Source: Aminobacter anthyllidis (lineage in GTDB: Bacteria; Pseudomonadota; Alphaproteobacteria; Rhizobiales; Rhizobiaceae). Taken from it: a stretch of DNA of 64,000 nt. The stretch is taken from NCBI RefSeq assembly GCF_018555685.1, contig NZ_JAFLWW010000004.1, positions 434,001 through 498,000 on the forward strand, written 5' to 3'. A program made the translations under genes and the position numbers. Position 1 is the first letter of the stretch; every line of letters begins with the position of its first letter. Positions 1 to 64,000 of this stretch are shown in pieces. Below the pieces are notes generated by a model that was given only the letters and a program-made list of their open reading frames with translations, searched no databases and was not told the DNA's origin.

Positions 1-888
1 GCGCTTGACCGCGGTGCAGCGCTGGCCCGAGTTCTTGGTCGCACCTGCCACCGCGAGATCGGCCGCCTTGGCGAGATCGTCATCCGAGAGATCATTGAGA
101 ATGATCAGCGGATCGTTGCCACCGAGTTCCAGCACCTGGCGCTTGTAGCCGGCGGTGCGGGCAATCAGCTTGCCGACCGGAACGCCACCGGTGAAGGTGA
201 TCAGTTCGATGTTGTCGTTGGTGATCATCTCGGCGCCGATGTCGGCGGGCATGCCTGTCACCACCGACAGCATCTCCGGCGGCAGACCTGCCTCGTAGAG
301 AATGTCGGCGAGGATCAGCGCCGTCATCGGGGTGAGTTCGGTCGGCTTGACCACGACGCAATTGTTGGTGGCGATCGCCGGTGCCACCTTGTGCGAGACC
401 ATGTTGAGCGGATGGTTGAACGGCGTGATCGCCGAGATCGCCTTCAGTGGCTCACGCGTGGTGAAGATCTTCCGTGCCTTGCCGTGCGGGGTGAGGTCGC
501 AGGAAAAGATCTGGCCGTCGTCCTGGATGCACATCTGTGCCGACAGCGTGAATACGTCATAGGCGCGGCCGACCTCGTACAAGGAATCGGCTTTCGAGAT
601 GCCGAGCTCCAGCGTGATGATGTCGGAGATCTCTTCCTTGCGTGCGGCAAGCGCCTCTGCCGTGCGAAACAGGATCTGCTGACGCTCGTAGCGCGTCAGC
701 TTCGGCTTGTAGTTGGCCGCGATCTCGAAGGCCTGGCGGGCGTGCTCGGCACGCCCCGCAGGCACCGTGCCGATCACCGCATCGGTGTAGGGGTAATGGA
801 CGTTGACGACGCCATCGGCATCGACCTTGCGTCCGGCGATGCGCATCGGTTCGTGGCGCACCTTGAACGTTGTTTCAGCCTTGACCAT
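1..888 (-). CDS. phnY: Phosphonoacetaldehyde dehydrogenase PhnY (3' end cut by window edge)
   Basis: NAD-dependent aldehyde dehydrogenase that oxidises phosphonoacetaldehyde to phosphonoacetate, the middle step of 2-aminoethylphosphonate breakdown. The frame is open from the ATG at 886-888 to the window edge, giving 296 residues. The visible end carries [11 protein letters not shown] with the catalytic Cys at residue 291, the position described for Sinorhizobium PhnY. The Rossmann and substrate part contains the ITPFNHPLN and FTGGVPVGK motifs of the ALDH fold. It lies 13 nt after phnA on the same strand and is surely co-transcribed with phnW-phnA. The C-terminal third of the enzyme is outside the window. 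A generic succinate-semialdehyde dehydrogenase is the alternative, but the neighbours argue strongly for PhnY. Confidence 0.9.
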
Positions 889-901
889 CGTCAGTCCTCC
901 C

Positions 902-2158
902 TCAGGCCAGAGCTGCCGCCATGGCGGCATAATAGAACGCATCGAAGTTGCGCAGAACCGGTTCGTTCGGCAGCGACGGCAGCTTGCGGTTGACGATGAA
1001 CGGTACCGCCTGCTCGGTCAGGCCGCCATGCGAGCGCAGCGGCTCGTTGAGCGCTGCCAGATCGTGGCGATGCTCGCTGGTGCCGATGGTCTTGTTTTCG
1101 GTGGACACCAGCACGATGTCGCCGATGCGGTCGGATGGCAGTTCGAAACGTTCGCAGGCGGTGGCGTTGTCGATGACGACGTCGATGCCTTCAATGGCGG
1201 CGAGGCGCTTCATGATGTCGGCCTGGTCGGCACCTTCGGGCAGGTAGGCGGTGGCGAACGAACCGAGCGCGCCGTGGTGGACGACATAAGGATCGGTGAT
1301 CGGCAGGATGACGCGTGCTGCGTCCTTGCCCAGCCATTCGTCGAGAACGTCCTGGACATAGACCACGTCGGGTGTGCCGTCGGCCTTGTGCTTGGGCTTC
1401 ATGCCATGGTCGGCGGTGATGACGATGGCAGCACCCAGCGCGTCGAGTTCGCCGAGATATTTGTCGAACATCTCGTAGAAGGCGTTGGCCTGCGGCACGC
1501 CGGGGGCATATTTGTGCTGCACGTAGTCGGTGGTGGTCAAATACATCACGTCAGGCTTGAATTCCTTGAGCAGCTTGACGCCGGCGGCAAAGACGAACTC
1601 CGACAGCTCGGCCGAATAGACTTCCGGAACCGGCTTGCCGAGCCAGGCGGATGCATTGTCGATGCCGTGCTCGGCCTTGGTCGAGACATCGGACTTCTCC
1701 GACGAGAAGCAGATGGCGCGGCCCTCGTCGAATTTCAGGCCGCTGCCGAGAAGAGCGCGCAGCTTGTCCTTGGCGGTGACCACGGCAACCCGCGCACCGG
1801 CATCGTAAAAGGCCTGGAAGACGGTCGGCGCGCGCAGGAAGCGCGGGTCGTTCATCATCACTTCCTTGCCGGTCTCGCGCTCGTAGAGATAGTTGCCGCA
1901 GATGCCATGCACTGCCGGCGGCCGGCCGGTGGCGATCGACAGATTGTTGGGGTTGGTGAAGCTCGGGATGACGCTGTGGGCGGTGCGTTCGGTGCCGTTG
2001 GCGCGGATCTTCACCAGCGAGGGCATCAGGCCTGCCTTGATCGCCTCGTCGAGATAGGCCGGTTCGCAGCCGTCGAGGCAAATCGCAATCGCCGGCACGC
2101 GCGGCCATTCATAGCTGCGGCCGTTGGCGCTGACGTTGATCGTGGTCATCTTGTTCAT
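902..2158 (-). CDS. phnA: Phosphonoacetate hydrolase PhnA
   Basis: Zinc-dependent C-P hydrolase that splits phosphonoacetate into acetate and phosphate. It has 418 residues, normal for the family, and belongs to the alkaline phosphatase superfamily. Visible marks are the metal-binding CLDGCEP segment (Asp29), the nucleophile Thr68 in [13 protein letters not shown], and [10 protein letters not shown] near residue 250 supplying further zinc ligands. The start at 2158 follows an AAGGAC-like ribosome site; a second ATG lies three codons in. It starts 27 nt after phnW ends and runs into phnY, so the three enzymes form one operon converting 2-aminoethylphosphonate to acetate plus phosphate. It should not be confused with the unrelated small zinc-ribbon protein also called PhnA in E. 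coli. Confidence 0.95.
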
Positions 2159-2185
2159 GGGAGGGTCCTTGTGATCTTCTTGTTG

Positions 2186-3388
2186 TCAGGCGGCGAGCTT
2201 GGCGCGCTCGGCGATGGCAGCTGCGGGGGGAGCAGCGGTGTCGACGCCCATTTCGCGCAGCGACTGGCCGGCGGCCTCGACCACCTTTCGCATGACGTGC
2301 TCGTCCATGCGTCCAATGCAGCCGACGCGGAAGCTGTCCACCACCGTCAGCTTGCCGGGATAGATGATGAAGCCCTTTTCTTTCATCAGCTCATAGAAGC
2401 GGTCGAAGGAAAAGTCCGGATGGGCCGGGTTGAAGAAGGTGACGATGATCGGCGACAACCAGCCGTCCTTGAGCAGCGTTTCGAAACCCAGTTCGCGCAT
2501 GCCGGATACCATGACGTCGCGGTTTCTGGTGTAGCGCGCGCCACGGCCGGCAACGCCGCCTTCGACCTCATGCTGGCGAAGCGCCTCGAGGAAGGCGGCG
2601 ACGACATGTGTCGGCGGGGTGTAGCGCCACTGGCCGGTCTTGTTCATGTGCGCCCACTGGGCATGCACATCGAGGCTCAGCGAATGGCTGCGGCCCTTGG
2701 CGGCTTCAAGCTCGCTCTTGCGGGCAATGATGAAACCGAAGCCGGGCACGCCTTCGATGCACTTGTTGGCCGACGACACCATGGCCTCGTAGCGCACTTT
2801 GCTGACTTCAAGCGGGATCGCACCAAAGGCGCTCATCGAGTCGACCAGGAACTTGCGGCCCTTGGCGTAGACCGCCTCGGAGATCTCGGCGACCGGGTTG
2901 AGGATGCCGGAGCTGGTTTCGCAGTGAACGAGGATGACGTGGGTGATTGCAGGATCGGCATCGAGCGCTGCGGCCACTTCGCCGCCGCGCGGCGGCATGT
3001 AGTCGCCCTTGTCGATCGCCACGTGATCGCGGCCGAGATAGCCGAGCGTCTGGACGATTCGCTGGCCATAGGCACCGTTGACCAGCACCAGGGCCTTGCC
3101 GTCGCGTGGAACGAAGGAGCCGAGCATCGCCTCGACGGCGAAGCTGCCGCTGCCTTGCATCGGCACGCAATCGAATTCGCCGCTCCCGTCGCCGAGCATG
3201 GCGAGGAGGCGCTGGCGCATCTCCGCCGTCATCGCCCGGAAGTCACCATCCCACGAACCCCAGTCGCGCAGCATCGCCTGCTTGACGGCATAAGAGGTGG
3301 TCAGCGGTCCGGGCGTCAGCAGATAGGGTTCGCCGAGAGCCGGTGCGGGGAAGGGGGCCTGAGCCGCAAGCTTGTGTTCGGACAGCAT
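2186..3388 (-). CDS. phnW: 2-aminoethylphosphonate--pyruvate transaminase PhnW
   Basis: PLP enzyme of the class V aminotransferase family that moves the amino group of 2-aminoethylphosphonate to pyruvate, giving phosphonoacetaldehyde and alanine. It has 400 residues. The N-terminal LLTPGPLTTS substrate loop is present, and the PLP-binding lysine is Lys209 in SSANKCIEG, with VDSMSAFGA upstream supplying the cofactor aspartate. The ATG at 3386-3388 has a clear AGGAG eight bases upstream. It is the first gene of the phnWAY operon. The leader contains an A/T-rich palindrome at 3456-3469, listed separately, that may bind the nearby LysR regulator. Confidence 0.95.
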   Translation of the reverse strand: MLSEHKLAAQAPFPAPALGEPYLLTPGPLTTSYAVKQAMLRDWGSWDGDFRAMTAEMRQRLLAMLGDGSGEFDCVPMQGSGSFAVEAMLGSFVPRDGKALVLVNGAYGQRIVQTLGYLGRDHVAIDKGDYMPPRGGEVAAALDADPAITHVILVHCETSSGILNPVAEISEAVYAKGRKFLVDSMSAFGAIPLEVSKVRYEAMVSSANKCIEGVPGFGFIIARKSELEAAKGRSHSLSLDVHAQWAHMNKTGQWRYTPPTHVVAAFLEALRQHEVEGGVAGRGARYTRNRDVMVSGMRELGFETLLKDGWLSPIIVTFFNPAHPDFSFDRFYELMKEKGFIIYPGKLTVVDSFRVGCIGRMDEHVMRKVVEAAGQSLREMGVDTAAPPAAAIAERAKLAA

Positions 3389-3455
3389 TTCTTTTCTCCT
3401 GGCCGTCTTCGGATGTCTTGTTCGGCTTCACTTTGCTGACAGGCAATCCATATGT

Positions 3456-3469
3456 AAAATCGTTATTTT
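3456..3469. promoter_or_regulatory. Palindromic A/T box upstream of phnW
   Basis: AAAATcgttATTTT, two 5-base arms around CGTT, lies 68 bases before the phnW start. A related block, AAATCGTTAGTTT, occurs between the Na/Pi transporter and the LysR gene at about 5260-5272. The pair suggests a shared operator for the LysR protein encoded at 5329. This is inference from sequence similarity only. Confidence 0.4.
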
Positions 3470-3519
3470 GTATTCATCCATAAGCCTGATCGATGATGCC
3501 TGTATGACAGGCAATCCCG

Positions 3520-5187
3520 TCAGGCGATCTTGGCAAGCCGGCTTTCCAGCAGGTCGCCGCTCTGGGTCAGGATCGGGTAGGCGACCGAGACCAGGAGCGA
3601 ATTGAACTCCTTGAGCGCACGCACGGCCTCGAGATGGATGTCGCTGGTCTCGATGCTTTGCGGCGTGCCTGATTGCAGGCGCTTGAGGTGTCGCTCGTGG
3701 CTTTCGCGCTCGAGCTTGCGCATGCGCTCCTTTTCGACGACCAGCTGGCGCGCCGCGTCGAGGTCGCCCGAGACCAGCACGTTCATGGCGATCTGCATGT
3801 TCGCCAGCACGCGGTCGTGCAGGGCGGTCAGCTCGCTCCAGCCCTCCTTGGAGAAGCTCAGCCGCTTGTCGTTTTTCTCCTGTGCCAGAACCAGGAGGTT
3901 TTTGGCGATGATGTCGCCGGCATGCTCGAGATTGATCGCAAGATCGGTCAGCTCGATGCCGCGCCGCGCCTCTTCCTGGCTCATCGTGCCCCTGTTGACC
4001 TCGGCGATGTAGAGCTTGATGTCGGTGTGGGCGCGGTTGACCTCCTCGTCGAGCTTGCGCACCTGCTCGACGCGAGCACGGTCGCCGGAATCGAAAAGAT
4101 CCATCACCGGGCGCAGCATGATCTCCACCACTTCCGCCATGCGCAGCACCTCTCGCGTGGCGCTGGCGAGCGCCACGCTCGGCATCTTGATCACCGTGCG
4201 GTCGAGCGCGCTGACCCGCCGCGACATCAGGTCGAAGCTTTCCGCACCTGCGGGTGCGTCGGGCAGGATCAGCGCTACCAGGCGCTCCATCGGCCCGGTG
4301 AACGGCAGGCACAGCACCAGCAGTGCCAGGTTGAAGGCGAGGTGCAGGTTGACCACCTGACGCGCCGCGCTGGCGCCGAACCACCCCATTGGCAATTCGA
4401 TAAGTTGCAGTGCAACCAGGATCGCGACGGCCGCCACGGCCCTAAAGATCAGGTTGCCGACGGGGATGCGGCGCGCCTCGATGGCTTGGCCGCGTGTCAG
4501 CCCGACGGCGACGAGCCCGGCGCCGAGATTGACGCCGAGGATCATCGGCAGCGCCACTTCCGCCGGCAGCACGCCCTGGGCTGCCATCGACATGAACAAC
4601 AGTACCGAAGCGACACTGGAGTGGATCAACCAGGTGAATAATGCGGCCGCGCCAAAGGCGGTGACCGGATCGCTGCGCAGATAGTCGACGGCCATCGGCA
4701 ACAGCGCGCTATGGCGCATGGGGGCCGTCGCTTCGCCGACCATGCGCAATGAAATCAGGATGAAGGCGATGCCGAGCAAGGTACGTCCTGTCTGCTTGAC
4801 GATGCGCGCCTCGAATTTGAGGAACATGGTGGCGCCGAAAAACAGCAGCAGCGGCACCAGCCAGCTGAGATCAAAGGACAGCGCCTGCACCACCAGCGCC
4901 GAGCCGACATCGGCGCCGAGCATCACGGCGAGCCCGCCTGAAACGGTCAGCACACCGGTGGTGGCGAAGCCTGCGGCAAGCACTGCGACCGCAGTTGCGC
5001 TCTGCAACAGGATGGCCAGCGCCGTGCCGGCCGTTGCCGCTTTCAGTCGACCCTTGGTTGCGCCGCGTAACGCTTCGCGCAGCACAGCACCATGGGCGCG
5101 CTCGACGCCGGTGCGGACCATGCGTACCGCCCACAACAGCAGCATGATGGCGCCAGCCAGTTGCAGCAGGATGAACATGAAATGCAT
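3520..5187 (-). CDS. Na/Pi cotransporter family protein with PhoU-like tail
   Basis: Inner-membrane phosphate carrier of the NptA/YjbB type (Na/Pi cotransporter II family), probably moving phosphate across the cytoplasmic membrane. The N-terminal 300 or so residues hold the duplicated hydrophobic repeats with QSATA (LLQSATAVAVLAAG) and a second IHSSVASVL block. The C-terminal 230 residues are charged and helical, as in PhoU. I start at the ATG at 5187 (MHFMFILLQ), which has GGAGG at a proper distance; an upstream in-frame start at 5217 would add ten polar residues. It lies between the phosphonate operon and a divergent LysR regulator, so it may export or balance the phosphate released from phosphonoacetate. 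Its own promoter should lie in the shared region 5188-5328. Confidence 0.88.
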   Translation of the reverse strand: MHFMFILLQLAGAIMLLLWAVRMVRTGVERAHGAVLREALRGATKGRLKAATAGTALAILLQSATAVAVLAAGFATTGVLTVSGGLAVMLGADVGSALVVQALSFDLSWLVPLLLFFGATMFLKFEARIVKQTGRTLLGIAFILISLRMVGEATAPMRHSALLPMAVDYLRSDPVTAFGAAALFTWLIHSSVASVLLFMSMAAQGVLPAEVALPMILGVNLGAGLVAVGLTRGQAIEARRIPVGNLIFRAVAAVAILVALQLIELPMGWFGASAARQVVNLHLAFNLALLVLCLPFTGPMERLVALILPDAPAGAESFDLMSRRVSALDRTVIKMPSVALASATREVLRMAEVVEIMLRPVMDLFDSGDRARVEQVRKLDEEVNRAHTDIKLYIAEVNRGTMSQEEARRGIELTDLAINLEHAGDIIAKNLLVLAQEKNDKRLSFSKEGWSELTALHDRVLANMQIAMNVLVSGDLDAARQLVVEKERMRKLERESHERHLKRLQSGTPQSIETSDIHLEAVRALKEFNSLLVSVAYPILTQSGDLLESRLAKIA

Positions 5188-5259
5188 GGCCGAGAGCCTC
5201 CGATTGCAAGCGCGCAACTGTGGCGCTTGCCTTATCCTCGGTGGTTTTGAATATAAATC

Positions 5260-5286
5260 AAATCGTTAGTTTCGATATTTGTATTG
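5260..5286. promoter_or_regulatory. Candidate LysR operator in divergent promoter
   Basis: The stretch contains AAATCGTTAGTTT followed by CGATATTTGTATTG, sharing AAATCGTTA-TTT and TTGTATT with the block before phnW. It sits between two divergent genes, where LysR-type autoregulators usually bind. Binding is inferred. Confidence 0.35.
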
Positions 5287-5328
5287 GCTGAGTTTATTGG
5301 TATTCTACCCCGACGTCAGGGAGTAGAC

Positions 5329-6201
5329 ATGCGCTACGTTCAGCTTCGGGCATTCCATTATGTGGCGATTTGCGGCGGCTTTTCGCGCGCCGCCGAAACG
5401 CTGTTCCTCACCCAGCCGGCAATTTCCGATCAGGTGCGCAAGCTCGAGGAAGAGTACGATGTGCTCTTGTTCAACCGCCACAAGAAACAGGTGACGCCGA
5501 CGGTGGCCGGCCAGCAGCTGCTTGAAATCACCCGGCGCATGTTCGACACCGAGCAGCAGGCGCTGGAGCTTCTGTCTGAGTCTCGCGCATTGCGCTCGGG
5601 CACGTTGCGCATCGTTGCCGATGCCGCCCACCATCTGCTGCATATCCTCGGCCAGTTCCGCCAGAAATATCCCGGCATCCAGGTGTCGGTGCGCGCCGGA
5701 AACACCGAGACCGTGATTTCCAGCCTCTACAGCTACGAGGCCGACATCGGCGTGCTTGGTGAAATCCCCACAGGCCGCGATTTCGAAGTGGTGAACCTCA
5801 ATTCGACGCCGATCGTGGCTTTCGTTTCCACCGACCACCCGCTCGCCTCGGCCAAATCGCTGTCTCTGCACGAATTGTCCTTGCTGCCGCTGGTGATGCG
5901 CGAGCGCGGCTCGAAGACCCGCGCCAAGCTGGAAGACCTCGCCGCCAAGGAAGGCTTTGAGTTCAAGCCAGCGATCGAGGCAGAGGGGCGAGAGGCGGTG
6001 CGCGAGATCGTGGCGTCAGGTGCTGGCGTCGGCTTCGTTTCGTCCGCCGAGTTCGGCCAGGATGCGCGGTTGGTGCGAATCCCCATCGCCGCGCCTGAAA
6101 TGCTGATGGACGAGGCGCTCATCTGTCTCAAGGAACGCAGCGGTGGCAAGCTGGTGCGGGTCTTCCTCGACATCGCCAGGTCGATGGCCGCAGCGGGTTG
6201 A
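5329..6201 (+). CDS. LysR-family transcriptional regulator (phosphonate locus)
   Basis: LysR regulator of 290 residues. Residues 1-60 form the winged helix-turn-helix (MRYVQLRAFHYVAICGGFSR, then AAETLFLTQPAISDQVRKLE), followed by a periplasmic-binding-like effector domain. The start at 5329 has a GGGAG ribosome site; the longer in-frame start at 5284 adds 15 residues with no ribosome site. It is divergent from the Na/Pi transporter and close to phnWAY. Regulators in this position are known for 2-aminoethylphosphonate genes in other bacteria, so control of phnW by this protein is likely. The effector, perhaps 2-aminoethylphosphonate, is inference. Confidence 0.88.
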   Translation: MRYVQLRAFHYVAICGGFSRAAETLFLTQPAISDQVRKLEEEYDVLLFNRHKKQVTPTVAGQQLLEITRRMFDTEQQALELLSESRALRSGTLRIVADAAHHLLHILGQFRQKYPGIQVSVRAGNTETVISSLYSYEADIGVLGEIPTGRDFEVVNLNSTPIVAFVSTDHPLASAKSLSLHELSLLPLVMRERGSKTRAKLEDLAAKEGFEFKPAIEAEGREAVREIVASGAGVGFVSSAEFGQDARLVRIPIAAPEMLMDEALICLKERSGGKLVRVFLDIARSMAAAG

Positions 6202-6376
6202 ACCCAATCACACGCCAGCAGAAAATTCCTCTGGTGTGAAACAAGATTTCATGGTAGGAATTATCTGACTTCGGATCAGATCGGCAATGCGACCGCCATC
6301 CGAACATTCGCAGACCCAAGAAACCGAACCGTGTGTCGAGGCCACCAGGCTTCGGACGGGACGCTATTGACTGGCG

Positions 6377-6550
6377 ATGGCTATGAAAACGGCATCAACC
6401 TTCCTTCAGCTTTTGGCCCTGAGCGCTTGCCTCGTTGCCCGTGTGCTTGGCGCGGGAGACCTTCAGATGCCGGGAGTGCGCCGTGCCCTCCAGACGATGG
6501 CGGGAGCGGGACAACAGGCGATCACTGAATGCCTGGCGGTGCAAGCGTGA
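6377..6550 (+). CDS. Possible small hydrophobic-leader peptide, 57 residues
   Basis: A short frame starting MAMKTASTFLQLLALSACLV, with a hydrophobic stretch resembling a signal peptide or lipoprotein leader and a polar tail of about 30 residues. There is no strong ribosome site and no recognised family. It lies in the otherwise empty 6202-6596 interval between a LysR gene and the YciI gene. It may be chance; the leader-like N terminus is the only support. Confidence 0.2.
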   Translation: MAMKTASTFLQLLALSACLVARVLGAGDLQMPGVRRALQTMAGAGQQAITECLAVQA

Positions 6551-6596
6551 GGGTGTCGCCGCTGAAGAGCGCGCCGCGACCTGAGGAGAATGCCTG

Positions 6597-6977
6597 CTAG
6601 CCGTCGCCGGCGGCGATCGAAGCGCCGGGTACATACAGCATGATCGGCCGTATTTCATAGACAGCGGTCGGATTGGCTGAACGCAACTCGCGTGCCGCGG
6701 CCACTGCGCCGTCCATGCTGGGGTAGTCCACCACGTAGAAACCGAGCAGCTGCTCCTTGGTCTCGGCGAACGGACCGTCGGTGACCAGTCCGAGTCCTTT
6801 TCCCCTCAGCGTGACCGCGCTGTCGGTCGGCCCGAGGCGCGCCGCCGGTCCCAGATGCTTCTCGCTGACAAGACGATCGTTGATCTCGAGCAGATCCTCC
6901 ATCAGTGCCGCGTCTTCCTCCTCGGTCCAGGATTCGACCACTCCCTCGGCGTGATACGCCAGGATGGCATAAAGCAT
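6597..6977 (-). CDS. YciI / DGPF-domain protein
   Basis: 126-residue protein of the YCII-related family (dimeric alpha-beta barrel). The family mark is VTDGPFAETKEQLLGFYVVD near residues 65-84, with an N-terminal MLYAILAYHAEG strand. Such proteins are often cotranscribed with ECF sigma factors, but none is present here. The function is not known for most members; some act as small hydrolases or sensors. It is followed on the same strand by nothing; the LysR gene lies upstream on the same strand with a 112-base gap, so it probably has its own promoter. Confidence 0.8.
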   Translation of the reverse strand: MLYAILAYHAEGVVESWTEEEDAALMEDLLEINDRLVSEKHLGPAARLGPTDSAVTLRGKGLGLVTDGPFAETKEQLLGFYVVDYPSMDGAVAAARELRSANPTAVYEIRPIMLYVPGASIAAGDG

Positions 6978-7089
6978 GGCTGGTCCTCCCTTCGTTCCAC
7001 ATTACAATTTGGGCCAGCGAGCCATTGTTTGGTTCTGACCGCAAGTACCAAAAGCTGCCCGGCTATCGACCTTCCAGCATGGCCACTGA

Positions 7090-8001
7090 TCACAAGCATA
7101 GCTTGCCTTCGAATAGGTCCCTCTCGCGGGCCAGTCCCTCGCCAACGACATCGAAGAAGGCGCGGACGCGGGCCGTCGCCTTGAGATCGGAATGGGTGAC
7201 GATCCACAGCTCGCCAGCAAGTTCGGGCAATGGCTCGGCCAGCGCGCGCACCAGCCCCGGCTCGCCGTCGCCGAGATAGCAGGGCAGGAGCGCCAGGCCG
7301 ATGCCGGCTTTTGCCGCGACCGCATGGTTGACCAAGCTGTTGGTGCGGTAGACGAAGCTCTCAGTCGAAACGTTCCGGTCCAGCCAGTCGGCGGCCATGA
7401 TGCCGCCGGCCGTCTCCTCCCAGCCGACCAATGCATGACGTTCAATGTCGTTTGGGCCTTCGATCCCGCCGCCATGGGCGTCGAGATAGGCGGGGGAGGC
7501 AAAGAAGGTCCAGGCGACGCCGGCGAGCTTGCGCCCCCACAGATCGCCCTCCTTGGGCCGGATCGGCCTGAGCGCTACGTCGGCCTCGCGGCGTGACAGC
7601 GAGAGCACGCGGTTTTCGATGGCAAGTTCGACGAGGATGCCGGGATGGGCCTGCCGGAAGGCTGCGAGGTGCCCGGTCAGCCTGGAGTAGGCCAGCGTTT
7701 CCGAAGAGGTGACGCGCAGCCGGCCAGACAGCCGGCCGTCGGCGCCAGCGATGTCGCGCGCCAGGGCCAGCGCCTCGTCTTCCATGCGTTCCGCGGCGGC
7801 GGCCATGCGTTCGCCCGCTGACGTCAGCTGGTAGATGCCCCCTGGAAGACGTTCGAATACGCGCACCGCCAGCCGCTGCTCGAGCGCATTGAGCCTACGA
7901 AAGACAGTCGAGTGGTCGATGCCGAGCAAGCCTGCCGCAGCGGTCAGGCTGCCCGCGCGAGCCACAGACAGCACCAGCCTGAGTTCGTTCCAGTCGTCCA
8001 T
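7090..8001 (-). CDS. LysR-family transcriptional regulator
   Basis: 303-residue LysR regulator. The first 60 residues form the DNA-binding domain (NELRLVLSVARAGSLTAAAG, then LLGIDHSTVFRRLNALEQRL), and the remainder is the substrate-binding fold. The sequence class, with GRLSGRLRVTSSETLAYSRL and VALRPIRPKEGDLWGRKL, is the group often found beside oxidoreductase or transferase genes. It is divergent from the glutathione transferase gene with 138 bases between them, so control of gst and sugE is the simplest guess. The ATG at 7999-8001 is the first start in the frame. Confidence 0.87.
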   Translation of the reverse strand: MDDWNELRLVLSVARAGSLTAAAGLLGIDHSTVFRRLNALEQRLAVRVFERLPGGIYQLTSAGERMAAAAERMEDEALALARDIAGADGRLSGRLRVTSSETLAYSRLTGHLAAFRQAHPGILVELAIENRVLSLSRREADVALRPIRPKEGDLWGRKLAGVAWTFFASPAYLDAHGGGIEGPNDIERHALVGWEETAGGIMAADWLDRNVSTESFVYRTNSLVNHAVAAKAGIGLALLPCYLGDGEPGLVRALAEPLPELAGELWIVTHSDLKATARVRAFFDVVGEGLARERDLFEGKLCL

Positions 8002-8139
8002 GCGAGCCTTCTAGCATGACCCGAGTTTGTAGTCATGCAAGCGCGGCTGGCAAATATCCAATGAGTATTGCGAATGCGCAACGACTAACTTTGTCCCCGG
8101 AAGCAACGACCACACGGTCAGAACCCAAGAGGACAGATC

Positions 8140-8766
8140 ATGAAACTCTACTACGACACCGGCACCTGCTCGCTCTCGCCCCACATTGTGGCGCTCGAAG
8201 CCGGCATCGCGCTCGACATCGAGCGGGTCGACATCTCCAGGAAGCCGCATGTCACCGGCTCCGGCCATGACTTCACCAAGGTAAACCCCAACGGCTATGT
8301 GCCGGTGCTCGAACTCGACGACGGTTCGCTCCTGACCGAGGGTTCTGCGATCGTCCAGTACCTCGCAGACCTCAAGCCTGAGGCGAAGCTGGCGCCGGCG
8401 GCCGGCACGCGCGAACGCTACCTGTTGCAGTCATGGCTCAACTTCGTCGCCTCCGAACTGCACAAGATGTACAGCCCGTGGCTGTTTCATCCCGAGTATG
8501 GCGCCCAGGCGCAGGAGGTGGCGCGCGGCAAGATCGCTGAACGCCTTGCCTATGTCGAAAACCACCTGGAGGGCAGTGGTTCCTATCTGTTGGGCGAGAC
8601 CTTCACCGCCGCCGACGCCTATCTCTTCACAATCGTCGGCTGGTCAGCCTTCGCCAAGGTCGACCTTTCCGCTTTCCCGCGGCTGCGCGCCTATATGGAT
8701 CGCATCAGTGCACGGCCGAAGGTGCGCGAGGCGATGCGGGCCGAAGGCATGAAGCTCGCGGCCTGA
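8140..8766 (+). CDS. Glutathione S-transferase
   Basis: 208-residue cytosolic transferase of the beta-class type. The N-terminal thioredoxin-like domain starts MKLYYDTGTCSLSPHIVALE, with Cys10 in the position that binds glutathione in bacterial beta-class enzymes; VPVLELDDGSLLTEGSAIVQ carries the cis-proline and the glutathione-contacting ES/GSA motif. The C-terminal helical domain includes GETFTAADAYLFTIVGW. An AAGAGGAC ribosome site precedes the ATG. It is followed two bases later by sugE, so the two form an operon likely meant for toxicant handling, and it faces the divergent LysR gene at 7090-8001. Confidence 0.9.
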   Translation: MKLYYDTGTCSLSPHIVALEAGIALDIERVDISRKPHVTGSGHDFTKVNPNGYVPVLELDDGSLLTEGSAIVQYLADLKPEAKLAPAAGTRERYLLQSWLNFVASELHKMYSPWLFHPEYGAQAQEVARGKIAERLAYVENHLEGSGSYLLGETFTAADAYLFTIVGWSAFAKVDLSAFPRLRAYMDRISARPKVREAMRAEGMKLAA

Positions 8767-8768
8767 CG

Positions 8769-9098
8769 ATGAGCCAGGGGCTTGCCTGGACCTTGCTGGT
8801 TGTTGCCGGCGTGCTCGACGTCGCGTGGGCGGTGTCGATGAAATATGCCCAAGGCTACACGCGGCCCGGCTGGTCGATCGTCTCGGTGCTGCTGCTGGCA
8901 GCCTTCGTCTACCTGCTTGGCCGTGTGCTGGAAGCGTTGCCCGTCGGCACGGCCTATGCGGTGTGGACCGGGATCGGGGCGGCCGGCACCGTCATCATGG
9001 GCGTCGTGCTGTTCGGCGAGACGCTCAGTCCGCTGCGTCTGGGCGGCGTTGTTGTCGTGCTCCTGGGTATCGCCATGCTCAAGCTCGCTGAAGCCTGA
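8769..9098 (+). CDS. sugE: Small multidrug resistance transporter SugE/Gdx type
   Basis: 109-residue inner-membrane protein with four predicted transmembrane helices, the usual SMR length. The conserved acidic residue in helix 1 appears as the VAGVLDVAWAVSMKYAQG segment, here aspartate rather than the usual glutamate. Helix 3 has the LPVGTAYAVWTGIGAAGT signature of the SugE/Gdx branch, whose members export guanidinium or small quaternary ammonium ions. It begins two bases after the gst stop, so expression is probably coupled. The Glu-to-Asp change in the substrate site is worth noting. Whether the cargo is guanidinium is inference from subfamily. Confidence 0.85.
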   Translation: MSQGLAWTLLVVAGVLDVAWAVSMKYAQGYTRPGWSIVSVLLLAAFVYLLGRVLEALPVGTAYAVWTGIGAAGTVIMGVVLFGETLSPLRLGGVVVVLLGIAMLKLAEA

Positions 9099-9112
9099 CG
9101 GACAAGAAAAAG

Positions 9113-9135
9113 CCCCTCCCGATATGGGAGGGGCG
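9113..9135 (-). terminator. Rho-independent terminator for the 9161 dehydrogenase gene
   Basis: GCCCCTCCC gatat GGGAGGGGC is a perfect 9-base hairpin. Read on the reverse strand it is followed by TTTTTCTTG, so it ends transcription coming from the dehydrogenase gene. Read forward it lacks a T run but may still slow transcription from sugE. Confidence 0.85.
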
Positions 9136-9160
9136 GTCAGGTGAGGGGGCAGATGAACTT

Positions 9161-11638
9161 TTACGCGGCAGCGCGCAGTTCAGTGCTGTCGGCCTTCACG
9201 CGCTCGGACTTCGGGTCGTAGGGCGCCTTGAGATGGGCGGTCGCCGCATGGCGTTCGCCGGCAAGATCGATCTCGTAGCGTCCGCCTTCGATGAACGCCT
9301 TGTCGACGCCGTCGGCATGGTCGAGCAGGCCAAGGGCGACGGAACAACCGAGCGTGTGGCCGTAGGCCGCCGAGCGCACTTCGCCGACCGGTTTGCCGTC
9401 GCGCAGGATCAACTCGCCACCCCACAGCATCGGTGCTTCGTCATCGAGCGTGAACTGCACGATGCGGCGTGTCAGCTTGCCCTTGGCCTTTGCCTCGACC
9501 AGCGCCTCACGGCCGATGAACCCGCCAGGTTTGTCCATCGACACGGCGAAGGCGAGACCGGCTTCGAACGGATTGACGTCGGGCGTGAGCTCCCGGCTCC
9601 AGGCCCTGAAGCCCTTCTCAATACGTAGCGCTTCCAGCGCGTAGTAGCCGCAATCGGTCAGCCCAAACTCGCGCCCGGCCTCATGCAGCGCCTCATAGAC
9701 CCCGACGGCGAATTCGCTCGGGACGATCAGCTCCCAGCCAAGCTCGCCGACATAAGTCATGCGGTTGGCGTAGGCAGTGGCATAGCCGATGTCGATCTCG
9801 CGAATGGTGGCGAAGGGGAAACCGACATTGGACAGGTCGGCCGAGGTCAGCCTGGCAAGGACGTCGCGTGAGCGTGGTCCCATCAGCGCCAACACCGAAT
9901 AGGACGAGGTAACGTCGGTCAGCGTGACATGCGCATTGTCGGGGATGTTCTTGTTGATCCAGTCGGCGTCATGCACCGCTTGCGCCGATCCGGTTACGAT
10001 CAGGAACTTGTCGCGGCCCAGGCGCATCACCGTCAGGTCGCTTTCATAGCCGCCGCGCTCGTTGAGCAGGCCGGTATAGATCGAGCGGCCGATCTCGACG
10101 TCGATGTCGGCGGCACAGATACGGTTCAGCGCCGAAGCCGCGTCGCGGCCCTGCACCAGAAGCTTGGCGAACGAGGTCTGGTCGAAGATGCCGGCGGCCT
10201 CGCGGGTGGCCTTCATCTCACGCTTGACCGCGTCGTGCCAGTTCTGGCGGCCGAAGGAATATTGCGTTTCGGGCTTTTCGCCCGATGCCGCAAACCAGTT
10301 GGCGCGCTCCCAGCCCATCTTGGATCCGAAGCAGGCGCCTTTGGCGGCCAGCCGGTCATAGAGCGGCGAGCGGCGGAAGGGCCGTGCTGTGTCGAGCTCG
10401 CGGTTCGGCCAGGGCATGGCGTAGTGCAGACCGAGCGTTTCCTTCACGCGGTCGTGGAGCCAGCGCGGGTTGTTGTTGAAGCCGGCAAAACGCCTGATGT
10501 CGACCGGCCACAGATCCATGGTCGGCGCACTGTTGACGATCCACTCGGCCAGCGCCTTGCCCGCACCACCGGCGCTGGCAATGCCCATCGAATTGAAGCC
10601 GGCGCCAACGTAGAAATTCTTCAGTTCCGGCGCTTCGCCAAGGATGAAGTTGTTGTCGGCGGTGAAGCTTTCCGGCCCGTTGTAGAATTTCTTGACCTCT
10701 GATGTTTCCAGCTGCGGCACGCGCACCAGCGCGTTCTGCATCAGGATCTCGAACTGGTCCCAGTCGTCGGGCAGCAGCGCGAACTCGAAATCATCAGGAA
10801 TGCCCTTCATGCCCCACGGCTTGGCCTCTGGCTCGAAGCCGCCCATGACAAGGCCGCCGACCTCTTCCTTGAAGTAGATGAAGCCATCGGGGTCGCGCAT
10901 GACCGGCAGGTCTGGATGCACGCCCTCGATCTTGCCGGTGACGATGTACATGTGCTCGGCCGAGTGCAGCGGCACGGTGACGCCGCACATCGCACCGACC
11001 TTGCGCGCCCACTGGCCAGCGCAGTTGACGACGATCTCGGCTGCGATATCGCCCTTGTCGGTCGAAACACCCGTCGCCTTGCCGTCCTTCGTCTTGATGC
11101 CGGTGACGCGGACACGCTCGATGACGCGTGCGCCGCGATTGCGCGCGCCCTTGGCCAGCGACTGGGTCAGGTCGGTCGGGTTGGCCTTGCCATCGCCCGG
11201 CAGCCAGACGGCGCCGACGAGGTCGTCGATCGCCATGACAGGCCACAGGTCCTGCGCCTCCTTGGCCGAGATCACCTCGATGTCGACGCCCTGCGCGCGG
11301 GCCGAGGCAGCTGTGCGCTTGAGCACAGTCATGCGGTCGGCGGTGCGGGCGACCGACAGCGAGCCGCAGTTCTTCCAGCCGGTGGCAAGGCCAGTTTCGG
11401 CCTCGAGCTCGCTGTAAAGCTGGGTCGAATATTTGATCAGGCTGGTCATGTTGGCGTGGCTGCGCAATTGCCCGACAAGGCCCGCCGCGTGCCAGGTGGT
11501 GCCGCCGCTGAGTTGGCCCTGCTCAAGCAGCACGACGTCCGTCCAGCCGAGTTTTGTCAGATGATAGGCGACCGAGCAGCCGATGATGCCGCCGCCGACG
11601 ATGACGACGCGTGCCTGCGTCGGGAATTCCTGCGCCAT
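9161..11638 (-). CDS. FAD-dependent dimethylglycine/sarcosine dehydrogenase-like protein with GcvT domain
   Basis: 825-residue two-domain oxidative demethylase. Residues 10-400 are a DAO-type FAD domain with VIVGGGIIG at 12-20 and TTWHAAGLVGQLR, whose His50 is the residue that carries covalent FAD in dimethylglycine and sarcosine dehydrogenases. Residues 430-810 are a GcvT/aminomethyltransferase domain that passes the methylene group to tetrahydrofolate. I start at the ATG at 11638; the longer frame to 11671 has no support. It is a separate transcription unit from the paralogue at 13416-15839, ended by the hairpin at 9113. The leader contains two copies of TGTTGCATTT, also seen before the GlxA regulator gene, so joint regulation is likely. 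Confidence 0.85.
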   Translation of the reverse strand: MAQEFPTQARVVIVGGGIIGCSVAYHLTKLGWTDVVLLEQGQLSGGTTWHAAGLVGQLRSHANMTSLIKYSTQLYSELEAETGLATGWKNCGSLSVARTADRMTVLKRTAASARAQGVDIEVISAKEAQDLWPVMAIDDLVGAVWLPGDGKANPTDLTQSLAKGARNRGARVIERVRVTGIKTKDGKATGVSTDKGDIAAEIVVNCAGQWARKVGAMCGVTVPLHSAEHMYIVTGKIEGVHPDLPVMRDPDGFIYFKEEVGGLVMGGFEPEAKPWGMKGIPDDFEFALLPDDWDQFEILMQNALVRVPQLETSEVKKFYNGPESFTADNNFILGEAPELKNFYVGAGFNSMGIASAGGAGKALAEWIVNSAPTMDLWPVDIRRFAGFNNNPRWLHDRVKETLGLHYAMPWPNRELDTARPFRRSPLYDRLAAKGACFGSKMGWERANWFAASGEKPETQYSFGRQNWHDAVKREMKATREAAGIFDQTSFAKLLVQGRDAASALNRICAADIDVEIGRSIYTGLLNERGGYESDLTVMRLGRDKFLIVTGSAQAVHDADWINKNIPDNAHVTLTDVTSSYSVLALMGPRSRDVLARLTSADLSNVGFPFATIREIDIGYATAYANRMTYVGELGWELIVPSEFAVGVYEALHEAGREFGLTDCGYYALEALRIEKGFRAWSRELTPDVNPFEAGLAFAVSMDKPGGFIGREALVEAKAKGKLTRRIVQFTLDDEAPMLWGGELILRDGKPVGEVRSAAYGHTLGCSVALGLLDHADGVDKAFIEGGRYEIDLAGERHAATAHLKAPYDPKSERVKADSTELRAAA

Positions 11639-11687
11639 AGTGAAACAATCTCCCAAAGGTGATGGTCGCAATCATAACGTCGTCGCA

Positions 11688-11712
11688 ACAAAATGCAACA
11701 TTAAATGCAACA
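11688..11712 (-). promoter_or_regulatory. Tandem TGTTGCATTT boxes upstream of the dehydrogenase
   Basis: On the reverse strand two copies of TGTTGCATTT lie about 13 bases apart, roughly 50-75 bases before the gene start. The inner copy extends to ATGTTGCATTTTGT, identical over 14 bases with 19124-19137 upstream of the GlxA-type regulator gene. This fits a binding site for that AraC-class protein. Confidence 0.5.
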
Positions 11713-11844
11713 AATAGTCACATATCGTTGGTGGCCGAAAAAGGCGGGGAATTCGGCCATCAATTTTTCACGGCGTTGTCGGAACGGGTCGCCGCTGAAC
11801 GTCTTCAAGACGTAGAGTCGGCAGGGACGACGAAGGAGAACGAC

Positions 11845-12504
11845 ATGAGAAAGATCGTGGTGGGTGCATTCATGAGCCTCGACGGCGTCATGCAGGCGCC
11901 GGGTGGACCGGAGGAGGATCCGATCGGCGGCTTCAAGTTTGGTGGCTGGGCCGCGCCCTATTTCGACGAAACGATGACCGAGGGGGTGGGCGAGATGTTC
12001 GCCAAACCGTTCGACCTGCTGCTCGGGCGCAAGACCTGGGACATTTTCGCTGCGCACTGGCCCTATGTCGACGCAGACGATCCCATCGGCCCGCTGTTTG
12101 ATCGCATCAACAAATATGTGGCGACCCGCAACCCGGACCTGAAGCTCGGCTGGCAGAACAGCCATTCGCTCGGTCCCGACGCCGTCGCTGCCGTGCGCAA
12201 GCTGAAATCAGAGGACGGGCCGGACCTGTTGACCCAGGGTTCGACGGAATTCCTCAAGACCCTGCTTGCTGGCGACCTCGTTGACGAGCTCAACATCTCG
12301 ATCTTCCCGCTGGTGCTGGGCAAGGGCAAGCGGCTGTTCGGCGACGCCGCCATGCCGACGGCGTTGAAGCTGGTTTCGTCGAAGGCTTCCGGGACCGGCG
12401 TGACGGTCAACAAATACGTCCGCGACGGCGACGTCGTCACCGGCTCGTTCGAGTTCGAGACCCCGACCGACGCGGAACTGGAGCGGCGGCGGAAGTTGAC
12501 CTGA
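11845..12504 (+). CDS. Dihydrofolate reductase family protein (RibD C-terminal-like)
   Basis: 219-residue protein of the YyaP/YwjB group of the DHFR-like superfamily. It starts MRKIVVGAFMSLDGVMQAPG, continues with FDLLLGRKTWDIFAAHWPY, and ends with the ILG/LGKGKRLFGD strand typical of these proteins. Substrates are mostly unknown; some members are used as flavin- or pterin-related reductases. The ATG at 11845 has AAGGAG at the right distance, so the upstream extension of that frame to 11659 is not used. It is divergent from the folate-linked dehydrogenase gene and convergent with a DeoR regulator, and may or may not be functionally linked to folate one-carbon use. Confidence 0.85.
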   Translation: MRKIVVGAFMSLDGVMQAPGGPEEDPIGGFKFGGWAAPYFDETMTEGVGEMFAKPFDLLLGRKTWDIFAAHWPYVDADDPIGPLFDRINKYVATRNPDLKLGWQNSHSLGPDAVAAVRKLKSEDGPDLLTQGSTEFLKTLLAGDLVDELNISIFPLVLGKGKRLFGDAAMPTALKLVSSKASGTGVTVNKYVRDGDVVTGSFEFETPTDAELERRRKLT

Positions 12505-12554
12505 TCGTTGTGCCGGGCCAGCGGAGCGGCAGTCTTGCTGCTCTGCCATCTCTG

Positions 12555-13343
12555 CTATTCGCCGACAATCACCTTCGGTCCCTTGCGCTCCAGCGCCTCT
12601 ACCATCGCTGCGGGGGGAGGGGCGTCGACGATGATACCGGCGGCGAGTTCGAAACGCTGGATGCGCAGCGGCGTGAGCCGTCCGAACTTCGAACTGTCGA
12701 GCACGAAATAGGCGCGGGCTGCGGTGGCCGCCATGCGTGAGCGCTGTTCGGCGCCGTTGCGGGTGAAGTCGGTCACCTCGCCGTCGGGCGACAACGCGCC
12801 GCCGCCGAGGAAGGCGACGTCGATGCGGAAGCGGCCGATGGCGTCGAGCGCATCGATGCCGACTGCTGCCTCCTCCGACGGGTCGATTTCGCCGCCGAGC
12901 ATGTGCACGCGCACATGCGGCTGGCGGCACATGTGCAGCGCGATCACCAGGCTCGTTGTGCAGATCGTCAGGTTCTGCCTGCCTGTCAGCGCGTGCGCCA
13001 CGGCAAGGGTGGTGGTTCCGGAATCGAGAAACACCACCATGCCGTCCTCGACCAGATTGGCCGCGGCGCGGCCGATCGCAGCCTTGCCGGCCGCGTTTTC
13101 CTGGCTGCGCTCCGTCAGCGCCGGTTCGGTTGCCTCAAACAGCGTCGCCCCGCCATGCACAAGGTCGAGCTGGCCGCGTTCGGCTAGATGCTTCATGTCG
13201 CGGCGGATGGTTTCCCGCGACACGTCGAAGAAATTGGCGAGCTCGGTGATGCCGACCGAGCCGTCGGCGGCGAGCCGCCTCAGGATCTCGTCATGGCGGC
13301 GCGGCGCGAGCGCCCGGGCACTGGAACTTTGCGAGTCGGACAT
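12555..13343 (-). CDS. DeoR/GlpR-family transcriptional regulator
   Basis: 262-residue repressor. The N terminus is the DeoR helix-turn-helix (RRHDEILRRLAADGSVGITE, then LANFFDVSRETIRRDMKHLA). The C-terminal part is the DeoR sugar-phosphate isomerase-like sensor with FLDSGTTTLAVAHAL and FVLDSSKFGR. It lies 3' of the Rieske/dehydrogenase operon on the same strand. The start codon at 13341-13343 is embedded in a perfect 10-base inverted repeat (13343-13370) and no normal ribosome site is visible outside it, which suggests either autoregulation at the operator or control by RNA folding. Its effector is unknown. Confidence 0.88.
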   Translation of the reverse strand: MSDSQSSSARALAPRRHDEILRRLAADGSVGITELANFFDVSRETIRRDMKHLAERGQLDLVHGGATLFEATEPALTERSQENAAGKAAIGRAAANLVEDGMVVFLDSGTTTLAVAHALTGRQNLTICTTSLVIALHMCRQPHVRVHMLGGEIDPSEEAAVGIDALDAIGRFRIDVAFLGGGALSPDGEVTDFTRNGAEQRSRMAATAARAYFVLDSSKFGRLTPLRIQRFELAAGIIVDAPPPAAMVEALERKGPKVIVGE

Positions 13344-13370
13344 GAGGCCAATGTGGCGATATTGGCCTCA
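13343..13370. promoter_or_regulatory. Perfect inverted repeat at the deoR-type gene start
   Basis: TGAGGCCAAT, 8 bases, ATTGGCCTCA: a 10-base perfect inverted repeat whose inner end touches the start codon. It may be the DeoR operator, a terminator of the upstream operon, or a hairpin hiding the translation start. No T run follows it in either direction. Confidence 0.5.
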
Positions 13371-13415
13371 TCGGGCAAGCGGATGTTGCAATATGTGGCA
13401 GACCGGCATGCAGGT

Positions 13416-15839
13416 TCACATGCGGACCCTTTCGCCAGCCGGATCGTAGACGCAGCGCTCGACGACGGTGGCGCGGCTGCGGCGTCCAAAGGCCTCAACC
13501 TCGACCTCCTTGAGGCCCATGTCGTCGCCCTTGAGGTAGCCGAACACCAGTGAGGCGCCCATGCTGTGGCCGAAATCGCCGCTGGTCGTCATGCCGACGA
13601 CGCGGCCATTCACCGACATTGCCTCGCCGCCATAGACCGATAGCGGCTCGTCGAGCTTGAAGCAGGCGAGCTTGCGGGTCAGGCCGCGCTCCTTCTGCGC
13701 CACAAGCGCATCACGACCCTGGAAGTCGCCCTTCTTCATCGACACGGCAAAGCCGAGGCCGGCTTCCAGCGGCGTGTCGTCGGGTGTGATGTCGGCACCC
13801 CAGTAGAGATAGCGCTTTTCCATGCGCAGGCTGGAGATCGCCTTGTAGCCGACATCGGCGATGCCGAACGCAGCCCCCGCATCCTTCAGCACCTCATAGA
13901 CATAGGCCATGTATTCGACAGGCACATGCAGCTCCCAGCCGAGCTCGCCGACATAGGTGACGCGCGCCGCCATGACCGGGGCCCAGCCAACGCGGATGTT
14001 GCGGCAGCTCATATAGGGGAAGGCGGCGTTGGAGACATCGTCCTCGCTGACCTTGGCGAGCACGTCGCGCGAAAGCGGTCCGCACAGGTTGATGACGCCA
14101 TAGGCGCCGGTGACATCCTGCACGCTTACCGAGCCGTCGCGCGGCATGTGGTGACGGATCCAGCCACCGTCACGTGTGCCGAAGGCCGAGCCGGTTACGA
14201 CGTGGAAGACGTCCTCGCGTGGCCGCATGATGGTGAGATCCGCCTCGATGCCGCCGCGCTTGTTGAGCAGCTGGGTGTAGATGACAGCCCCTTCGCCGCG
14301 ATCGACATTGGCCGCAGCCAGCCACTGCAGATAGGCGAACGCACCCGGACCTGAGACCTCGAATTTCGAGAATGACGACTGGTCGACAAGGGCCACGCCC
14401 TCGCGCACGGTTCTATGCTCGCGGCCGATCACCTCGGCATAGGGCGCGCGCTCGAAGGTTTCGAGCGGTGGCTTTGCCTCGCCCGCTTTCAGGAAATAAT
14501 TGGGTCTCTCCCAGCCGAACTTGACGCCGTTGACCGCACCTTGCGCAGTCAAGGTCTGGTAGAGCGGCGATCGGCGCAGCGGCCGGCAGGCAGAGCGTTC
14601 CTCCTCCGGCCAGGCGATGGCGTAGTATTTCGAATAGGCCTCGATCGCGCTGTCTCGGAGATAGGCCAGCCCGCCATGCGGCTTGCCGAAGCGGCGCAGG
14701 TCGAACGCCCACAGGTCCATGCCGGGATCGCCTTCAACGATCCAGTTGGCCATGGCGCGACCGGCACCACCCGATGCCGCGATACCAGAGGTGAAGCCGC
14801 AGGCAACGAAGAAGTTCTCGTAGTCACCGGCCAGGCCCATCACCGGCTCGCCATCGGCGGAGATCGGGATCGGGCCGTTGACCACGGCGCGCACGCCGAG
14901 CTCGCTCAGGATCGGGATGCGGTTCGCAGCCCCTTCGATCACTTCCGACATCCGTTCGAGATCGTCGGGGAACAGCTCCTGGCCAAAGCTCATCGGCAGT
15001 TTGCCAAGGCCATAGGCGGCGCGGGTTTCCTTTTCCCAGCCGCCGATGGCCATCGCGCCCGGCTCCGGCTTGACGTAGAAATTGGCATCGGGGTCGCGCA
15101 GCGTCGGCAGATCGTCGGGCACGGAAGATGATTTCTCGGTGACGAAATATTCGTGCTCGACAACCGTGATCGGCAGGTCGATGCCGGCGAGTTCGCCGAG
15201 CTGGCGCGCCCACAGGCCGGCCGCATTGACAACGACCTCGCAGCCGATCTCGCCCTCTGATGTCTTCACCCCGGTGATACGGCGATCCCTGATGGTGAAG
15301 CCGGTGACCGTCACACCCTCGACGATACGCACGCCGCCCGCCCGCGCGCCCTTGGCATAGGCATGGGTTAGCGAATAGGGATCGACATGGCCGTCCGAGG
15401 CAATCCAGGTCGCGCCGCGCAGATCTTTGGTATCGACCAGCGGGAACAGCTTCTTGACGTCGTTGGGGCCGACAAGTTCCATGTCGAAGCCGTAGCTCTT
15501 GGCGGCGGTGTGGGCGCGCTTGAGCTCTTCCCAGCGTGCGTCGGAGGCGGCGAGGCGCAGGCTGCCGACATTCTTCCAGCCGACATCCTGGCCGGTCTCG
15601 GCGCCGATCCTGGCGCAGAGGTCTGCGCTGTATTGCATCAGGCGCGTCAGATTCACCTTGCTGCGCAGTTGCCCCATCAGGCCGGCGGCGTGCCAGGTCG
15701 ATCCTGCCGTCAGCACGTTCTTTTCAAGCAGCAGCACGTCCTTTTCGCCGGCCTTGGCGAGGTGATAGGCAATCGAGGTGCCAAGGGCGCCACCGCCGAC
15801 GATGACGATGCGGGCGTGAGAGGGAACTTTGCTGGACAT
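13416..15839 (-). CDS. FAD-dependent dimethylglycine/sarcosine dehydrogenase-like protein with GcvT domain (second paralogue)
   Basis: 807 residues with the same two-domain layout as the protein at 9161: a DAO-type FAD domain (IVIVGGGALG at 11-20; STWHAAGLMGQLR with the flavin-linking His50) followed by a GcvT tetrahydrofolate domain ending near the C terminus. The ATG at 15839 is chosen because the family begins shortly before the GGG motif; the frame extends 41 codons further without support. It is the third gene of a run after the Rieske oxygenase and its reductase, with a 77-base gap, so it likely takes the next demethylation step on the oxygenase product, for example dimethylglycine or sarcosine. 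Confidence 0.85.
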   Translation of the reverse strand: MSSKVPSHARIVIVGGGALGTSIAYHLAKAGEKDVLLLEKNVLTAGSTWHAAGLMGQLRSKVNLTRLMQYSADLCARIGAETGQDVGWKNVGSLRLAASDARWEELKRAHTAAKSYGFDMELVGPNDVKKLFPLVDTKDLRGATWIASDGHVDPYSLTHAYAKGARAGGVRIVEGVTVTGFTIRDRRITGVKTSEGEIGCEVVVNAAGLWARQLGELAGIDLPITVVEHEYFVTEKSSSVPDDLPTLRDPDANFYVKPEPGAMAIGGWEKETRAAYGLGKLPMSFGQELFPDDLERMSEVIEGAANRIPILSELGVRAVVNGPIPISADGEPVMGLAGDYENFFVACGFTSGIAASGGAGRAMANWIVEGDPGMDLWAFDLRRFGKPHGGLAYLRDSAIEAYSKYYAIAWPEEERSACRPLRRSPLYQTLTAQGAVNGVKFGWERPNYFLKAGEAKPPLETFERAPYAEVIGREHRTVREGVALVDQSSFSKFEVSGPGAFAYLQWLAAANVDRGEGAVIYTQLLNKRGGIEADLTIMRPREDVFHVVTGSAFGTRDGGWIRHHMPRDGSVSVQDVTGAYGVINLCGPLSRDVLAKVSEDDVSNAAFPYMSCRNIRVGWAPVMAARVTYVGELGWELHVPVEYMAYVYEVLKDAGAAFGIADVGYKAISSLRMEKRYLYWGADITPDDTPLEAGLGFAVSMKKGDFQGRDALVAQKERGLTRKLACFKLDEPLSVYGGEAMSVNGRVVGMTTSGDFGHSMGASLVFGYLKGDDMGLKEVEVEAFGRRSRATVVERCVYDPAGERVRM

Positions 15840-15916
15840 GCTTTGACTTTCCGGATGGTCTCGCGGCTGCGAGGCGAGTTCAGGTTCGTTCAGCCGGCTT
15901 TCGCCGGACCGATTTG

Positions 15917-16873
15917 TCAGAGGTCGAGGGTCAGGTTTGCAGAGCGGGCGCGCGAACAGCACACGGTGAGGAATTCGCGGCGTTCGTCCTGGGTAAGTGC
16001 GGTGTCGCGGTGATCGGGTTCGCCGTCGAGATAGGGAACCATGCAGGAGCCGCAGATGCCCTGCCGGCAGCTGGTAGCAATGTCATGGCCGGCGGCCTTG
16101 AGAGCGGCAAACAGGGTCGTGCCCGCCGGCACGTCGATGACCGCGCCGCTCGAAGAAATCGTCACCTGGAACGGTCTGTCACCTTCCACGATCTTGGCTT
16201 CGGGCGCGAAGCTTTCGACATGCACCTGCTCGCACGGCCAGTTTTCTGTTGCCTTGGCGAATGCCTTGAGCAACCCGGCCGGGCCGCAGGCATAGGCGTG
16301 GACGCCGTCCGCCGCCGCGCCGACGAGTGCCGCCATGTCAGGGCGTTTTGCCGGGTCGTTGCCGTCATGGTGCAGAGCGGCGCGGCCGGCTTTGACCTCA
16401 TCGAGGATGAATTCGCGGAACGCCGTCTCTTTCATCGAGCGGGCGCAGATGTGGGCGAAGTAACTCGCCTTGGCGCGCTTCAGATGGTGGATCATCGCAA
16501 TGACAGGCGTGATGCCGATGCCGCCGGCAATGAGGATATGGTGCCTGCCATTCTCGACGAGCGGAAAGCCGTTGCGCGGCGGATCGGCGCGAACCACAAC
16601 GCCGCGCTCGAAGGCCTTCGCCACCTCCAGCGAGCCGCCTTCGCCGTGCTCCTCGCGTTGTACGGCGATCCAGTATTCCGACTTGTTGGCGGGGTCGCCG
16701 CATAGCGAATAGCAGCGGGCGCGACCACTCGGCAGGCGGAAGTTGAGATGAGACCCGGCCTGCCAGGCCGGCAGGCGCTCGCGATGCGGCGAGACCAGCC
16801 GATAGGCCGAGACCCTTGTCGTGAGCGTCCTGACCTCTGCTACCTGCAGCAGGATTTCCGGCCTGGAAAGCAT
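15917..16873 (-). CDS. Flavin/ferredoxin reductase of a Rieske oxygenase (GbcB/VanB type)
   Basis: 318-residue electron-transfer partner. It holds an FAD-binding barrel (LNFRLPSGRARCYSLCGDP near residue 50), an NAD domain (HILIAGGIGITPVIAMIHHL), and a C-terminal plant-type 2Fe-2S ferredoxin with CRQGICGSC and a distal CC pair. This order (FAD, NAD, 2Fe-2S) is that of PDR/VanB-type reductases, including GbcB. The ATG at 16873 has CAGGAG upstream; the longer open frame to 17512 only reads across the oxygenase gene. It starts 23 bases after the oxygenase stop, so the two are cotranscribed and supply one enzyme. Confidence 0.88.
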   Translation of the reverse strand: MLSRPEILLQVAEVRTLTTRVSAYRLVSPHRERLPAWQAGSHLNFRLPSGRARCYSLCGDPANKSEYWIAVQREEHGEGGSLEVAKAFERGVVVRADPPRNGFPLVENGRHHILIAGGIGITPVIAMIHHLKRAKASYFAHICARSMKETAFREFILDEVKAGRAALHHDGNDPAKRPDMAALVGAAADGVHAYACGPAGLLKAFAKATENWPCEQVHVESFAPEAKIVEGDRPFQVTISSSGAVIDVPAGTTLFAALKAAGHDIATSCRQGICGSCMVPYLDGEPDHRDTALTQDERREFLTVCCSRARSANLTLDL

Positions 16874-16896
16874 GGCGTGGCTCCTGTCTTGCGGGA

Positions 16897-18096
16897 TCAG
16901 GCGCCCATCTGGCGCGCGTACCACCTGACGTAGCGGTCGACGTTCTGCTCCTTCAGCGGCGAGTAGGGTCCGGGCTGGAAACCCGGCGAGGTCACGCCGA
17001 TCCACTGGCGCCGGCAGATTTCCCAGTCTTCCGACATCACCTCGTCGTGGAAGGCGGCGACCTTCTCGGGATCGTAGTCGCGGCCCTCGACCGCATTCTC
17101 GTCGACCAGCCAGTAGCCGCGCACGATGGTCTTGGTCGGCGACACCGGCGTGATGCGCACGGTGTGGGCATAGTCGGAATTGGCGTGGCACCAGAAGTTG
17201 ATGTTGGTGTTGGCGCGTGCCGTACCCATGTCGGGGTCGGAGAAACCGGCCATCAGCACGTCGCAGACCAGTTGCCCGTCGGGGCTTTCGGTGACCATGC
17301 CCTTGCGCACCGGCGTGCGGTTGGCACGAAACCACTCGGCGGTGTAGTCGGACGAGGTGTTGACGCGGGCGGTGTCGAGACCGGCCTTTTCCCAACGGAT
17401 GGCGCAGTCGGCGAGGCGCTCCGTTATCTCGCCCTTGAGGTCTGGGTTGTCGTTTTCGGTGTCGTACTGCACCGATACATAGCCATGGTGATTGGCCTCG
17501 CAGTGGTAGCACTCGCGGTTGTTTTCGACGACGAGCTTCCAGTTCAGGTCGAGCTCGTAATCGCGGATCAGCGCGATCTTGGCCCGGTTCATGCCTTGCG
17601 ACTTCAGGATCGGCGACAGGTGGTCGCGCAGCTCGTCAAACGGCGAGGGCGTGTCGGAGAGGTTGACGAAGATCAGCCCGTCGAACTCCTCGGCGTGCAC
17701 GCCCTTGAGACCATGCTCGGCCTTGTCGAAGCTCTCTCCCATCATCGGGGCGCCGACAAGCTGACCGTCATGGGCATAAGACCAGGAATGATAGGGGCAG
17801 ACCAACCGCGTCGCCTTGCCCTTTTCCTTGGTGCAGATGATCGAACCGCGATGGCGGCAGACATTGTGGTGGGCATGTACCTTGCCGTCGCGATCGCGCA
17901 CCACCACAACCGGCGCGCCGCCGACATTCAGCGTCATGTAGTCACCCGACTTGGGCAGCTCGATGGAATGCCCGGCGAAGAACCAGTTGTTGCGGAAGAT
18001 CCGTTCCTGCTCTTCGGCGAAGATGTCCGCGTTGGTGTAGAAATCGCGCGGCAGGCCGTAACCCGGACGGTAGCCATTCAGCCAGTGGACATTCAT
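16897..18096 (-). CDS. Rieske non-heme iron oxygenase alpha subunit (GbcA/Stc2-like N-demethylase)
   Basis: 399-residue oxygenase. The Rieske centre is CRHRG then CPYHSW about 20 residues later, near residues 80-105. The catalytic domain has ENNRECYHC with the histidines of the mononuclear iron site in CYHCEANHHGY. Closest in style to glycine betaine monooxygenase GbcA and stachydrine demethylase Stc2, enzymes that remove an N-methyl group as formaldehyde. The next genes are its reductase and a GcvT-fused demethylating dehydrogenase, so the pathway is probably glycine betaine or a related betaine to dimethylglycine and on to glycine. The substrate cannot be fixed from sequence alone. Start at 18096 (MNVHWLNGYRPG) with GGGAAG upstream. 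Confidence 0.85.
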   Translation of the reverse strand: MNVHWLNGYRPGYGLPRDFYTNADIFAEEQERIFRNNWFFAGHSIELPKSGDYMTLNVGGAPVVVVRDRDGKVHAHHNVCRHRGSIICTKEKGKATRLVCPYHSWSYAHDGQLVGAPMMGESFDKAEHGLKGVHAEEFDGLIFVNLSDTPSPFDELRDHLSPILKSQGMNRAKIALIRDYELDLNWKLVVENNRECYHCEANHHGYVSVQYDTENDNPDLKGEITERLADCAIRWEKAGLDTARVNTSSDYTAEWFRANRTPVRKGMVTESPDGQLVCDVLMAGFSDPDMGTARANTNINFWCHANSDYAHTVRITPVSPTKTIVRGYWLVDENAVEGRDYDPEKVAAFHDEVMSEDWEICRRQWIGVTSPGFQPGPYSPLKEQNVDRYVRWYARQMGA

Positions 18097-18199
18097 TGCG
18101 GCGCTTCCCAGTGCTTGTTTGAGGCAGATTAGAATTGTTCTTGTCTGTGCCGGCAAACGCGATTACCTTGGGGGAAGACCAAGAAAAACTAATGGTACT

Positions 18200-19084
18200 A
18201 TGGCAGCTGCCCGACCTCCTTTGAACTGGCTCCGGGCATTCGAGGCTGCCGCTCGGCTCGGCAGCTTTGCCGGCGCTGCCAGCGAGCTCAACGTCACCCC
18301 GTCAGCGATATCCCAGCACATCCGGGCATTGGAACTGCGCCTCGGCAAGGAGCTGTTCGACCGCCATGCCAATGGCGTGAGGCTGACCGACCGTGGCCGC
18401 ATCTATGCCGAAGACCTTGGCCGGGCTTTTGCGCTGATCGACGAGGCGACAGCCAAGCTCGCTGGGCGGGGCACGCGCGAAATGCTGGTCGTACATGTGC
18501 CGACCTCGTTTGCCAGCCAATGGATCGCACCGCGGCTCGACCTGTTTCGCGCCCAGCATCCGACCATCGACCTGAGGCTGACCGCGCTCGACCACGGCGA
18601 AGGCAAGGTCGACGCAGCAATCGAATTCGGCTGGGGCAACTGGCCCAAGCGCGAGGCAACGCTTTTGCTGCGCGACGAAACCTTCCCGGTCTGCGCGCCG
18701 AAATATGCCGCCGGCCTTTCCTCGCCCAACGACCTGCAGGCGCGCAACCTGTTGCATGTGCCTGGCTATGCCGAGGACTGGGACACCTGGCTTGCGCATG
18801 TCGGCGTGAGCGGCATCGACACCTCAGCGGGCTCGTTCTTCGACCAGTCGATCATGGCGATCCGTGCAGCAATCGAAGGCAAGGGCGTGCTGCTCGGCCG
18901 CTCGGCGCTGGTTGAACGCGAACTGGCGACAGGACTGTTGGTTGCGCCTTTCGAACAAAGACTGCGCGGCGCCGGATCCTACTGGTTTCTGGCGACGCCG
19001 CAGAAGGCAAAAACCCCGAAAGTCATCGCCTTCCGCGACTGGCTGATGAGCATGGTGCAGGCGACCGAAACAGCCGCCGGCTGA
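18200..19084 (+). CDS. LysR-family regulator, GcvA-like
   Basis: 294-residue LysR protein of the GcvA branch (PPLNWLRAFEAAARLGSFAG, then ELNVTPSAISQHIRALE in the helix-turn-helix; VHVPTSFASQWIAPRL and PVCAPKYAAGL in the effector domain). I use the ATG at 18200; the frame opens further upstream but runs into the divergent oxygenase promoter. It faces the Rieske oxygenase operon with a 103-base gap, so it is the natural local regulator. GcvA-like members often sense glycine-related compounds, which fits the neighbouring demethylation genes. Confidence 0.85.
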   Translation: MAAARPPLNWLRAFEAAARLGSFAGAASELNVTPSAISQHIRALELRLGKELFDRHANGVRLTDRGRIYAEDLGRAFALIDEATAKLAGRGTREMLVVHVPTSFASQWIAPRLDLFRAQHPTIDLRLTALDHGEGKVDAAIEFGWGNWPKREATLLLRDETFPVCAPKYAAGLSSPNDLQARNLLHVPGYAEDWDTWLAHVGVSGIDTSAGSFFDQSIMAIRAAIEGKGVLLGRSALVERELATGLLVAPFEQRLRGAGSYWFLATPQKAKTPKVIAFRDWLMSMVQATETAAG

Positions 19085-19123
19085 CCCCTAGTGCACCAAG
19101 CGCTACTGAAGCCACATTTTACC

Positions 19124-19158
19124 ATGTTGCATTTTGTGTCATTTATTGCCATTTTGTG
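19124..19158 (+). promoter_or_regulatory. Direct repeat TTGC(C)ATTTTGTG upstream of the GlxA-type gene
   Basis: TTGCATTTTGTG at 19127-19138 is repeated as TTGCCATTTTGTG at 19146-19158. The first copy belongs to a 14-base string found also before the 9161 dehydrogenase gene. Direct repeats of this size are typical for AraC-class activators, so this may be an autoregulatory and regulon site. Confidence 0.5.
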
Positions 19159-19210
19159 ATCCTGCAGTCTCATTTGAGGCAATCGGTTCCTGATGGAGTC
19201 GGAGGGGCAC

Positions 19211-20269
19211 ATGAACGCACCGAACAAGCATTCAGCCTTCAACGTCGAGGCCTGTTGGCCCGGTGCCAGGGCATTGCCCGCCAATTTGCCCCTAGGGGCG
19301 AACGTTGAGGCCCCCGCCGAGTTCCTGGTGCTGGTTTTGTCCGGATTTTCCCAGCTCTGCCTGTCATCGCTGATCGACCCGCTCAGGATCGCCAATTCGC
19401 TGTCAGGCCGCAGCCAGTTCCGGTGGCGGCTGATGAGTCTCGACGGCTTGCCGGTCGAATGCGCCAGCGGCTTTTCCATCGCAGCATCAGCCAGCTTCGT
19501 CGAGCAGCAGAAAACAATGGTGCTCGACCCGCGCTGCGCGATCGTCATCTGCGCCGGCGAAGGCGTCGAAAAGCACGGTTCGCACGAACTGCGCGCTTTC
19601 TTGCGCCGCGCCTTTCGCGCCCATGTTCCGATCTACGCCCTGGGCACCGCGACCTGGCTGCTTGCCGAGGCGGCATTGCTTGATGACATCAAATGCACCA
19701 TCCACTGGGGCAAGATGGCGGCACTCCAGGAGACCTTCTACGACCTCGCCATTGACGACGCGCTGTTTGTCCGCGATGGCCAGATCGTCACCTGCGCCGG
19801 CGAACTTGCCGCCTTCGACCTCGCGCTGGAACTGGTTCAGGAGCGCTGCGGCACCGAGCTTTCGCGCAGTATCTGCCAGCATGTCACAGCCGACCGCTGG
19901 CGCGATGGTGCAAGCTGCCAGTCGGTGCCGCCGGGACTGCGCTATGGCAGCACCGGCAAGAAGCTTTTGCGCATCCTGCAGCTGATGGAAAAAAACATCG
20001 AAGCACCGCTGTCGCTGGAGGAAATCTCCGGCCAGGTGTCGCTGTCGCGCCGCCAAATCGAGCGGCTGTTTGAACGCCATCTCTCAACCACGCCGTGGCA
20101 GCATTATCTGGTACTCAGGCTGACCAAGGCGCGCCAGCTGATCGAGCTGACGCCGATGCCGATCATGAACGTTGCCGTTGCCTGCGGCTTCGTGTCGTCA
20201 TCGCATTTTTCCAAGAGCTTTCGCGACCATTTCAAGGTGCTGCCGAGCAAGGTCCGCGCAGTGGTGTAG
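19211..20269 (+). CDS. GlxA-family AraC-type regulator (GbdR-like)
   Basis: 352-residue regulator with an N-terminal DJ-1/PfpI-like domain (FLVLVLSGFSQLCLSSLIDP; AIVICAGEGVEKH) and a C-terminal AraC double helix-turn-helix (PLSLEEISGQVSLSRRQIER and ACGFVSSSHFSKSFRDHF). This layout matches GlxA-type proteins such as GbdR, CdhR and SouR, which govern glycine betaine, carnitine and sarcosine use. The ATG at 19211 has GGAGGGG upstream and is preferred over 19193. Location beside Rieske and demethylase genes supports a betaine-sensing role; the exact ligand is inferred. Confidence 0.85.
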   Translation: MNAPNKHSAFNVEACWPGARALPANLPLGANVEAPAEFLVLVLSGFSQLCLSSLIDPLRIANSLSGRSQFRWRLMSLDGLPVECASGFSIAASASFVEQQKTMVLDPRCAIVICAGEGVEKHGSHELRAFLRRAFRAHVPIYALGTATWLLAEAALLDDIKCTIHWGKMAALQETFYDLAIDDALFVRDGQIVTCAGELAAFDLALELVQERCGTELSRSICQHVTADRWRDGASCQSVPPGLRYGSTGKKLLRILQLMEKNIEAPLSLEEISGQVSLSRRQIERLFERHLSTTPWQHYLVLRLTKARQLIELTPMPIMNVAVACGFVSSSHFSKSFRDHFKVLPSKVRAVV

Positions 20270-20378
20270 GTGGCCAGCAAGAATTGCGACTCGCCAGCAA
20301 TTCAAAATATCTGAGGAGGCCGTAAACGCTTATTTTAGCGTGCTGACCTAGGTTTGACCGTGCACGGCAAATATTCCC

Positions 20379-21977
20379 GTGGAAAGGGGAGCGCTGAACA
20401 TAAGCTTCACACAACCAAGAGCTGCGCGTGTCTGGTCCGGAGCGAGTGGTAGTGCCGGGCGATTACGTCGTGTACTGGCGGCGTGCCTGGTTGCTGCATT
20501 GCCCCTGTTGCTGGGCTTTCCGCTAATGATTCATCAGTCTGAAAACGCCTTGGAAGCCCGTGCGATCGAAGCCAGCCGTTTTGCGCTCAATCACATCGAA
20601 ACAATGCTCGACAGCGCCGATCTCGCAGCCAATGCGGTTTCCCAACTCTCGGGCAAACCGTGCGCCGAAGCCGAACGGGCGTTGAGATTGCAGGCGACGT
20701 CACGCCCTTTCGTACGCTCCGTCAATCTCACAGAAAATGGCGTGATTTATTGCACGTCCTTGAACGGAAGCGTTCGCGATGCCGAGGAGGCCAATGCCTA
20801 CGCAGGTGGCCGCCTACGCTTGATGGCTGGCAACGACGTTACCCCCGACCGAGCGGTGTTGATCTACAGGTTGCCCGAGAAATCCAAAAGCGTTCTTGTT
20901 GGCATCGATGGTCAACACCTCAAAAACATACTGCAGTTGGTAAGCGCCGACTTTGCCACAGTCAGCCTGCTGATAGGAGATAGCAGGATGGGGGGCGATG
21001 GTATGGTCAGCGAATTCGCGCCGAACCGGCATTTGGTCAGACCGATCGCGACGAGCTCCCGAAAATACCCTTTCACGATGCAGGCGGCTAATCCTGACGG
21101 AATGCGATTGCGTTATCTGATGGAGCACTATCTGCCGCAACTCGGCCTTTTGGCCTTGCTTGGCACCTTGGCGGGTGTTGGGGCCTACAAGCTGGGACTG
21201 CGCGCACTTTCTCCGCGCGTGGAAATGGGACGTGCGCTCTCGGCAGGCGAATTCGTACCGTATTACCAGCCTCTAGTCCGGGGTGACGACTATGAATGGT
21301 GCGGACTGGAAGTGCTGATGCGCTGGAAGCACCCAACAGATGGGCTCATCCCTGCTGACCTGTTCATACCCTACGCCGAACGCTCTGGCCTGATCGTGCC
21401 AATGACTGAGCATCTGATGATACAAACCTGCCGCGAACTCGCGCCCCATGCAAAGCGGCTGCCGCCAGATTTCCATATTGGCATAAACATCTCGGCCGCG
21501 CATTGCATGGACTTGCGCCTGATCGATCAGTGCCGGCAATTCCTCAGTGCCTTCCCGGCCGGAAGTATTGTCCTGGTGCTGGAGCTGACCGAGCGCGAAT
21601 TGATTGAACCGACCGATGTGACCGATCGGCTGTTTGCCGAGCTACGCGGCTTGGGTGTCAAGATCGCCATTGACGACTTCGGCACTGGCCAGTCCAGCCT
21701 GGCCTATCTGCAGAAATTCCACATCGATGCCCTGAAAATAGACCGCAGCTTCGTGGCCATGGCCGGATCGGACGTGCTGTCACGGCATATACTGGACAAC
21801 ATCATCGACTTGGCCAACAGGCTCAATCTCGATGTCGTGGCCGAGGGCGTTGAGAGCACCCAGCAGCGGGACTATCTCAGCGAGCGTGGCGTGCAGTACC
21901 TCCAGGGCTATTTTTTCGGTCGCCCGATGCCCATCGATCCCTTGTTGCAGACGCTGAAGCAGGCTCCCCCCGGATAG
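20379..21977 (+). CDS. CSS-motif EAL-domain c-di-GMP phosphodiesterase
   Basis: 532-residue membrane protein. A transmembrane helix near residues 30-50 (VLAACLVAALPLLLGFPLMI) and another near 248-270 enclose a periplasmic CSS-type sensor domain (CAEAERALRLQ and YCTSLNG supply the paired cysteines). The cytoplasmic EAL domain follows, with GLEVLMRW in place of the EAL triplet, DDFGTG with catalytic metal ligands, and EGVES. It should cleave cyclic di-GMP and is regulated in relatives by periplasmic redox state. The frame starts with GTG at 20379, before rather than after the only GGGGAG-like ribosome site, so the true start is uncertain. It stands alone between the GlxA gene and the siderophore cluster. 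Confidence 0.87.
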   Translation: MERGALNISFTQPRAARVWSGASGSAGRLRRVLAACLVAALPLLLGFPLMIHQSENALEARAIEASRFALNHIETMLDSADLAANAVSQLSGKPCAEAERALRLQATSRPFVRSVNLTENGVIYCTSLNGSVRDAEEANAYAGGRLRLMAGNDVTPDRAVLIYRLPEKSKSVLVGIDGQHLKNILQLVSADFATVSLLIGDSRMGGDGMVSEFAPNRHLVRPIATSSRKYPFTMQAANPDGMRLRYLMEHYLPQLGLLALLGTLAGVGAYKLGLRALSPRVEMGRALSAGEFVPYYQPLVRGDDYEWCGLEVLMRWKHPTDGLIPADLFIPYAERSGLIVPMTEHLMIQTCRELAPHAKRLPPDFHIGINISAAHCMDLRLIDQCRQFLSAFPAGSIVLVLELTERELIEPTDVTDRLFAELRGLGVKIAIDDFGTGQSSLAYLQKFHIDALKIDRSFVAMAGSDVLSRHILDNIIDLANRLNLDVVAEGVESTQQRDYLSERGVQYLQGYFFGRPMPIDPLLQTLKQAPPG

Positions 21978-22001
21978 ATTTCGGGCATCGCTGTGGAGCC
22001 T
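21961..22001 (+). terminator. Weak hairpin after the EAL gene
   Basis: AGGCTCC and GGAGCCT can pair around a 27-base loop that itself has CCCG/CGGG, followed by TTCT. It overlaps the last codons and lies between convergent genes. Weak intrinsic terminator at best. Confidence 0.3.
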
Positions 22002-22044
22002 TTCTGAACGTTAGACACTTGTGCCCGTTGGTAGACGGACACCG

Positions 22045-23127
22045 TCACTGTTCCGTTCCGTTCTGGTCTTCGGCCTTACCACTGCGCCAGTAAGACACCA
22101 CCAGATGCTCATGCTTGGCCAGGCCGCGCTCCTTGCGCAGATAGGCGCGGATGTCGCGAAAGGCGTCGAACTCGCAGCCGGCCCAGACAAAGACGCGGGT
22201 GCCGTCGCCTGGCAGATTCACGCCGCGTACCGCTTCGGTCAACAGCGCGCCGGGCGTTGAGCCATTGCGGCAGAGCCATTCGATGGGGATCGCCGCCTTA
22301 GTCTCTACCTCTTGAATCTCGCTTGCGTCGGCCACCTCGATCAGGGCGGTTCCGTACGCCGTTGCCGGCAGGTGTTCCAGCATGCGCGAGATTGCCGGCA
22401 GCGCGGTCTCGTCGCCTGCCAGAAGATACCAGTCGGCCTCGACCAACCCACCGCCACCGGGGCCGAAAATGCCGACACGGTCGCCTGGGCGCGCAGCCTC
22501 GGCAAAGGCCGACCCCGGCCCGGCATCGGCATGCAGCACGAAATCGATGTCGAGGGTACGGGCCGCAAGGTCGAACGCGCGGACCGTGTATTTGCGCAAG
22601 GAGGGCCGCCGCGCGGGATCTTCCCACGCGACCAGTCCATTGCTGCCGACGCTTGGCCATTGCGGCGCGGCGAGGTCAGGATGCTGGATCAGTATGTTGA
22701 GGTGCAGCGCGCTCATCGGCGCGAAACGGCTGACATGCTCGCCGGCGAATGTGATGCGGCGCATGTGAGGCGTCACGTCGCGAACCGCCTTTACCTCAAG
22801 GATCTGAAAGTTTGGTGGCCGCCCAGTTTCGTTGCCATCGCCGGTCCAGGCAATGATGGGGGCGCCATTTTTGGCGAGTTCGATAATGTGCGAGGCGACG
22901 GTGAGGCGGAGGAAATAGAGATCTTCCAGACTGCCAGCGCTGGCATCGATTTGGATGGCATCGGTATCGTGCGAGATACGGGCATGGGCTCGGTCAAAGC
23001 GTACAGTACGCTCGTCGCCTGAAGTCTCCACCTTGGCGCCATGCTCGACCATGTGTTCGCAGAAGGCCGCGATCAGCGTGTCGGGATCGGCCAGTGCGAT
23101 GCGGGCCTGTGTGACAAATTCCTTCAC
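22045..23127 (-). CDS. Siderophore-interacting FAD-binding reductase with DUF2218 domain
   Basis: 360-residue protein. Residues 1-95 are a DUF2218 domain (ARIALADPDTLIAAFCEHMV). The rest is a ViuB/SIP-type flavin reductase (VTPHMRRITFAGEHVSRFAP; RKYTVRAFD for FAD binding; WYLLAGDETALPAISRMLE for NAD(P)H). It is expected to reduce iron from imported ferric siderophores in the cytoplasm. The GTG at 23127, with GGAG six bases before it, gives the family's normal length; the frame is open to 23385 but that part overlaps the binding-protein gene. It lies 28 bases after the binding-protein stop, completing an operon. Confidence 0.85.
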   Translation of the reverse strand: MKEFVTQARIALADPDTLIAAFCEHMVEHGAKVETSGDERTVRFDRAHARISHDTDAIQIDASAGSLEDLYFLRLTVASHIIELAKNGAPIIAWTGDGNETGRPPNFQILEVKAVRDVTPHMRRITFAGEHVSRFAPMSALHLNILIQHPDLAAPQWPSVGSNGLVAWEDPARRPSLRKYTVRAFDLAARTLDIDFVLHADAGPGSAFAEAARPGDRVGIFGPGGGGLVEADWYLLAGDETALPAISRMLEHLPATAYGTALIEVADASEIQEVETKAAIPIEWLCRNGSTPGALLTEAVRGVNLPGDGTRVFVWAGCEFDAFRDIRAYLRKERGLAKHEHLVVSYWRSGKAEDQNGTEQ

Positions 23128-23155
23128 CGAAACTCCGTCTGTAATGCTGTCAGCT

Positions 23156-24319
23156 TCATGGCCCTGTAGTCTGGTCGAGCCCGATCCAGAACTTGCCTTC
23201 GAGTGGCACGGCCATGAACCGGCTGTTGATCTCGGCCAGCGTTCGCGCCGGATCGAGATCGGCGAAAAGCTCGGGATGGCTCCATTTTGCGAAGCATTCG
23301 AACACCAGCACCGAGAGAGCGGAGATCGAAAGCTGGTGCGAGACACCAAAGGCGCGGCCATCGCGCACGGCGCTGAGTTGGCCAAGCAAGTTGCGGCCAG
23401 TCACCGATTTCAGCGAGGCGCGCGCGTCCGCTGCATCGACACCCCCGCCGACAACGAGCCCGCCTTGTGCCGCAAGATGCGGTCCGCCGGTGCCGATATA
23501 GACGTGTGGATCGACACCGAGCACGAACTCAGCATTGATCTGGCCGTCATATCCCGGGACATCGTCCGAGCCGATGCTGTGGCCACCGGCCAAACGCATC
23601 ATTTCGGTGATGCGGTTGTGCGCGCCGGGGATGGCGCAGCACAGTGTGCCGGCATGGGCATCGATCAGCACTTCCGGGCGCTCGACAACACCCTTCAGTC
23701 TTTCGGTCACCAGTTGGTAGCGTTGCCCGACGAAATCGGCGAAGGCGTTGGCCTCGGCCTCTCGGCCGATAGCTTGTCCCAACAGCCGCATCGAAAAACT
23801 AGTCGCTTCGGCTGGGCCCCGAGCGTCGTTTTCGGGACCGTCGAGAAAGATCACCGGTACGCCGGCGGCATCGAGCAGCTGCACGGCACTTTCCCAGCCG
23901 GGTTGCCAAAGGCTGACCACGAACAAATCCGGGTCCGCACTCAGGATGGATTCGACCGACACATTGGCCGGCATCACCTCCCCTGTGACGGGAATGTTGT
24001 CGATTGCAGGGAAGCGCTTTCGGAAGGCGGTATACATGCCGCGATCGAAGCGCTGCGGTGCTGCCCAGCCTGCGAGTTTGGACACCGGCTCTGGATCGAT
24101 CAATGCCAGCGACAACAGTAGCAGCGCTTCGTTGGTGACGATACGTTTCGCCGGCGCTTCGAGCCGTATCTGGCGGCCGGCGGCGTCACGCAACACTACC
24201 TCGGCATGCACTTGGGACGCGAAAACCAACGCCGCCAGGCAGCAAAGCACGGCAACAAGACCGAAACGGTTTCGGCCCGCTTGCCTGCCAGTGATCTGCT
24301 TCAGCTGTCCATCGAGCAC
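23156..24319 (-). CDS. ABC-type iron-siderophore substrate-binding protein
   Basis: 387-residue periplasmic protein of the FepB/BtuF (TroA-like) fold. It has a signal peptide (FGLVAVLCCLAALVFASQVHA). The core has AKRIVTNEALLLLSLALID and ADPDLFVVSLWQPGWESAVQ, typical of iron-chelate binders. The start is a GTG at 24317-24319, five bases after the receptor stop, so translation is coupled. No permease or ATPase gene is present here, so it must use a transporter encoded elsewhere. The substrate is probably the ferric complex imported by the neighbouring receptor. Confidence 0.85.
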   Translation of the reverse strand: MLDGQLKQITGRQAGRNRFGLVAVLCCLAALVFASQVHAEVVLRDAAGRQIRLEAPAKRIVTNEALLLLSLALIDPEPVSKLAGWAAPQRFDRGMYTAFRKRFPAIDNIPVTGEVMPANVSVESILSADPDLFVVSLWQPGWESAVQLLDAAGVPVIFLDGPENDARGPAEATSFSMRLLGQAIGREAEANAFADFVGQRYQLVTERLKGVVERPEVLIDAHAGTLCCAIPGAHNRITEMMRLAGGHSIGSDDVPGYDGQINAEFVLGVDPHVYIGTGGPHLAAQGGLVVGGGVDAADARASLKSVTGRNLLGQLSAVRDGRAFGVSHQLSISALSVLVFECFAKWSHPELFADLDPARTLAEINSRFMAVPLEGKFWIGLDQTTGP

Positions 24320-24323
24320 ACGA

Positions 24324-26660
24324 TCACCACGTGGTTTTCAGGTTCGCCGTGATCGCGCGTCCCGCGCCATAATTGCAGCTGCCACCGGTCATGTTGAGGC
24401 AGTGCGATACATAAGTCTCGTCGAACAGATTGGTGACGTTGACGCGCAGCCTCGTGCCTTCGAATTCCTTTTTCAGCGCACCGAAATCGAACTCGGCGCC
24501 GATGTCGACCAGTGCGCGGCCGGGGATGCGCAGCTTATCGAGATAAGTGGCGTCGGTCTGGTAGGACGACATGGCGCGAACGCCGGCACTCAGCGACAGT
24601 CCCTCGGCATAGGTCGGGCTGTAGTGGACCCACAAGCTACCCTGATGCTCGGGTAGGCGCAGCATCTCGCGCCCGACCGAGACAGGATTGTTGGAGCTCA
24701 GCACTTCGGAGTGCGAATAGGCATAGGAGGCGAGCAGGTCGATTTCAGGCGTCAGCTCATATTTGCCCTCGATTTCGACGCCGCGCACGCGCTGCTTGCC
24801 TGTCTGGACATACAGCGTCGGTTTTGTCGGGTTCGGGTCGGTCAGGGCAGGTGTCAGTGCGTTTTCGAGTGTCATATCAAACAGCGACAGCGAAATCAGG
24901 CCTCGCCCGTCAACCGGTTCGTACTTGACGCCGATCTCATACTGCCTGGCGTCCTGGGCAACGAAAGCATTGCCATCCTTGTCGGTGCCGAGGAGTGGCA
25001 GGAAGGCGGTCGAATAGCTGGCATAAGGTGCCAGGCCATTGTCGAACAGATAAGTCAGACCGACACGACCAGTGAGAGCTCGATCCGTGGTCTCGACCGC
25101 TGCTGCCTTGGTGATGCGATTGTCAGTGTCGATGTCTGAAAAGTCATAACGCAGGCCGAACGTGCCGACCCAGTTGCCGTAGCGCAGCTGATCCTGAGCG
25201 TAGAGGCCGATCTGGTTCTGCCGCTGATGGGCCGAGGTGGTTACCGGCGCCATCGGGATTGGCAGGCCGTAGATTGGATTGTTGAAGTCGATGCCGGGCA
25301 CGGGCACCCCCCTGGGGGAGTTGCCGAAATTGGTGTCGGAGACGCCGCGGACATAGTCAATGCCAAACAGGGCGGTATGGGCGACGTCGTCCGTCTGGAA
25401 ACTGGCTTCGGCCTGGCTGTCGACGGCAAAGGTCGAAGTCCAGTCATCGGAAACGGCCGACACGCGGTCGAGCTGACTCGATGGCGCGCCGGTATAGGCA
25501 AAGGCCGGGTTGACCAGCGCCAGGAACATGTCCTGCTGGGAATAGCCGTAACGCAGGTTCTGCCTGACGGTCCAGGTCTCGTTGAAGCTGTGCGAGAACT
25601 CGTAACCGACATGGCCATAGTCGCGGTTGAATTCATTGGCATTGGTGTCGCCAAGGAAGAGGTCGCGCGGGATCTGGCCAGCCGGATTGGGCAGCAACGT
25701 GCCGACAGCGGGATAAAAGCGCGGGCTGAAGATGTCGCGGTCGCGCTGGTAGTAGGCATAAAGCGTCAGTGAGGTGTCATCGCTGGGGTTCCATGTCAGG
25801 CTTGGCGCCAGCATGATCTTGCGATCGCGCTCCATGTCGATCTGGGTGTTCATGTTCTTGGCAAGGCCCGTGAAGCGGTAGAGCCAGTCGCCGTCCTCGG
25901 TCAGCGCACCGGTCATGTCCACCGCGCCCTGTATGCCGCCGAAGCCGCTGGTCTCGACCGAAACCTCGCGATAGGTCTCGGCCTGCGGTCGCTTGCTCAC
26001 CTGGTTGACCAGCCCTCCCGGCACGGCGCGGCCGTACAGGACGGAGGCCGGCCCCTTGATGACCTCGACGCGCTCCAGCGCATAGGGATGGATGCTCGGC
26101 GTGGCATAGTTCAGCGGGTCGCCCGCGACGGCCAAGCCGTCCAACCACATCGTGCCATAGCTGTTGAACCCCCTGACATAGAGCCAGTCGTAACGCAGGT
26201 CGTAGCCATTGGGATCGGGCAACACACCTGGAGTGTAGCGCAGCGCCTCGGCTACAGAATTGACGCCTTGCGCACTCATCTGGTCGCGGGTGACGACGTT
26301 GATTGCCTGCGGCGTTTCAAGGAGCGGCGTGTTGGTTTTGGATGCAGCCGCACTGCGCTTGGCAACGATGCCGCTGTCCGGCCCGCGCGGGCTTTCCGTG
26401 CCGACCTCGATGGTCTGGAGAACCAGCGGATTGCCGTCCGCTTTGGCAGGCTTGGCCTGCTGGGCATAGGCGGGCAGGGCAAGGATCGCGCTCAGCACGG
26501 TAGACGCCAGAAGCAGCGCGCGGCTGGCGCGCCGGCCCTGTTTACCTATCGCCGAATGGTCCTGCAAAGTCTCTGTACCGCCCACGTGTCGTCGCCCTTC
26601 TTCAGAGCGCCGGGTGTCCATACGGACGCGCCCAAACGCTCTCGTCATCGTTTTGCGCAT
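24324..26660 (-). CDS. TonB-dependent siderophore receptor
   Basis: 778-residue outer-membrane receptor. A signal sequence (LLLASTVLSAILALPAYAQQ) follows an unusually long 45-residue N-terminal extension, which may mean the true start is an internal one. The plug domain contains TPQAINVVTRDQMSAQGV and ERVEVIKGPASVLYGR, with GGLVNQVSKRP. The barrel ends with a terminal Trp (NLKTTW), as outer-membrane assembly requires. It begins an operon with a binding protein and a siderophore reductase and is divergent from an AraC/PchR-like gene, so it probably takes up a ferric hydroxamate or similar siderophore under iron limitation. Confidence 0.92.
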   Translation of the reverse strand: MRKTMTRAFGRVRMDTRRSEEGRRHVGGTETLQDHSAIGKQGRRASRALLLASTVLSAILALPAYAQQAKPAKADGNPLVLQTIEVGTESPRGPDSGIVAKRSAAASKTNTPLLETPQAINVVTRDQMSAQGVNSVAEALRYTPGVLPDPNGYDLRYDWLYVRGFNSYGTMWLDGLAVAGDPLNYATPSIHPYALERVEVIKGPASVLYGRAVPGGLVNQVSKRPQAETYREVSVETSGFGGIQGAVDMTGALTEDGDWLYRFTGLAKNMNTQIDMERDRKIMLAPSLTWNPSDDTSLTLYAYYQRDRDIFSPRFYPAVGTLLPNPAGQIPRDLFLGDTNANEFNRDYGHVGYEFSHSFNETWTVRQNLRYGYSQQDMFLALVNPAFAYTGAPSSQLDRVSAVSDDWTSTFAVDSQAEASFQTDDVAHTALFGIDYVRGVSDTNFGNSPRGVPVPGIDFNNPIYGLPIPMAPVTTSAHQRQNQIGLYAQDQLRYGNWVGTFGLRYDFSDIDTDNRITKAAAVETTDRALTGRVGLTYLFDNGLAPYASYSTAFLPLLGTDKDGNAFVAQDARQYEIGVKYEPVDGRGLISLSLFDMTLENALTPALTDPNPTKPTLYVQTGKQRVRGVEIEGKYELTPEIDLLASYAYSHSEVLSSNNPVSVGREMLRLPEHQGSLWVHYSPTYAEGLSLSAGVRAMSSYQTDATYLDKLRIPGRALVDIGAEFDFGALKKEFEGTRLRVNVTNLFDETYVSHCLNMTGGSCNYGAGRAITANLKTTW

Positions 26661-26683
26661 GGCCTTGGTGCCGTTGCGTCATA

Positions 26684-26706
26684 AACTTGACAATTGTGAT
26701 CAAGTT
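26684..26706. promoter_or_regulatory. Inverted repeat between siderophore receptor and AraC regulator
   Basis: AACTTGA, 9 bases, TCAAGTT: a perfect 7-base inverted repeat 24 bases before the receptor start. It is placed like an operator for the divergent AraC-type protein or for an iron regulator. The core does not look like a classical Fur box. Confidence 0.45.
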
Positions 26707-26870
26707 AACCTATTCACTAAGGCACCATGGCATGGCTGACAACGCAGCGACCTTTGCGCGACGATCAGAAACATTTGCGGTCCAACGAAATCGCACCGCA
26801 AAGCCACGGTCGCGCAGGCCTGTTAGGCCACGTCAGGCTAAACATGCTCGTGACAGAAAGGGCATAATCA

Positions 26871-27896
26871 ATGAGGTCGGGCTCAAACCAGCATGCCTCG
26901 GCTCCAGACGCCAGCAAGCGCGTCCGGGTCAGCGATTTCATGCGGATGGACGGCGTTGTCCTGGATAGCCGAGATGACCGGTTGTCCATGGACGATACGC
27001 TGATCGAGGGCGCATATCTGCACCAGGAGCTTCGGCAAGGTCTGTTCCTGCATGTCAGCGACGCTGTCGAGAAGCGCGAATTCACCGTAACCTCGCGCCA
27101 GCGCGAAGAGCTGTCTTGCATCTTCTTTCTCGATGGCGAGATCGACCTTCGGATCGGCGACCGCAGTTTCGCTTTCAAGGGCGACCTGCGCAACGCAATG
27201 CAAGGTGCCGCCATCATGAGTTCCGGCCGTGAGAGTTTCAAGCGGGCGTCGGCTGGACGTCAGCATGTCCGCCATCTCGTGGTCACAGCCACGCCCGAAT
27301 GGCTCAACATCGACGCCATGGAAGAGATCGGCGACGAACGCCAGGCCAAGGCTCTACTCAAGGACAATCTCGCCGACCACCGCTGGACGGTGACGCCGCG
27401 CGTGGCCGAACTGGTCCGTCAGATCCTTGCGCCGCAGGTTTTCACGCCTGCACTGCGCAACCTCTATCTCGAGGGCCGCGCCGTCGAGATTGTCGCCGAA
27501 ACCATCTCTGCGGTCATGCATGCCGACCGCCGCACTGAACAAGGTTCCATCCTGCGCGGCCACGAAGCCGTCCGCCTTATGCGTGCCAAGGAACTAATCG
27601 CTGAAAGCCTGACGGCATCGCTGAGCGTCGAGTTGATCGCGCGAGAATCCGGCATCAGCGCCAGCGGGCTGCAGCGCTTGTTCCGCCTGTCAGAAGGTCA
27701 CAGCGTCTTCGAATATGTTCGCCGGCGCCGTCTCGACCGCGCCTTCGAAGCGCTCAAGGTTGGCGAGACCACTGTGCAGGAAGCCAGCGCCATCGCGGGT
27801 TACTCAAGTCCGGCGAATTTTGCCACTGCGTTCCGGCGGCAATTCGGCATTACGCCCCGCGAGGTGCAGTTCCCATCGTTGGGTCTACGGAACTAG
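26871..27896 (+). CDS. AraC-family transcriptional regulator, PchR-like
   Basis: 341-residue regulator. The N-terminal two thirds resemble PchR-type sensors (FLHVSDAVEKREFTVTSRQR; LSCIFFLDGEIDLRIGD). The C-terminal AraC domain has LSVELIARESGISASGLQRL and ASAIAGYSSPANFATAFRRQ. PchR-type proteins activate siderophore receptor genes when the ferric siderophore binds. It is divergent from the receptor gene and surely its regulator. The first ATG at 26871 is used; a second start 23 codons later is possible. The stop codon sits inside a 62-base hairpin. Confidence 0.87.
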   Translation: MRSGSNQHASAPDASKRVRVSDFMRMDGVVLDSRDDRLSMDDTLIEGAYLHQELRQGLFLHVSDAVEKREFTVTSRQREELSCIFFLDGEIDLRIGDRSFAFKGDLRNAMQGAAIMSSGRESFKRASAGRQHVRHLVVTATPEWLNIDAMEEIGDERQAKALLKDNLADHRWTVTPRVAELVRQILAPQVFTPALRNLYLEGRAVEIVAETISAVMHADRRTEQGSILRGHEAVRLMRAKELIAESLTASLSVELIARESGISASGLQRLFRLSEGHSVFEYVRRRRLDRAFEALKVGETTVQEASAIAGYSSPANFATAFRRQFGITPREVQFPSLGLRN

Positions 27897-27946
27897 CAGT
27901 CTCGGGGCGCGCCAACCTGCGCGGCCCGAGACTGCTAGTTCCGTAG
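27885..27946. repeat. Very long near-perfect hairpin overlapping the AraC stop codon
   Basis: The arms 27885-27912 and 27919-27946 are 28 bases each, pair with one mismatch, and leave a 6-base loop. The stop codon of the regulator at 27894-27896 is within the left arm, so the copy on the right repeats the gene's last codons in reverse. It can act as a terminator, but the length suggests a duplication-inversion scar at the boundary of the accessory region. Confidence 0.7.
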
Positions 27947-27965
27947 CACCGCATTTGCAGAGGGC

Positions 27966-28011
27966 TCAGAATTTGTAATTCAGGCCAAGCTTGAACTGGT
28001 CGACCTGGAAC
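27966..28011 (-). pseudogene. 3' scrap of an outer-membrane beta-barrel protein
   Basis: The reverse strand ends with KFQVDQFKLGLNYKF then a stop, the typical C-terminal strand of rhizobial Omp25/Omp31-type porins, with the terminal Phe needed for membrane insertion. Upstream the match is lost at once, so only about 15 codons survive. It marks a break point immediately after the long hairpin. Confidence 0.5.
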
Positions 28012-28771
28012 TTTGGTCTTTTGCTCTCAATGGCAACGCGGCGGAGATAGCGCTGGCATGGATGTCGCCCCTGACCGCTTCGCAATAGTTCCGTTCGATG
28101 TCGGTATCCTGCATCTGCGCCAGTATGGCCTTGCCGGTGGCTGGGACGAGTACCGCCGTGCGGCCGCCGAGCGGAGACTGCCGAGACCATGCGTTGGCTA
28201 TGATTACCTAGCGGTCCAAACAGCAGTGCCGGGATCAATCCCTCATGCTGACGACGGTGGTCGTTGGATTTTGGGCTTGCGCTGACAGTCTGCTGAACCG
28301 TGTAAGACCGCAGGCGGCGGCCCTGTCGGTGGGCTTTCTGCGGTGCTTGAGACCGCTCTCAGAGAGCAAGCGACATCTCCCCCCATGACACGGGCGATAG
28401 CGGATCGAGCGGGCGTGCCGGAAGCGGAGGGGTTCGTCGCCCGTCAAGTCAGCGTGCGATGACAGATGACATCGGCGTACTGGCCGCAGCGCCCTTCCTT
28501 CCGTGTCGCGACAGCCGGGTCCTTCCGCGGGCTCGATGGGGCATGTCTGACCGGAGAGCGGCTTCGCCTCGATCGTTGTCCCGCAACGGCAGGCGCAACT
28601 TTCTTCCCCAGCGAACTGCGTTCGCATTCCTCGCGCCTCAAGAAAGCCGCTTCCTGCCGCCCTCCATTTCATTCCGGCCCTGACGGGTGCGGTCCGATCG
28701 TCTCCGATCTTTTCGACTGCCATCGAGGTCGCGAAGGGCGCGGCCCGAAACACGAGAAAGGAATATCACTC
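28012..28771. other. 760 bases without a supported gene
   Basis: Several overlapping open frames exist on both strands but none has a ribosome site, a recognisable family or a consistent codon pattern. The last 90 bases are the leader of the DUF736 gene with a GAAAGGA ribosome site. The rest looks like decayed element DNA. Confidence 0.5.
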
Positions 28772-29083
28772 ATGGCTACCATCGGCTCATTCACCACCAC
28801 CGCCAACGGCTTCACCGGTTCGATCAAGACCCTCACCCTCACCGTCAAGGCCCGCTTCGAGCGCATCGAAATCCCCTCCGACAAGGGCCCGCACTTCCGC
28901 ATCTTCTCCGGCGCCGTGGAACTCGGAGCCGCCTGGCAGAAGCACTCCGAGCAGAGCGGCCGCGACTACCTGTCGGTCAAGCTGGACGATCCGAGCTTCC
29001 AGGCTCCCATCTACGCCACCCTGGTCGAGGTGGAAGGCGAGCAGGGCCTCCAGCTCATCTGGTCCCGTCCCAACCGAGACTGA
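28772..29083 (+). CDS. DUF736 family protein
   Basis: 103-residue protein of the DUF736 family ([59 protein letters not shown]). The family is common on conjugative plasmids and integrative elements of rhizobia and sphingomonads, but its function is not known. The ATG at 28772 has AAAGGA upstream; an in-frame extension to 28466 is not supported. It is intact, unlike the transfer genes that follow, and marks the accessory region. Confidence 0.88.
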
Positions 29084-29156
29084 CCGGCCGAGCTCGGCCC
29101 CGCTCACAAGGCGGGGCCACAGCTCTGGTCCTTGGGGCGTCAGCGTTGGTCTCATC

Positions 29157-29400
29157 TCAAACACCTACTGTCCCGGCATCTGAGACGTCCCTTGGTGCTC
29201 GATAGCCCCGCCATTGCTTCATCGTCTCCAGCCGCTTCAGAGCGCGTTGAGCGTCGTCGGTTTCGTCGAACGTTCGATCATGGCATGTTCGTTGGTACCG
29301 ATCCCACCCCCAGTTGGAAATGACCGATGCACTGCCAAACAAGGTCGGCTTGAGAGTGAGGCCGTAGAACCGGCGCATGTTCAAAGTCCGGTCGACGCGG
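29157..29400 (-). pseudogene. Damaged WGR-domain protein
   Basis: The reverse strand encodes VDRTLNMRRFYGLTLKPTLF and later FDETDDAQRALKRLETMKQW, which are the two halves of a WGR domain (named for its Trp-Gly-Arg motif). Between them the expected NWGRIGTNG...MIE run is garbled: NWG is followed by a frame change near 29319 and the frame is regained near 29280. Reading the shifted frame over that part restores IGTN and AMIE. So a one-base insertion and a one-base deletion compensate. The N terminus also lacks a clear start apart from an internal ATG at 29378. Such small WGR proteins often travel with rhizobial transfer genes. Confidence 0.6.
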
Positions 29401-29409
29401 TGGGGGTAC

Positions 29410-29740
29410 GGAGCTGAAGTGCGGAGGCGCGAAAGACGTCGTCCCAGGCCGATGTCTGGGTCGGCGGGTCGGTCCTCACCTATGTCACTAAAGCAGCAAT
29501 GTCCTCCTCCTTCTTGCCGCGGAAATGACAGATCCAGTTGAGGGCGTTGAAGTCGGTCGCGGGTCAATGGAATCGAGCACGATGACCTTGCTGCCGGCTT
29601 TGCGGAGGCGCGTGGTTCACTATCGGTGCGATCTCGAAGGACGGATCAAGTACGACCAGGCCGCCGCCAAATTTAAGCGCAGTCGGGATCGTCACCTACG
29701 TGGTCTTGAAGCCACCCGAGACGGCAAAGACGATACCATT
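29410..29740 (-). pseudogene. traG: Decayed traG (type IV coupling protein, VirD4 family) fragment
   Basis: Pieces of TraG can be read on the reverse strand in several frames: NGIVFAVSGGFKTT with the Walker A region, a stop, then VTIPTALKFGGGLVVLDPS and FEIAPIV; a frame change to RLRKAGSKVIVLDSIDP; another to DFNALNWICHFRGKKEEDIA with a stop soon after; and SAWDDVFRASALQL. The order matches the first part of the coupling protein's NTPase domain. At least two frameshifts and two stops make it nonfunctional. Most of the gene, and traD before it, are missing. Confidence 0.7.
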
Positions 29741-29748
29741 AGACGAGC

Positions 29749-29928
29749 CTAAGGAGCGGTCGAAACAGAGGAGTAGCGAACTGCCAGCAACTCGCCCTCT
29801 TCGATCGCACCGAGCCCGGCCCGGAGTGCGATCCGCCCGATGCGCTCAGCCTCGCGCATTTCCGCCTGCCTCAGTTCCCCTTGCAGGCGGGAGATTTCTT
29901 CCCTGATCTTCGACGACGGTCTTTTCAT
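29749..29928 (-). pseudogene. traC: Truncated conjugal transfer protein TraC
   Basis: 59 codons starting MKRPSSKIREEISRLQGELR, the typical start of rhizobial/Ti-plasmid TraC, an accessory relaxosome protein with a coiled-coil. It stays recognisable to GRIALRAGLGAIEEGELLA and then ends abruptly, shorter than the roughly 100 residues expected. The start at 29928 has GAGG upstream. The loss of its tail coincides with the loss of traD and the front of traG, so a deletion joins traC to traG near 29745. Confidence 0.7.
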
Positions 29929-30014
29929 TCCGGTAGCCTCTTCCCTTGTTCTGGATTGAGCGAAGCGCCAGGTCAGGATCGACGGGGAGGGTGCGAAGCA
30001 CATCCCCGTTTATT

Positions 30015-30043
30015 GTGCAGTCGGCTGTGCCGACACTCTGCAC
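30015..30043. repeat. Imperfect inverted repeat in the traC-traA gap
   Basis: GTGCAGTCGGC and GCCGA-CACT-CTGCAC pair with a 4-base bulge around TGT. It lies about 30 bases from the oriT core and may be part of the relaxosome binding region or a promoter operator. Confidence 0.4.
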
Positions 30044-30070
30044 GATGATCCCGCCGTTCGAAAGGAGCGG

Positions 30071-30109
30071 CCAAGGGCGCAATTATACGTCGCTGACGCG
30101 ACGCCTTGC
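30071..30109 (+). other. oriT: Origin of transfer (oriT), rhizobial/Ti-plasmid type
   Basis: The 39-base block begins CCAAGGGCGCAATTATACG and continues with CGTCGC TGAC GCGACG, a perfect 6-base inverted repeat at 30088-30103, then CCTTGC. This is the form known for the oriT of Agrobacterium and rhizobial plasmids, placed as expected between divergent traC and traA. The relaxase should nick within the GGGCGCAATTATA part, related to the RSF1010 nic region. Confidence 0.85.
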
Positions 30110-30183
30110 TCAACGGCCTGTCCAGCCAGCCGCTCCTGACGAACGCACGAGTGTCCGTTCGCTATCCAGGAGCAATCTCTGCC

Positions 30184-33100
30184 GTGGCCGTCCCGCACTT
30201 CTCCGTCAGCATTGTCAGCCGCGGTGACGGCCGCAGCGCGGTGCTGTCTGCCGCCTACCGCCATTGCGCGAAGATGGAGTACGAACGCGAAGCGCGCTCG
30301 GTCGATTACACACGCAAGCAGGGGCTGCTCCATGAGGCGTTTTCGGTGCCGCCCGATGCACCGCAATGGCTGCGCAGCCTGATTGCCGACTGCTCGGTGG
30401 CAGGTGCTTCGGAAGCCTTCTGGAACAAGGTCGAGGCGTTTGAGAAACGCTCGGACGCCCAGCTTGCCAAAGACATCACCATTGCCTTGCCGCTGGAGCT
30501 TTCAGCCGAGCAGAACATCGCGCTCGTCAGTGATTTCGTCGAACGACACATCCTCGCCAAGGGCATGGTAGCGGACTGGGTCTATCATGATGTGCCAGGT
30601 AATCCGCATGTCCATCTGATGATGACACTGCGGCCGCTGACCGAGGACGGTTTTGGTCCCAAGAAGGTTGCTGTCATCGGTGAGAATGGCGAGGTCTTGC
30701 GTAACACCGCCGGCAAGATCGTCTATGAGCTTTGGGCCGGTGGGGTCGACGACTTTGCGGCTCTTCGCAATGCCTGGTTCGAGATCCAGAACCGACATCT
30801 GGCACTTGGCGGGATCGACCTGCGTGTTGATGGTCGCTCTTATGCCGAGCGTGGCATCGATCTCGTCCCAACCACCCATATCGGCGTTGGCGCCAAGGCG
30901 ATCCAGCGCAAGTCAGCGATTGAAGGCCATGAGATGTCGCTCGAGCGGATCGAGCTGCTCGAGGCACGGCGCAAGGAGAATGCGAACCGAATCCTGAAGC
31001 GACCCGAGATCGTGCTCGACATCGTCTCCTCGGAAAGAAGCGTCTTCGACGAACGCGACATCGCAAAGATCCTGCACCGCTATGTCGACGATGCCGGCAC
31101 GTTCCAGCAGCTGATGGTGCGCATTCTGCACAGCCCCGAGGCGCTGCGTATCGAGCGCGAGGGCATTGACCTTGCAACGGGAGCGAAGATCCATTCCCGC
31201 TACACGACGCGTGAGCTGATCCGCATCGAAGCCAGGATGGCGAAGCAATCGCTGTGGCTGTCACAGCGCGCATCACATGGCGTTCGAGATGAAGTGCTGG
31301 ACAGCGTGCTTTCGCGTCATTCGCAGCTGTCGCAGGAGCAGCGTGTCGCCATCGAGCACGTCGTGGATGAGGCACGGATCGCAGCTGTCGTCGGCCGCGC
31401 CGGTGCAGGCAAGACCACGATGATGAAGGCAGCACGCGAGGCGTGGGAACTGGCCGGTTATCGTGTTGTCGGTGCTGCCCTTGCCGGCAAGGCAGCGGAG
31501 GGCCTTGAGAGGGAAGCAGGCATCGTCAGCCGCACGCTGGCATCGTGGGAACTGCGCTGGAAGCAGGGCAGGGACATGCTCGACAAAAGCACGGTGTTTG
31601 TTGTCGACGAAGCTGGCATGGTTGCCTCAAAGCAGATGGCACTGGTCGTTGAAGCGGCAACCATGGCCGGCGCAAAGCTTGTGCTGGTCGGCGATCCCGA
31701 GCAGCTCCAGCCGATTGAAGCAGGGGCTGCGTTTCGGGCAATAGTTGACCGCATCGGTTACGCCGAACTCGAGACCATCTACCGCCAGCGCGAAGAGTGG
31801 ATGAGAGCCGCCTCGCTCGACCTGGCGCGCGGTCGCGTCGCAAAGGCGCTCGGGGCTTATGGCGAGCACGGCAGAGTGTGTGGGTCAGAGCTCAAGGCAC
31901 AGGCGATCGCCAGCCTGATTGCCGACTGGAACAGCGACTACGATCCCACGAAGACAACACTCATCCTCGCCCATCTTCGCCGCGACGTGCGCGAGCTCAA
32001 TCGCCTGGCGCGCGACAAGCTCGTCGAGCGCGGGATTGTCGGCGAGGGACATGCCTTCCGCACCGAAGACGGTCTTCGTCAGTTCGACGCTGGTGACCAG
32101 ATCGTCTTCCTCAAGAACGAGACTTCGCTCGGTGTGAAGAACGGCATGATCGGACGGGTCGTCGAAGCCGCACCAAACAGGATCGTTGCTGCCATCGGCG
32201 AGGGTGAACATCGCCGGCTGGTCACAGTCGAGCAGCGCTTCTACCCCAACATCGATCATGGCTATGCGACCACGATCCACAAGTCGCAAGGCTCGACTGT
32301 CGACCGGGTCAAGGTACTCGCTTCGCTGTCGCTGGATCGGCATCTGACCTATGTCGCAATGACCCGGCACCGCGAGGACATGGCGCTCTATTACGGGCGC
32401 CGCTCCTTCGCCAAAGTGGGCGGGCTCGATGGCGTTCTGTCGCGAACGAATGCCAAGGAAACCACGCTCGATTACGAGCGCGGCACACTCTACCGGCAGG
32501 CACTGCGTTTTTCCGAAAACCGCGGGCTGCACATATCGCGTGTTGCCCGCACGCTGGTTCGCGACCGGCTCGACTGGATGCTGCGCCAGAGGCAAAGGCT
32601 TGCCAATCTGGCGCAGCGATTGCGTACCAGCACCGAGCGCCTCGGCCTGTTCCAGCGCCCCTCGCTACAAACCTGGAAAGAGGCCGAACCGATGGTCGCC
32701 GGCACCAAGGTGTTTGCCAGGTCGCTGGCCGATGTCGTCGAGGAGAAGCTTCTCGCCGACCAGGCCCTGGCAAAGCAGTGGGAGGAGATGTCGACGCGCT
32801 TTCGCTACGTCTTTGCCGATGCGGAGGCCGCCTTCCGGGTGATGGACTTCAGTGTGCTTCTCACAGACCCCAAGGCCGCGCAACAGACGCTCGCTCGGCT
32901 GGTTAGCGAGCCGGCATCGATCGGAGCACTGAATGGGCGGACGGGTCTTCTCGCATCGAAAGCGGACAAGGAGGCGCGTCGTGTTGCCGAGGTCAATGTG
33001 CCGGCGCTGAAGCGCGACATCGAGCGTTATCTCAAGCTGCGCCAGGGCGCTGCCGAAAGGATCGGGACCGAGGAGCAGGCGCTTCGTCATCGAGCTTCGA

Positions 33101-33486
33101 TCGACATCCCGGCGCTGTCACCGAATGCGAGGGCGGCGCTTGAAAAGATCCGTGAGGCCATCGACCGTAACGATCTTCCAGCTGCTCTTGGCCATGCCCT
33201 CGACAATCACGAGGCGAAGCTTGAGATCGACGGCTTCAACCGTGCAGTAGCCGAGCGTTTTGGCGAGCGGACCTTGCTTACCAACGCAGCCAGGGAGCCT
33301 TCGGGCACTGTCTTCGACACGGCCGCCGAAGGCCTTCGTCCTGGCGAGCGCGAGAAGCTGCGTCAGGCCTGGCCGGTGATGCGCGCCGCCCAGCAGATCG
33401 CTGCCTATGAGCGGACGTCGCAGACATTGAAGCAGACCGAGCAGTTACGGATGGCGCAGCGCCAGGGCTTGGTATGGAAGCTATGA
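30184..33486 (+). CDS. traA: TraA conjugative relaxase-helicase
   Basis: 1,100-residue TraA, full length for the family. Residues 1-230 are the MobA/MobL relaxase with VSIVSRGDGRSAVLSAAYRH and the metal histidines in NPHVHLMMTLR. The middle is a RecD/TraI-type helicase with GRAGAGKTTM (Walker A), VFVVDEAGMV (Walker B) and YATTIHKSQGSTVDRV. The tail is helical. It should nick oriT and unwind the transferred strand. The GTG at 30184 has CAGGAG upstream and gives the family's usual N terminus AVPHFSVSIV; the longer frame from 30106 reads through oriT. No frameshift is visible, in contrast to the decayed traC/traG on the other side of oriT. Confidence 0.92.
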   Translation: MAVPHFSVSIVSRGDGRSAVLSAAYRHCAKMEYEREARSVDYTRKQGLLHEAFSVPPDAPQWLRSLIADCSVAGASEAFWNKVEAFEKRSDAQLAKDITIALPLELSAEQNIALVSDFVERHILAKGMVADWVYHDVPGNPHVHLMMTLRPLTEDGFGPKKVAVIGENGEVLRNTAGKIVYELWAGGVDDFAALRNAWFEIQNRHLALGGIDLRVDGRSYAERGIDLVPTTHIGVGAKAIQRKSAIEGHEMSLERIELLEARRKENANRILKRPEIVLDIVSSERSVFDERDIAKILHRYVDDAGTFQQLMVRILHSPEALRIEREGIDLATGAKIHSRYTTRELIRIEARMAKQSLWLSQRASHGVRDEVLDSVLSRHSQLSQEQRVAIEHVVDEARIAAVVGRAGAGKTTMMKAAREAWELAGYRVVGAALAGKAAEGLEREAGIVSRTLASWELRWKQGRDMLDKSTVFVVDEAGMVASKQMALVVEAATMAGAKLVLVGDPEQLQPIEAGAAFRAIVDRIGYAELETIYRQREEWMRAASLDLARGRVAKALGAYGEHGRVCGSELKAQAIASLIADWNSDYDPTKTTLILAHLRRDVRELNRLARDKLVERGIVGEGHAFRTEDGLRQFDAGDQIVFLKNETSLGVKNGMIGRVVEAAPNRIVAAIGEGEHRRLVTVEQRFYPNIDHGYATTIHKSQGSTVDRVKVLASLSLDRHLTYVAMTRHREDMALYYGRRSFAKVGGLDGVLSRTNAKETTLDYERGTLYRQALRFSENRGLHISRVARTLVRDRLDWMLRQRQRLANLAQRLRTSTERLGLFQRPSLQTWKEAEPMVAGTKVFARSLADVVEEKLLADQALAKQWEEMSTRFRYVFADAEAAFRVMDFSVLLTDPKAAQQTLARLVSEPASIGALNGRTGLLASKADKEARRVAEVNVPALKRDIERYLKLRQGAAERIGTEEQALRHRASIDIPALSPNARAALEKIREAIDRNDLPAALGHALDNHEAKLEIDGFNRAVAERFGERTLLTNAAREPSGTVFDTAAEGLRPGEREKLRQAWPVMRAAQQIAAYERTSQTLKQTEQLRMAQRQGLVWKL

Positions 33487-33712
33487 CACGGGCGCACCAA
33501 GATTGTGGTTGCTATCGCGGCGCAGATGCGGAGGCCATGCGATCATAGAGTTGAAATCGTCGCCAACCCGCGTGGCGGCTCGGTCACGCACGCCCGTGCC
33601 GGGTAGTCCCTTTGATAACGTTCGAGCCGAGGCCGCGTACGCTTATGTTGCGAAAGCCGGTGGTATGGTCCTGCGCGTCGAAGGGGCACGCAATGTCGGT
33701 GGTGCATGAGGA

Positions 33713-35479
33713 CTAGGGTACGTCCACTACAAGCTTGAACAAGCAATCTCCAGGCTCAGTAAGGGCAGGGGCTCGTTGGCAGGCAACGAGACCAGACTGC
33801 GCGAACTGCACCGATCTGGCAGGCTCGGACGGCCCAGCGATCGGATGAATGACGCCGGCAAGATCTCCGGCCTGAACCTCGTCTCCCACCGCCACCGCCG
33901 GCTCGAATATCCCCCTGACCGGCGCATAGGTGAAGGCATGCCTGCCATCGACCCGCATGGTCCGGGTTGGCCCCGCCGGCTCAACGATGGCGTCGGGCAG
34001 GATGCCCATATGTTTCAGCACACGCAGCACCCCGTCTCGCGCGAGCGTTTCGCCCGCCCGTGACATCGTCGCTCCACCGCCGAGTTCGGTGGTCAAGGCA
34101 GGAATACCGAGCGCCTGGGCTGTCGCCGACAGGGTTGTGGCGCCACCGCCACCCGAACCATCACTGATCGAGCCGATGGGAGCGCCGAAGACGCGCATGA
34201 GTTCGATCAGCTGCGCCGTCTCAGTTTCAGACCGGCCCACGCGGATCAAGCAGCAGGGGAGGTAAAGCAGCGAGGTGCCACCGGAGTGCAGGTCAATGAC
34301 GATGTCGGTGAGCGGCAGCAGCACCTCGGAGACGTAATGGGCGATCGTCTCAGTCGGTTTGCCATTGGCGTCGCCGGGAAACATCCGGTTGAGATTGCCC
34401 TGATCGAGCGGCGACACGCGCCTGCCTGCGTCGACCGCGGGATAGTTCAGCGCCGGCAGGATGATGATGCAGCCGCGGAGCTCGCTTGCATCGAGCTGTC
34501 GGGCAAGCTTGCCGAGTGCCACCTGGCCTTCATACTCGTCGCCATGATTGCCGGCGAGCAGAAGAGCGGTCGGTCCGACACCATTCCTGATGCAGACGAT
34601 CGGGATCGGAATGGTGCCATAGGCGGAACGGTCGCTCGAAAACGGCAACCGCAGACAAGTGATCTGCTTGCCGTCCTTGTCAAAATCAATGTCCGTCCAG
34701 ATGCGTGTGTCGGTTGCCACTGGTCCCTCCCTCCTCATCAATGCAGCAGCGTGTTGAGGAAAGACTGAGCGCCTGGGCGTCGAAAAGAACGTCATCGGCG
34801 AGGCCTGTTCGACGATGCTGCCCTGATCCATGAACACGACCTGGTCGGCAACTTCGCGGGCAAAGCCCATCTCATGGGTGACGCAGATCATCGTCATGCC
34901 TTCCTGGGCCAGACCGGTCATGACGTCGAGCACCTCCTTGACCATTTCGGGGTCGAGCGCGGAGGTTGGCTCATCAAACAGCATCAGCCGCGGGTTCATG
35001 CAGAGCGCACGTGCGATCGCCACACGCTGCTGCTGCCCGCCTGACAATTGTGCAGGGTATTTGTTGGCCTGTTCGGGAATGCGGACCTTTTCCAGGAAAT
35101 GGCGCGCCAGGCTCTCAGCCTCCTTGCGCGGCATGGAAAGAACCCGGCGCAGTGCCAGCGTGCAGTTCGACAACACAGTCAGATGTGGAAACAGGTTGAA
35201 GCTCTGGAACACCATTCCGGTCTGGCGACGCGCCAGTGCTGTCTCCCTGGCATTGTCACCCAGCCGGACCGTGCCCAGTGTGACGGTTCCCTGCTGGTAG
35301 GCTTCAAGTCCGTTGAGGCAGCGGATCAGGGTCGACTTGCCCGAACCGGACGGTCCGCAGATCACAACGCGTGACCCGCTTGGGATGGTGAGGTTGACCA
35401 CCTTCAACACATGGAAGGCGCCATACCATTTGTTGAGCGAGGATATCTGGACGGCAGCTTTGTCGTCTGTCAGGGTCAT
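33713..35479 (-). CDS. Frameshift fusion: amino acid ABC transporter ATPase joined to DoeB-like M14-family deacylase
   Basis: 588 codons in one frame. Residues 1-237 are a polar amino acid transporter ATPase ([13 protein letters not shown] Walker [16 protein letters not shown] signature, [14 protein letters not shown] Walker B). Residues 250-588 are a zinc deacylase of the succinylglutamate desuccinylase/aspartoacylase family, DoeB-like, with [13 protein letters not shown] and VIDLHSGG supplying zinc ligands. At the joint, near 34768-34785, the alternative frame reads [10 protein letters not shown] and stop, the normal end of such ATPases. So a one-base indel removed the stop and fused two adjacent genes; the deacylase would otherwise start near 34720 after GGAGGGAGG. 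It may be a sequencing error or a real fusion. The pair recalls ehuA and the DoeB/EutE enzyme of ectoine use. Confidence 0.8.
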
Positions 35480-35567
35480 GGAGTATCTCTATATCAGCTT
35501 GAAGATAGCGAGCTAAGTGTTTGATTTCGTGCACACGTGACTGGCCGCTAGGATGCCGGCTTGTCGG

Positions 35568-36227
35568 CTATCTGGCTGTCGGCCCCATCAGCCTGTTTTC
35601 AAGCCGTTTGATGGCGTGCGAGATGAGGAGTGCGAGACCCAGAAAGATCAGGCCGGCGACCGTCAGCGGCTCGGCATAGCGGTACGTCTCGGATGCGATG
35701 TCGAAGGCACGGCCCAGCATCTCCGGCACCGCAAGCACCGCCAGATAAGGCGTCGCCTTGAGGATCGAGACGAAGTAGTTGCCCATGGGTGCTGCAATGT
35801 TGCGCAGCATCTGCGGGGCGATAACAAAGACGGTCATATCGATCCTGCCAAGCCCAAGCGCCCTTGCAGCTTCGCCCTGGCCATTGGGAATGGCATCGAT
35901 GCCGGCCTTGAACACCTCCGCGAGATAACCGCTGTAATAGAGGCTGAGCCCGATCATGCCTGTGGCAAGCGCACCTAGGCGAATGCCGTAGAACGGCAAG
36001 ATAAAATACAGGCAATAGAGCCAGACCAGCACCGGCGTTGCCCTGATGAAGTCGATCAGGAAGCGGACGAAAAGTCCTCCCAGTCCACCCGAGCGGCGGA
36101 TGAGTTCAAGGCCAAATCCGATTGCCGAGGCACCAACACAACTGACCGCTGCCACCAGCAATGTCATGCCAATGGCGCCAAGGATGGTCGGCACCGTCGA
36201 CAGCGCAAAGGCCACATCAAACTGCAC
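35568..36227 (-). CDS. Polar amino acid ABC transporter permease
   Basis: 219-residue inner-membrane permease of the His/Glu/Gln family, with about five hydrophobic helices and the EAA-type loop LAEVFKAGIDAIPNGQGEAA followed by LGLGRIDMT, which contacts the ATPase. The start is a GTG at 36225-36227 overlapping the end of the upstream permease gene by 11 bases, so translation is coupled. Together with 36217-36876 it forms the heterodimeric membrane channel, as in EhuC/EhuD. Confidence 0.88.
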   Translation of the reverse strand: MQFDVAFALSTVPTILGAIGMTLLVAAVSCVGASAIGFGLELIRRSGGLGGLFVRFLIDFIRATPVLVWLYCLYFILPFYGIRLGALATGMIGLSLYYSGYLAEVFKAGIDAIPNGQGEAARALGLGRIDMTVFVIAPQMLRNIAAPMGNYFVSILKATPYLAVLAVPEMLGRAFDIASETYRYAEPLTVAGLIFLGLALLISHAIKRLENRLMGPTAR

Positions 36228-36876
36228 AACGCGCCTCCCTTGCCGGGTTGATGCGCCGTTCCACCCAGCGTCCGAAAAGCGCTACCGGATAACAGACGAT
36301 GAAGTAGGCGAGCAGCAGCGAGGTGTAGATCGGCACCGGGTCGTATTCGATCTGCGAGATCTCCTTGGCGCGGAAGGTCATGTCGGTCAGCGTGACCAGC
36401 GAGACAAGCGATGTCGCCTTCACCAGTTGGATGAGCTGGTTGATGAAGGTTGGGCTCATGGCGACCAGCGCCTGGGGCAGTTCAATGCGCAACAGGATGG
36501 TGGAACGCGACAGTCCAAGCGCGTGGCCAGCTTCCTTCTGGCCACGGTCGAGTGCCTGCAGGCCGGCTCTGACGGCCTGGCTGGCATAACCGCCAATGTT
36601 GAGCCCCAGCACCATGGCACTGACCGTCATCGCCGACAGCGCCAGTCCGGCGAGGGGAAGGGCGTAATAGAACACGAACAGCAGGATGATGACGGCGGAG
36701 CTGCGCCAGAACTCGATGATCGAGGTCACCACGAACCGCGCCGGGCCCGTCGTCATGTATTGGGCGACGCCAAAGATGAGGCCAAAGGGAATGGCAAAGA
36801 CAAGGCCATAGAGCGTCACCAAAGCGGTGACGCGAAAGCCCTGCAGGATGCCGAGCCAGATCTCGAGGATGCTCAT
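36217..36876 (-). CDS. Polar amino acid ABC transporter permease
   Basis: 219-residue partner permease. Its EAA loop is ASQAVRAGLQALDRGQKEAG followed by HALGLSRSTI. Hydrophobic segments at the N terminus (VTALVTLYGLVFAIPFGLIF) and beyond fit five helices. The ATG overlaps the stop of the binding-protein gene as ATGA, and its own stop overlaps the next permease. The pairing of two similar-length permeases with a periplasmic protein is typical for amino acid or ectoine uptake. Confidence 0.88.
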   Translation of the reverse strand: MSILEIWLGILQGFRVTALVTLYGLVFAIPFGLIFGVAQYMTTGPARFVVTSIIEFWRSSAVIILLFVFYYALPLAGLALSAMTVSAMVLGLNIGGYASQAVRAGLQALDRGQKEAGHALGLSRSTILLRIELPQALVAMSPTFINQLIQLVKATSLVSLVTLTDMTFRAKEISQIEYDPVPIYTSLLLAYFIVCYPVALFGRWVERRINPAREARCAV

Positions 36877-37760
36877 TTGCCGGCACCAGCCGTGCCACAG
36901 AGCTTCTCGACGGTGACGGTATCAGGCACGACCTCAGACTCGCCAAAGCCATATCTGGCCATGACCGTGGTCACCGTTCCATCCTTTGTCAGTGCCAGAA
37001 GCCGTTCGTCCCACAGTGCCCGCAGATCCTGGTCTTCGGTGCGGAACGCCACAGCCGCATAGGTTGCCTGTTCGTCTGTCGTCACGAAGGGGCTGGCGCT
37101 CTCCAGTCCCTTCAGCTTGCCACTGGCAAGCAGGCCGATCGCGGTGGGGGAGGACAGCACCGTCACATCGATGCGGCCGGAGCGCAGGGCCGAGATATTC
37201 GCCTCGATGTCGGGGAACAGCAGCATGTTGCTCTCCGGCACACCGGCTACAGTCGCGTTCCTGACCGACACGCTGCCGCGGCCGGCACCCATGATGATCT
37301 TCTGGCTGACGATATCGTCGAAGCCATGGATCTGTTTTGGATTACCAGTGAGCACGATGGCTGCGTCATGGACCTTGAGATCGGGTGCACCGAAGGCAAC
37401 CTGCCGGCAGCGCTCAGGCGTGATGGAAAGACCCGACGCAACGGCATCGAAGCGGCCGGCCAGCAGCCCGGGGATCAGGGCGCCAAACTCGGTGACCCTG
37501 ATGTCGATCTCCTTGACGCCAAGTTCGGCAAAGGCAGCCCGCAACAGATCAGGATGCCATCCCTTGGCCTCGCCGGTGGCTTCATCACGAAAGCCCCATG
37601 GCGTCCGGTTGTGAATGCCGATGACGATCTTGCCCTCGCGCAGGACACGCTCCTTGGTTGTCTCGGCAAAGGCCGGACCACCTGGCAAGGCGACGATCAG
37701 CGCGAGCAAAACGCACCACATGAATGCAAGCCGCAGGCGTACAGAACCTCTGAAGGACAT
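36873..37760 (-). CDS. Amino acid ABC transporter substrate-binding protein
   Basis: 295-residue periplasmic protein of family 3 (SBP_bac_3). The signal peptide (FMWCVLLALIVALPGGPAFA) is cleaved before ETTKERV. The binding fold has LREGKIVIGIHNRTPWGF, FGALIPGLLAGRFDAVASGL and SITPERCRQVAFGAP, which fits EhuB-like and related amino acid binders. It is the first gene of the transporter operon (binding protein, two permeases, ATPase, deacylase). The ligand could be ectoine, an acylated diaminobutyrate or a polar amino acid; a DoeB-like enzyme at the operon end favours ectoine-type compounds. Confidence 0.88.
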   Translation of the reverse strand: MSFRGSVRLRLAFMWCVLLALIVALPGGPAFAETTKERVLREGKIVIGIHNRTPWGFRDEATGEAKGWHPDLLRAAFAELGVKEIDIRVTEFGALIPGLLAGRFDAVASGLSITPERCRQVAFGAPDLKVHDAAIVLTGNPKQIHGFDDIVSQKIIMGAGRGSVSVRNATVAGVPESNMLLFPDIEANISALRSGRIDVTVLSSPTAIGLLASGKLKGLESASPFVTTDEQATYAAVAFRTEDQDLRALWDERLLALTKDGTVTTVMARYGFGESEVVPDTVTVEKLCGTAGAGK

Positions 37761-37869
37761 TCTCTCTCTCCCATTGTTGTAAAAGGTTGCGTCGACCGCC
37801 GCTCCAAGGCACGCGTGATGCGTGGCCGCACGGCAACGCTGCCACGCCTCCTGCGAAGCGGCTATGCGC

Positions 37870-38577
37870 TCAGCTTCGCCGTGGATGGCTTTCGCGGGCT
37901 ATGGTGCCGTCTGACATGGATGCGCAAAGGCGGTTCGTCTCGCCGTCCAGGCCGCGATCCCCGGCGGGCTGGCGTCGGCTATCCGCCGGCAGCGCGTCCG
38001 CGCCGCGGTCGCCCAATGCCTGGAGATCCGCCAGGACCGACTGAATTTGCGGCCAGGGGAATGCCGATGTGTCGCCCATGTTCTCGCCACCGCCGACGAT
38101 GATCCTCAGCTTGGCGATCACCCCGGCAAGTGATTGGGCGGGAGTGGTTGTAACAGCGTCGAGGATCTCTTCTTCGGCCTCAACGGCCTGTGCCTCGGCA
38201 GCACGGGCTCGCGAGTACCCGACCTTCTGGTCAAGCTCGTTCCAACGTGCCTGATCATCTGCTGGCTGCGGTGCGCTCTGCTGGTCCTTCTCAGCTCCAC
38301 CGCTTGGTTCAGAAGCCTGCAGGGCATTCCTGATCCTTATCTCCAGACGCTGCTGCAGCCGGCACAAAACCACGGCCATGTGGTGTGCCTGTTCCCACTC
38401 CTGAAGAAGGACCACGCATGGGTCGATGGGCCCAAGCAAACGCGCGGCGAAGCGCTCCATGGGCGTAGCAGCAACCGCAGCACTGCCACCTCTCGTATCG
38501 TCATCCACAGCACAGCTCTTCCTTCGTCCCCCTTGAGTGACGAAAGGCAAAGCTGTGGTATTGTCGGAATCAGCCAT
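37870..38577 (-). CDS. Conserved hypothetical protein, rich in charged helices
   Basis: 235-residue protein not assignable to a named family. The middle contains RWNELDQKVGYSRARAAEAQ and EEEILDAVTTTPAQSLAGVI, then AKLRIIVGGGEN and FPWPQIQSVLADLQAL. This pattern recurs in uncharacterised proteins of rhizobial plasmids and integrative elements. No signal peptide or membrane segment is seen. The leader lies opposite an XRE regulator gene, so the two may share a control region. Cellular role unknown. Confidence 0.6.
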   Translation of the reverse strand: MADSDNTTALPFVTQGGRRKSCAVDDDTRGGSAAVAATPMERFAARLLGPIDPCVVLLQEWEQAHHMAVVLCRLQQRLEIRIRNALQASEPSGGAEKDQQSAPQPADDQARWNELDQKVGYSRARAAEAQAVEAEEEILDAVTTTPAQSLAGVIAKLRIIVGGGENMGDTSAFPWPQIQSVLADLQALGDRGADALPADSRRQPAGDRGLDGETNRLCASMSDGTIARESHPRRS

Positions 38578-38704
38578 GATCCGAGCTCCAACCAGCTAGG
38601 GTTTGGTCAGGTTGAACAGGGTGTTAGCGCACCTTGTTCAACCGCTCACTACCTACCAAGCCCACAGACGACTTTATGGTCGCCTCCGGACAAGCGGACA
38701 GATA

Positions 38705-38735
38705 ATGCCAGAAGTACTATATGATGCCAGAAGTA
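38705..38735 (+). repeat. Direct repeat ATGCCAGAAGTA before the XRE gene
   Basis: ATGCCAGAAGTA occurs at 38705-38716 and 38724-38735, start to start 19 bases. Two repeats about two helix turns apart next to a repressor gene suggest an operator. Confidence 0.4.
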
Positions 38736-38747
38736 TCGTCAAGCCGC

Positions 38748-39026
38748 ATGGATGAAGACAATACGCCCGGCACCATGGTCCTGACTAGCGAGCACGTCCG
38801 CGCAGCAAGAGCCTTGTTACGTTGGGATCAGAAGACTTTGGCTGAGAAATCGAAAGTCTCAGTTCCGACGATAAAGCGACTTGAGCCAATCGCCGGCCCG
38901 CTTAAGGCAAACAAAGTAACCAGAGCTGCACTTCAGCGAGCGTTGGAGCAAGCAGGCGTCGAGTTTATCCCGGAGAACGGCGGCGGTGTCGGCGTTCGCC
39001 TCACTCACAATTATCGCAAGGTGTGA
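38748..39026 (+). CDS. XRE-family helix-turn-helix regulator
   Basis: 92-residue DNA-binding protein. The helix-turn-helix is VRAARALLRWDQKTLAEKSK then VSVPTIKRLE; after it comes ALQRALEQAGVEFIPENGGG, a tail found in many small rhizobial XRE proteins. I place the start at 38748 (MDEDNT), after the direct repeat; the frame is open from 38721, which would overlap the second repeat. No partner toxin is visible. It is divergent from the 37870-38577 gene and probably regulates it. Confidence 0.75.
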   Translation: MDEDNTPGTMVLTSEHVRAARALLRWDQKTLAEKSKVSVPTIKRLEPIAGPLKANKVTRAALQRALEQAGVEFIPENGGGVGVRLTHNYRKV

Positions 39027-39347
39027 ACTTCGTCCGGAGGGCGCGCCAACTGCGGCTGTGGGCGGGGTGGGGGGTGAGCCGCAGCTGGCGCTAAGCTCTT
39101 GGGTATGCCTTGGAGGGGCGGCAGGAGCCTGACAGCAAATTAGACACAGCTAACACAACGTCAACCAACGCTAGCGTGTCTGGTGGAGAGCTGCCGCAAC
39201 TAGCGAATGCCTGAGCTTTCAGCGCTGATTATCTTGATCGGGCGCTGCGCCGGCCGCTTCTTGTAGACCTGTACTCGACCCAGAAATTTCGGACGTAAAT
39301 TTCCGGCTGGTACCGCCGCTGGAACCAGAGTGGTATCTTGGCGGTGA
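39027..39347. other. 320 bases without a supported gene
   Basis: Between the XRE gene and the convergent end of the MucR gene. No open frame with a ribosome site, no clear hairpin terminator and no recognised repeat were seen. Confidence 0.5.
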
Positions 39348-39797
39348 CTACGCCTTGGTCTTCCTTCCAGCTTTTTTCACAGGCTTCTTGTGGCCAGGTT
39401 TTCGACCGAGGCCGAACTGCTTCGCCAGCTCTGAGCGCTTTGCCGAATATCCGGGAGCTACCATGGGGTAGTCAGAGGGCAGGGACCACTTGGAACGATA
39501 CTCTTCAGGGGTGAGCCCCAAAATACCAAGATGCCGCTTGAGGGTTTGGTACTTCTTACCGTCTTCCAGGCTGATGATGTAACCGTCCGCGACAGTCTTC
39601 TTAATAGGCATCCGGGGTGTAGGCCGCTCTTCCGGCGACGTCGCCGGAGTGCCGAGCGTGCTGATGCTGGAATGGATTTGGGCAATCAAGCCAGGCAGTT
39701 CTCCGGCCGGGACAGGATTGTTCGAAACATAGGCGGCCACGATATCGGCAGTGAGCTCAATCAGCTGACTATTGGGTTTTGGCAATACTTCGGTCAT
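39348..39797 (-). CDS. MucR/Ros-family transcriptional regulator
   Basis: 149-residue regulator of the Ros/MucR family, starting MTEVLPKPNSQLIELTADIV, with ISLEDGKKYQTLKRHLGILG and LTPEEYRSKWSLPSDYPMVA in the DNA-binding core and a lysine-rich tail. The usual zinc cysteines at the start of the core are absent (IS where many have VC), so it belongs with the zinc-free Mesorhizobium loti Ml-type members. The ATG at 39797 has GGAGG upstream; the open frame to 40076 is not used. MucR proteins silence AT-rich and horizontally acquired genes, which suits its place next to accessory DNA. Confidence 0.88.
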   Translation of the reverse strand: MTEVLPKPNSQLIELTADIVAAYVSNNPVPAGELPGLIAQIHSSISTLGTPATSPEERPTPRMPIKKTVADGYIISLEDGKKYQTLKRHLGILGLTPEEYRSKWSLPSDYPMVAPGYSAKRSELAKQFGLGRKPGHKKPVKKAGRKTKA

Positions 39798-40166
39798 CAC
39801 AATACCTCCGGAGAGTACTCGGCTACCTATCTCCGGTAGCGGAATTTTGTCCACGACGAAACCCAGGCGTTCCAAAAAGCACAAGCTCGGCAGCCGTTGG
39901 ACGTCCGCTTTGCGCCCCATTTCTGCCGTTCGGGCTATCCTGGCGACCTCCTGAAAGCGGCCAGTTCCCCTAGGTGCGCTATGGGGTGGTTTGCTACCAT
40001 TCTGATCATTCGCTCCCGACGACCGCAAAGCGCCAGAAGCGGCCTCCAGAGTGGGTCCGAAAACACGACATTCCACTCGCCAGCCAGATGAGAAAAGGGG
40101 CTCATTCAGTCGGGCAGGGTGGACGTCGGACTCGCGTCCCGGCTGACTTTCGGATATTCAGCCGCA
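39798..40166. other. Upstream region of MucR and PLD genes, no gene seen
   Basis: About 370 bases between divergent genes. Contains the MucR ribosome site and must hold promoters for both directions. No clear repeat or operator was recognised. Confidence 0.45.
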
Positions 40167-41867
40167 ATGCAACCGACGGCTTCCCTTGCGCCGGCATCGC
40201 CGCCAGGGCGGTGGCCGGCCCTTGTCCCCGGCGACTACCATACGGGCGTGGTCCGTCTCGTCACGCTCGCGCGCGATCGGCAAAGTCACCTGCTATTCGC
40301 CTCGGTCGAGCTGCTGCCGACCGAAATGCGAGTCCCGCCCGACCCTCCTGGCGGCGGGTGGTGGGACAACTTCGGTGACAATCGGCTCTGCGTGAGCCGT
40401 ACAGCGCTGTCGTTGGCCGATGCGCTCAATTGGTACGAGACGTTGAAGCAGGGGCAGGCCACCGTGCCGGGCAAGGCCTTTGCTATCAGCGCCTCAGCGC
40501 TGGGCTCCGAACCGGACTACGACGGCTTCACGGTTCTCGCCGAACCGCCACCCTTTTCGCCCTCCTGGCACGGCCGGCCCCGGTTGCATCGCTTGGTGCC
40601 CATGGCGGAGCTGGCCGAACCGGTCCAAGCGCTGCGCGATGGCGTGGTCGACGTCGACGCTCAGGCCCGCGCCCGGCAGTGGATTCGCAGCCACGTCCAT
40701 TTCGATCTGCTAGCCTATGACGACTGGCTGGGTGGGGGCGTTCTAATCGCGCCCAATCCGCTGCTTCGTGGCTTTGGCGCGCGCATCGTCAATCGGTCGG
40801 TGACACCAGAGACTCTGGAGCTTGGCGGGACCCCGCGACGGGGCGCCAATGTCACGTCACTGCGAATGGTGGTCGAAGAGGTTCGCGCAGGCGCGCCGGC
40901 GTGGCGCGCCGAAGGCTCGCCCAACGCACTGGGCCGCTTCCGTGCTCCGGCGCGCTCCCAGGTCGCTATGGTGCGCGAGGAGTTGTTCTGTCCCGTGCGC
41001 GGCGTATTAGGCCGCGAGCCGCCGGCCCTCTTCTTCCGCAGTGTCTCTGTCTCCTCCTCTGTGGTAGCCGAGGCCAAGGCTCGTCACGTCGACCCGCCGG
41101 CCCGGGCCCCTGATGCGGGTGCGCGCACGGTGTATGTCCAACCCGCCCCAGCGCGGCGATCTGAGCCCCCTATGACGCCCTTGCGGGCGCTCGAACACCT
41201 CCAGCACGCGCGGGCCGAGCGGCAGGGCGCGCTCCGCCCTGCGGAGGCCCCGCAAGTCCCGCCCGGCGTTCGTCTGTTTGAGCACAATCGCGAGGAGACG
41301 GTGGATTGGATATGTGGGCTGATCGCCCGCGCCCGCTTTCACGTCCTGTTCGTTGACCCTTACTTGGACGCCGACGACTTGCAGCAGTTCGCGACGGCCA
41401 CCCAGTACCAGGGCGTCGCGATCCGCGGCCTGATCAATCCTCGTTCCCGCCGTCACAAGCGTATCGATCCCAACGGGGATAGTTTCGGGGATCTCATGCT
41501 GGGGAAGATCGCAGCCTTCCGCGACCCGGCCCAGGAGTTAGGCGAGATCGACATCCGAGTCTCCCGGGGGCGCCGTCTGCACGACCGCTTCCTGCAGATC
41601 GACGAGGCCATCTGGCACGCCGGCCATTCTTTCAACAAGGTGGGGGGAGGCGAGATCAGTCTGATGACGCTCGTCGCGCGACCTACGGAACTGGCCCAGG
41701 CGCTCGCAGAAACCTTCGCCGAAGCCGAGCCCTTCGACAGTTGGTGGGAAAATCGGCCGCCGGCGACTTGGTCACTGCGGCAAGAGGCCGGTCATCAGCT
41801 GCGTCGCTTGGCCAAATGGATCGAGCGCTCGCGCCCGGGCAAGCCGGAAGCAGGTGCCGATGACTGA
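40167..41867 (+). CDS. Phospholipase D-like protein, possibly VPA1262-type, first gene of a candidate defence pair
   Basis: 566 residues from MQPTASLAP; the frame is also open from 40119. The N-terminal 200 residues have ELLPTEMRVPPDPPGGGWWD and NFGDNRLCVSR, tentatively like the VPA1262 N-terminal domain. The C-terminal 180 residues are a phospholipase D-like fold: VLFVDPYLDADDL is the first strand-loop, and RRLHDRFLQIDEAIWHAGHS carries an HxR(x4)D form of the HKD catalytic motif. Only one HKD motif is seen, so a dimer would form the active site. It overlaps the next gene by eight bases, so the two products are probably made together. A nuclease or phosphodiesterase effector in phage defence is inference. 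Confidence 0.7.
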   Translation: MQPTASLAPASPPGRWPALVPGDYHTGVVRLVTLARDRQSHLLFASVELLPTEMRVPPDPPGGGWWDNFGDNRLCVSRTALSLADALNWYETLKQGQATVPGKAFAISASALGSEPDYDGFTVLAEPPPFSPSWHGRPRLHRLVPMAELAEPVQALRDGVVDVDAQARARQWIRSHVHFDLLAYDDWLGGGVLIAPNPLLRGFGARIVNRSVTPETLELGGTPRRGANVTSLRMVVEEVRAGAPAWRAEGSPNALGRFRAPARSQVAMVREELFCPVRGVLGREPPALFFRSVSVSSSVVAEAKARHVDPPARAPDAGARTVYVQPAPARRSEPPMTPLRALEHLQHARAERQGALRPAEAPQVPPGVRLFEHNREETVDWICGLIARARFHVLFVDPYLDADDLQQFATATQYQGVAIRGLINPRSRRHKRIDPNGDSFGDLMLGKIAAFRDPAQELGEIDIRVSRGRRLHDRFLQIDEAIWHAGHSFNKVGGGEISLMTLVARPTELAQALAETFAEAEPFDSWWENRPPATWSLRQEAGHQLRRLAKWIERSRPGKPEAGADD

Positions 41868-43647
41868 CGGCTTGACCCTTGCAGCGCCAGCGGACGGCGC
41901 TGCGGCCTTGGCCGTCGCCTTGGCGTGGATTGGCGCGTCGGAGGGCTCGGACGAACCCTTCTCGCAGAGTTTAAAGCCGCTGGACACCTCGGGCGCGCCT
42001 GGAAGCTTGGCCGAGCACTTAGCAGCGGCCGACCTGCCAGCCTGGCGCGATGCGATCATCGCCACGGCCAGTCCGGACCAGCCTCTACACCTTGACCCAT
42101 CCCTGACTTGGCTTATGGCGCACGCGGCCCTTGAGGTCGCCGCAGCGGCGACCCGGACCGGCCTCTTCTACGCCGTCGACGAACTGCAAATGCTCAGCGA
42201 GATCAGTGATGCTGATCTCGCTACGGCGATCTGCGCCCGTGTCGTGGGGCAGAAGGAGAACTACCCTCTGCTGACGCGATTGCAGACCCGCCTGCAGGGA
42301 CTGTGGGACTCTCGCTTCAACAACCGCCTGAGGCATTACGCCGAACGGACGGCCGGGGCGGCGCTGACCACGCGCAGCCTATGGCCCCGCCATGATGGCA
42401 TTCCAATGGGCGATGGCTGGGCGCACCAAGCTGCCGCCACCCTCTGGCCCGAGCGCTACATGGCGCTACTGACGGGTCTGCCCTCGCTTTTTCAATCCGG
42501 GTTCGCCGAGTCGCTGGAGCCGCTCGACGTCGGCCGGGTCGCAGCTTTGGTCGGCGCCTGCCCGCTAATTTTTTCGGACGACGGCGCGCCCTTGGGCCCG
42601 GTCGTTCCGTTCGTGCTGCTTGAGGCGATCGAGAGGCGCCTCCTCGCCATGGCTGTGGACGACATGTCGGGTGCCGAGGCCGGCGTCGCCTGCCTCTTGG
42701 AGGCAGTCCTGTCTCGGCCTGACGGTCAATGGCTGGGGCGGGCATGGCTGCAGCAGATCATTTGGCGGAACGGGCACCGTCGGGCCGGCCGCGGACAGGT
42801 CGATGTCGACGCCCAGCGCGCGGTTCGCGACCGACTCCTCGCTGGCCTGTCCACCCGCATCGCACCGCTCAGCGTAAAGGCGTTCGAGTGGATCCGCGCG
42901 GAGGAGCCGCTTTGGATCGTGCATCGGATCTTGGCCGAGGCCTCGATCCTTGAGGCGCATGGCGATGCAGTTGCAGCGGCCGAAATCCTGGCTAGCGGGG
43001 TCCGGCAGGGGTTGGTGACGGCGACGGGCCGCGCCGACGGCATGACCACGCGCTCGCCGGAGTCCGACGTGGTCGCCCGCGTCCTCTCCCGCATTCCGGA
43101 CCTCACCCAATGGTTCGAGACTTTGTGGCGGCAAACCTACGAGGTGCGGGAAGCGCTGAGCTATCCTGCCCGGCGCGACCTCGACAACCCGGCCTACCCG
43201 GTCCTCTCGTGGGGCTTGAACGGCTTGAACGCCTCGCGGCACGCCCCGCTCGACCAGGCGGGGCTTTGGCGGGCGATCGCCGGCGCGGTGTTCGAAACTC
43301 AGAGGATCGACCCCAATGCGTGGTTGTTCAACGGTGCAATGCCGCCCATAACCCGTGTCACCGTGCAATTGGGCGCGGCGCTCGCCGAGCGGGGCATCGT
43401 GCTTGTTGATGATCTGGCCGAGTTTTTGGGCGATCAGCTTGACCCGACCGCGGAGCACGTCCGGCTTTGGCAGATCGCACGGGCCGAAGCCTCTGATGCG
43501 CTGACACTGGAGGTCGGCCGCAAGGTCGGCGCCGCCTTGGTGCGCGATGCGATCGAGACCGCCCTTAACGAGCCGCAGCCCAGCTGGGACGTGGCGTTGG
43601 ACGCTGCCGCCAAGGCGGATCTGGCGGACTTCGCGCGGCGCCTCTGA
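41860..43647 (+). CDS. Unknown 595-residue helical protein, second gene of candidate defence pair
   Basis: No recognised domain. It starts MTDGLTLAAPADGAAALAVA and is rich in Ala, Leu and Arg, with many short amphipathic helices and no signal peptide or membrane segment. Recognisable pieces such as ERRLLAMAVDDMSGAEAGVA and WLFNGAMPPITRVTVQLGAA give no family. The start at 41860 overlaps the stop of the phospholipase D-like gene, so translation is coupled. Length and helix content suggest a sensor or scaffold that holds the nuclease in check. Function unknown; listed as a gene because the frame is long, well used and overlaps its partner. Confidence 0.75.
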   Translation: MTDGLTLAAPADGAAALAVALAWIGASEGSDEPFSQSLKPLDTSGAPGSLAEHLAAADLPAWRDAIIATASPDQPLHLDPSLTWLMAHAALEVAAAATRTGLFYAVDELQMLSEISDADLATAICARVVGQKENYPLLTRLQTRLQGLWDSRFNNRLRHYAERTAGAALTTRSLWPRHDGIPMGDGWAHQAAATLWPERYMALLTGLPSLFQSGFAESLEPLDVGRVAALVGACPLIFSDDGAPLGPVVPFVLLEAIERRLLAMAVDDMSGAEAGVACLLEAVLSRPDGQWLGRAWLQQIIWRNGHRRAGRGQVDVDAQRAVRDRLLAGLSTRIAPLSVKAFEWIRAEEPLWIVHRILAEASILEAHGDAVAAAEILASGVRQGLVTATGRADGMTTRSPESDVVARVLSRIPDLTQWFETLWRQTYEVREALSYPARRDLDNPAYPVLSWGLNGLNASRHAPLDQAGLWRAIAGAVFETQRIDPNAWLFNGAMPPITRVTVQLGAALAERGIVLVDDLAEFLGDQLDPTAEHVRLWQIARAEASDALTLEVGRKVGAALVRDAIETALNEPQPSWDVALDAAAKADLADFARRL

Positions 43648-43938
43648 CACTTGTTGGGGTTAGTTGGCGCTTTAGGCGCACAGCTGTCCATGAAATGCAG
43701 TTGGCTCCCCAACACGCCAGGAACTGAACATTCGGAACGTCCGAGGTGGGTCAGAGGCGGTCATTGCAGGAGCAAGTGGTTGGCTGAAATGGGGTCCAAG
43801 GCGCTAGTTGGATCGCTGCGATCGGAGGGCGGCCATGCAGGACAAATGACCAAATGCGGACTGCTCTGACCCGCTGCCTCTTGAGGCTAAAGTCTGTGCG
43901 TTCTTCCAACGGTCATCATTGGCCAAAGGAGAACTCAA
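43648..43938. other. 291 bases before the integrase remnant, no gene seen
   Basis: No frame with support. The last 60 bases resemble the leader of the integrase gene at 51349 (GGCCAA...GGAGAACTCA before the ATG). Confidence 0.45.
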
Positions 43939-44097
43939 ATGGGTATCGCACAATATGATCCTGCTGCACTGGGTCGCCCGGCGTGGAACGCCGGACGGAC
44001 GGTCGGAGCAAAGAAGCCCCTGAAGCAGCGGCAGATTTGGGCAATTCGCTTCTTTCTCGATAGAGAGGGGCGCCAATCGCTGGAAGCGGCCGTTTGA
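43939..44097 (+). pseudogene. 5' remnant of a phage-type tyrosine integrase
   Basis: 52 codons, starting MGIAQYDPAALGRPAWNAGR and running to RQIWAIRFFLDREGR, which align with the first 45 residues of the integrase at 51349 (MGHSQYDDA...QIWAVRFFLDRERR). After that the frame ends with QSLEAAV and a stop, and the arm-binding and catalytic domains are absent. The GGAGAACTCA leader is also shared. The truncation lies 13 bases before the end of the HNH-NACHT gene, so it is likely an insertion joint. Confidence 0.7.
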
Positions 44098-44109
44098 CCC
44101 GGCAACAGG

Positions 44110-47100
44110 CTACCTTGTGTTGACCACCTCATGCACGACGGGCCACGGTCGACCAGAGGAGATATCCGGATGACGAGGACCAGCGTCAAAGCCACCTTGT
44201 TCGTCACGCTCGGCATCGATTTTTGTTAAATAGTCGACTGCGAATTCGGCCGTTTCTGGGTCAGTAGACTGGGTCATTACGTACAGCCCTTTGCGGAGTT
44301 CGGACAGATCACGTGGAATGAGAGAGTATGGCGATGAACCACTTCCAATAGGCTGGTGGAAGTACAGAATTTTGGAGCGAGTACTCCAGCCAAATTGACC
44401 AATGACACGGCGCCCTATCTCGTCTTGTGCAAGCTTGAGGAAGATAGCGTGATCTGCTCCAGCGAGAAGGATGCTGGCCAGCAGTGCTTTCTGTCGCTCA
44501 TCAGTTGCCTCGTCATACCGCGCTGGGAGGCTCTCACGCGCCTCTGGGGAGAGCGTCAGAAACAGTTCGTCAGGGTAGTCGAAGCGTGTGCCACGTTCGA
44601 TTGGCTTGTTACCGAATTTTCTTGCCGCGATTTCCAGCAGGAAATCCAGCGTTGCTGGGCCTGGATTCCTGAGCGTAAGAAATAGCTGATACTGGTCGAT
44701 CAACTTCGGGTATCGCGTTACAAGTCCGCGCAAAAGTTCAACGCGAAGAGTTTCCTCCAGATGGCGCAAGCTATTCAAGAGGTCCCGGATACGCCATTCC
44801 CTGAATTCGAACTTTGCGGCCATCGCGTCTAATCCGTCGAACAGCGAAAACGGCTGATCAGACACAGGCAGCAGTTCCAGCCAGGCGAACAACGGGTACA
44901 TGTCATTGTCCTGTATCCATTTGCGATCGCCATGCTCGGCCATGGCATCAGAGAGCCCTTTCATGATGATGCTGGCAGGCACGACAATGCCACCTACCGT
45001 CATGCGTTGCGCAAATTCGAGCCGCAGCTGGTTCGGTAAATCGGCTTGCACGATGTCGATCAGGAATGCCGTCCGGTCGCCATGCGGGAGCAGCACAGCG
45101 CAGCCGGCATACCGCGCCGCAAGCCCGAGTTCTTTGGGAGAGCCGCCATCTCGCACGGTCTCTGCAGCCTGGAGAAGTAACTCCGCGGTGTCGCAGCTCT
45201 GGGCGCGGTCCCTTGACCGGTTTGCGGCGGCACGAGCGAAGTCGGGCCATCCGCCGAACTTACGATTGTTATCGTCAGGCACTGGTTCGTTTCGCTGCTG
45301 CCAAATAATTTGGAGGCCGACAGCCGCTTCCAAACCGAAGTCTGCATCGAGAAGATGACGCTTCAGAACCGCTTCGGCATCATCGGTTCCGATGGTTGTT
45401 AGCATGATGCGATACTCTTGAACGTGAGACCAGCGCATCTCGTTTAGGGCCTTCTCGTTGGACCTGTTGGCCGCAAACGCTACCCTGGCCGCGCCAAGAC
45501 CCGCGAGGTCCGCCTCGATCATCTTGTCCAAAATGGGTACCTGACCCGCATCAGGGACGCGGCGCATGGCCCAAGTAAGCTTGGCCATGTCATGGCGCGA
45601 CGCCGACTTTTCGATAAGCTGCCGTCCCCATCCTTCTATCAGCTTGACGGCAGCTGGCCTGGTCGCAGAGGGCATCTGCAAATGCTCGATATCGCCTCCG
45701 CGACCGTGCCGGCTGATAATATCGGCGAGGTCGTGAATCTCGTCAGGAGTTCGCCCCTCTGCAAACTCCTGCAAGACATCGACTAGTACGCTTGCGCGTG
45801 TGCTTTCCAGCTTGTTTGCAAGCGTCTGCGAGGGTTTGTAGGCGGCCTCCGTCCTCTCGCCGTCTGCCTGGAACTTGCTTCTGGCATCAAGGTAGCGCAC
45901 GACCAACTCCCGGACGGTATTGTGCCCGGCGAGAAAACACACCACGCTCAGTCGATCGCTATTGTCGTCTTGCAGCGTCAGAGTTGCTACCGGATCATTG
46001 TCGGTAGGTTCGACGCCCTCCAGATACCGATGCGGCTGGTAGGGTACATCGAGAGCGTTCTCCACTCGCCATTTGAGTGCTACGGCGACCCGCCGCGGAA
46101 AGCGGATCCAGGCGTCGTGGGTGATGTGATGTCCGCGGTCCTTGAATGAGAACGCGGGGTCTTTCAGTTCACGCTCAACCGCAACCGCTGCTTCTTCGTC
46201 CGAAAGGCAGTCGAGCGCCCTCGCCAAGCGTGTCTCTGGCGATCCATCATCTGTAACTAGGGCTTTCCTCCTTTCCATCAGGTCGGCCAGTAGTTCTGGA
46301 TTTCGAACCCCGTCGAAGTAGCCCCTTTGTGCGACGGCTTGCGCCAGCTCCTTGCCAGAGGCTTGCAGAAGCTCCTCCATTTGCCGCGTGGCGGCACGGA
46401 AAGAGAGGCCTTGAAAGATGCGAAGCCTGATTTCCAGGCTGGGTTCATTCAATGCCATCGCGAGGACCACATCTATGGCCTCCCGATCGCCACGAAATGC
46501 CAATTCGGCGGCCAATGTCTCGCGAACCTTATCTGGCAATGCTGCAAAGTCCCGTGCGAGATGACCTCCGAGGACGGACGGATTGAATCGAGGGACGAGC
46601 CTCATCGCGCTCATCTGGTTCTGATCGTCGTCGCCAGACACGAGGGGCCAGACGATGTCGGCAAACTCGGCCCTCTTGCTCTGGATCATGAAACCCACAG
46701 CGCGGTCCAACCTGCCTTGCGCATGCCAGGCGCGCGCGAACCTTTCGACTCTGTTTCCGATGATCTCCCAGACAATTAGCCCCGATCGCGCGATAATTTG
46801 CGCAGCGAAAATTGGGTCGATACCGAGCAGCAGGTCCACGACTTTGGCGACCACCTTGGCACTCGCCTGGTCTTTTCGCGACATTCGCTCGCATGCGAAC
46901 AGGACCACTTCGCTCCAGCTGCGGTCGTTGAGCGCAACAATTGCAAGTGGATGCTCGAAGCTGAGGTTATCCCCTGCCACGACAAGGCGCGCCTCAAAGT
47001 CGAACGACGCACACCACTCTTGCAATTGCTGATGCTGGAAGACGTAGAGCTGGCTGTCCTGCCGGACCAGCAAGTGGCTGGCCACGAGGATGTCGAGGAC

Positions 47101-48573
47101 GTGAGGCGGGTTTGGTGCAGTTGAAATCTGCCCCTCAGACACTAGCTTTTCACCAGCACTCGATACAGCCGAACGCGCATCGCGATCGGGAATGGTCGGC
47201 GTGCCCGACATCTGGGCGGCCGCTGCGACGGCCGTGAGGTAGGTATGCTGGGCGTCATGCAACTCGCGGTGAAATAGCTCCTTGTTGGCGGGAATGGCTT
47301 CATGGGCCTCGACCATGCGGCGAAGCACTTCTTCCTTGGTCTCTGGCAACTTCCCCGAAGTGGTCGCCTCCATCAAAGCGCGCAGATACAGAGGTATGGT
47401 GACAAGGTCGCGCAAACCGACGGTACGCCAGGCCGCATCGAGCACACTGACGCCATCCGGCCCCCTTATGCCCTCCGCGACTTCGTGTTGTTGCTCGTCC
47501 GAGAGGGGTAGGATAGAGATGCGGCGTCCCGCGAGGGGAACGTCCAGCGCAGTCCTGCGGCTGCTCATCACCACGTTCAGCAGCGGAAACTGCGTTTCAA
47601 GCTCCTCCATCTCGTTGATGAGACGGCGGCGTGCTGCGTCAGGGACTTCGTTCCAGCCGTCCAGGATTAGGGCGAGCTCGCCATGGTCTGCCAAGAACTT
47701 GAGGTGCGCACTGGAGAGCACCTCGTAACCTCTACGCCTGGATGCCCAGTCGAACAGGCCCCTACCCGATTCGGCCCATACGCCAAGAGGTACGAACACC
47801 GGCACGGGACCGGCCTCGATCATCTTGCGGGCGATTTGGATGAGCGTTGTGGTCTTGCCAGTGCCCGGCGCCGACAGCAGCACGATATGCTGTGCAGCAG
47901 CGAGAACCTGAGCGAAGTGGCTTTGGTCCAAGTAGAGGACGTCCTCTACGTCCTCTACCATAAGCTTAAGTTCTACGGAGTGCTTTGGCCAGCTCCGACG
48001 CCGCTCGTAAGTTTCAATATCCGCCAGCGCCGCGGCGCGCACCTGCACTTTCACAGTCGCAAGGTCGGCATCTTGAGGCAGACCGAGCCGTGAAATGTAA
48101 GGCGCCAACTGCTGGATGAGTTCGTCCGACAACTGGGCGATGGTCGCTGGCCCTTTGCCGCTGGCAAGTTGCTGGAACGCACGTTCTTCCGCCTCGTGCT
48201 TCCACTTCTCCAGCTTGTTGAGTGTGAATTCCTTCGGGTTGTGGTCGATAAGGTGAGCATGATCGGCGCAGAGCCAGATTCCGTTGTCCGCACTCGCACG
48301 TTCGGCGGGGCTCTGATTGGAATCGTAGCGAGGCCCGCCAGGTGAGGCGGCCTTGATGTGGGCTGCAACGCCGATGATGTTCGTACCTTCTTCGCCTTTG
48401 CGTGGCCCGACGGTCAGCCGCTGGCACTGCGGGTTGGAACACAAGTAGCCGACGCGCTGGGCGAGCTGGATCTTAACCGTGGGCTTGAAGTCGTCGCGCC
48501 GGCGGGCCGCGACGACTGGCCTGGTGCCGTCTATCGGCGCAACGGCTTTGGGCGTCAAAAGCGAGTCGGGCAT
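44110..48573 (-). CDS. HNH nuclease-NACHT NTPase, bacterial STAND-type antiphage protein
   Basis: 1,487 residues. Residues 35-130 are an HNH endonuclease (CSNPQCQRLTVGP; GVAAHIKAASPGGPRYD with His72; SADNGIWLCADHAHLID with Asn97 and His105). Residues 200-480 are a NACHT NTPase: LLSAPGTGKTTTLIQIARK is Walker A at 233-250 and LALILDGWNEV is Walker B at 300-310. The remaining 900 residues are helical repeats, probably the sensor. This plan (effector, NTPase, repeats) is that of bacterial NACHT and Avs defence proteins, which cut DNA after sensing a phage protein. It is the last of three same-strand genes with a HEPN protein. The trigger is unknown. Confidence 0.85.
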   Translation of the reverse strand: MPDSLLTPKAVAPIDGTRPVVAARRRDDFKPTVKIQLAQRVGYLCSNPQCQRLTVGPRKGEEGTNIIGVAAHIKAASPGGPRYDSNQSPAERASADNGIWLCADHAHLIDHNPKEFTLNKLEKWKHEAEERAFQQLASGKGPATIAQLSDELIQQLAPYISRLGLPQDADLATVKVQVRAAALADIETYERRRSWPKHSVELKLMVEDVEDVLYLDQSHFAQVLAAAQHIVLLSAPGTGKTTTLIQIARKMIEAGPVPVFVPLGVWAESGRGLFDWASRRRGYEVLSSAHLKFLADHGELALILDGWNEVPDAARRRLINEMEELETQFPLLNVVMSSRRTALDVPLAGRRISILPLSDEQQHEVAEGIRGPDGVSVLDAAWRTVGLRDLVTIPLYLRALMEATTSGKLPETKEEVLRRMVEAHEAIPANKELFHRELHDAQHTYLTAVAAAAQMSGTPTIPDRDARSAVSSAGEKLVSEGQISTAPNPPHVLDILVASHLLVRQDSQLYVFQHQQLQEWCASFDFEARLVVAGDNLSFEHPLAIVALNDRSWSEVVLFACERMSRKDQASAKVVAKVVDLLLGIDPIFAAQIIARSGLIVWEIIGNRVERFARAWHAQGRLDRAVGFMIQSKRAEFADIVWPLVSGDDDQNQMSAMRLVPRFNPSVLGGHLARDFAALPDKVRETLAAELAFRGDREAIDVVLAMALNEPSLEIRLRIFQGLSFRAATRQMEELLQASGKELAQAVAQRGYFDGVRNPELLADLMERRKALVTDDGSPETRLARALDCLSDEEAAVAVERELKDPAFSFKDRGHHITHDAWIRFPRRVAVALKWRVENALDVPYQPHRYLEGVEPTDNDPVATLTLQDDNSDRLSVVCFLAGHNTVRELVVRYLDARSKFQADGERTEAAYKPSQTLANKLESTRASVLVDVLQEFAEGRTPDEIHDLADIISRHGRGGDIEHLQMPSATRPAAVKLIEGWGRQLIEKSASRHDMAKLTWAMRRVPDAGQVPILDKMIEADLAGLGAARVAFAANRSNEKALNEMRWSHVQEYRIMLTTIGTDDAEAVLKRHLLDADFGLEAAVGLQIIWQQRNEPVPDDNNRKFGGWPDFARAAANRSRDRAQSCDTAELLLQAAETVRDGGSPKELGLAARYAGCAVLLPHGDRTAFLIDIVQADLPNQLRLEFAQRMTVGGIVVPASIIMKGLSDAMAEHGDRKWIQDNDMYPLFAWLELLPVSDQPFSLFDGLDAMAAKFEFREWRIRDLLNSLRHLEETLRVELLRGLVTRYPKLIDQYQLFLTLRNPGPATLDFLLEIAARKFGNKPIERGTRFDYPDELFLTLSPEARESLPARYDEATDERQKALLASILLAGADHAIFLKLAQDEIGRRVIGQFGWSTRSKILYFHQPIGSGSSPYSLIPRDLSELRKGLYVMTQSTDPETAEFAVDYLTKIDAERDEQGGFDAGPRHPDISSGRPWPVVHEVVNTR

Positions 48574-48717
48574 GGGGGGAGGATATCGGAAAAAGCGGTC
48601 ACCGCGAATCTTCGAGTTTGTAAGTCCCGTGCTGAAGCGGGGAAAGAGGAGGACCCCAGCTGACCTTGACTATCGCCCTGAAGCGTTCGAACAGGAATGA
48701 GCGAAAAATGCTGGCAG

Positions 48718-50097
48718 CTACTCGTAGGCCAAATGGTAGTTCTGAACGAGCGGGTGGTTCCGCACGCGCTTTGTTCCCTCGGCGGACATTGGCAGGTTGA
48801 GGGCCGTCAGCAGATAGCAAAGTGCCTCCATCGCCTGCGTTGACTTGGAAAAGGCCCTGAATTCTTCATCGCTTTCCGGATCAAAATGTCCATGAGCTGC
48901 CTTGCCCCGAAACTGGATCGCCCTCTTTAGATGCGCTACCGTATTCTCCGGCATGATACCTATGCCAAGCTTTTGTTCGACCATCGCCACCAGGCGTTTG
49001 AACTGTTCTTCGGAGGACTCTGCTTTGAGGCGCCGGATGGCGCCGGCGATCCGGTCCTGGATTTTTGGGGAGTGACCGAGTTCTTGTGCCTTTTGCGCGG
49101 CAGTCACCGCAATCGCATCTACGTGGTGAGTTGGTAACACGCTCTGGGCTTGCGCGATGGGTATCTCTTCAAACCAGCGGCATGCATTGATGAGCCGCTC
49201 GGCCGAAATGACGTTCCTGAGCGACAAGCTCATCATCATCATTGCATAAGACTTCTTCCACTCATCAGCCCGGACCATCCAAATGACAAGGCATGCGCGC
49301 AACGCAGCTAGCTCTTCGTCATTCCAGGCACGGACAGGTGACCCTCCGACCCAAAGTTCGCCGGAGGCGATTTCTTCTTCTGGCCAGACATAGTGCACCT
49401 CATAGTCGCCACGATATGAGTCTGCTTCGATGGCAGCCATGGTCTCGGCGCGCGAAATGCGATCAATGCGGATGTTACCCGGCTTCAACTTCGCGCCCAG
49501 GCAGAATGAAAGGAAATGGACGTAGTTCGAGACGTGGCGGATATAGTCGTGAATGTTCTGGGGCTCGTCGAATTCGATCTCGAAGCTGGGCCAGAGTTCT
49601 TTCGGCGCATCGAAATCCATCCCATAGCGCGCCCCATATGATGCCCTGAGCCTCATATCGTCTGCGGCGTCTTCAAACAGCCTGAGATCCTCTACCTTGG
49701 GGTATCGCGTACTGCCTAGCGTCTCGACCTTGTCCCTATTGTGCAGAAGTTCCATCGAATGCTTAACGGTGAAACAGACCTTCTTCACCTTGTCGGAGAG
49801 GGTCCAGCGATCGTAGCCAATGACAGCGATGTTGGCGATGAGACTCTGATGGTAGATGGCGCGGTCGTGGCTATGTCTCGTACCGCTGCCCCTATCAACA
49901 CTTGAATGAAGGGAAACAACGTGACCTGTTTCCGCAATGAGGTATATCGGCGCCTCTGCGTCGACGTGAACGAGCTCATGATAGCTGTAGAGGTCTGTTC
50001 GGATGACGTCATCGGAAAGGAGAAGACTCCCGGCCAATTGTTTGCCTGTGACGTCTTCAATACAATGGACGGGTTTCCCCTTTTCAATATCGGGCAC
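48718..50097 (-). CDS. HEPN-domain protein, ApeA-like
   Basis: 459-residue protein. The N-terminal 200 residues resemble the ApeA N-terminal domain (GKQLAGSLLLSDDV; VSLHSSVDRGSG). The C-terminal part ends with a HEPN fold: HLKRAIQFRGKAAHGHFDPE has the R-x4-H motif (Arg397, His402) used by HEPN ribonucleases. ApeA is a known single-gene abortive anti-phage ribonuclease, so an RNA-cutting effector is a good guess. It lies 144 bases upstream of the HNH-NACHT gene on the same strand, and could be a partner or an independent system. Family assignment is moderate; the HEPN motif is visible. Confidence 0.65.
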   Translation of the reverse strand: MPDIEKGKPVHCIEDVTGKQLAGSLLLSDDVIRTDLYSYHELVHVDAEAPIYLIAETGHVVSLHSSVDRGSGTRHSHDRAIYHQSLIANIAVIGYDRWTLSDKVKKVCFTVKHSMELLHNRDKVETLGSTRYPKVEDLRLFEDAADDMRLRASYGARYGMDFDAPKELWPSFEIEFDEPQNIHDYIRHVSNYVHFLSFCLGAKLKPGNIRIDRISRAETMAAIEADSYRGDYEVHYVWPEEEIASGELWVGGSPVRAWNDEELAALRACLVIWMVRADEWKKSYAMMMMSLSLRNVISAERLINACRWFEEIPIAQAQSVLPTHHVDAIAVTAAQKAQELGHSPKIQDRIAGAIRRLKAESSEEQFKRLVAMVEQKLGIGIMPENTVAHLKRAIQFRGKAAHGHFDPESDEEFRAFSKSTQAMEALCYLLTALNLPMSAEGTKRVRNHPLVQNYHLAYE

Positions 50098-50360
50098 GAT
50101 TCCCCCTTGTAGTCACATCTCGCTCTTTCCGGCGCGCCGAATCGCGTCAAGAGGCAGACCGTCAGCTGTCCTCGAGACAGCGCACCGATTGCGCGCAAGA
50201 ACAACGCTTCCTTAGGACGGCCAAGTTCGATGACTGTCGGGAAGCTCGGAGAATTCGGCACAAGGGGCGTTACGAAGGGCCGCGTAGCTCCTTCATCCGA
50301 TACGTCACCATCCCGCACAGCGCGCTCTATTCATCCCCGCGTCGTCCGGCCAATGCGCTA

Positions 50361-51020
50361 TTATTTCGATGGACCGAACATTCCAGACTCAACCATCGAG
50401 AGATACATCTTCTTCAATGCAAGCGCCGTATCCTGGCTTACAAACAGCGAGGACCGATTGCCGTGCGGCTGCCCTAAAAGGTAGGCCCGCATGGTGTCCC
50501 AGGTTTCCGCCCGTTCCGCCCACGTCCAGCAAGGCAACTCTTGTTCGATCATCAATGGCACAGCGACGTGCTTGGGAATGAGATGGTTTGGCTCGATGCG
50601 TTTCGTCCACTCGCACCGGACGAGTATCGGCGTCGCCCCTTCGCTGTAGAAAGGGACGTTCAACCGTTCCGCAGTGATTGAAGCCGCCGCGTGAAACCCA
50701 AGCTTCTCCACAGAGTCGATCACAGCCTGACCATCGACATAGGGACAGGTGATGAAGCCATGCGCAAAGTAGCAGGTGTGGTCGAGGCCGGCATATCCGC
50801 ACCGTTCGCTAGGCCACATCTCAGGGTGCTGGCGGTCTTGCCGCATCACGAGCGGATGCCAGGTCGGGTAACTTTCTACCGCGGGACCGATTTCGGCGAT
50901 TATTTCCTCCAGCGCACGTTCTGATCTGATCCGCGTCGCTGGTTCAAAATGGCGTGAGATAAGATAGTTCTTCGCCTTTTCATATCCAGCCGCCGCCGCT
51001 TCATCCGCTCGAAATGCCAT
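50361..51020 (-). CDS. Hypothetical protein, first gene of the HEPN/HNH-NACHT group
   Basis: 219 residues from MAFRADEAAAAGYEKAKNYL; the ATG at 51020 has TGGAG upstream. The sequence has YPTWHPLVMRQD, CGYAGLDHTCYFAHGFITCP and MYLSMVESGMFGPSK, with several Trp, His and Cys residues but no motif I recognise. No signal peptide or membrane segment. It is followed at 263 bases by the HEPN gene on the same strand. A role as adaptor or as inhibitor of the downstream effectors is possible but unproven. Confidence 0.65.
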   Translation of the reverse strand: MAFRADEAAAAGYEKAKNYLISRHFEPATRIRSERALEEIIAEIGPAVESYPTWHPLVMRQDRQHPEMWPSERCGYAGLDHTCYFAHGFITCPYVDGQAVIDSVEKLGFHAAASITAERLNVPFYSEGATPILVRCEWTKRIEPNHLIPKHVAVPLMIEQELPCWTWAERAETWDTMRAYLLGQPHGNRSSLFVSQDTALALKKMYLSMVESGMFGPSK

Positions 51021-51066
51021 TGAAACTCCAAAAGTGCCTCGCCACTGCATGGATTTGATATAACCT

Positions 51067-51096
51067 GCACAAAATGGCAATATTGTGCGCAATATT
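51067..51096. promoter_or_regulatory. Repeat-rich promoter of the HEPN/HNH-NACHT group
   Basis: GCACAA and TTGTGC form a 6-base inverted repeat (51067-51088), and GCAATATT occurs twice 12 bases apart (51077-51084 and 51089-51096). The block is AT-rich and lies about 50-75 bases before the first gene, where an operator would be. Confidence 0.35.
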
Positions 51097-51348
51097 AAAA
51101 AACTCGCACATCGTCGGCATTTTTCCTGGAATTCATTTCTCCCACCATTGCGCGCGGTGGGGGGCCAAAACCGGAATGGATGAGTTCGAGAGAATTTTCG
51201 TTGAGGCGAGCTGTTTGACTGCTCGGGCATGGAGCGTCCGCTTTTAGCCAAATGTATTTATCAAAGCAGTCAGTCTGCTCTCGGCCCCTAGGCGGTGATG
51301 CTGGCGATCCGTTTCTCCATGGGCCAATCAAGGCCGAGGAGAACTCAC

Positions 51349-51980
51349 ATGGGTCACTCTCAATACGATGACGCTTGCCCTGAGCGCGCCGCTTGGAATG
51401 CAGGAAAGAAGTTAGGAGCCAAGCGTCCGCTGACACAGAAACAGATCTGGGCTGTTCGCTTCTTCCTCGATCGCGAGAGACGCATTCGGGACCGCGCGCT
51501 GTTCGATCTGGCAATCGACAGCAAGCTGCGCGGCTGCGACTTGGTCAAGATCAGGATCCGCGATCTGGTTGCGGGGGCAGAAATCCGGACCCGTGCCATT
51601 GTCGTTCAGCAAAAGACGGGCCGGCCGGTCCAGTTCGAGATCACCAGCGACGTAAGAGCCAGCCTTCTGGCTTGGCTTGAAAGGCGCGGAGGATCGGTCG
51701 ACGACTATGGATTCCCGAGCCGGATCAATCACGCCCGCCACATGAGCACGAGGCAGTACGCCCGCCTGGTTGACGAATGGGTCGCAGCGATTGGGCTGCG
51801 ACCAGAGGAGTATGGCACCCACTCGCTTCGTCGCACGAAGTCGTCGATGATCTACAAGGCGACTGGAATCTCCGCGCCATACAGATCCTGCTTAGCCACT
51901 CCAAGATCGAGAACACTGTCCGATATCTCGGCGTCGATGTGGAGGATGCGCTGCTCTTGGCCGAGCGAACTGAAATCTGA
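51349..51980 (+). pseudogene. Frameshifted phage-type tyrosine integrase
   Basis: Starts MGHSQYDDACPERAAWNAGK with a GGAGAACTCAC leader. The core reads DLAIDSKLRGCDLVKIRIRD and GTHSLRRTK, where the HxLR part is a catalytic arginine box. After MIYKATG the frame breaks: the next frame gives NLRAIQILLSHSKIENTVRY followed by LGVDVEDALLLAERTEI and stop, with the final catalytic tyrosine. A single missing A in the GGA(A)AT run explains it. The whole protein would be 210 residues, typical for the small rhizobial integrases of this type. Either a pseudogene or a programmed shift; the former is likelier. Confidence 0.75.
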
Positions 51981-52123
51981 CATTGAAGCGGTCATCCCCG
52001 ATGCATGGCGGATGACCGCCTCTGCTCCGTTCTGTCTGTCCTCGGGAGGTCTGTCGGTTATTGGGCAGCGCGCCTCGAAAGCGGGCGCAATGTGGCCCAT
52101 ATGCCTGCAACCAGCACCAATAA

Positions 52124-52909
52124 CTACGCCATATAACCACCATCGAGGACAAGCGGACTTCCGAGCATGAAGGACGCGGCGTCCGAACAAAGCCAGAGGA
52201 CGCCGTTAGCGACTTCATCGGTCGTGCCCAGCCGACTGATAGGTTCTTGCCCTATGATTTGGGCACCGATTTGCGCGTTCTTCCTTATGAAGTTTTCGAC
52301 CGGCGGTGTGCCTACCCACCCAGGGCAGATCGCAGTGATCCGGATACCGTCTTTGGCATGTTCAAGTGCTGCACTGCGCGTCAGTCCCAGGACTTCGTGC
52401 TTGGCGGCAGAATAGGGGGCGCCACCCAAGAGTGGGTATCCTCGGAGCCCATCAACAGATGAGTTATTGACGATTACTCCACGCCCCGCCTTGAGCATCG
52501 CCGGCAGTTGGTGGCGCATGCACAGAAAGACGGACGTAAGGTAGCCATTTATCGTCTTGCTCCACGCGTCTTCGGTCATATTTGCCACCGGAGACATTTT
52601 CCCGCCGCTGCCTGCATTGTTGAAGGCATAGTCAATCCGACCGTAGCCTTTCAGTATCGACGAAATGAGATTCTCGACCTCTCGACCGTCCGTGACATCG
52701 CACTCAACCCAACTCCCGCAGCCACTATCCATTAACGTGCTCAAGGCCTGCTTACCGCGCTTTTCATTGCGGCTGGCGATGATGACGGTCGCGCCCTCTC
52801 GGGCAAAAGCCTGCGCGGTTGCAAGGCCGATTCCAGTGCTTCCCCCGGTTACAAGCGCAACCTTGTCGGTCATCTCAGGGTATCGTTTGGGCGGCACATC
52901 AACGGTCAT
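52124..52909 (-). CDS. Short-chain dehydrogenase/reductase
   Basis: 261-residue NAD(P)-dependent oxidoreductase of the classical SDR type. It has ALVTGGSTGIGLATAQAF as the cofactor loop, NNAGSGG, the catalytic Ser in VNNSSVDGL, YSAAK with Tyr and Lys, and ICPGWVGTP. The start at 52909 follows AGGAGC. Substrate unknown. It has no evident link with the neighbouring integrase or DUF2235 genes, and the region on both sides looks rearranged. Confidence 0.88.
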   Translation of the reverse strand: MTVDVPPKRYPEMTDKVALVTGGSTGIGLATAQAFAREGATVIIASRNEKRGKQALSTLMDSGCGSWVECDVTDGREVENLISSILKGYGRIDYAFNNAGSGGKMSPVANMTEDAWSKTINGYLTSVFLCMRHQLPAMLKAGRGVIVNNSSVDGLRGYPLLGGAPYSAAKHEVLGLTRSAALEHAKDGIRITAICPGWVGTPPVENFIRKNAQIGAQIIGQEPISRLGTTDEVANGVLWLCSDAASFMLGSPLVLDGGYMA

Positions 52910-53321
52910 ATGTTTGCTCCTAAAGCAGAACGACCGATTAGGCGGTCCGATCTGCCGATAACGTCGGCATCAGATATGACCGATGGCTACACGCACTGGC
53001 AATGTCAGCTTTCCGGGCCTGCAAATGTCGCGATGTACGTCCGACAAGGGTCGGAAGCCGTCGCAGAGCTCATTTCACCTTCAATGGCAGCTATTCGACC
53101 TCGACGCCCGAAAGCGGAACGTCCGGATACGGCCCCGATGCTGCCGGGTCGCAACGCGCCCTCATATTGGCCGTAGCGATTGGCTTCGAAATCCCCCGAA
53201 AGCGGACACTGTCGGCGCTGGTGGAGCGAGCTACGTTGGTATCATCGAAGAGAACGATCTTTGTAAAACAACCTGCACCGTGTAATTGTACGCGCAAGAT
53301 TCGAGCCAGAGAGAGGGCCGA
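52910..53321. other. 412-base gap with GAAAGCGGAC-like scraps
   Basis: No supported gene. CGAAAGCGGAACGTCCGG near 53109 and CGAAAGCGGACACT near 53201 repeat a motif seen in other gene-poor gaps of this window. The last bases are the leader of the DUF2235 gene. Confidence 0.45.
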
Positions 53322-54869
53322 ATGAGCAAGAATATCGTCATTTTCTCGGATGGTACGGGGCAGGAAGGCGGGGTTCGCGCAGAACAGCGCATGAGCAATG
53401 TCTACAAGCTCTACCGCGCCTGCCGCATTAGTCCGGATAGTCCGATCGATCCAGCGGACCAGGTCTCTTTCTACGATCCCGGCCTCGGTACGGAGACTTC
53501 GGCCAGCGGGATGACTGACATCGTCCGTCAAACGCAGAAGCTATTAGCATCGGTCTCCGGCAAAGGTATCACCCACAACATCGCCGACTGCTATGAGTTT
53601 ATCCTCAATCACTACCAGCCTGGCGACCGGATCTTCCTTTTCGGGCTCAGCAGGGGAGCCTACACCGCGCGTTCCGTCGCGAATCTCTTGATGCTCTGCG
53701 GCGTTCCCGCCAGCATCGAGGGCAAACCTCTACCCCGTCTCCGAAAGACAATTCGCGACATTGCAAAAGAAGCGGTGCACGACGTCTTAGAACATGGGGC
53801 AGGTCACCCTCGCGCCACCTTTGAAGACGAACGCCTTGAGATGGCGCGACGCTTCCGAACTCGCTATGGCTCGCATCATGAATCCGGAGAGGTACACCGC
53901 TCGAATGCGGCGCCCTATTTTGTCGGTGTATTCGACACCGTTGCAGCCTTGGGAACGAAGGGCTTCCGACGGATCGCAATACAAACTGGTCTCCTGGTGG
54001 GAGCGATTGGGCTCGGGTGTGCTGCAGCCATCATGCCTGCCGTGCTCCTCGGATGGCTCCTCGCCTGGCTACTGCCGGTTTCCTTCTGGACGATTTTTTG
54101 GCTCGGCATCGCGCTCGGCGCCATAGCGGGCGCATATGTGTTGAGGCAAGCGCAGCGCAACGAAACGCGTAAGACGATCCGGGACTTTCCAAACGCCGGC
54201 GATGTGAAAATCCACATTGCCGAGTGGAAGGCGGAACACTTCGATCGTCTGTTGAGTAGATTTGTCTCCTACGCCCGTGCTGCCAATGCGACCGATGAAA
54301 CAAGGGCAGATTTCGACCGAGTAGGATGGGGCAATACAGCTCAGGCGGCTGACGTCATCGAGGGCCACAAGCGCCTCAAGCAACCCTGGTTCGCCGGCAA
54401 TCATTCCGACATAGGGGGCAGCTACCCCGAAGTGGAATCGCGACTTTCCGATATTGCGCTCGTCTGGATGATCGAAGAGGCGACGTCCGTTCCGAACGGT
54501 CTAAAGGTGGCTCCCGTAGTCGCCAACGGCAAGCAGGTAATTGGCACCATGACGGGAGCACCTCATCTGTCGTTGTTCCCGGCGGCTAGCGGTGTGCAGC
54601 ATTGCGAGGTTGCCGGAATGAAAGACACGTTAGAAACGCGCGTTCCTAAATGGCTGCAGCGCTGGACGACCGGAATGGGGTGGAAGGTGAAGGTGCGCGA
54701 CGTCAAGCCCGGTGCAGAATTGCATCCAACTGTCCTTGAGCGATTTGCCTTTGCAGAGGTGCAGCAGTGCGCAGAGTTCGGTCCTTACCGGCCAGAGGCT
54801 CTCAGAAATCATCCACAGGTCGCGCACTATTACAAGAACGGGGACCAAGCCGGTTCCCGTGTTTCGTGA
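53322..54869 (+). CDS. DUF2235 (Tle1-like) alpha/beta hydrolase with membrane segments
   Basis: 515-residue protein. The start MSKNIVIFSDGTGQEGGV and FLFGLSRGAYTARSVANLLM, holding the GxSxG serine, mark DUF2235, the family of type VI secretion lipase Tle1. YFVGVFDTVAALG and WFAGNHSDIGGSY add the Asp and His of the triad. Unlike Tle1, two or three hydrophobic helices (IAIQTGLLVGAIGLGCAAAI and LAWLLPVSFWTIFWLGIALG) sit between about residues 217 and 275, so it is likely membrane-bound. The ATG at 53322 has AGAGGGC upstream. No type VI genes are near. It could be a membrane-attacking defence effector; that is inference. Confidence 0.8.
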   Translation: MSKNIVIFSDGTGQEGGVRAEQRMSNVYKLYRACRISPDSPIDPADQVSFYDPGLGTETSASGMTDIVRQTQKLLASVSGKGITHNIADCYEFILNHYQPGDRIFLFGLSRGAYTARSVANLLMLCGVPASIEGKPLPRLRKTIRDIAKEAVHDVLEHGAGHPRATFEDERLEMARRFRTRYGSHHESGEVHRSNAAPYFVGVFDTVAALGTKGFRRIAIQTGLLVGAIGLGCAAAIMPAVLLGWLLAWLLPVSFWTIFWLGIALGAIAGAYVLRQAQRNETRKTIRDFPNAGDVKIHIAEWKAEHFDRLLSRFVSYARAANATDETRADFDRVGWGNTAQAADVIEGHKRLKQPWFAGNHSDIGGSYPEVESRLSDIALVWMIEEATSVPNGLKVAPVVANGKQVIGTMTGAPHLSLFPAASGVQHCEVAGMKDTLETRVPKWLQRWTTGMGWKVKVRDVKPGAELHPTVLERFAFAEVQQCAEFGPYRPEALRNHPQVAHYYKNGDQAGSRVS

Positions 54870-55821
54870 TCCGTTTGGCGCTTCCAGCGATGGACCGCAG
54901 CTTTAGGTCCCGAGCCGCCATTCTGGTTTGCGCCCTCATCTCAGCAATAGAGATCAGCTTCGCCGCGTCCTGAAAGCAGACATCGCAAGCGAGGACTCCG
55001 GAGGCTGCGGTCGCGCCAAATGCAGTCGCTCAAGAACGAGTCGGCAAATGACCGTTACAGGGGTTCAAGCGTATAGTCGTAACGGCAGCGACACCAGGCG
55101 TTGCTGTTGGTTTTCATGATCATTCTCTTTTGGTTGGTTTCTGTCCCGGAGGACGTTCCACCGGGGCGACGCCTGGGGCTGGCTTGTCCCCAACACGGGA
55201 GCGCAGCGAGTGGAGCGGGGCAGGATCGGGACAAGACGGCCGCGTCGACACACAAACCGTCACTCACGCCGCGCAGACCACCAACCGGAATGCCGTTGAA
55301 GACCCAGCAAGCCACTGGCCTCGACCACGACACCGACCCCCAAGCCACCGCTCGGCGCCGAAGATCGCACCAGGGCTCAATGCCATCGGGGCTTTGTCGG
55401 TTTGCAAACGCTCTCCCACCCCGACCTGGGGTCGGCTTGCGCTCCGCCAGGCCGAGCCAGTGGAGGGGGAAGGAGATCCGGCTGACCAATCCGACTTGCT
55501 TCGCAAACGCTTGAAACCCAAGAAAGGGCAGCCGGTCCGCGACGGGTTCTCGTTGCTGACCGAATTTCGCAACGGAGTCACGCATTCGACGTCCTTCAAC
55601 TACGACATGGATATCTTTGATGCATGGGACGCCTCCCAATGGCTTCTTGAAGTGCAAGTTGGCGTTGTTCAACCATCGCGGAAAATACCAGGATCGGCGC
55701 TTGCAGACCGGATCTTACGCCGGGAACCTCGCGACCTTTCCAATCGCGCAGCCAGGGGCAGGCGCGGCGTGAAAAACACCGGCAGACTGACGTCGAAGCG
55801 CCTTAGGCAAGAACGTTATGC
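54870..55821. other. 950 bases with no convincing gene; possible protein scraps
   Basis: The longest frame (55130-55825, forward) is rich in Arg and Pro and mostly noise, but FSLLTEFRNGVTHSTSFNYD followed by MDIFDAWDASQWLLEVQ near 55545-55660 looks like the tail of a HEPN-like hypothetical protein. On the reverse strand a 22-codon peptide, MIMKTNSNAWCRCRYDYTLE followed by two more residues, has a GAGA ribosome site at 55117. Both are weak. The area is probably degraded element DNA. Confidence 0.4.
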
Positions 55822-56226
55822 CTAGCCGAGGCCGACCAGGCCGAGCAGTCCTTTCCAGAGCCTGACCCACCAGCGGGGTTTACGGTTCAGATCGCGATAG
55901 TAGGCCTCGCGCCGGCCATGGTCAGACTTAAGCGCTGCCACGGTCTGGGCGGCACTCATAGCGCGGAGCCAATCGACACGGCCGTCGGTGATGAAATAGT
56001 GTGAGTTGCAAGGCAGCTGCCCACTGCCGATCGAAGGCCGAACGGTTGGCTTGCCATTGCGTTTAGTGACCTTCCAGCCAGTCGGACCGAGCGAGACCGG
56101 CACCTTGCTGCCGCAGCCGCATGCGCAAAGATGCATCGCGATCTTGTACTCGTCGGAGACATACAGCACGCCGGGCTCCAGCACCGCCGGCACATAATGG
56201 ACCTCGGCCAACCGGAAGTCAGTCAC
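55822..56226 (-). CDS. DUF6527 protein of a ubiquitin-like operon
   Basis: 134-residue protein of the DUF6527 family (YVPAVLEPGVLYVSDEYKIA; MHLCACGCGSKVPVSL). Cys34, Cys36, Cys38 and Cys73 with His76 (LPCNSHYFIT) look like a metal site or include a reactive cysteine. The tail is rich in Trp and hydrophobic residues (RWWVRLWKGLLGLVGLG). The GTG start overlaps the E1 gene's stop as GTGA, so translation is coupled. The family is repeatedly found beside ThiF/E1 and ubiquitin-like genes; whether it acts as E2-like carrier, E3-like adaptor or peptidase is not known. Confidence 0.8.
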   Translation of the reverse strand: MTDFRLAEVHYVPAVLEPGVLYVSDEYKIAMHLCACGCGSKVPVSLGPTGWKVTKRNGKPTVRPSIGSGQLPCNSHYFITDGRVDWLRAMSAAQTVAALKSDHGRREAYYRDLNRKPRWWVRLWKGLLGLVGLG

Positions 56227-57398
56227 TCGACGGGCTCCGCAAAAAGGCGCGGCATGACGGTGTTCATCAACAAATTATAGGCCGGCAGCTCGTGTGCGTA
56301 AAATCCGCAGTGCTGTTTATAACGCAACATGGCGATGCTGGCGTTAAGGGCATTGAGTTCGGCAATCTGGATGTTGAGCCGATATTCGTTGCCGGGCGGG
56401 TCGGTAAGCGGCACCAGTCCCTTGCCGCGGACTTCGGCGGCATTTTCAGGCAGGAACGTGGTCGTGCGGACCATGCCGGCAAGCGCACCGTTTTGGCGGA
56501 CCAGCCCCATTCCGACGTCGATGAAAGGAATGCCCAGGCGCATGAGCAGGTCGAAGATTTCCGCACGTGCCGTGCCCTTGTCGACGCAGACGAACGCGAA
56601 GGTCACGCCGGCGAAATCAGCTTCGCAATTGCTGTCAATAGCCTTGGCTTCGAGATGCAGCCCCTTGCGAAAGTTCTCGTAGCGCTGCCGGTAGACTTCA
56701 GCCTTTGGCTTGTCGAGCTCGTCCTGCAGCAACCGCCCGGGCGAGCGGAACGCGTTGTGAACGTGGAAGGGCTTTGGATCGAAGCCCTTGATTTCACGCA
56801 CATTAGTCTTCACCAGAAAATCCAGCACATAGGCGCCGGTCCCGCCCAATCCGATGACGGCAACCACTTCGCTGGCGAACTTCGCGGCGAGATCACCGAT
56901 CAGGGCCCGGCTCGTCAGCGTGTCGCGGAAATGGAAAACACTTTCGGGGCCGGCGTCCTCGTCGACGTCGAAGGTGAAAGGGTTGGCGTTCGGATACTTG
57001 TGAATGGCAGGCCCCGAGAGGATCGACAGGTAGTGTTCGAACTTGACGAAGAAGTCCGGGAGGCCGCCGGGCGGCTTGTTGGAGAACGACCGCTGCACCA
57101 CGATGTCGTCCTTTGCCAGCGTCACGGTGGCGGCACCGCCGCCGAGCATCGGAATTGGCTTGCCGTCAAGTCCATGAGGCACGCCGCCGGCAAAGAAGAC
57201 CTGATGGTCCTCGGGCTGAACCCGCGTGCCGTCGATATCTTTGATGGTGCTGACAATCGCACCCCAACACAGGCCGCCCTCGGCGTCGAGATACGGGATG
57301 TCCCTGGCGGCAAGGTAGTTGCTGTCGAGCCGGAGCGCGTAGCCCCGGTCGATCAGCATCTGGATGTCGGCATTATGACTCGCTAGTTGGAATAACAT
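56223..57398 (-). CDS. E1-like ThiF-family adenylyltransferase with DUF6791-type N-terminal domain
   Basis: 391 residues from MLFQLASHNADIQ. Residues 1-165 are an N-terminal domain (LIDRGYALRLDSNYLAARDI; LGGGAATVTL) of the DUF6791 type. Residues 176-390 are the ThiF/E1 domain: VVAVIGLGGTGAYVLDFLVK at 178-197 is the ATP loop, GFDPKPFHVHNAFRSPG the metal and arginine part, and FAFVCVDKGTARAE has Cys271 as a candidate thioester cysteine. It should adenylate the C terminus of a ubiquitin-like protein. The start lies inside the end of the Ubl gene (26-base overlap) and the stop overlaps the DUF6527 gene, so the operon is tightly coupled. Confidence 0.88.
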   Translation of the reverse strand: MLFQLASHNADIQMLIDRGYALRLDSNYLAARDIPYLDAEGGLCWGAIVSTIKDIDGTRVQPEDHQVFFAGGVPHGLDGKPIPMLGGGAATVTLAKDDIVVQRSFSNKPPGGLPDFFVKFEHYLSILSGPAIHKYPNANPFTFDVDEDAGPESVFHFRDTLTSRALIGDLAAKFASEVVAVIGLGGTGAYVLDFLVKTNVREIKGFDPKPFHVHNAFRSPGRLLQDELDKPKAEVYRQRYENFRKGLHLEAKAIDSNCEADFAGVTFAFVCVDKGTARAEIFDLLMRLGIPFIDVGMGLVRQNGALAGMVRTTTFLPENAAEVRGKGLVPLTDPPGNEYRLNIQIAELNALNASIAMLRYKQHCGFYAHELPAYNLLMNTVMPRLFAEPVE

Positions 57399-57645
57399 GG
57401 AAGTCCATCCCGTTCTTGGCCTTGACCGAGCCACCGGGGGCCAGTGTGCCCTCTTTGGGCTTGTCGCCGCGGGTGTAGGTCACCGAATAGACCGTCTGCG
57501 GGTGCTGCGGGTAGGTGGGGTCGAAGTAAGTCACCACCTCCGCATAGGTCAGCTCGTCCTTTTTTGGCACCTGATGCGGGGTGCCGTTTACCACGATGGT
57601 GATGGTCTTATCGTGAGGACCCGTCTTGTCGTCGTTGTCAGTCAT
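57373..57645 (-). CDS. Ubiquitin-like (multiubiquitin-domain) protein
   Basis: 90-residue beta-grasp protein. KTITIVVNGTPHQVPKKDEL opens the ubiquitin fold; LTYAEVVTYFDP and VYSVTYTRGDKP follow, and the protein ends with KNGMDFHVIPTSES. This is a single copy of the domain called multiubiquitin. There is no C-terminal Gly-Gly, so activation would require trimming or a different mode of attachment. The start at 57645 is taken because the family begins shortly after; the frame extends to 57867 over the preceding gene. It precedes and overlaps the E1 gene, so it is the natural substrate. Confidence 0.85.
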   Translation of the reverse strand: MTDNDDKTGPHDKTITIVVNGTPHQVPKKDELTYAEVVTYFDPTYPQHPQTVYSVTYTRGDKPKEGTLAPGGSVKAKNGMDFHVIPTSES

Positions 57646-57661
57646 TGTATGCTTCTTTCTG

Positions 57662-57883
57662 TTAGCCCTTGGGAGGGTAGGGGTCGTTGCCGTACGAGTT
57701 GGAGTCGCGGATCTGCCCGTTGGGCCGATGGATGACCACCTCGCTATGCTGGTTGATGGCGATCTGCCGTGCCGATGCGATGGCATCGGCCTGGGTCGGA
57801 TGAAGAGAAGTCGCCCGGCTGTTGCCGGCGCCGAGCACCCCCCACTGACCGTCGCGAGGTACCACATGCTGATTTTTGCTCAT
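57662..57883 (-). CDS. DUF2188 protein
   Basis: 73-residue protein of the DUF2188 family (NQHVVPRDGQWGVLGAGNSR; TSLHPTQADAIASARQIAIN; GQIRDSNSYGNDPYPPKG). Such small proteins are predicted single-stranded or double-stranded RNA/DNA-binding-like folds but lack a proved function. CGGAG lies seven bases before the ATG. It is the first gene of the ubiquitin-like operon, 16 bases before the Ubl gene. It may be the target or adaptor of the modification. Confidence 0.82.
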   Translation of the reverse strand: MSKNQHVVPRDGQWGVLGAGNSRATSLHPTQADAIASARQIAINQHSEVVIHRPNGQIRDSNSYGNDPYPPKG

Positions 57884-57917
57884 GAAAGGCTCCGTTAAGG
57901 CTCATTTGCTACAAACT

Positions 57918-57936
57918 CGTAAGGCTATATCTTACG
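57918..57936. promoter_or_regulatory. Inverted repeat between Ubl operon and XRE-ImmA pair
   Basis: CGTAAG gctatat CTTACG is a perfect 6-base inverted repeat 35 bases before the DUF2188 start and about 100 before the XRE start. It is well placed as the operator of the XRE repressor for both directions. Confidence 0.45.
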
Positions 57937-58037
57937 CCAAGGCTTGCGTCAATGGCTGTGGTATGATGTTGTGGTGCCTGATCAGACGGCGTGCCGCGAA
58001 AGCGAGCGCGCCACACGTGATTCCGGAGAAAGACTGA

Positions 58038-58364
58038 ATGGTGGAACTGGCCGTCAAGCTGAAGCAGCTGCGCGTGCGCAGCGGGAAATCGCTGCAGGAG
58101 GTCGCCGACGCGGTCGGCGCCTCGAAGGCGCATATCTGGGACCTGGAGCGCGGCGCGAGCAAGAACCCGTCCCTAGGCTTGCTGAAGGGCCTTGCCGACT
58201 ATTACAAGATCGGCGTTGCCGAATTGGTGGGTGAAGATCCGACCGCTGCGGAGGAGGAGCCTGATCTGATCGCCCTCTATCGCAACCTCAGCGAACTGGA
58301 ACCGGAGGACCGCCAGACCATCGCGCTGATTGCTGAGCGGCTGAAGGCCAGCCGCAAACCATGA
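58038..58364 (+). CDS. XRE-family repressor paired with ImmA/IrrE protease
   Basis: 108-residue regulator. The helix-turn-helix is LKQLRVRSGKSLQEVADAVG then ASKAHIWDLERGASKNPSLG; a C-terminal helix segment LEPEDRQTIALIAERLKAS follows. The ATG has GGAGAAAGACTGA upstream. The stop overlaps the start of the ImmA/IrrE gene as ATGA. Repressor-protease pairs of this kind (ImmR-ImmA, DdrO-IrrE) switch on nearby genes after damage when the protease cuts the repressor. Control of the divergent ubiquitin-like operon is inferred. Confidence 0.85.
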   Translation: MVELAVKLKQLRVRSGKSLQEVADAVGASKAHIWDLERGASKNPSLGLLKGLADYYKIGVAELVGEDPTAAEEEPDLIALYRNLSELEPEDRQTIALIAERLKASRKP

Positions 58365-59269
58365 ACATCACCCGGATGGACCTGGCCGACGCGGGCAGCC
58401 CCGAACGCCTCGTTCTCGAGATCCTCAAGTGTGAGCCTCAACTGCCGATCCCGGTGCCGATCGAAGAGCTATGCCTGAGGCTGGATATCCACGAAATCTT
58501 GCCACTTACTACGAAAGGCTTCGAAGGCGGGCTGATCACCACGCCGGACAAATTCAAGGGCACGATCCTTTTCAACGCGGCAAGCCCGCGAGAGCGGCGT
58601 CGCTTCACGATCGCTCACGAGCTCGGACATTTCCTGATGCCGTCGCATGTGCCGTCAGCCGAAGGGCAATTTCTGTGCAAGTTGCAGGACATGCGGGAGC
58701 TGAAGGGCGGCGAGTCGGACCGGCGGCTGAAAATGGAAGTCGAGGCCAATCGCTTTGCCTCGCAGCTCCTTCTGCCGCCGCCGAAATTCCGGGTCGATGT
58801 GGCGGTCGGCAAGGATCCCGACATCCGTCAGATGACGGCCATCGCCAGAAAGTACGACGTCAGCAAAGAGGCCACCGCCCGCGCTTATGTGCACTTCCGC
58901 GAAGAGCCAGTCGCGGTCGTGGTGACGCACAACGGCAGGGTGCTGCGCGATTATCATAACGCGCTCAAATTTCCCAAGCTGGCGATCCCTGCCGGGGCTA
59001 TGGTCCCCGCGCACTCCCTCCTGCGCCGCCGGACACATGAACAGGGCGTGGCCAGCGACATCGACGAGACCGACGCCGGCGTGTGGCTCCATGTGGAAAG
59101 GGGACGCCAGCCGGCGCCTCTCTATGAGCAGGTCTTGGTGCAACGCGACGGCTACGCGCTGATCATGCTGTCCCGCGACGTGGCCTCGGGCGACGACGAG
59201 GAGGAAGACGAAGAGGGAGAAATGACCTCGGCACAGCGCCTCAAACGCCGCCTGGATCGCGACTGCTAA
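58361..59269 (+). CDS. ImmA/IrrE-family metallopeptidase
   Basis: 302-residue protein. Residues 77-140 carry the zinc protease site: RRRFTIAHELGHFLMPSH with HELGH at 86-90, then VEANRFASQLLLPP with the third ligand Glu. The C-terminal 150 residues (VVVTHNGRVLRDYHNALKFP and an acidic Glu/Asp stretch DDEEEDEEGE) are likely a sensor or partner-binding part. Family members cut a partner repressor, which is here most likely the overlapping XRE protein; others process phage or toxin proteins. In this place it may also act on the ubiquitin-like tail. Both are inference. Confidence 0.88.
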   Translation: MNITRMDLADAGSPERLVLEILKCEPQLPIPVPIEELCLRLDIHEILPLTTKGFEGGLITTPDKFKGTILFNAASPRERRRFTIAHELGHFLMPSHVPSAEGQFLCKLQDMRELKGGESDRRLKMEVEANRFASQLLLPPPKFRVDVAVGKDPDIRQMTAIARKYDVSKEATARAYVHFREEPVAVVVTHNGRVLRDYHNALKFPKLAIPAGAMVPAHSLLRRRTHEQGVASDIDETDAGVWLHVERGRQPAPLYEQVLVQRDGYALIMLSRDVASGDDEEEDEEGEMTSAQRLKRRLDRDC

Positions 59270-59280
59270 GGCCGGCAGGG

Positions 59281-59586
59281 CTACTCGTAGCGGCCCGCGA
59301 AAAGGTCGCCTACGGCGTCGCCGAGTGGGCACCTTGCCTCATTGAACCAGAATGGTTGGAGAAAAGCCGGCGCCCGGCCTCCATCAGCTTGAGCACCCCT
59401 TGCCTTGATCGGGAACGGTCTGACATCGCAGCCGGTCGATAGGATATGTTCCTCAAAACGGATCGCTGTGACCGAATCCTCCTGGGATGGGTCATGAGGG
59501 ATGAAGCACTCTGCGCTGCCGATAGCTGCCGCCCTTGATCGGATACTATGGATGGCAGAAAGCGTCTGTCTGAGCCTTAGTCTCAC
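59281..59586 (-). CDS. Doubtful hypothetical protein
   Basis: A 101-codon frame convergent with the protease gene. VTAIRFEEHILSTGCDVRPF and FWFNEARCPLGDAVGDLFAG look protein-like, but no family and no strong ribosome site is seen. May be a remnant. The flanks hold GTCCGCT scraps like other gene-poor gaps. Confidence 0.3.
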   Translation of the reverse strand: MRLRLRQTLSAIHSIRSRAAAIGSAECFIPHDPSQEDSVTAIRFEEHILSTGCDVRPFPIKARGAQADGGRAPAFLQPFWFNEARCPLGDAVGDLFAGRYE

Positions 59587-59700
59587 GGGGGCGAACGTCC
59601 GCTGCCGTACTTCGAACGCCGAAAGCCGCCGGTCCGCTCTCGGCCCCGAAACGGACTGTTCCCAAACGAAGTAGAAAACGGAAGCCCGTACTACTCCCGC
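59587..59700. other. Short gap with GTCCGC/GAAAGCCGCC scraps
   Basis: Contains GAACGTCCGCTGCCG and CGAAAGCCGCCGGTCCGCTC, similar to scraps at 53109 and 60218. Nothing else seen. Confidence 0.35.
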
Positions 59701-60120
59701 CTAAGGGGCGGCGTGGTAGAAAATGATCTCCGGATCCCCTTCATCAAGGTTGTCGACGTGCCCGCTCGGCCTGAAGCCCAACTCAGCAAACAGCATCTGC
59801 ATTGGCCTGTTGGACATGTTGGTGGAGCTGAATAGTTTCCGATCAGGGATAATCGATTGGAAATGCTTGATGATCGACGCGCCCAATCCCTGACGACGGA
59901 ATTCTCGGCCCACCATCACCATCTCGACAAAAGGCTGGCCAAAGAAGTGCTTTGTCAGCACGCCGTAAGCGGCTACCCGGCCATTTCTCTCAGCAACATG
60001 ACAGCACGCCGATCCGAGCCAGCTGCGAATTTGATCACGGCGCTCTAGGCTCGTCTCAGCAACGGAATCGATGGCGCAAAGCGCCTCGTAGTCATCGATA
60101 ATCGCCGACCGAATGCGCAT
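59701..60120 (-). CDS. GNAT-family N-acetyltransferase
   Basis: 139-residue acetyltransferase. MRIRSAIIDDYEALCAIDSV opens the fold; FVEMVMVGREFRRQGLGASI has the acetyl-CoA loop (R/Q-x-x-G-x-G/A as RRQGLGA), and NMSNRPMQMLFAELGFRPSG is the usual end motif. The stop at 59701 and the ATG at 60120 bound it. Substrate unknown. It stands between the defence island and an IS91-type element, with its own promoter presumably near 60121-60180. Confidence 0.85.
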   Translation of the reverse strand: MRIRSAIIDDYEALCAIDSVAETSLERRDQIRSWLGSACCHVAERNGRVAAYGVLTKHFFGQPFVEMVMVGREFRRQGLGASIIKHFQSIIPDRKLFSSTNMSNRPMQMLFAELGFRPSGHVDNLDEGDPEIIFYHAAP

Positions 60121-60395
60121 AATTTCCTACCACTACTAACAATACCAAAGGCGCCTCATACGAGCCGCAAACTGTAGGTCCACTAAGGGGCAGATGACAA
60201 CATTTCTGAATGTCTACCTGAATGTCCGCTTTTGACGATTGGTACCGTGAAGTTGCCGGTCAGGAATCGGCCCCATGCACTAACCCGCTTCGCGGGAGAG
60301 TCGCCTCGTTCTGAGATGACGCGACAGGCATGGGCCTTGAGCGGGTAGAAGCTGCGGCCTGACCATGGAGTTCCCTTCAACGAGAGGAACTCGCC
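60121..60395. other. Left flank of the IS91-type element
   Basis: No gene. GAATGTCCGCTTTTGAC at about 60218 is another scrap of the dispersed motif. The element's left end must lie between here and the recombinase start but I could not fix it; IS91-type elements lack terminal inverted repeats. Confidence 0.4.
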
Positions 60396-61301
60396 ATGGA
60401 TACCCTGTTGACCAATGCACCGACCACGCCGCTTCGCCAGCGCATGCAGCAAGACATGCTCATGCGCGGCCTGGGCTCCCATACCCAGCAGGACTACGTT
60501 CGTCACGTCCGGCGCTTCGCAGTCTTCCTCCGACGCTCTCCCGATTCCGCGACGTCCGAGGACATCCGCCGCTTCCAGCTGTATCAGCATGAGAACGGCG
60601 TCGGCCCTGCGACGATAAACGGTGGGGTCTCCGCACTGCGGTTCCTGTTCCTGGTGACGCTGAAGCGGCGGGATCTCGCGCGTGCGCTGGTGATCACCCG
60701 GTATCAGCGCAAGCTACCCGACGTGCTGAGCGTGGAGGAAGCCGCCCGGCTGCTCGAAGCAGCACCAGGCATCAAGTACAAGGCCGCGCTCGGCACCGCT
60801 TATGGCGCTGGTCTTCGTGTGTCCGAGGTCGCTCATCTCAAGGTCGACGACATCGACAGCACGCGCATGCTGATCCGCGTTGAACAGGGCAAGGGTCGCA
60901 AGGATCGCAACGCTATGCTCTCGCCGCAGCTGCTGGAACTGCTGCGGCTGTGGTGGCGCGAAGGCAAGCGGCGCGGGGTGATGCTCCCGCATGGCTGGCT
61001 GTTCCCCGGGCGCAGCTGCACCGATCCGATCTCTTCGCGGCAACTGCACCGCGCGGTTCAGGAGGCAGCCGAAGTCGCCGGCATCCGCAAGCGCGTCAGC
61101 CCGCACACGCTGCGGCACAGCTTCGCCACCCATCTGCTCGAACAAGACGTCGACATCCGCGTCATCCAGGTGCTGCTCGGCCACAGCAAGCTCGATACGA
61201 CCGCGCTCTACACCAAGGTCTCGACCCGGACGATCCACGCGGTCGCCGGGCCACTCGACCGGCTCATGGCACTGATGGAAGGCAAGACGCCGCCCGGCTG
61301 A
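60396..61301 (+). CDS. Tyrosine recombinase of an IS91-type element
   Basis: 301-residue XerC/D-like recombinase. The N-terminal SAM-like domain is TTPLRQRMQQDMLMRGLGSH then TQQDYVRHVRRFAVFL; the catalytic domain has TAYGAGLRVSEVAHLKVDDI (Arg), SPHTLRHSFATHLLEQ (HxLR) and LLGHSKLDTTALYTKVS with the tyrosine. It is the accessory integrase that precedes the transposase in many IS91-family units, separated here by four bases. It is intact. Confidence 0.88.
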   Translation: MDTLLTNAPTTPLRQRMQQDMLMRGLGSHTQQDYVRHVRRFAVFLRRSPDSATSEDIRRFQLYQHENGVGPATINGGVSALRFLFLVTLKRRDLARALVITRYQRKLPDVLSVEEAARLLEAAPGIKYKAALGTAYGAGLRVSEVAHLKVDDIDSTRMLIRVEQGKGRKDRNAMLSPQLLELLRLWWREGKRRGVMLPHGWLFPGRSCTDPISSRQLHRAVQEAAEVAGIRKRVSPHTLRHSFATHLLEQDVDIRVIQVLLGHSKLDTTALYTKVSTRTIHAVAGPLDRLMALMEGKTPPG

Positions 61302-61304
61302 TCC

Positions 61305-62498
61305 GTGCGCGCGGATCTGGAGGTCGCCGACATCTTCCGTGTCGCCGGTCCTGCCTACCGGGCCGCCCATGCCAGACACCTGGGCCTCACCCAGCTCAAG
61401 GTCATGTCGGCGATCGAGCACTGCCGCACCACAGCTCTTGGTGGTCATGTCGAAGCCTGCGAGGACTGCGGCCAGTGGCGGATCGCTTACAATAGCTGCC
61501 GCAACCGGTACTGTCCGAAGTGCCAGGGTGCGGCCGCGCGCGCCTGGCTTGCCGAGCGGGAGGCTGACCTACTGCCGGTCGGCTACTTCCATGTCGTGTT
61601 CACGCTGCCCGCCGAGGTCGCCGACATCGCCTTCCAGAACAAGGCGCTGGTCTACGACCTGCTGTTCAAGGCGGCATCGGAGACCATGCTGACCATCGCG
61701 GCCGATCCGAGGCACCTCGGCGCGCGCATCGGCATAACCGCTGTGCTCCACACCTGGGGCTCGGCGATGACCCACCACCCGCATGTCCACATGATCGTAC
61801 CAGGCGGCGGCATCGCGCCGGACGGGAGCCGCTGGATCTCGTCGCGCCCGGCCTTCCTTCTTCCCGTGCTCGTGCTCGGCAAGCTCTTCCGCCGGCTCTT
61901 CCTCACACGGCTGATCGCGCTGCACGACGCCGGCCGGCTCGCCTTCTTTGGGTCGATGGCGTACCTCGCCAAACGGCGGGCCTTCCTGCACCACCTGGCT
62001 CCCGTCGGGAAGAAGCGCTGGGTTGTTTACGCCAAGGCACCGTTCGGGGGACCGGAGGCAGTGCTCGCCTATTTATCGCGCTACACCCACCGGGTCTCGA
62101 TCTCGAACCGCCGGCTGATCAACTTCGACGAGAGCGGCGTCACCTTCCGCTACAAGGATTATCGTCGCAACGGCACCGACCGGCAGCAGGTCATGACGCT
62201 CGCGACTGATGAGTTCATTCGCCGCTTCCTGCTCCATGTCCTGCCGCGCGGCTTCCACCGCATCCGTCATTACGGCCTGCTCGCCGGCTCGACTCGGAAG
62301 AACCGCATCGCACGCGCCCGCGAACTGCTTTGCGTTGCCCCACCTCCCGATGACGATGCCCAGGACGAACCGGACGAATTCCGCCCGTCATGCCCGTGCT
62401 GCGGCGGACGCATGATCGTCATCGAGGCGTTCGAACGATGGAGGCAGCCGCGCGCACCGCCAGACACAACCACGGCGAACCCGGAGAACCATCCATGA
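61305..62498 (+). CDS. IS91-family transposase (HUH rolling-circle)
   Basis: 397-residue transposase. A zinc-binding head (CEDCGQWRIAYNSCRNRYCPKC) is followed by the HUH-type pattern MTHHPHVHMIVPGGGIAPDG with the paired histidines, and YLSRYTHRVSISNRRL with the catalytic tyrosines, then a tail CPCCGGRMIVIE. It starts with GTG at 61305. Such elements move by rolling-circle replication and can carry adjacent genes with them, which may explain the mixed neighbourhood. Confidence 0.92.
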   Translation: MRADLEVADIFRVAGPAYRAAHARHLGLTQLKVMSAIEHCRTTALGGHVEACEDCGQWRIAYNSCRNRYCPKCQGAAARAWLAEREADLLPVGYFHVVFTLPAEVADIAFQNKALVYDLLFKAASETMLTIAADPRHLGARIGITAVLHTWGSAMTHHPHVHMIVPGGGIAPDGSRWISSRPAFLLPVLVLGKLFRRLFLTRLIALHDAGRLAFFGSMAYLAKRRAFLHHLAPVGKKRWVVYAKAPFGGPEAVLAYLSRYTHRVSISNRRLINFDESGVTFRYKDYRRNGTDRQQVMTLATDEFIRRFLLHVLPRGFHRIRHYGLLAGSTRKNRIARARELLCVAPPPDDDAQDEPDEFRPSCPCCGGRMIVIEAFERWRQPRAPPDTTTANPENHP

Positions 62499-63058
62499 TT
62501 TGGCATGGCATGCTCAACCTTCAAACCGCTGGCACTCAGTCTCCGGTAGCGGATCTGCACACGCACATGGTGACCATCGACACCGACAGAGATGTGTCCG
62601 GCTGCACGCCGAGCCTGGAAAGCCGCGCACAAACTTCATGGAGCGGTCCGCTCGTGTCGATTACGGCGCTTCCGCGAGACGGTTACGCCATCGCCGACAT
62701 CAGCCAAAAATCGAAATCCCCATAGACATCGACTGTGGCCCGCGGGTTCCTGCATGAGAGGCTTTCGTACGCCGGCTGGCACCCGAAACCCTTCACCTAG
62801 ACGGACATCCCAGTCCACGAAGCGCCGCGGATTGGAGGACCAACGGCCGGTACGCCTATACAGTGCCGGCGCAAAACCAAGCAGCGCATAAAGCGAAGAC
62901 ATCGGCACTCGTGCTCGATGCACGTCACTGAGTTGGATCGCTTGCAAAGGGCATGGTCGCGCATCCAAGATAACATCGACCGGGACGGGCGGAACCGTTC
63001 GCCTCGGGCCATCGAGGTGACGACGCTGCCAGCCTATAATGGGTCCAGAAAAAAACGA
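62499..63058. other. 560 bases after the IS91 element, no supported gene
   Basis: A long reverse frame (62636-63232) has no ribosome site or family and is antisense to the next real gene at its 5' part. Forward frames are short. The right end of the IS must lie in this stretch. Confidence 0.4.
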
Positions 63059-63286
63059 ATGGCGAAACTGTATCTTCTTATGAATCCAAACGGCCTCCGC
63101 GAGCAGATCATTGAGATCGTCATTCGCGCGAGTTCGGAGGAGCGAGCACGCGAGCTTGCTGCTGATGAGGCGACGCGTCTTGGCGACCAAGCCAGCCATT
63201 GGCTGGGCCCCTCGTTGACGACATGCGAGCAAATCCCGCAGGAAGGCCCTGATGAAGTTATTTGCGTGGACTTCAACGAGCCGTGA
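63059..63286 (+). CDS. Small conserved hypothetical protein
   Basis: 75-residue protein MAKLYLLMNPNGLREQIIEI, ending DEVICVDFNEP. Alternating hydrophobic strand and charged helix (ASSEERARELAADEATRLGD) suggest a small alpha-beta fold similar in style to phage- or plasmid-borne hypothetical proteins. The ATG at 63059 follows AGAAAAAAACGA. A hairpin terminator follows at 63330. Function unknown. Confidence 0.55.
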   Translation: MAKLYLLMNPNGLREQIIEIVIRASSEERARELAADEATRLGDQASHWLGPSLTTCEQIPQEGPDEVICVDFNEP

Positions 63287-63329
63287 TCAATCCTAGCAAT
63301 ATTCGCGGTTCGGCTCGCGAGCCCATATA

Positions 63330-63363
63330 CACCAAAGCCCCGCGGACAAACGGGGCTTTGGTG
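63330..63363 (+). terminator. Strong hairpin, 13-base arms
   Basis: CACCAAAGCCCCG, 8 bases, CGGGGCTTTGGTG. It lies 44 bases after the small gene. There is no T run on either side, so termination strength is uncertain, but the perfect stem is notable. Confidence 0.6.
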
Positions 63364-63474
63364 GGCGTGGGAAAAGGACAAAACCACGCCACTCATCCTC
63401 GCAAGAGCAGAACGAATTACCTCGCGGAAAGTTCCTGGTTTCGACAACCGTTTTGGAACCTACCAATCGTAGAA

Positions 63475-63502
63475 GGCCTGCTGGGATGCGATCCAGCAGG
63501 CC
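63475..63502 (-). terminator. Hairpin downstream of the DUF1236 gene
   Basis: GGCCTGCTGG, 8 bases, CCAGCAGGCC: a perfect 10-base stem about 90 bases past the stop of the reverse-strand DUF1236 gene. Probably its terminator or a shared convergent one. Confidence 0.5.
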
Positions 63503-63591
63503 CCCTGTGAGCGACGCAAAGTGTGTTCATCAACGGAGCGCGCGCGCTCAATGAATATAACGTCAACGTACCGTAAGCGTTCCCTAGGGTT

Positions 63592-64000
63592 CTAGACCAG
63601 GATTACGACTATCTTGAGTGTCGAAGGTTCAACGATCACGATACGTCCATCGGCTAGCAGGAAGAACAGATAGTCTGCGTAGGCTGGAACGATTTTGACG
63701 ATTCTGGGCGGAAGCGGTCTCAACTTCACCTTCACGGTCTGCGGCACTACCACGCCGACCGATACGTCTACATTTACGGTGATCGGCTCGACCTTCTCTT
63801 CCTTGATGATCTGGGTGATCTCGGTCTTTTGCTCGATAGTAATGTTGACGTTCTGCTGGGTGGCTTCGCCCTGTTTCGGCTGCTCACCCTGGCCGCTTTG
63901 AGCGGGTTGTTCCGCGTCAGTCCCTGAGGCTGGCTGTTTTGGCTGCTCGGCCTGTTGACCGCCTGCAGGTTCACTGGCTTGTCCTTGCTCACTTGCCTTG
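63592..64000 (-). CDS. DUF1236-type protein (5' end outside window)
   Basis: 136 codons of the C-terminal part. It starts within a Gln/Ala/Pro/Glu-rich low-complexity run (GQASEPAGGQQAEQPKQP) and ends with VPAYADYLFFLLADGRIVIV then EPSTLKIVVILV, the DUF1236 signature of rhizobial periplasmic proteins. The preceding TVKVKLRPLPPRIVKIVPAY fits too. The signal peptide would be beyond the window. Function unknown; members are thought to be exported. Confidence 0.8.
   Translation of the reverse strand, partial: KASEQGQASEPAGGQQAEQPKQPASGTDAEQPAQSGQGEQPKQGEATQQNVNITIEQKTEITQIIKEEKVEPITVNVDVSVGVVVPQTVKVKLRPLPPRIVKIVPAYADYLFFLLADGRIVIVEPSTLKIVVILV

Follow-up and report, generated by a model that had tools for sequence, protein, structure and literature searches.

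The window, by which we mean the whole 64,000-nucleotide stretch of Aminobacter anthyllidis DNA analysed here, carries a ubiquitin-like operon that is probably a sister of the bacterial Bub operons without JAB and without E2. We place it in the polyUbl class, as a 'domain X' version of operon type 6e, and read it as a mobile stress or defence operon under a DNA-damage switch. An earlier note on this DNA had described six genes, overlaps of 26 and 4 bases and a divergent gap of 154 bases, and all of these were borne out by the ORF coordinates and Pfam matches (Table 1). The E1-like gene overlaps the DUF6527 gene by 4 nt, as does the XRE gene the ImmA/IrrE gene. The note's interpretation of the locus as a ubiquitin-like operon is likewise supported. 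As it had stated, no known E2 family and no JAB domain were found among the six proteins in Pfam searches at E-values up to 1, and the Prok-E2_E family (PF14462) was absent from the window proteins and from the organism's own genome. The three core proteins had no PHROG match at E 0.001.

Table 1. Features of the ubiquitin-like operon and its divergent regulatory genes (positions in the window).
Feature	Position	Strand	Best domain match
DUF6527 protein, 134 aa	55822-56226	minus	PF20137, E 3.7e-22
DUF6791 + ThiF E1-like enzyme, 391 aa	56223-57398	minus	PF20590, E 1.1e-37; ThiF, E 1.2e-9
Single beta-grasp Ubl, 90 aa, one Multi_ubiq domain	57373-57645	minus	PF14452, E 7.8e-12
Ubl/E1 coding overlap, 26 nt	57373-57398	minus	
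DUF2188 protein, 73 aa	57662-57883	minus	PF09954, E 5.6e-26
Divergent control region, 154 bp, between DUF2188 and XRE	57884-58037	no strand	
XRE repressor, CapH-like, 108 aa	58038-58364	plus	HTH_31, E 3.2e-12
ImmA/IrrE (M78) metalloprotease, CapP-like, 302 aa, HELGH motif	58361-59269	plus	Peptidase_M78, E 1.6e-14

The core genes are associated far beyond this locus. Across 398 sampled genomes of the phylum, the organism's own included, DUF6791 lay within about 1.3 kb of DUF6527 at all nine places where it occurred, so the association exceeds chance. DUF6527 was found at 21 places, adjoining DUF6791 at nine and Prok-E2_E (over cut-off) at five, never both. The order Ubl, E1, DUF6527 is kept in plasmids of Alphaproteobacteria, Gammaproteobacteria, Cyanobacteria and Bacteroidota, and a second, diverged copy in the organism's own genome (G000:C6) has XRE and M78 genes beside it. 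Scanning the genome contigs with the single E1 as query recovered two loci only. A Rhizobium phaseoli plasmid (L096) encodes XRE, ImmA, DUF2188, Ubl, a classical E2, a ThiF protein with a JAB profile match, and DUF6527. Since this is the same gene set with an E2 and a JAB-E1, the DUF6791-E1 stands in for those two components. DUF2188, which matches the PADLOC candidate PDC-S16 (E 1.9e-36), is an optional first gene of the operon; it is also present in L031, L022 and L096, with a remnant in L030. A gene that begins with a Cap4-like nuclease part and ends in a NACHT-type C-terminus lies about 7 kb from the operon. All counts exclude shorter duplicates of other stretches (L001, L002, L005-L016) and a distant E1 (L045), and the E1 and Ubl counts also exclude a 5'-truncated E1 (L004).

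The Ubl matched the multi-ubiquitin protein of PDB 9cd2 at E 0.0084 as a single sequence and at E 3.5e-60 with a profile of 27 relatives. Relatives are 83-278 aa long, which we estimate from length to correspond to one to three repeats. As the earlier note observed, the protein has no terminal Gly-Gly. It ends ...IPTSES, and the terminal residue is Ser in 27/27. In 25 of 27 operons, and likewise in L042, L044 and L052 from the viral collection, a start codon in the E1 frame falls within the Ubl gene and leaves an overlap of 26 nt, giving 28 of 30 overall; the count is made without L043, which has no upstream DNA for the Ubl, forms one contig with L055 and was kept in the E1 tree. Because relatives share this overlap, we assign the E1 start to the ATG at 57398 (391 aa) rather than to the GTG at 57434, up to which the ORF extends.

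The E1 protein scores above the cut-off for NF004803 PRK06153.1-2, and its adenylation residues G183, G185, G186, G188, R218, K232 and D294 are invariant in 27 E1s. The top Foldseek match of the E1 model was Citrobacter BubCD, with ThiF/MccB-type folds also among the matches. The earlier note had suggested an E2/E3 role for DUF6527 and named E1 Cys271 and the DUF6527 cysteines as sites for a thioester test; on that reading, a thioester on Cys271 would be handed to DUF6527 acting as a cysteine E2/E3. The window E1 does have Cys271, and four cysteines of DUF6527 are invariant, but position 271 is Cys in 17, Ser in 9 and Ala in 1 of the 27 E1s. Ala is also found in L044 and L052, and the E1 alignment contains no invariant Cys column. 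We therefore rejected Cys271, which is Ser or Ala in 10/27 sequences, as the catalytic residue of the E1.

DUF6527 does not fit the cysteine E2/E3 role either. Residues C34, C36, C38, C73, S75, H76 and Y77 are present in 28/28 sequences and H32 in 26/28. C34, C36, C38, C73 and H76 look like the ligands of a metal site, and with H32 they form a zinc-site-like core. The pattern given for the metal-binding protein in the type 6e section of Iyer 2006 (PMC1779556), C-x3-C-x(35-38)-H-x2-C, is matched in part: C34-x3-C38-x37-H76 fits, but the last Cys stands before the His (C73-x2-H76) and not after it. Phage forms L057 and L059 carry a YHAH stretch in place of C73-x2-H76. Operons equipped with an E2 and a JAB of their own, such as Bub, contain DUF6527 as well. 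Because Cys271 is unconserved and the DUF6527 Cys/His residues resemble metal ligands, the cysteine relay fails, and we consider it very improbable. The AF2 model of DUF6527 has a pLDDT of 84.9, and tail statistics describe its C-terminal tail as cationic and amphipathic. No credible PDB relative was found by sequence (best E 0.29) or by fold (best E 0.7), and none of the papers searched names DUF6527 or DUF6791.

The UBC (E2) fold has an alpha-beta4-alpha topology, with the active-site nucleophile between beta4 and alpha2. In the AF2 model of the E1 (pTM 0.54 for the whole model; pLDDT blocks of 51 to 84 across residues 51-115), the DUF6791 head is predicted to run H2-8, H10-18, E21-25, E28-37, E43-51, E67-70, E103-105, S106, H116-134. 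This predicted helix-helix-four strands-helix order reads like that of an E2. H65, S106 and K108 are invariant in the 27 E1s. Profile comparison by hhalign found no significant similarity between DUF6791 and JAB or Prok-E2_E profiles (probability <1%). Column shuffles equalled the DUF6791 score in 18/100 cases against E2_E, 62/100 against the BubC-type JAB and 46/100 against the Ubl. Only 3/100 reached the score against DUF6527, a match of 13 columns that we take as chance. On these profile scores, DUF6791 as a recognisable homologue of JAB or Prok-E2_E is unsupported.

Two readings of this head were weighed, and we hold each of them tentatively. DUF6791 could be a peptidase-like or regulatory head in the role of JAB, with an E2 borrowed or unneeded and the E1 passing the Ubl straight to its target. 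It sits N-terminal to ThiF, where a JAB would be, and it has the three invariant residues; for domain X, Iyer 2006 (PMC1779556) describes conserved charged residues and speculates on a JAB-like role. Against this, inspection of the sequence by eye showed no JAMM motif, the JAB comparison is noise, the predicted topology reads like an E2, and a Ubl that ends at a conserved Ser requires no trimming. The JAB-like head is possible rather than likely. The other reading is a joint one and is likewise possible rather than likely. DUF6791 would be an E2-like domain that does without cysteine and is joined to its own E1, forming a Ubl ester on Ser106. The modifier would end in its invariant Ser, the tagging would be directed by a zinc adaptor whose tail seeks the membrane, and the pathway, which has no deconjugating protease, would be a one-way, one-enzyme, damage-controlled tagging system. 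Among 16 aligned Prok-E2_E domains, no column had Cys in more than 4 sequences and a W-S-x-H motif was present in 16/16; the Ser of this motif might have a role in Bub that parallels the Ser106 ester.

The earlier note suggested that the repressor-protease pair switches the operon on after phage entry or DNA damage, and a damage-responsive switch appears likely. The XRE protein scores as PADLOC capH (E 9.1e-20). The ImmA/IrrE protein scores as capP (E 3.5e-54) and matches the CapP structure 7t5t (E 2.1e-13). An association of such regulators with Bub is in print, 219 of 544 Bub operons being reported with CapW or CapH+CapP in PMC13373217. The note had named a missing link between XRE-ImmA pairs and Ubl genes as a point against its reading, and this is not what the relatives show. 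By our own labels, 11 of 31 E1s are flanked by XRE/M78, 3 more by a four-gene version and 7 by a UvrD-M78 fusion; at others the pair is replaced by CapW, CapK/CapS or something else. All three published regulator types of Bub adjoin DUF6791 operons: CapH/P-like, WYL proteins (L034, L039) and CapK/S-like (L028). In L030, which with 81% E1 identity is the nearest relative, CapH/CapP is missing from the neighbourhood. L003 encodes HTH and M78 in one protein, and phmmer does not match this protein to the pair in the window. The switch is therefore exchangeable. In the control region, an inverted repeat at 57918-57936 (CGTAAG-N7-CTTACG) is a candidate operator; it is the only such site in the window, with 0.03 expected for a pattern picked post hoc. 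No sigma-70-like promoter was found in the 154 bp.

We propose the following model. At rest, the divergent promoter would be kept silent by the CapH-like repressor. When damage or phage replication yields single-stranded DNA, this would activate the CapP-like protease, which would cut CapH, and loss of the repressor would allow DUF2188, the Ubl, the DUF6791-E1 and DUF6527 to be produced. Damage sensing is proposed here by analogy with CapH/CapP homologues. The E1 would then adenylate the carboxylate of the Ubl C-terminal Ser, and the Ubl would reach its target without a conserved E1 cysteine, probably via the DUF6791 head, which would occupy the place of the separate E2 and JAB-E1 fusion of Bub. 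DUF6527 may be a zinc-site adaptor that chooses the target or positions it; its amphipathic tail would perhaps bring this about at the membrane. The operon encodes no JAB; Ubl trimming would be unneeded and conjugates may stay unremoved. Gene content, conservation, the swapping of modules and the conserved adenylation residues are observed in the sequences, and the transfer chemistry, the role of DUF6527 and any benefit against phage are what we infer. Alternatively, the Ubl may be unconjugated and itself be a non-covalent or sulfur-carrier-type partner, which the E1 would use for small-molecule or thiocarboxylate chemistry. The ThiF/MccB-type structural matches would suit this, as would the lack of Gly-Gly and of a conserved E1 Cys. 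However, the top structural match, BubCD, belongs to a pathway whose paper title reportedly speaks of protein conjugation, the C-terminal tail of the Ubl is constant, and the regulators and DUF6527 are common to Bub. We consider an unconjugated Ubl unlikely.

The operon ties a class defined in silico in 2006 to the now-studied Bub pathway. The two branches have regulators, gene order and DUF6527 in common, and their transfer machinery is swapped. This allows a clean comparison of E2 plus JAB-E1 with DUF6791-E1 behind a like switch and third gene. If DUF6791 is E2-like without a cysteine, it would be a minimal single-enzyme Ubl conjugation system, accessible to study with three small proteins. 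The enzyme at the centre of the operon would work free of cysteine.

We compared the operon with known systems. The type 6e section of Iyer 2006 (PMC1779556) describes a 'domain X' version consisting of a Ubl, an E1 with a non-JAB head and a predicted Zn-finger protein; domain X presumably corresponds to DUF6791 and the Zn protein to DUF6527. The likeness covers one to three beta-grasp Ubl domains (one in the window), an E1 N-terminal domain unrelated to JAB (DUF6791 in the window), a separate predicted Zn-binding protein, and mobile, sporadic occurrence. The XRE/ImmA pair and DUF2188 do not come up in that section, nor do the terminal Ser and the 26-nt overlap. The combination and its control are thus not poorly described, as the earlier note had it. 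With the type outlined in 2006 and the switch published for the sister operon, the locus mainly adds one more example to a kind already known. What we note here is the Ubl terminal Ser, the 26-nt overlap, and the invariant Ser106 of DUF6791 with its E2-like predicted topology.

For Bub (BubA/B/CD; Citrobacter PDB 9ea4, 9ea5, 9ea8, 9eae, 9eav), our comparison draws on PDB titles and on parts of an EMBO J 2026 paper and a review. The Ubl-E1-DUF6527 order and the E1 fold agree, and CapH/P-, CapW- and CapK/S-type regulators occur in both branches. In Citrobacter, a Bub operon that includes CapK/CapS-like genes encodes Multi_ubiq+Prok-E2_E, Prok-JAB+ThiF and DUF6527 in the window's order. Bub differs in having Prok-E2_E and a JAB fused to E1, whereas the window has neither and carries DUF6791. 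Bub-type Ubls either lead on into the E2 or have a different ending (TTTEG in L096, GHGNH in L098), whereas the window's branch ends in Ser. According to the CapK/S paper (PMC13373217), in its remarks on Bub, phage protection by these operons is so far undemonstrated. Bil (BilABCD) is also an operon with a Ubl and an E1, and BilA (PDB 8u38) matches the Ubl profile over positions 11-166. Unlike the window operon, which lacks this set, Bil has an E2 with a catalytic Cys, a JAB and, in the part of the review that covers it, a two-domain E1 with Cys417. Finally, CapH/CapP pairs of CBASS and other immune operons resemble the window's XRE and M78 (HExxH) pair in lying divergent from their operon, with scores well above noise. 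ssDNA-activated repressor cleavage is given as the function of the CapH/CapP homologues in PMC13373217, in its account of these regulators. The pair in the window differs in adjoining a Ubl operon, and its damage sensing would follow that of its homologues.

The ubiquitin-like operon is real, well conserved, mobile and of a known class. Its six genes, the overlaps between them and the gap separating the divergent groups had been read from the sequence alone, and all were borne out at their positions. Pfam assigned DUF2188, Multi_ubiq, DUF6791+ThiF, DUF6527, HTH and Peptidase_M78 domains to the six products (G000:C25:434001-498000 in genome coordinates for the window). ATG 57398 is the most likely E1 start codon, giving a protein of 391 aa, because the 26-nt overlap with the Ubl gene then matches that of relatives.

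The comparison set comprised 27 operons in which the Ubl is complete: the window itself, L003, 13 stretches taken from sampled genomes, among them a second copy from the window's own genome (L017-L029), and 12 plasmids chosen for spread among the 60 matches listed (L030-L041). The order Ubl-E1-DUF6527 is kept in all 27, with the Ubls of L018, L026 and L041 located through a reading frame ending within the E1 start and not by phmmer. In 25 of these operons the E1 frame has a start codon 26 nt within the Ubl gene, and in L022 and L038 the distance is 41 nt; additional start codons occur upstream in some loci. Viral-collection contigs L042, L044 and L052 also have the 26-nt start (28 of 30 in total). 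Every Ubl in the set of 27 ends in Ser, and the position three residues before it is Thr in 24, Ser in two and Ala in one. The solved multi-ubiquitin protein 9cd2 ends in TDKS and matches the Ubl family profile at 3.5e-60, so a solved structure is available for a Ubl resembling the window's branch. The terminal Ser is also kept in the Ubl-E1-DUF6527 operon of L044 (5772-7525), a contig that is possibly archaeal because it carries a TFIIB-like ORF, as judged by eye.

The nucleotide-site residues G183, G185, G186, G188, R218, K232 and D294 are invariant among 27 E1s. Position 271 is Cys in 17, Ser in nine and Ala in one, and it is Ala in L044 and L052; no invariant cysteine column was found in the E1 alignment. 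Within DUF6791, S106 and K108 are present in 27/27 E1s. S106 is kept in all four viral-collection E1s (L042, L043, L044 and L052), and the L044 E1 has Arg in place of K108. An AF2 model of the E1 built from six input sequences was of modest confidence (pLDDT 72, pTM 0.54). In this model DUF6791 forms helices at 2-8 and 10-18, strands at 21-25, 28-37, 43-51, 67-70 and 103-105, then S106 and a helix at 116-134. Set against the general layout of the E2 fold, this predicted topology resembles an E2 and puts S106 close to where the E2 cysteine would lie. Prok-E2_E domains from Bub, a related bacterial Ubl pathway, carry a W-S-x-H motif in 16/16 cases and have no conserved Cys. That DUF6791 is an E2-like domain is only a proposal, because profile comparison of DUF6791 with Prok-E2_E and with JAB gave no significant match. 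Citrobacter BubCD chains accounted for all eight top Foldseek matches to the E1 model (E about 1e-10 to 8e-10), and seven of them aligned over 238-252 columns. This fold match leaves the identity of DUF6791 unsettled because the sequence-profile match spans ThiF only.

C34, C36, C38, C73, S75, H76 and Y77 occur in all 28 DUF6527 proteins, and H32 is present in 26. The predicted structure is fairly confident (pLDDT 84.9), and a PDB search with it found no relative. The C-terminal tail of operon-type DUF6527 is cationic, and its sequence suggests an amphipathic helix. The C-terminal moment exceeded shuffles at p<0.05 in 16/28 operon proteins and did not reach that level in 12/28, with 4/28 N-termini reaching it; for seven E2-type DUF6527 proteins the counts were 2/7 at the N-terminus and 0/7 at the C-terminus. 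Fourteen loci on viral contigs encode short DUF6527 relatives. The available surrounding DNA lacks an E1 match in 12 of them, among which L057 is uninformative, having almost no upstream DNA, and L058 is truncated at the 3' end. BFVD contains an 89-aa viral protein that aligned to DUF6527 at 48% identity, with a TM of 0.92 when normalised to the length of the viral protein. Ten viral loci (L046, L047, L049-L051, L053, L054, L056, L057 and L059) encode short stand-alone forms that stop before the amphipathic tail. Stand-alone viral DUF6527 could conceivably serve counter-defence or reflect unrelated use of the domain.

PADLOC scored the window regulators as capH (9.1e-20) and capP (3.5e-54), and the protease matched solved CapP 7t5t at 2.1e-13. 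We labeled 31 E1s on a tree by the regulators in their gene neighborhoods: XRE+M78 in 11, a four-gene RHH/XRE/M78 set in three, a UvrD-M78 fusion in seven (M78 by Pfam in L018 and L040, by full-length phmmer match in the other five), CapW-type WYL in two (a nuclease gene separates WYL and Ubl in L034), CapK/S-like in one, and other or none in seven (three from viral-collection contigs; L043 lacks upstream DNA). On checking the labels, the M78 of L033 proved to have a 98-aa partner with no Pfam match, leaving its HTH unproven, and the HTH of L020 scored under the Pfam cut-off. The XRE+M78 label required five changes on the tree against 9.3 in shuffles, with 0/500 as low; XRE+M78 is therefore linked to the operon yet exchanged. 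Two of seven M78 domains in the window's own genome flank its two Ubl operons. The second of these operons (L017, G000:C6:23000-36000; about 35% E1 identity) has the RHH / 215-aa / XRE / M78 set upstream. Relatives of the window operon in L003 (4547-5671, minus strand) and L031 (2938-4071, minus strand) have one-piece HTH-M78 proteins replacing the CapH/CapP pair. The UvrD helicase gene lies upstream on the same strand in DUF6791 operons L018, L019, L024, L025, L035, L040 and L041; in L018 and L040 its product has M78 at the N-terminus and a PD-(D/E)XK domain at the C-terminus. This architecture may unite a damage sensor with a protease of the ImmA type. The control region of the window holds one CGTAAG-N7-CTTACG repeat, the sole copy in the window against 0.03 expected for a pattern picked after it was seen. 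GTTGTC-type palindromes occur in the control regions of relatives L027, L037 and L038 and are absent from those of L031 and L032.

The window E1 occurs sporadically: it was found in 1/10 genus genomes, that one being its own. DUF6791 was present in 6/151 sampled family genomes and 8/398 sampled phylum genomes, own genome counted in both. E1 tblastn matched 116/72,556 plasmid records and 0/50,697 phage records. We scanned ten neighboring proteins for domains, and features of the flanks are tabulated below.

Features flanking the Ubl operon in the window
Feature	Position	Strand	Evidence
MobA/MobL relaxase + AAA + Bartonella-type BID domain	30106-33486	+	Domain scan
ABC transporter ATPase + AstE/AspA catalytic domain in single ORF	33713-35479	-	Domain scan
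NLR-like defence gene, 1487 aa	44110-48573	-	C-terminal NACHT domain NCAB2, E 9.7e-25; N-terminal stretch resembles Cap4-type endonuclease effectors (PADLOC)
Tle1-like hydrolase (PF09994), adjoins operon	53286-54869	+	Domain scan
Tyrosine recombinase, then IS91-type transposase	60396-62498	+	Domain scan

The MobA/MobL-BID protein suggests a conjugative plasmid or element. The NLR-like gene lies close to the Ubl operon, and the joining of an ABC ATPase to AstE/AspA is an uncommon fusion. The sporadic E1, the plasmid matches and the neighboring genes are consistent with a mobile defence or stress island.

To the earlier note, the gene combination and its control seemed poorly described. This claim fails in the light of two publications. 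Iyer et al. 2006 (PMC1779556) describe operon type 6e as having Ubl repeats, a JAB-E1 and a Zn-finger protein, with an E2/RWD-like domain sometimes present and a subset in which an uncharacterised N-terminal domain of the E1 replaces JAB. A 2026 EMBO J article (PMC13373217) reports CapW or CapH+CapP with 219/544 Bub operons, and states that Bub phage protection has not been demonstrated. Within the literature collection searched, no paper uses the name DUF6527 or DUF6791.

The window operon differs from Bub in having neither E2 nor JAB. A C. freundii plasmid carries, in order, CapK-like, CapS-like, Multi_ubiq+Prok-E2_E, Prok-JAB+ThiF and DUF6527 genes. Annotation or profile searches detected DUF6527 in 11 of 12 E2-type plasmid operons (L060, L090-L099 and L104), L093 being the exception. 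In the Bradyrhizobium Bub-type operon of L098 (3752-5356), a phosphotransferase gene lies between E1 and DUF6527. Across the same 398 sampled phylum genomes we located 21 DUF6527 places: nine adjoin DUF6791, five adjoin Prok-E2_E over the cut-off, seven adjoin neither and none adjoins both; genomes with three weaker, below-cut-off E2_E matches lack DUF6527. Rhizobium phaseoli L096 has the whole gene set of the window, including DUF2188, but with an E2 and a JAB-E1, and its XRE-ImmA pair lies upstream on the same strand whereas that of the window is divergent. Given this partner split and the L096 gene set, the DUF6791-E1 and the E2+JAB-E1 look like alternatives within one operon plan.
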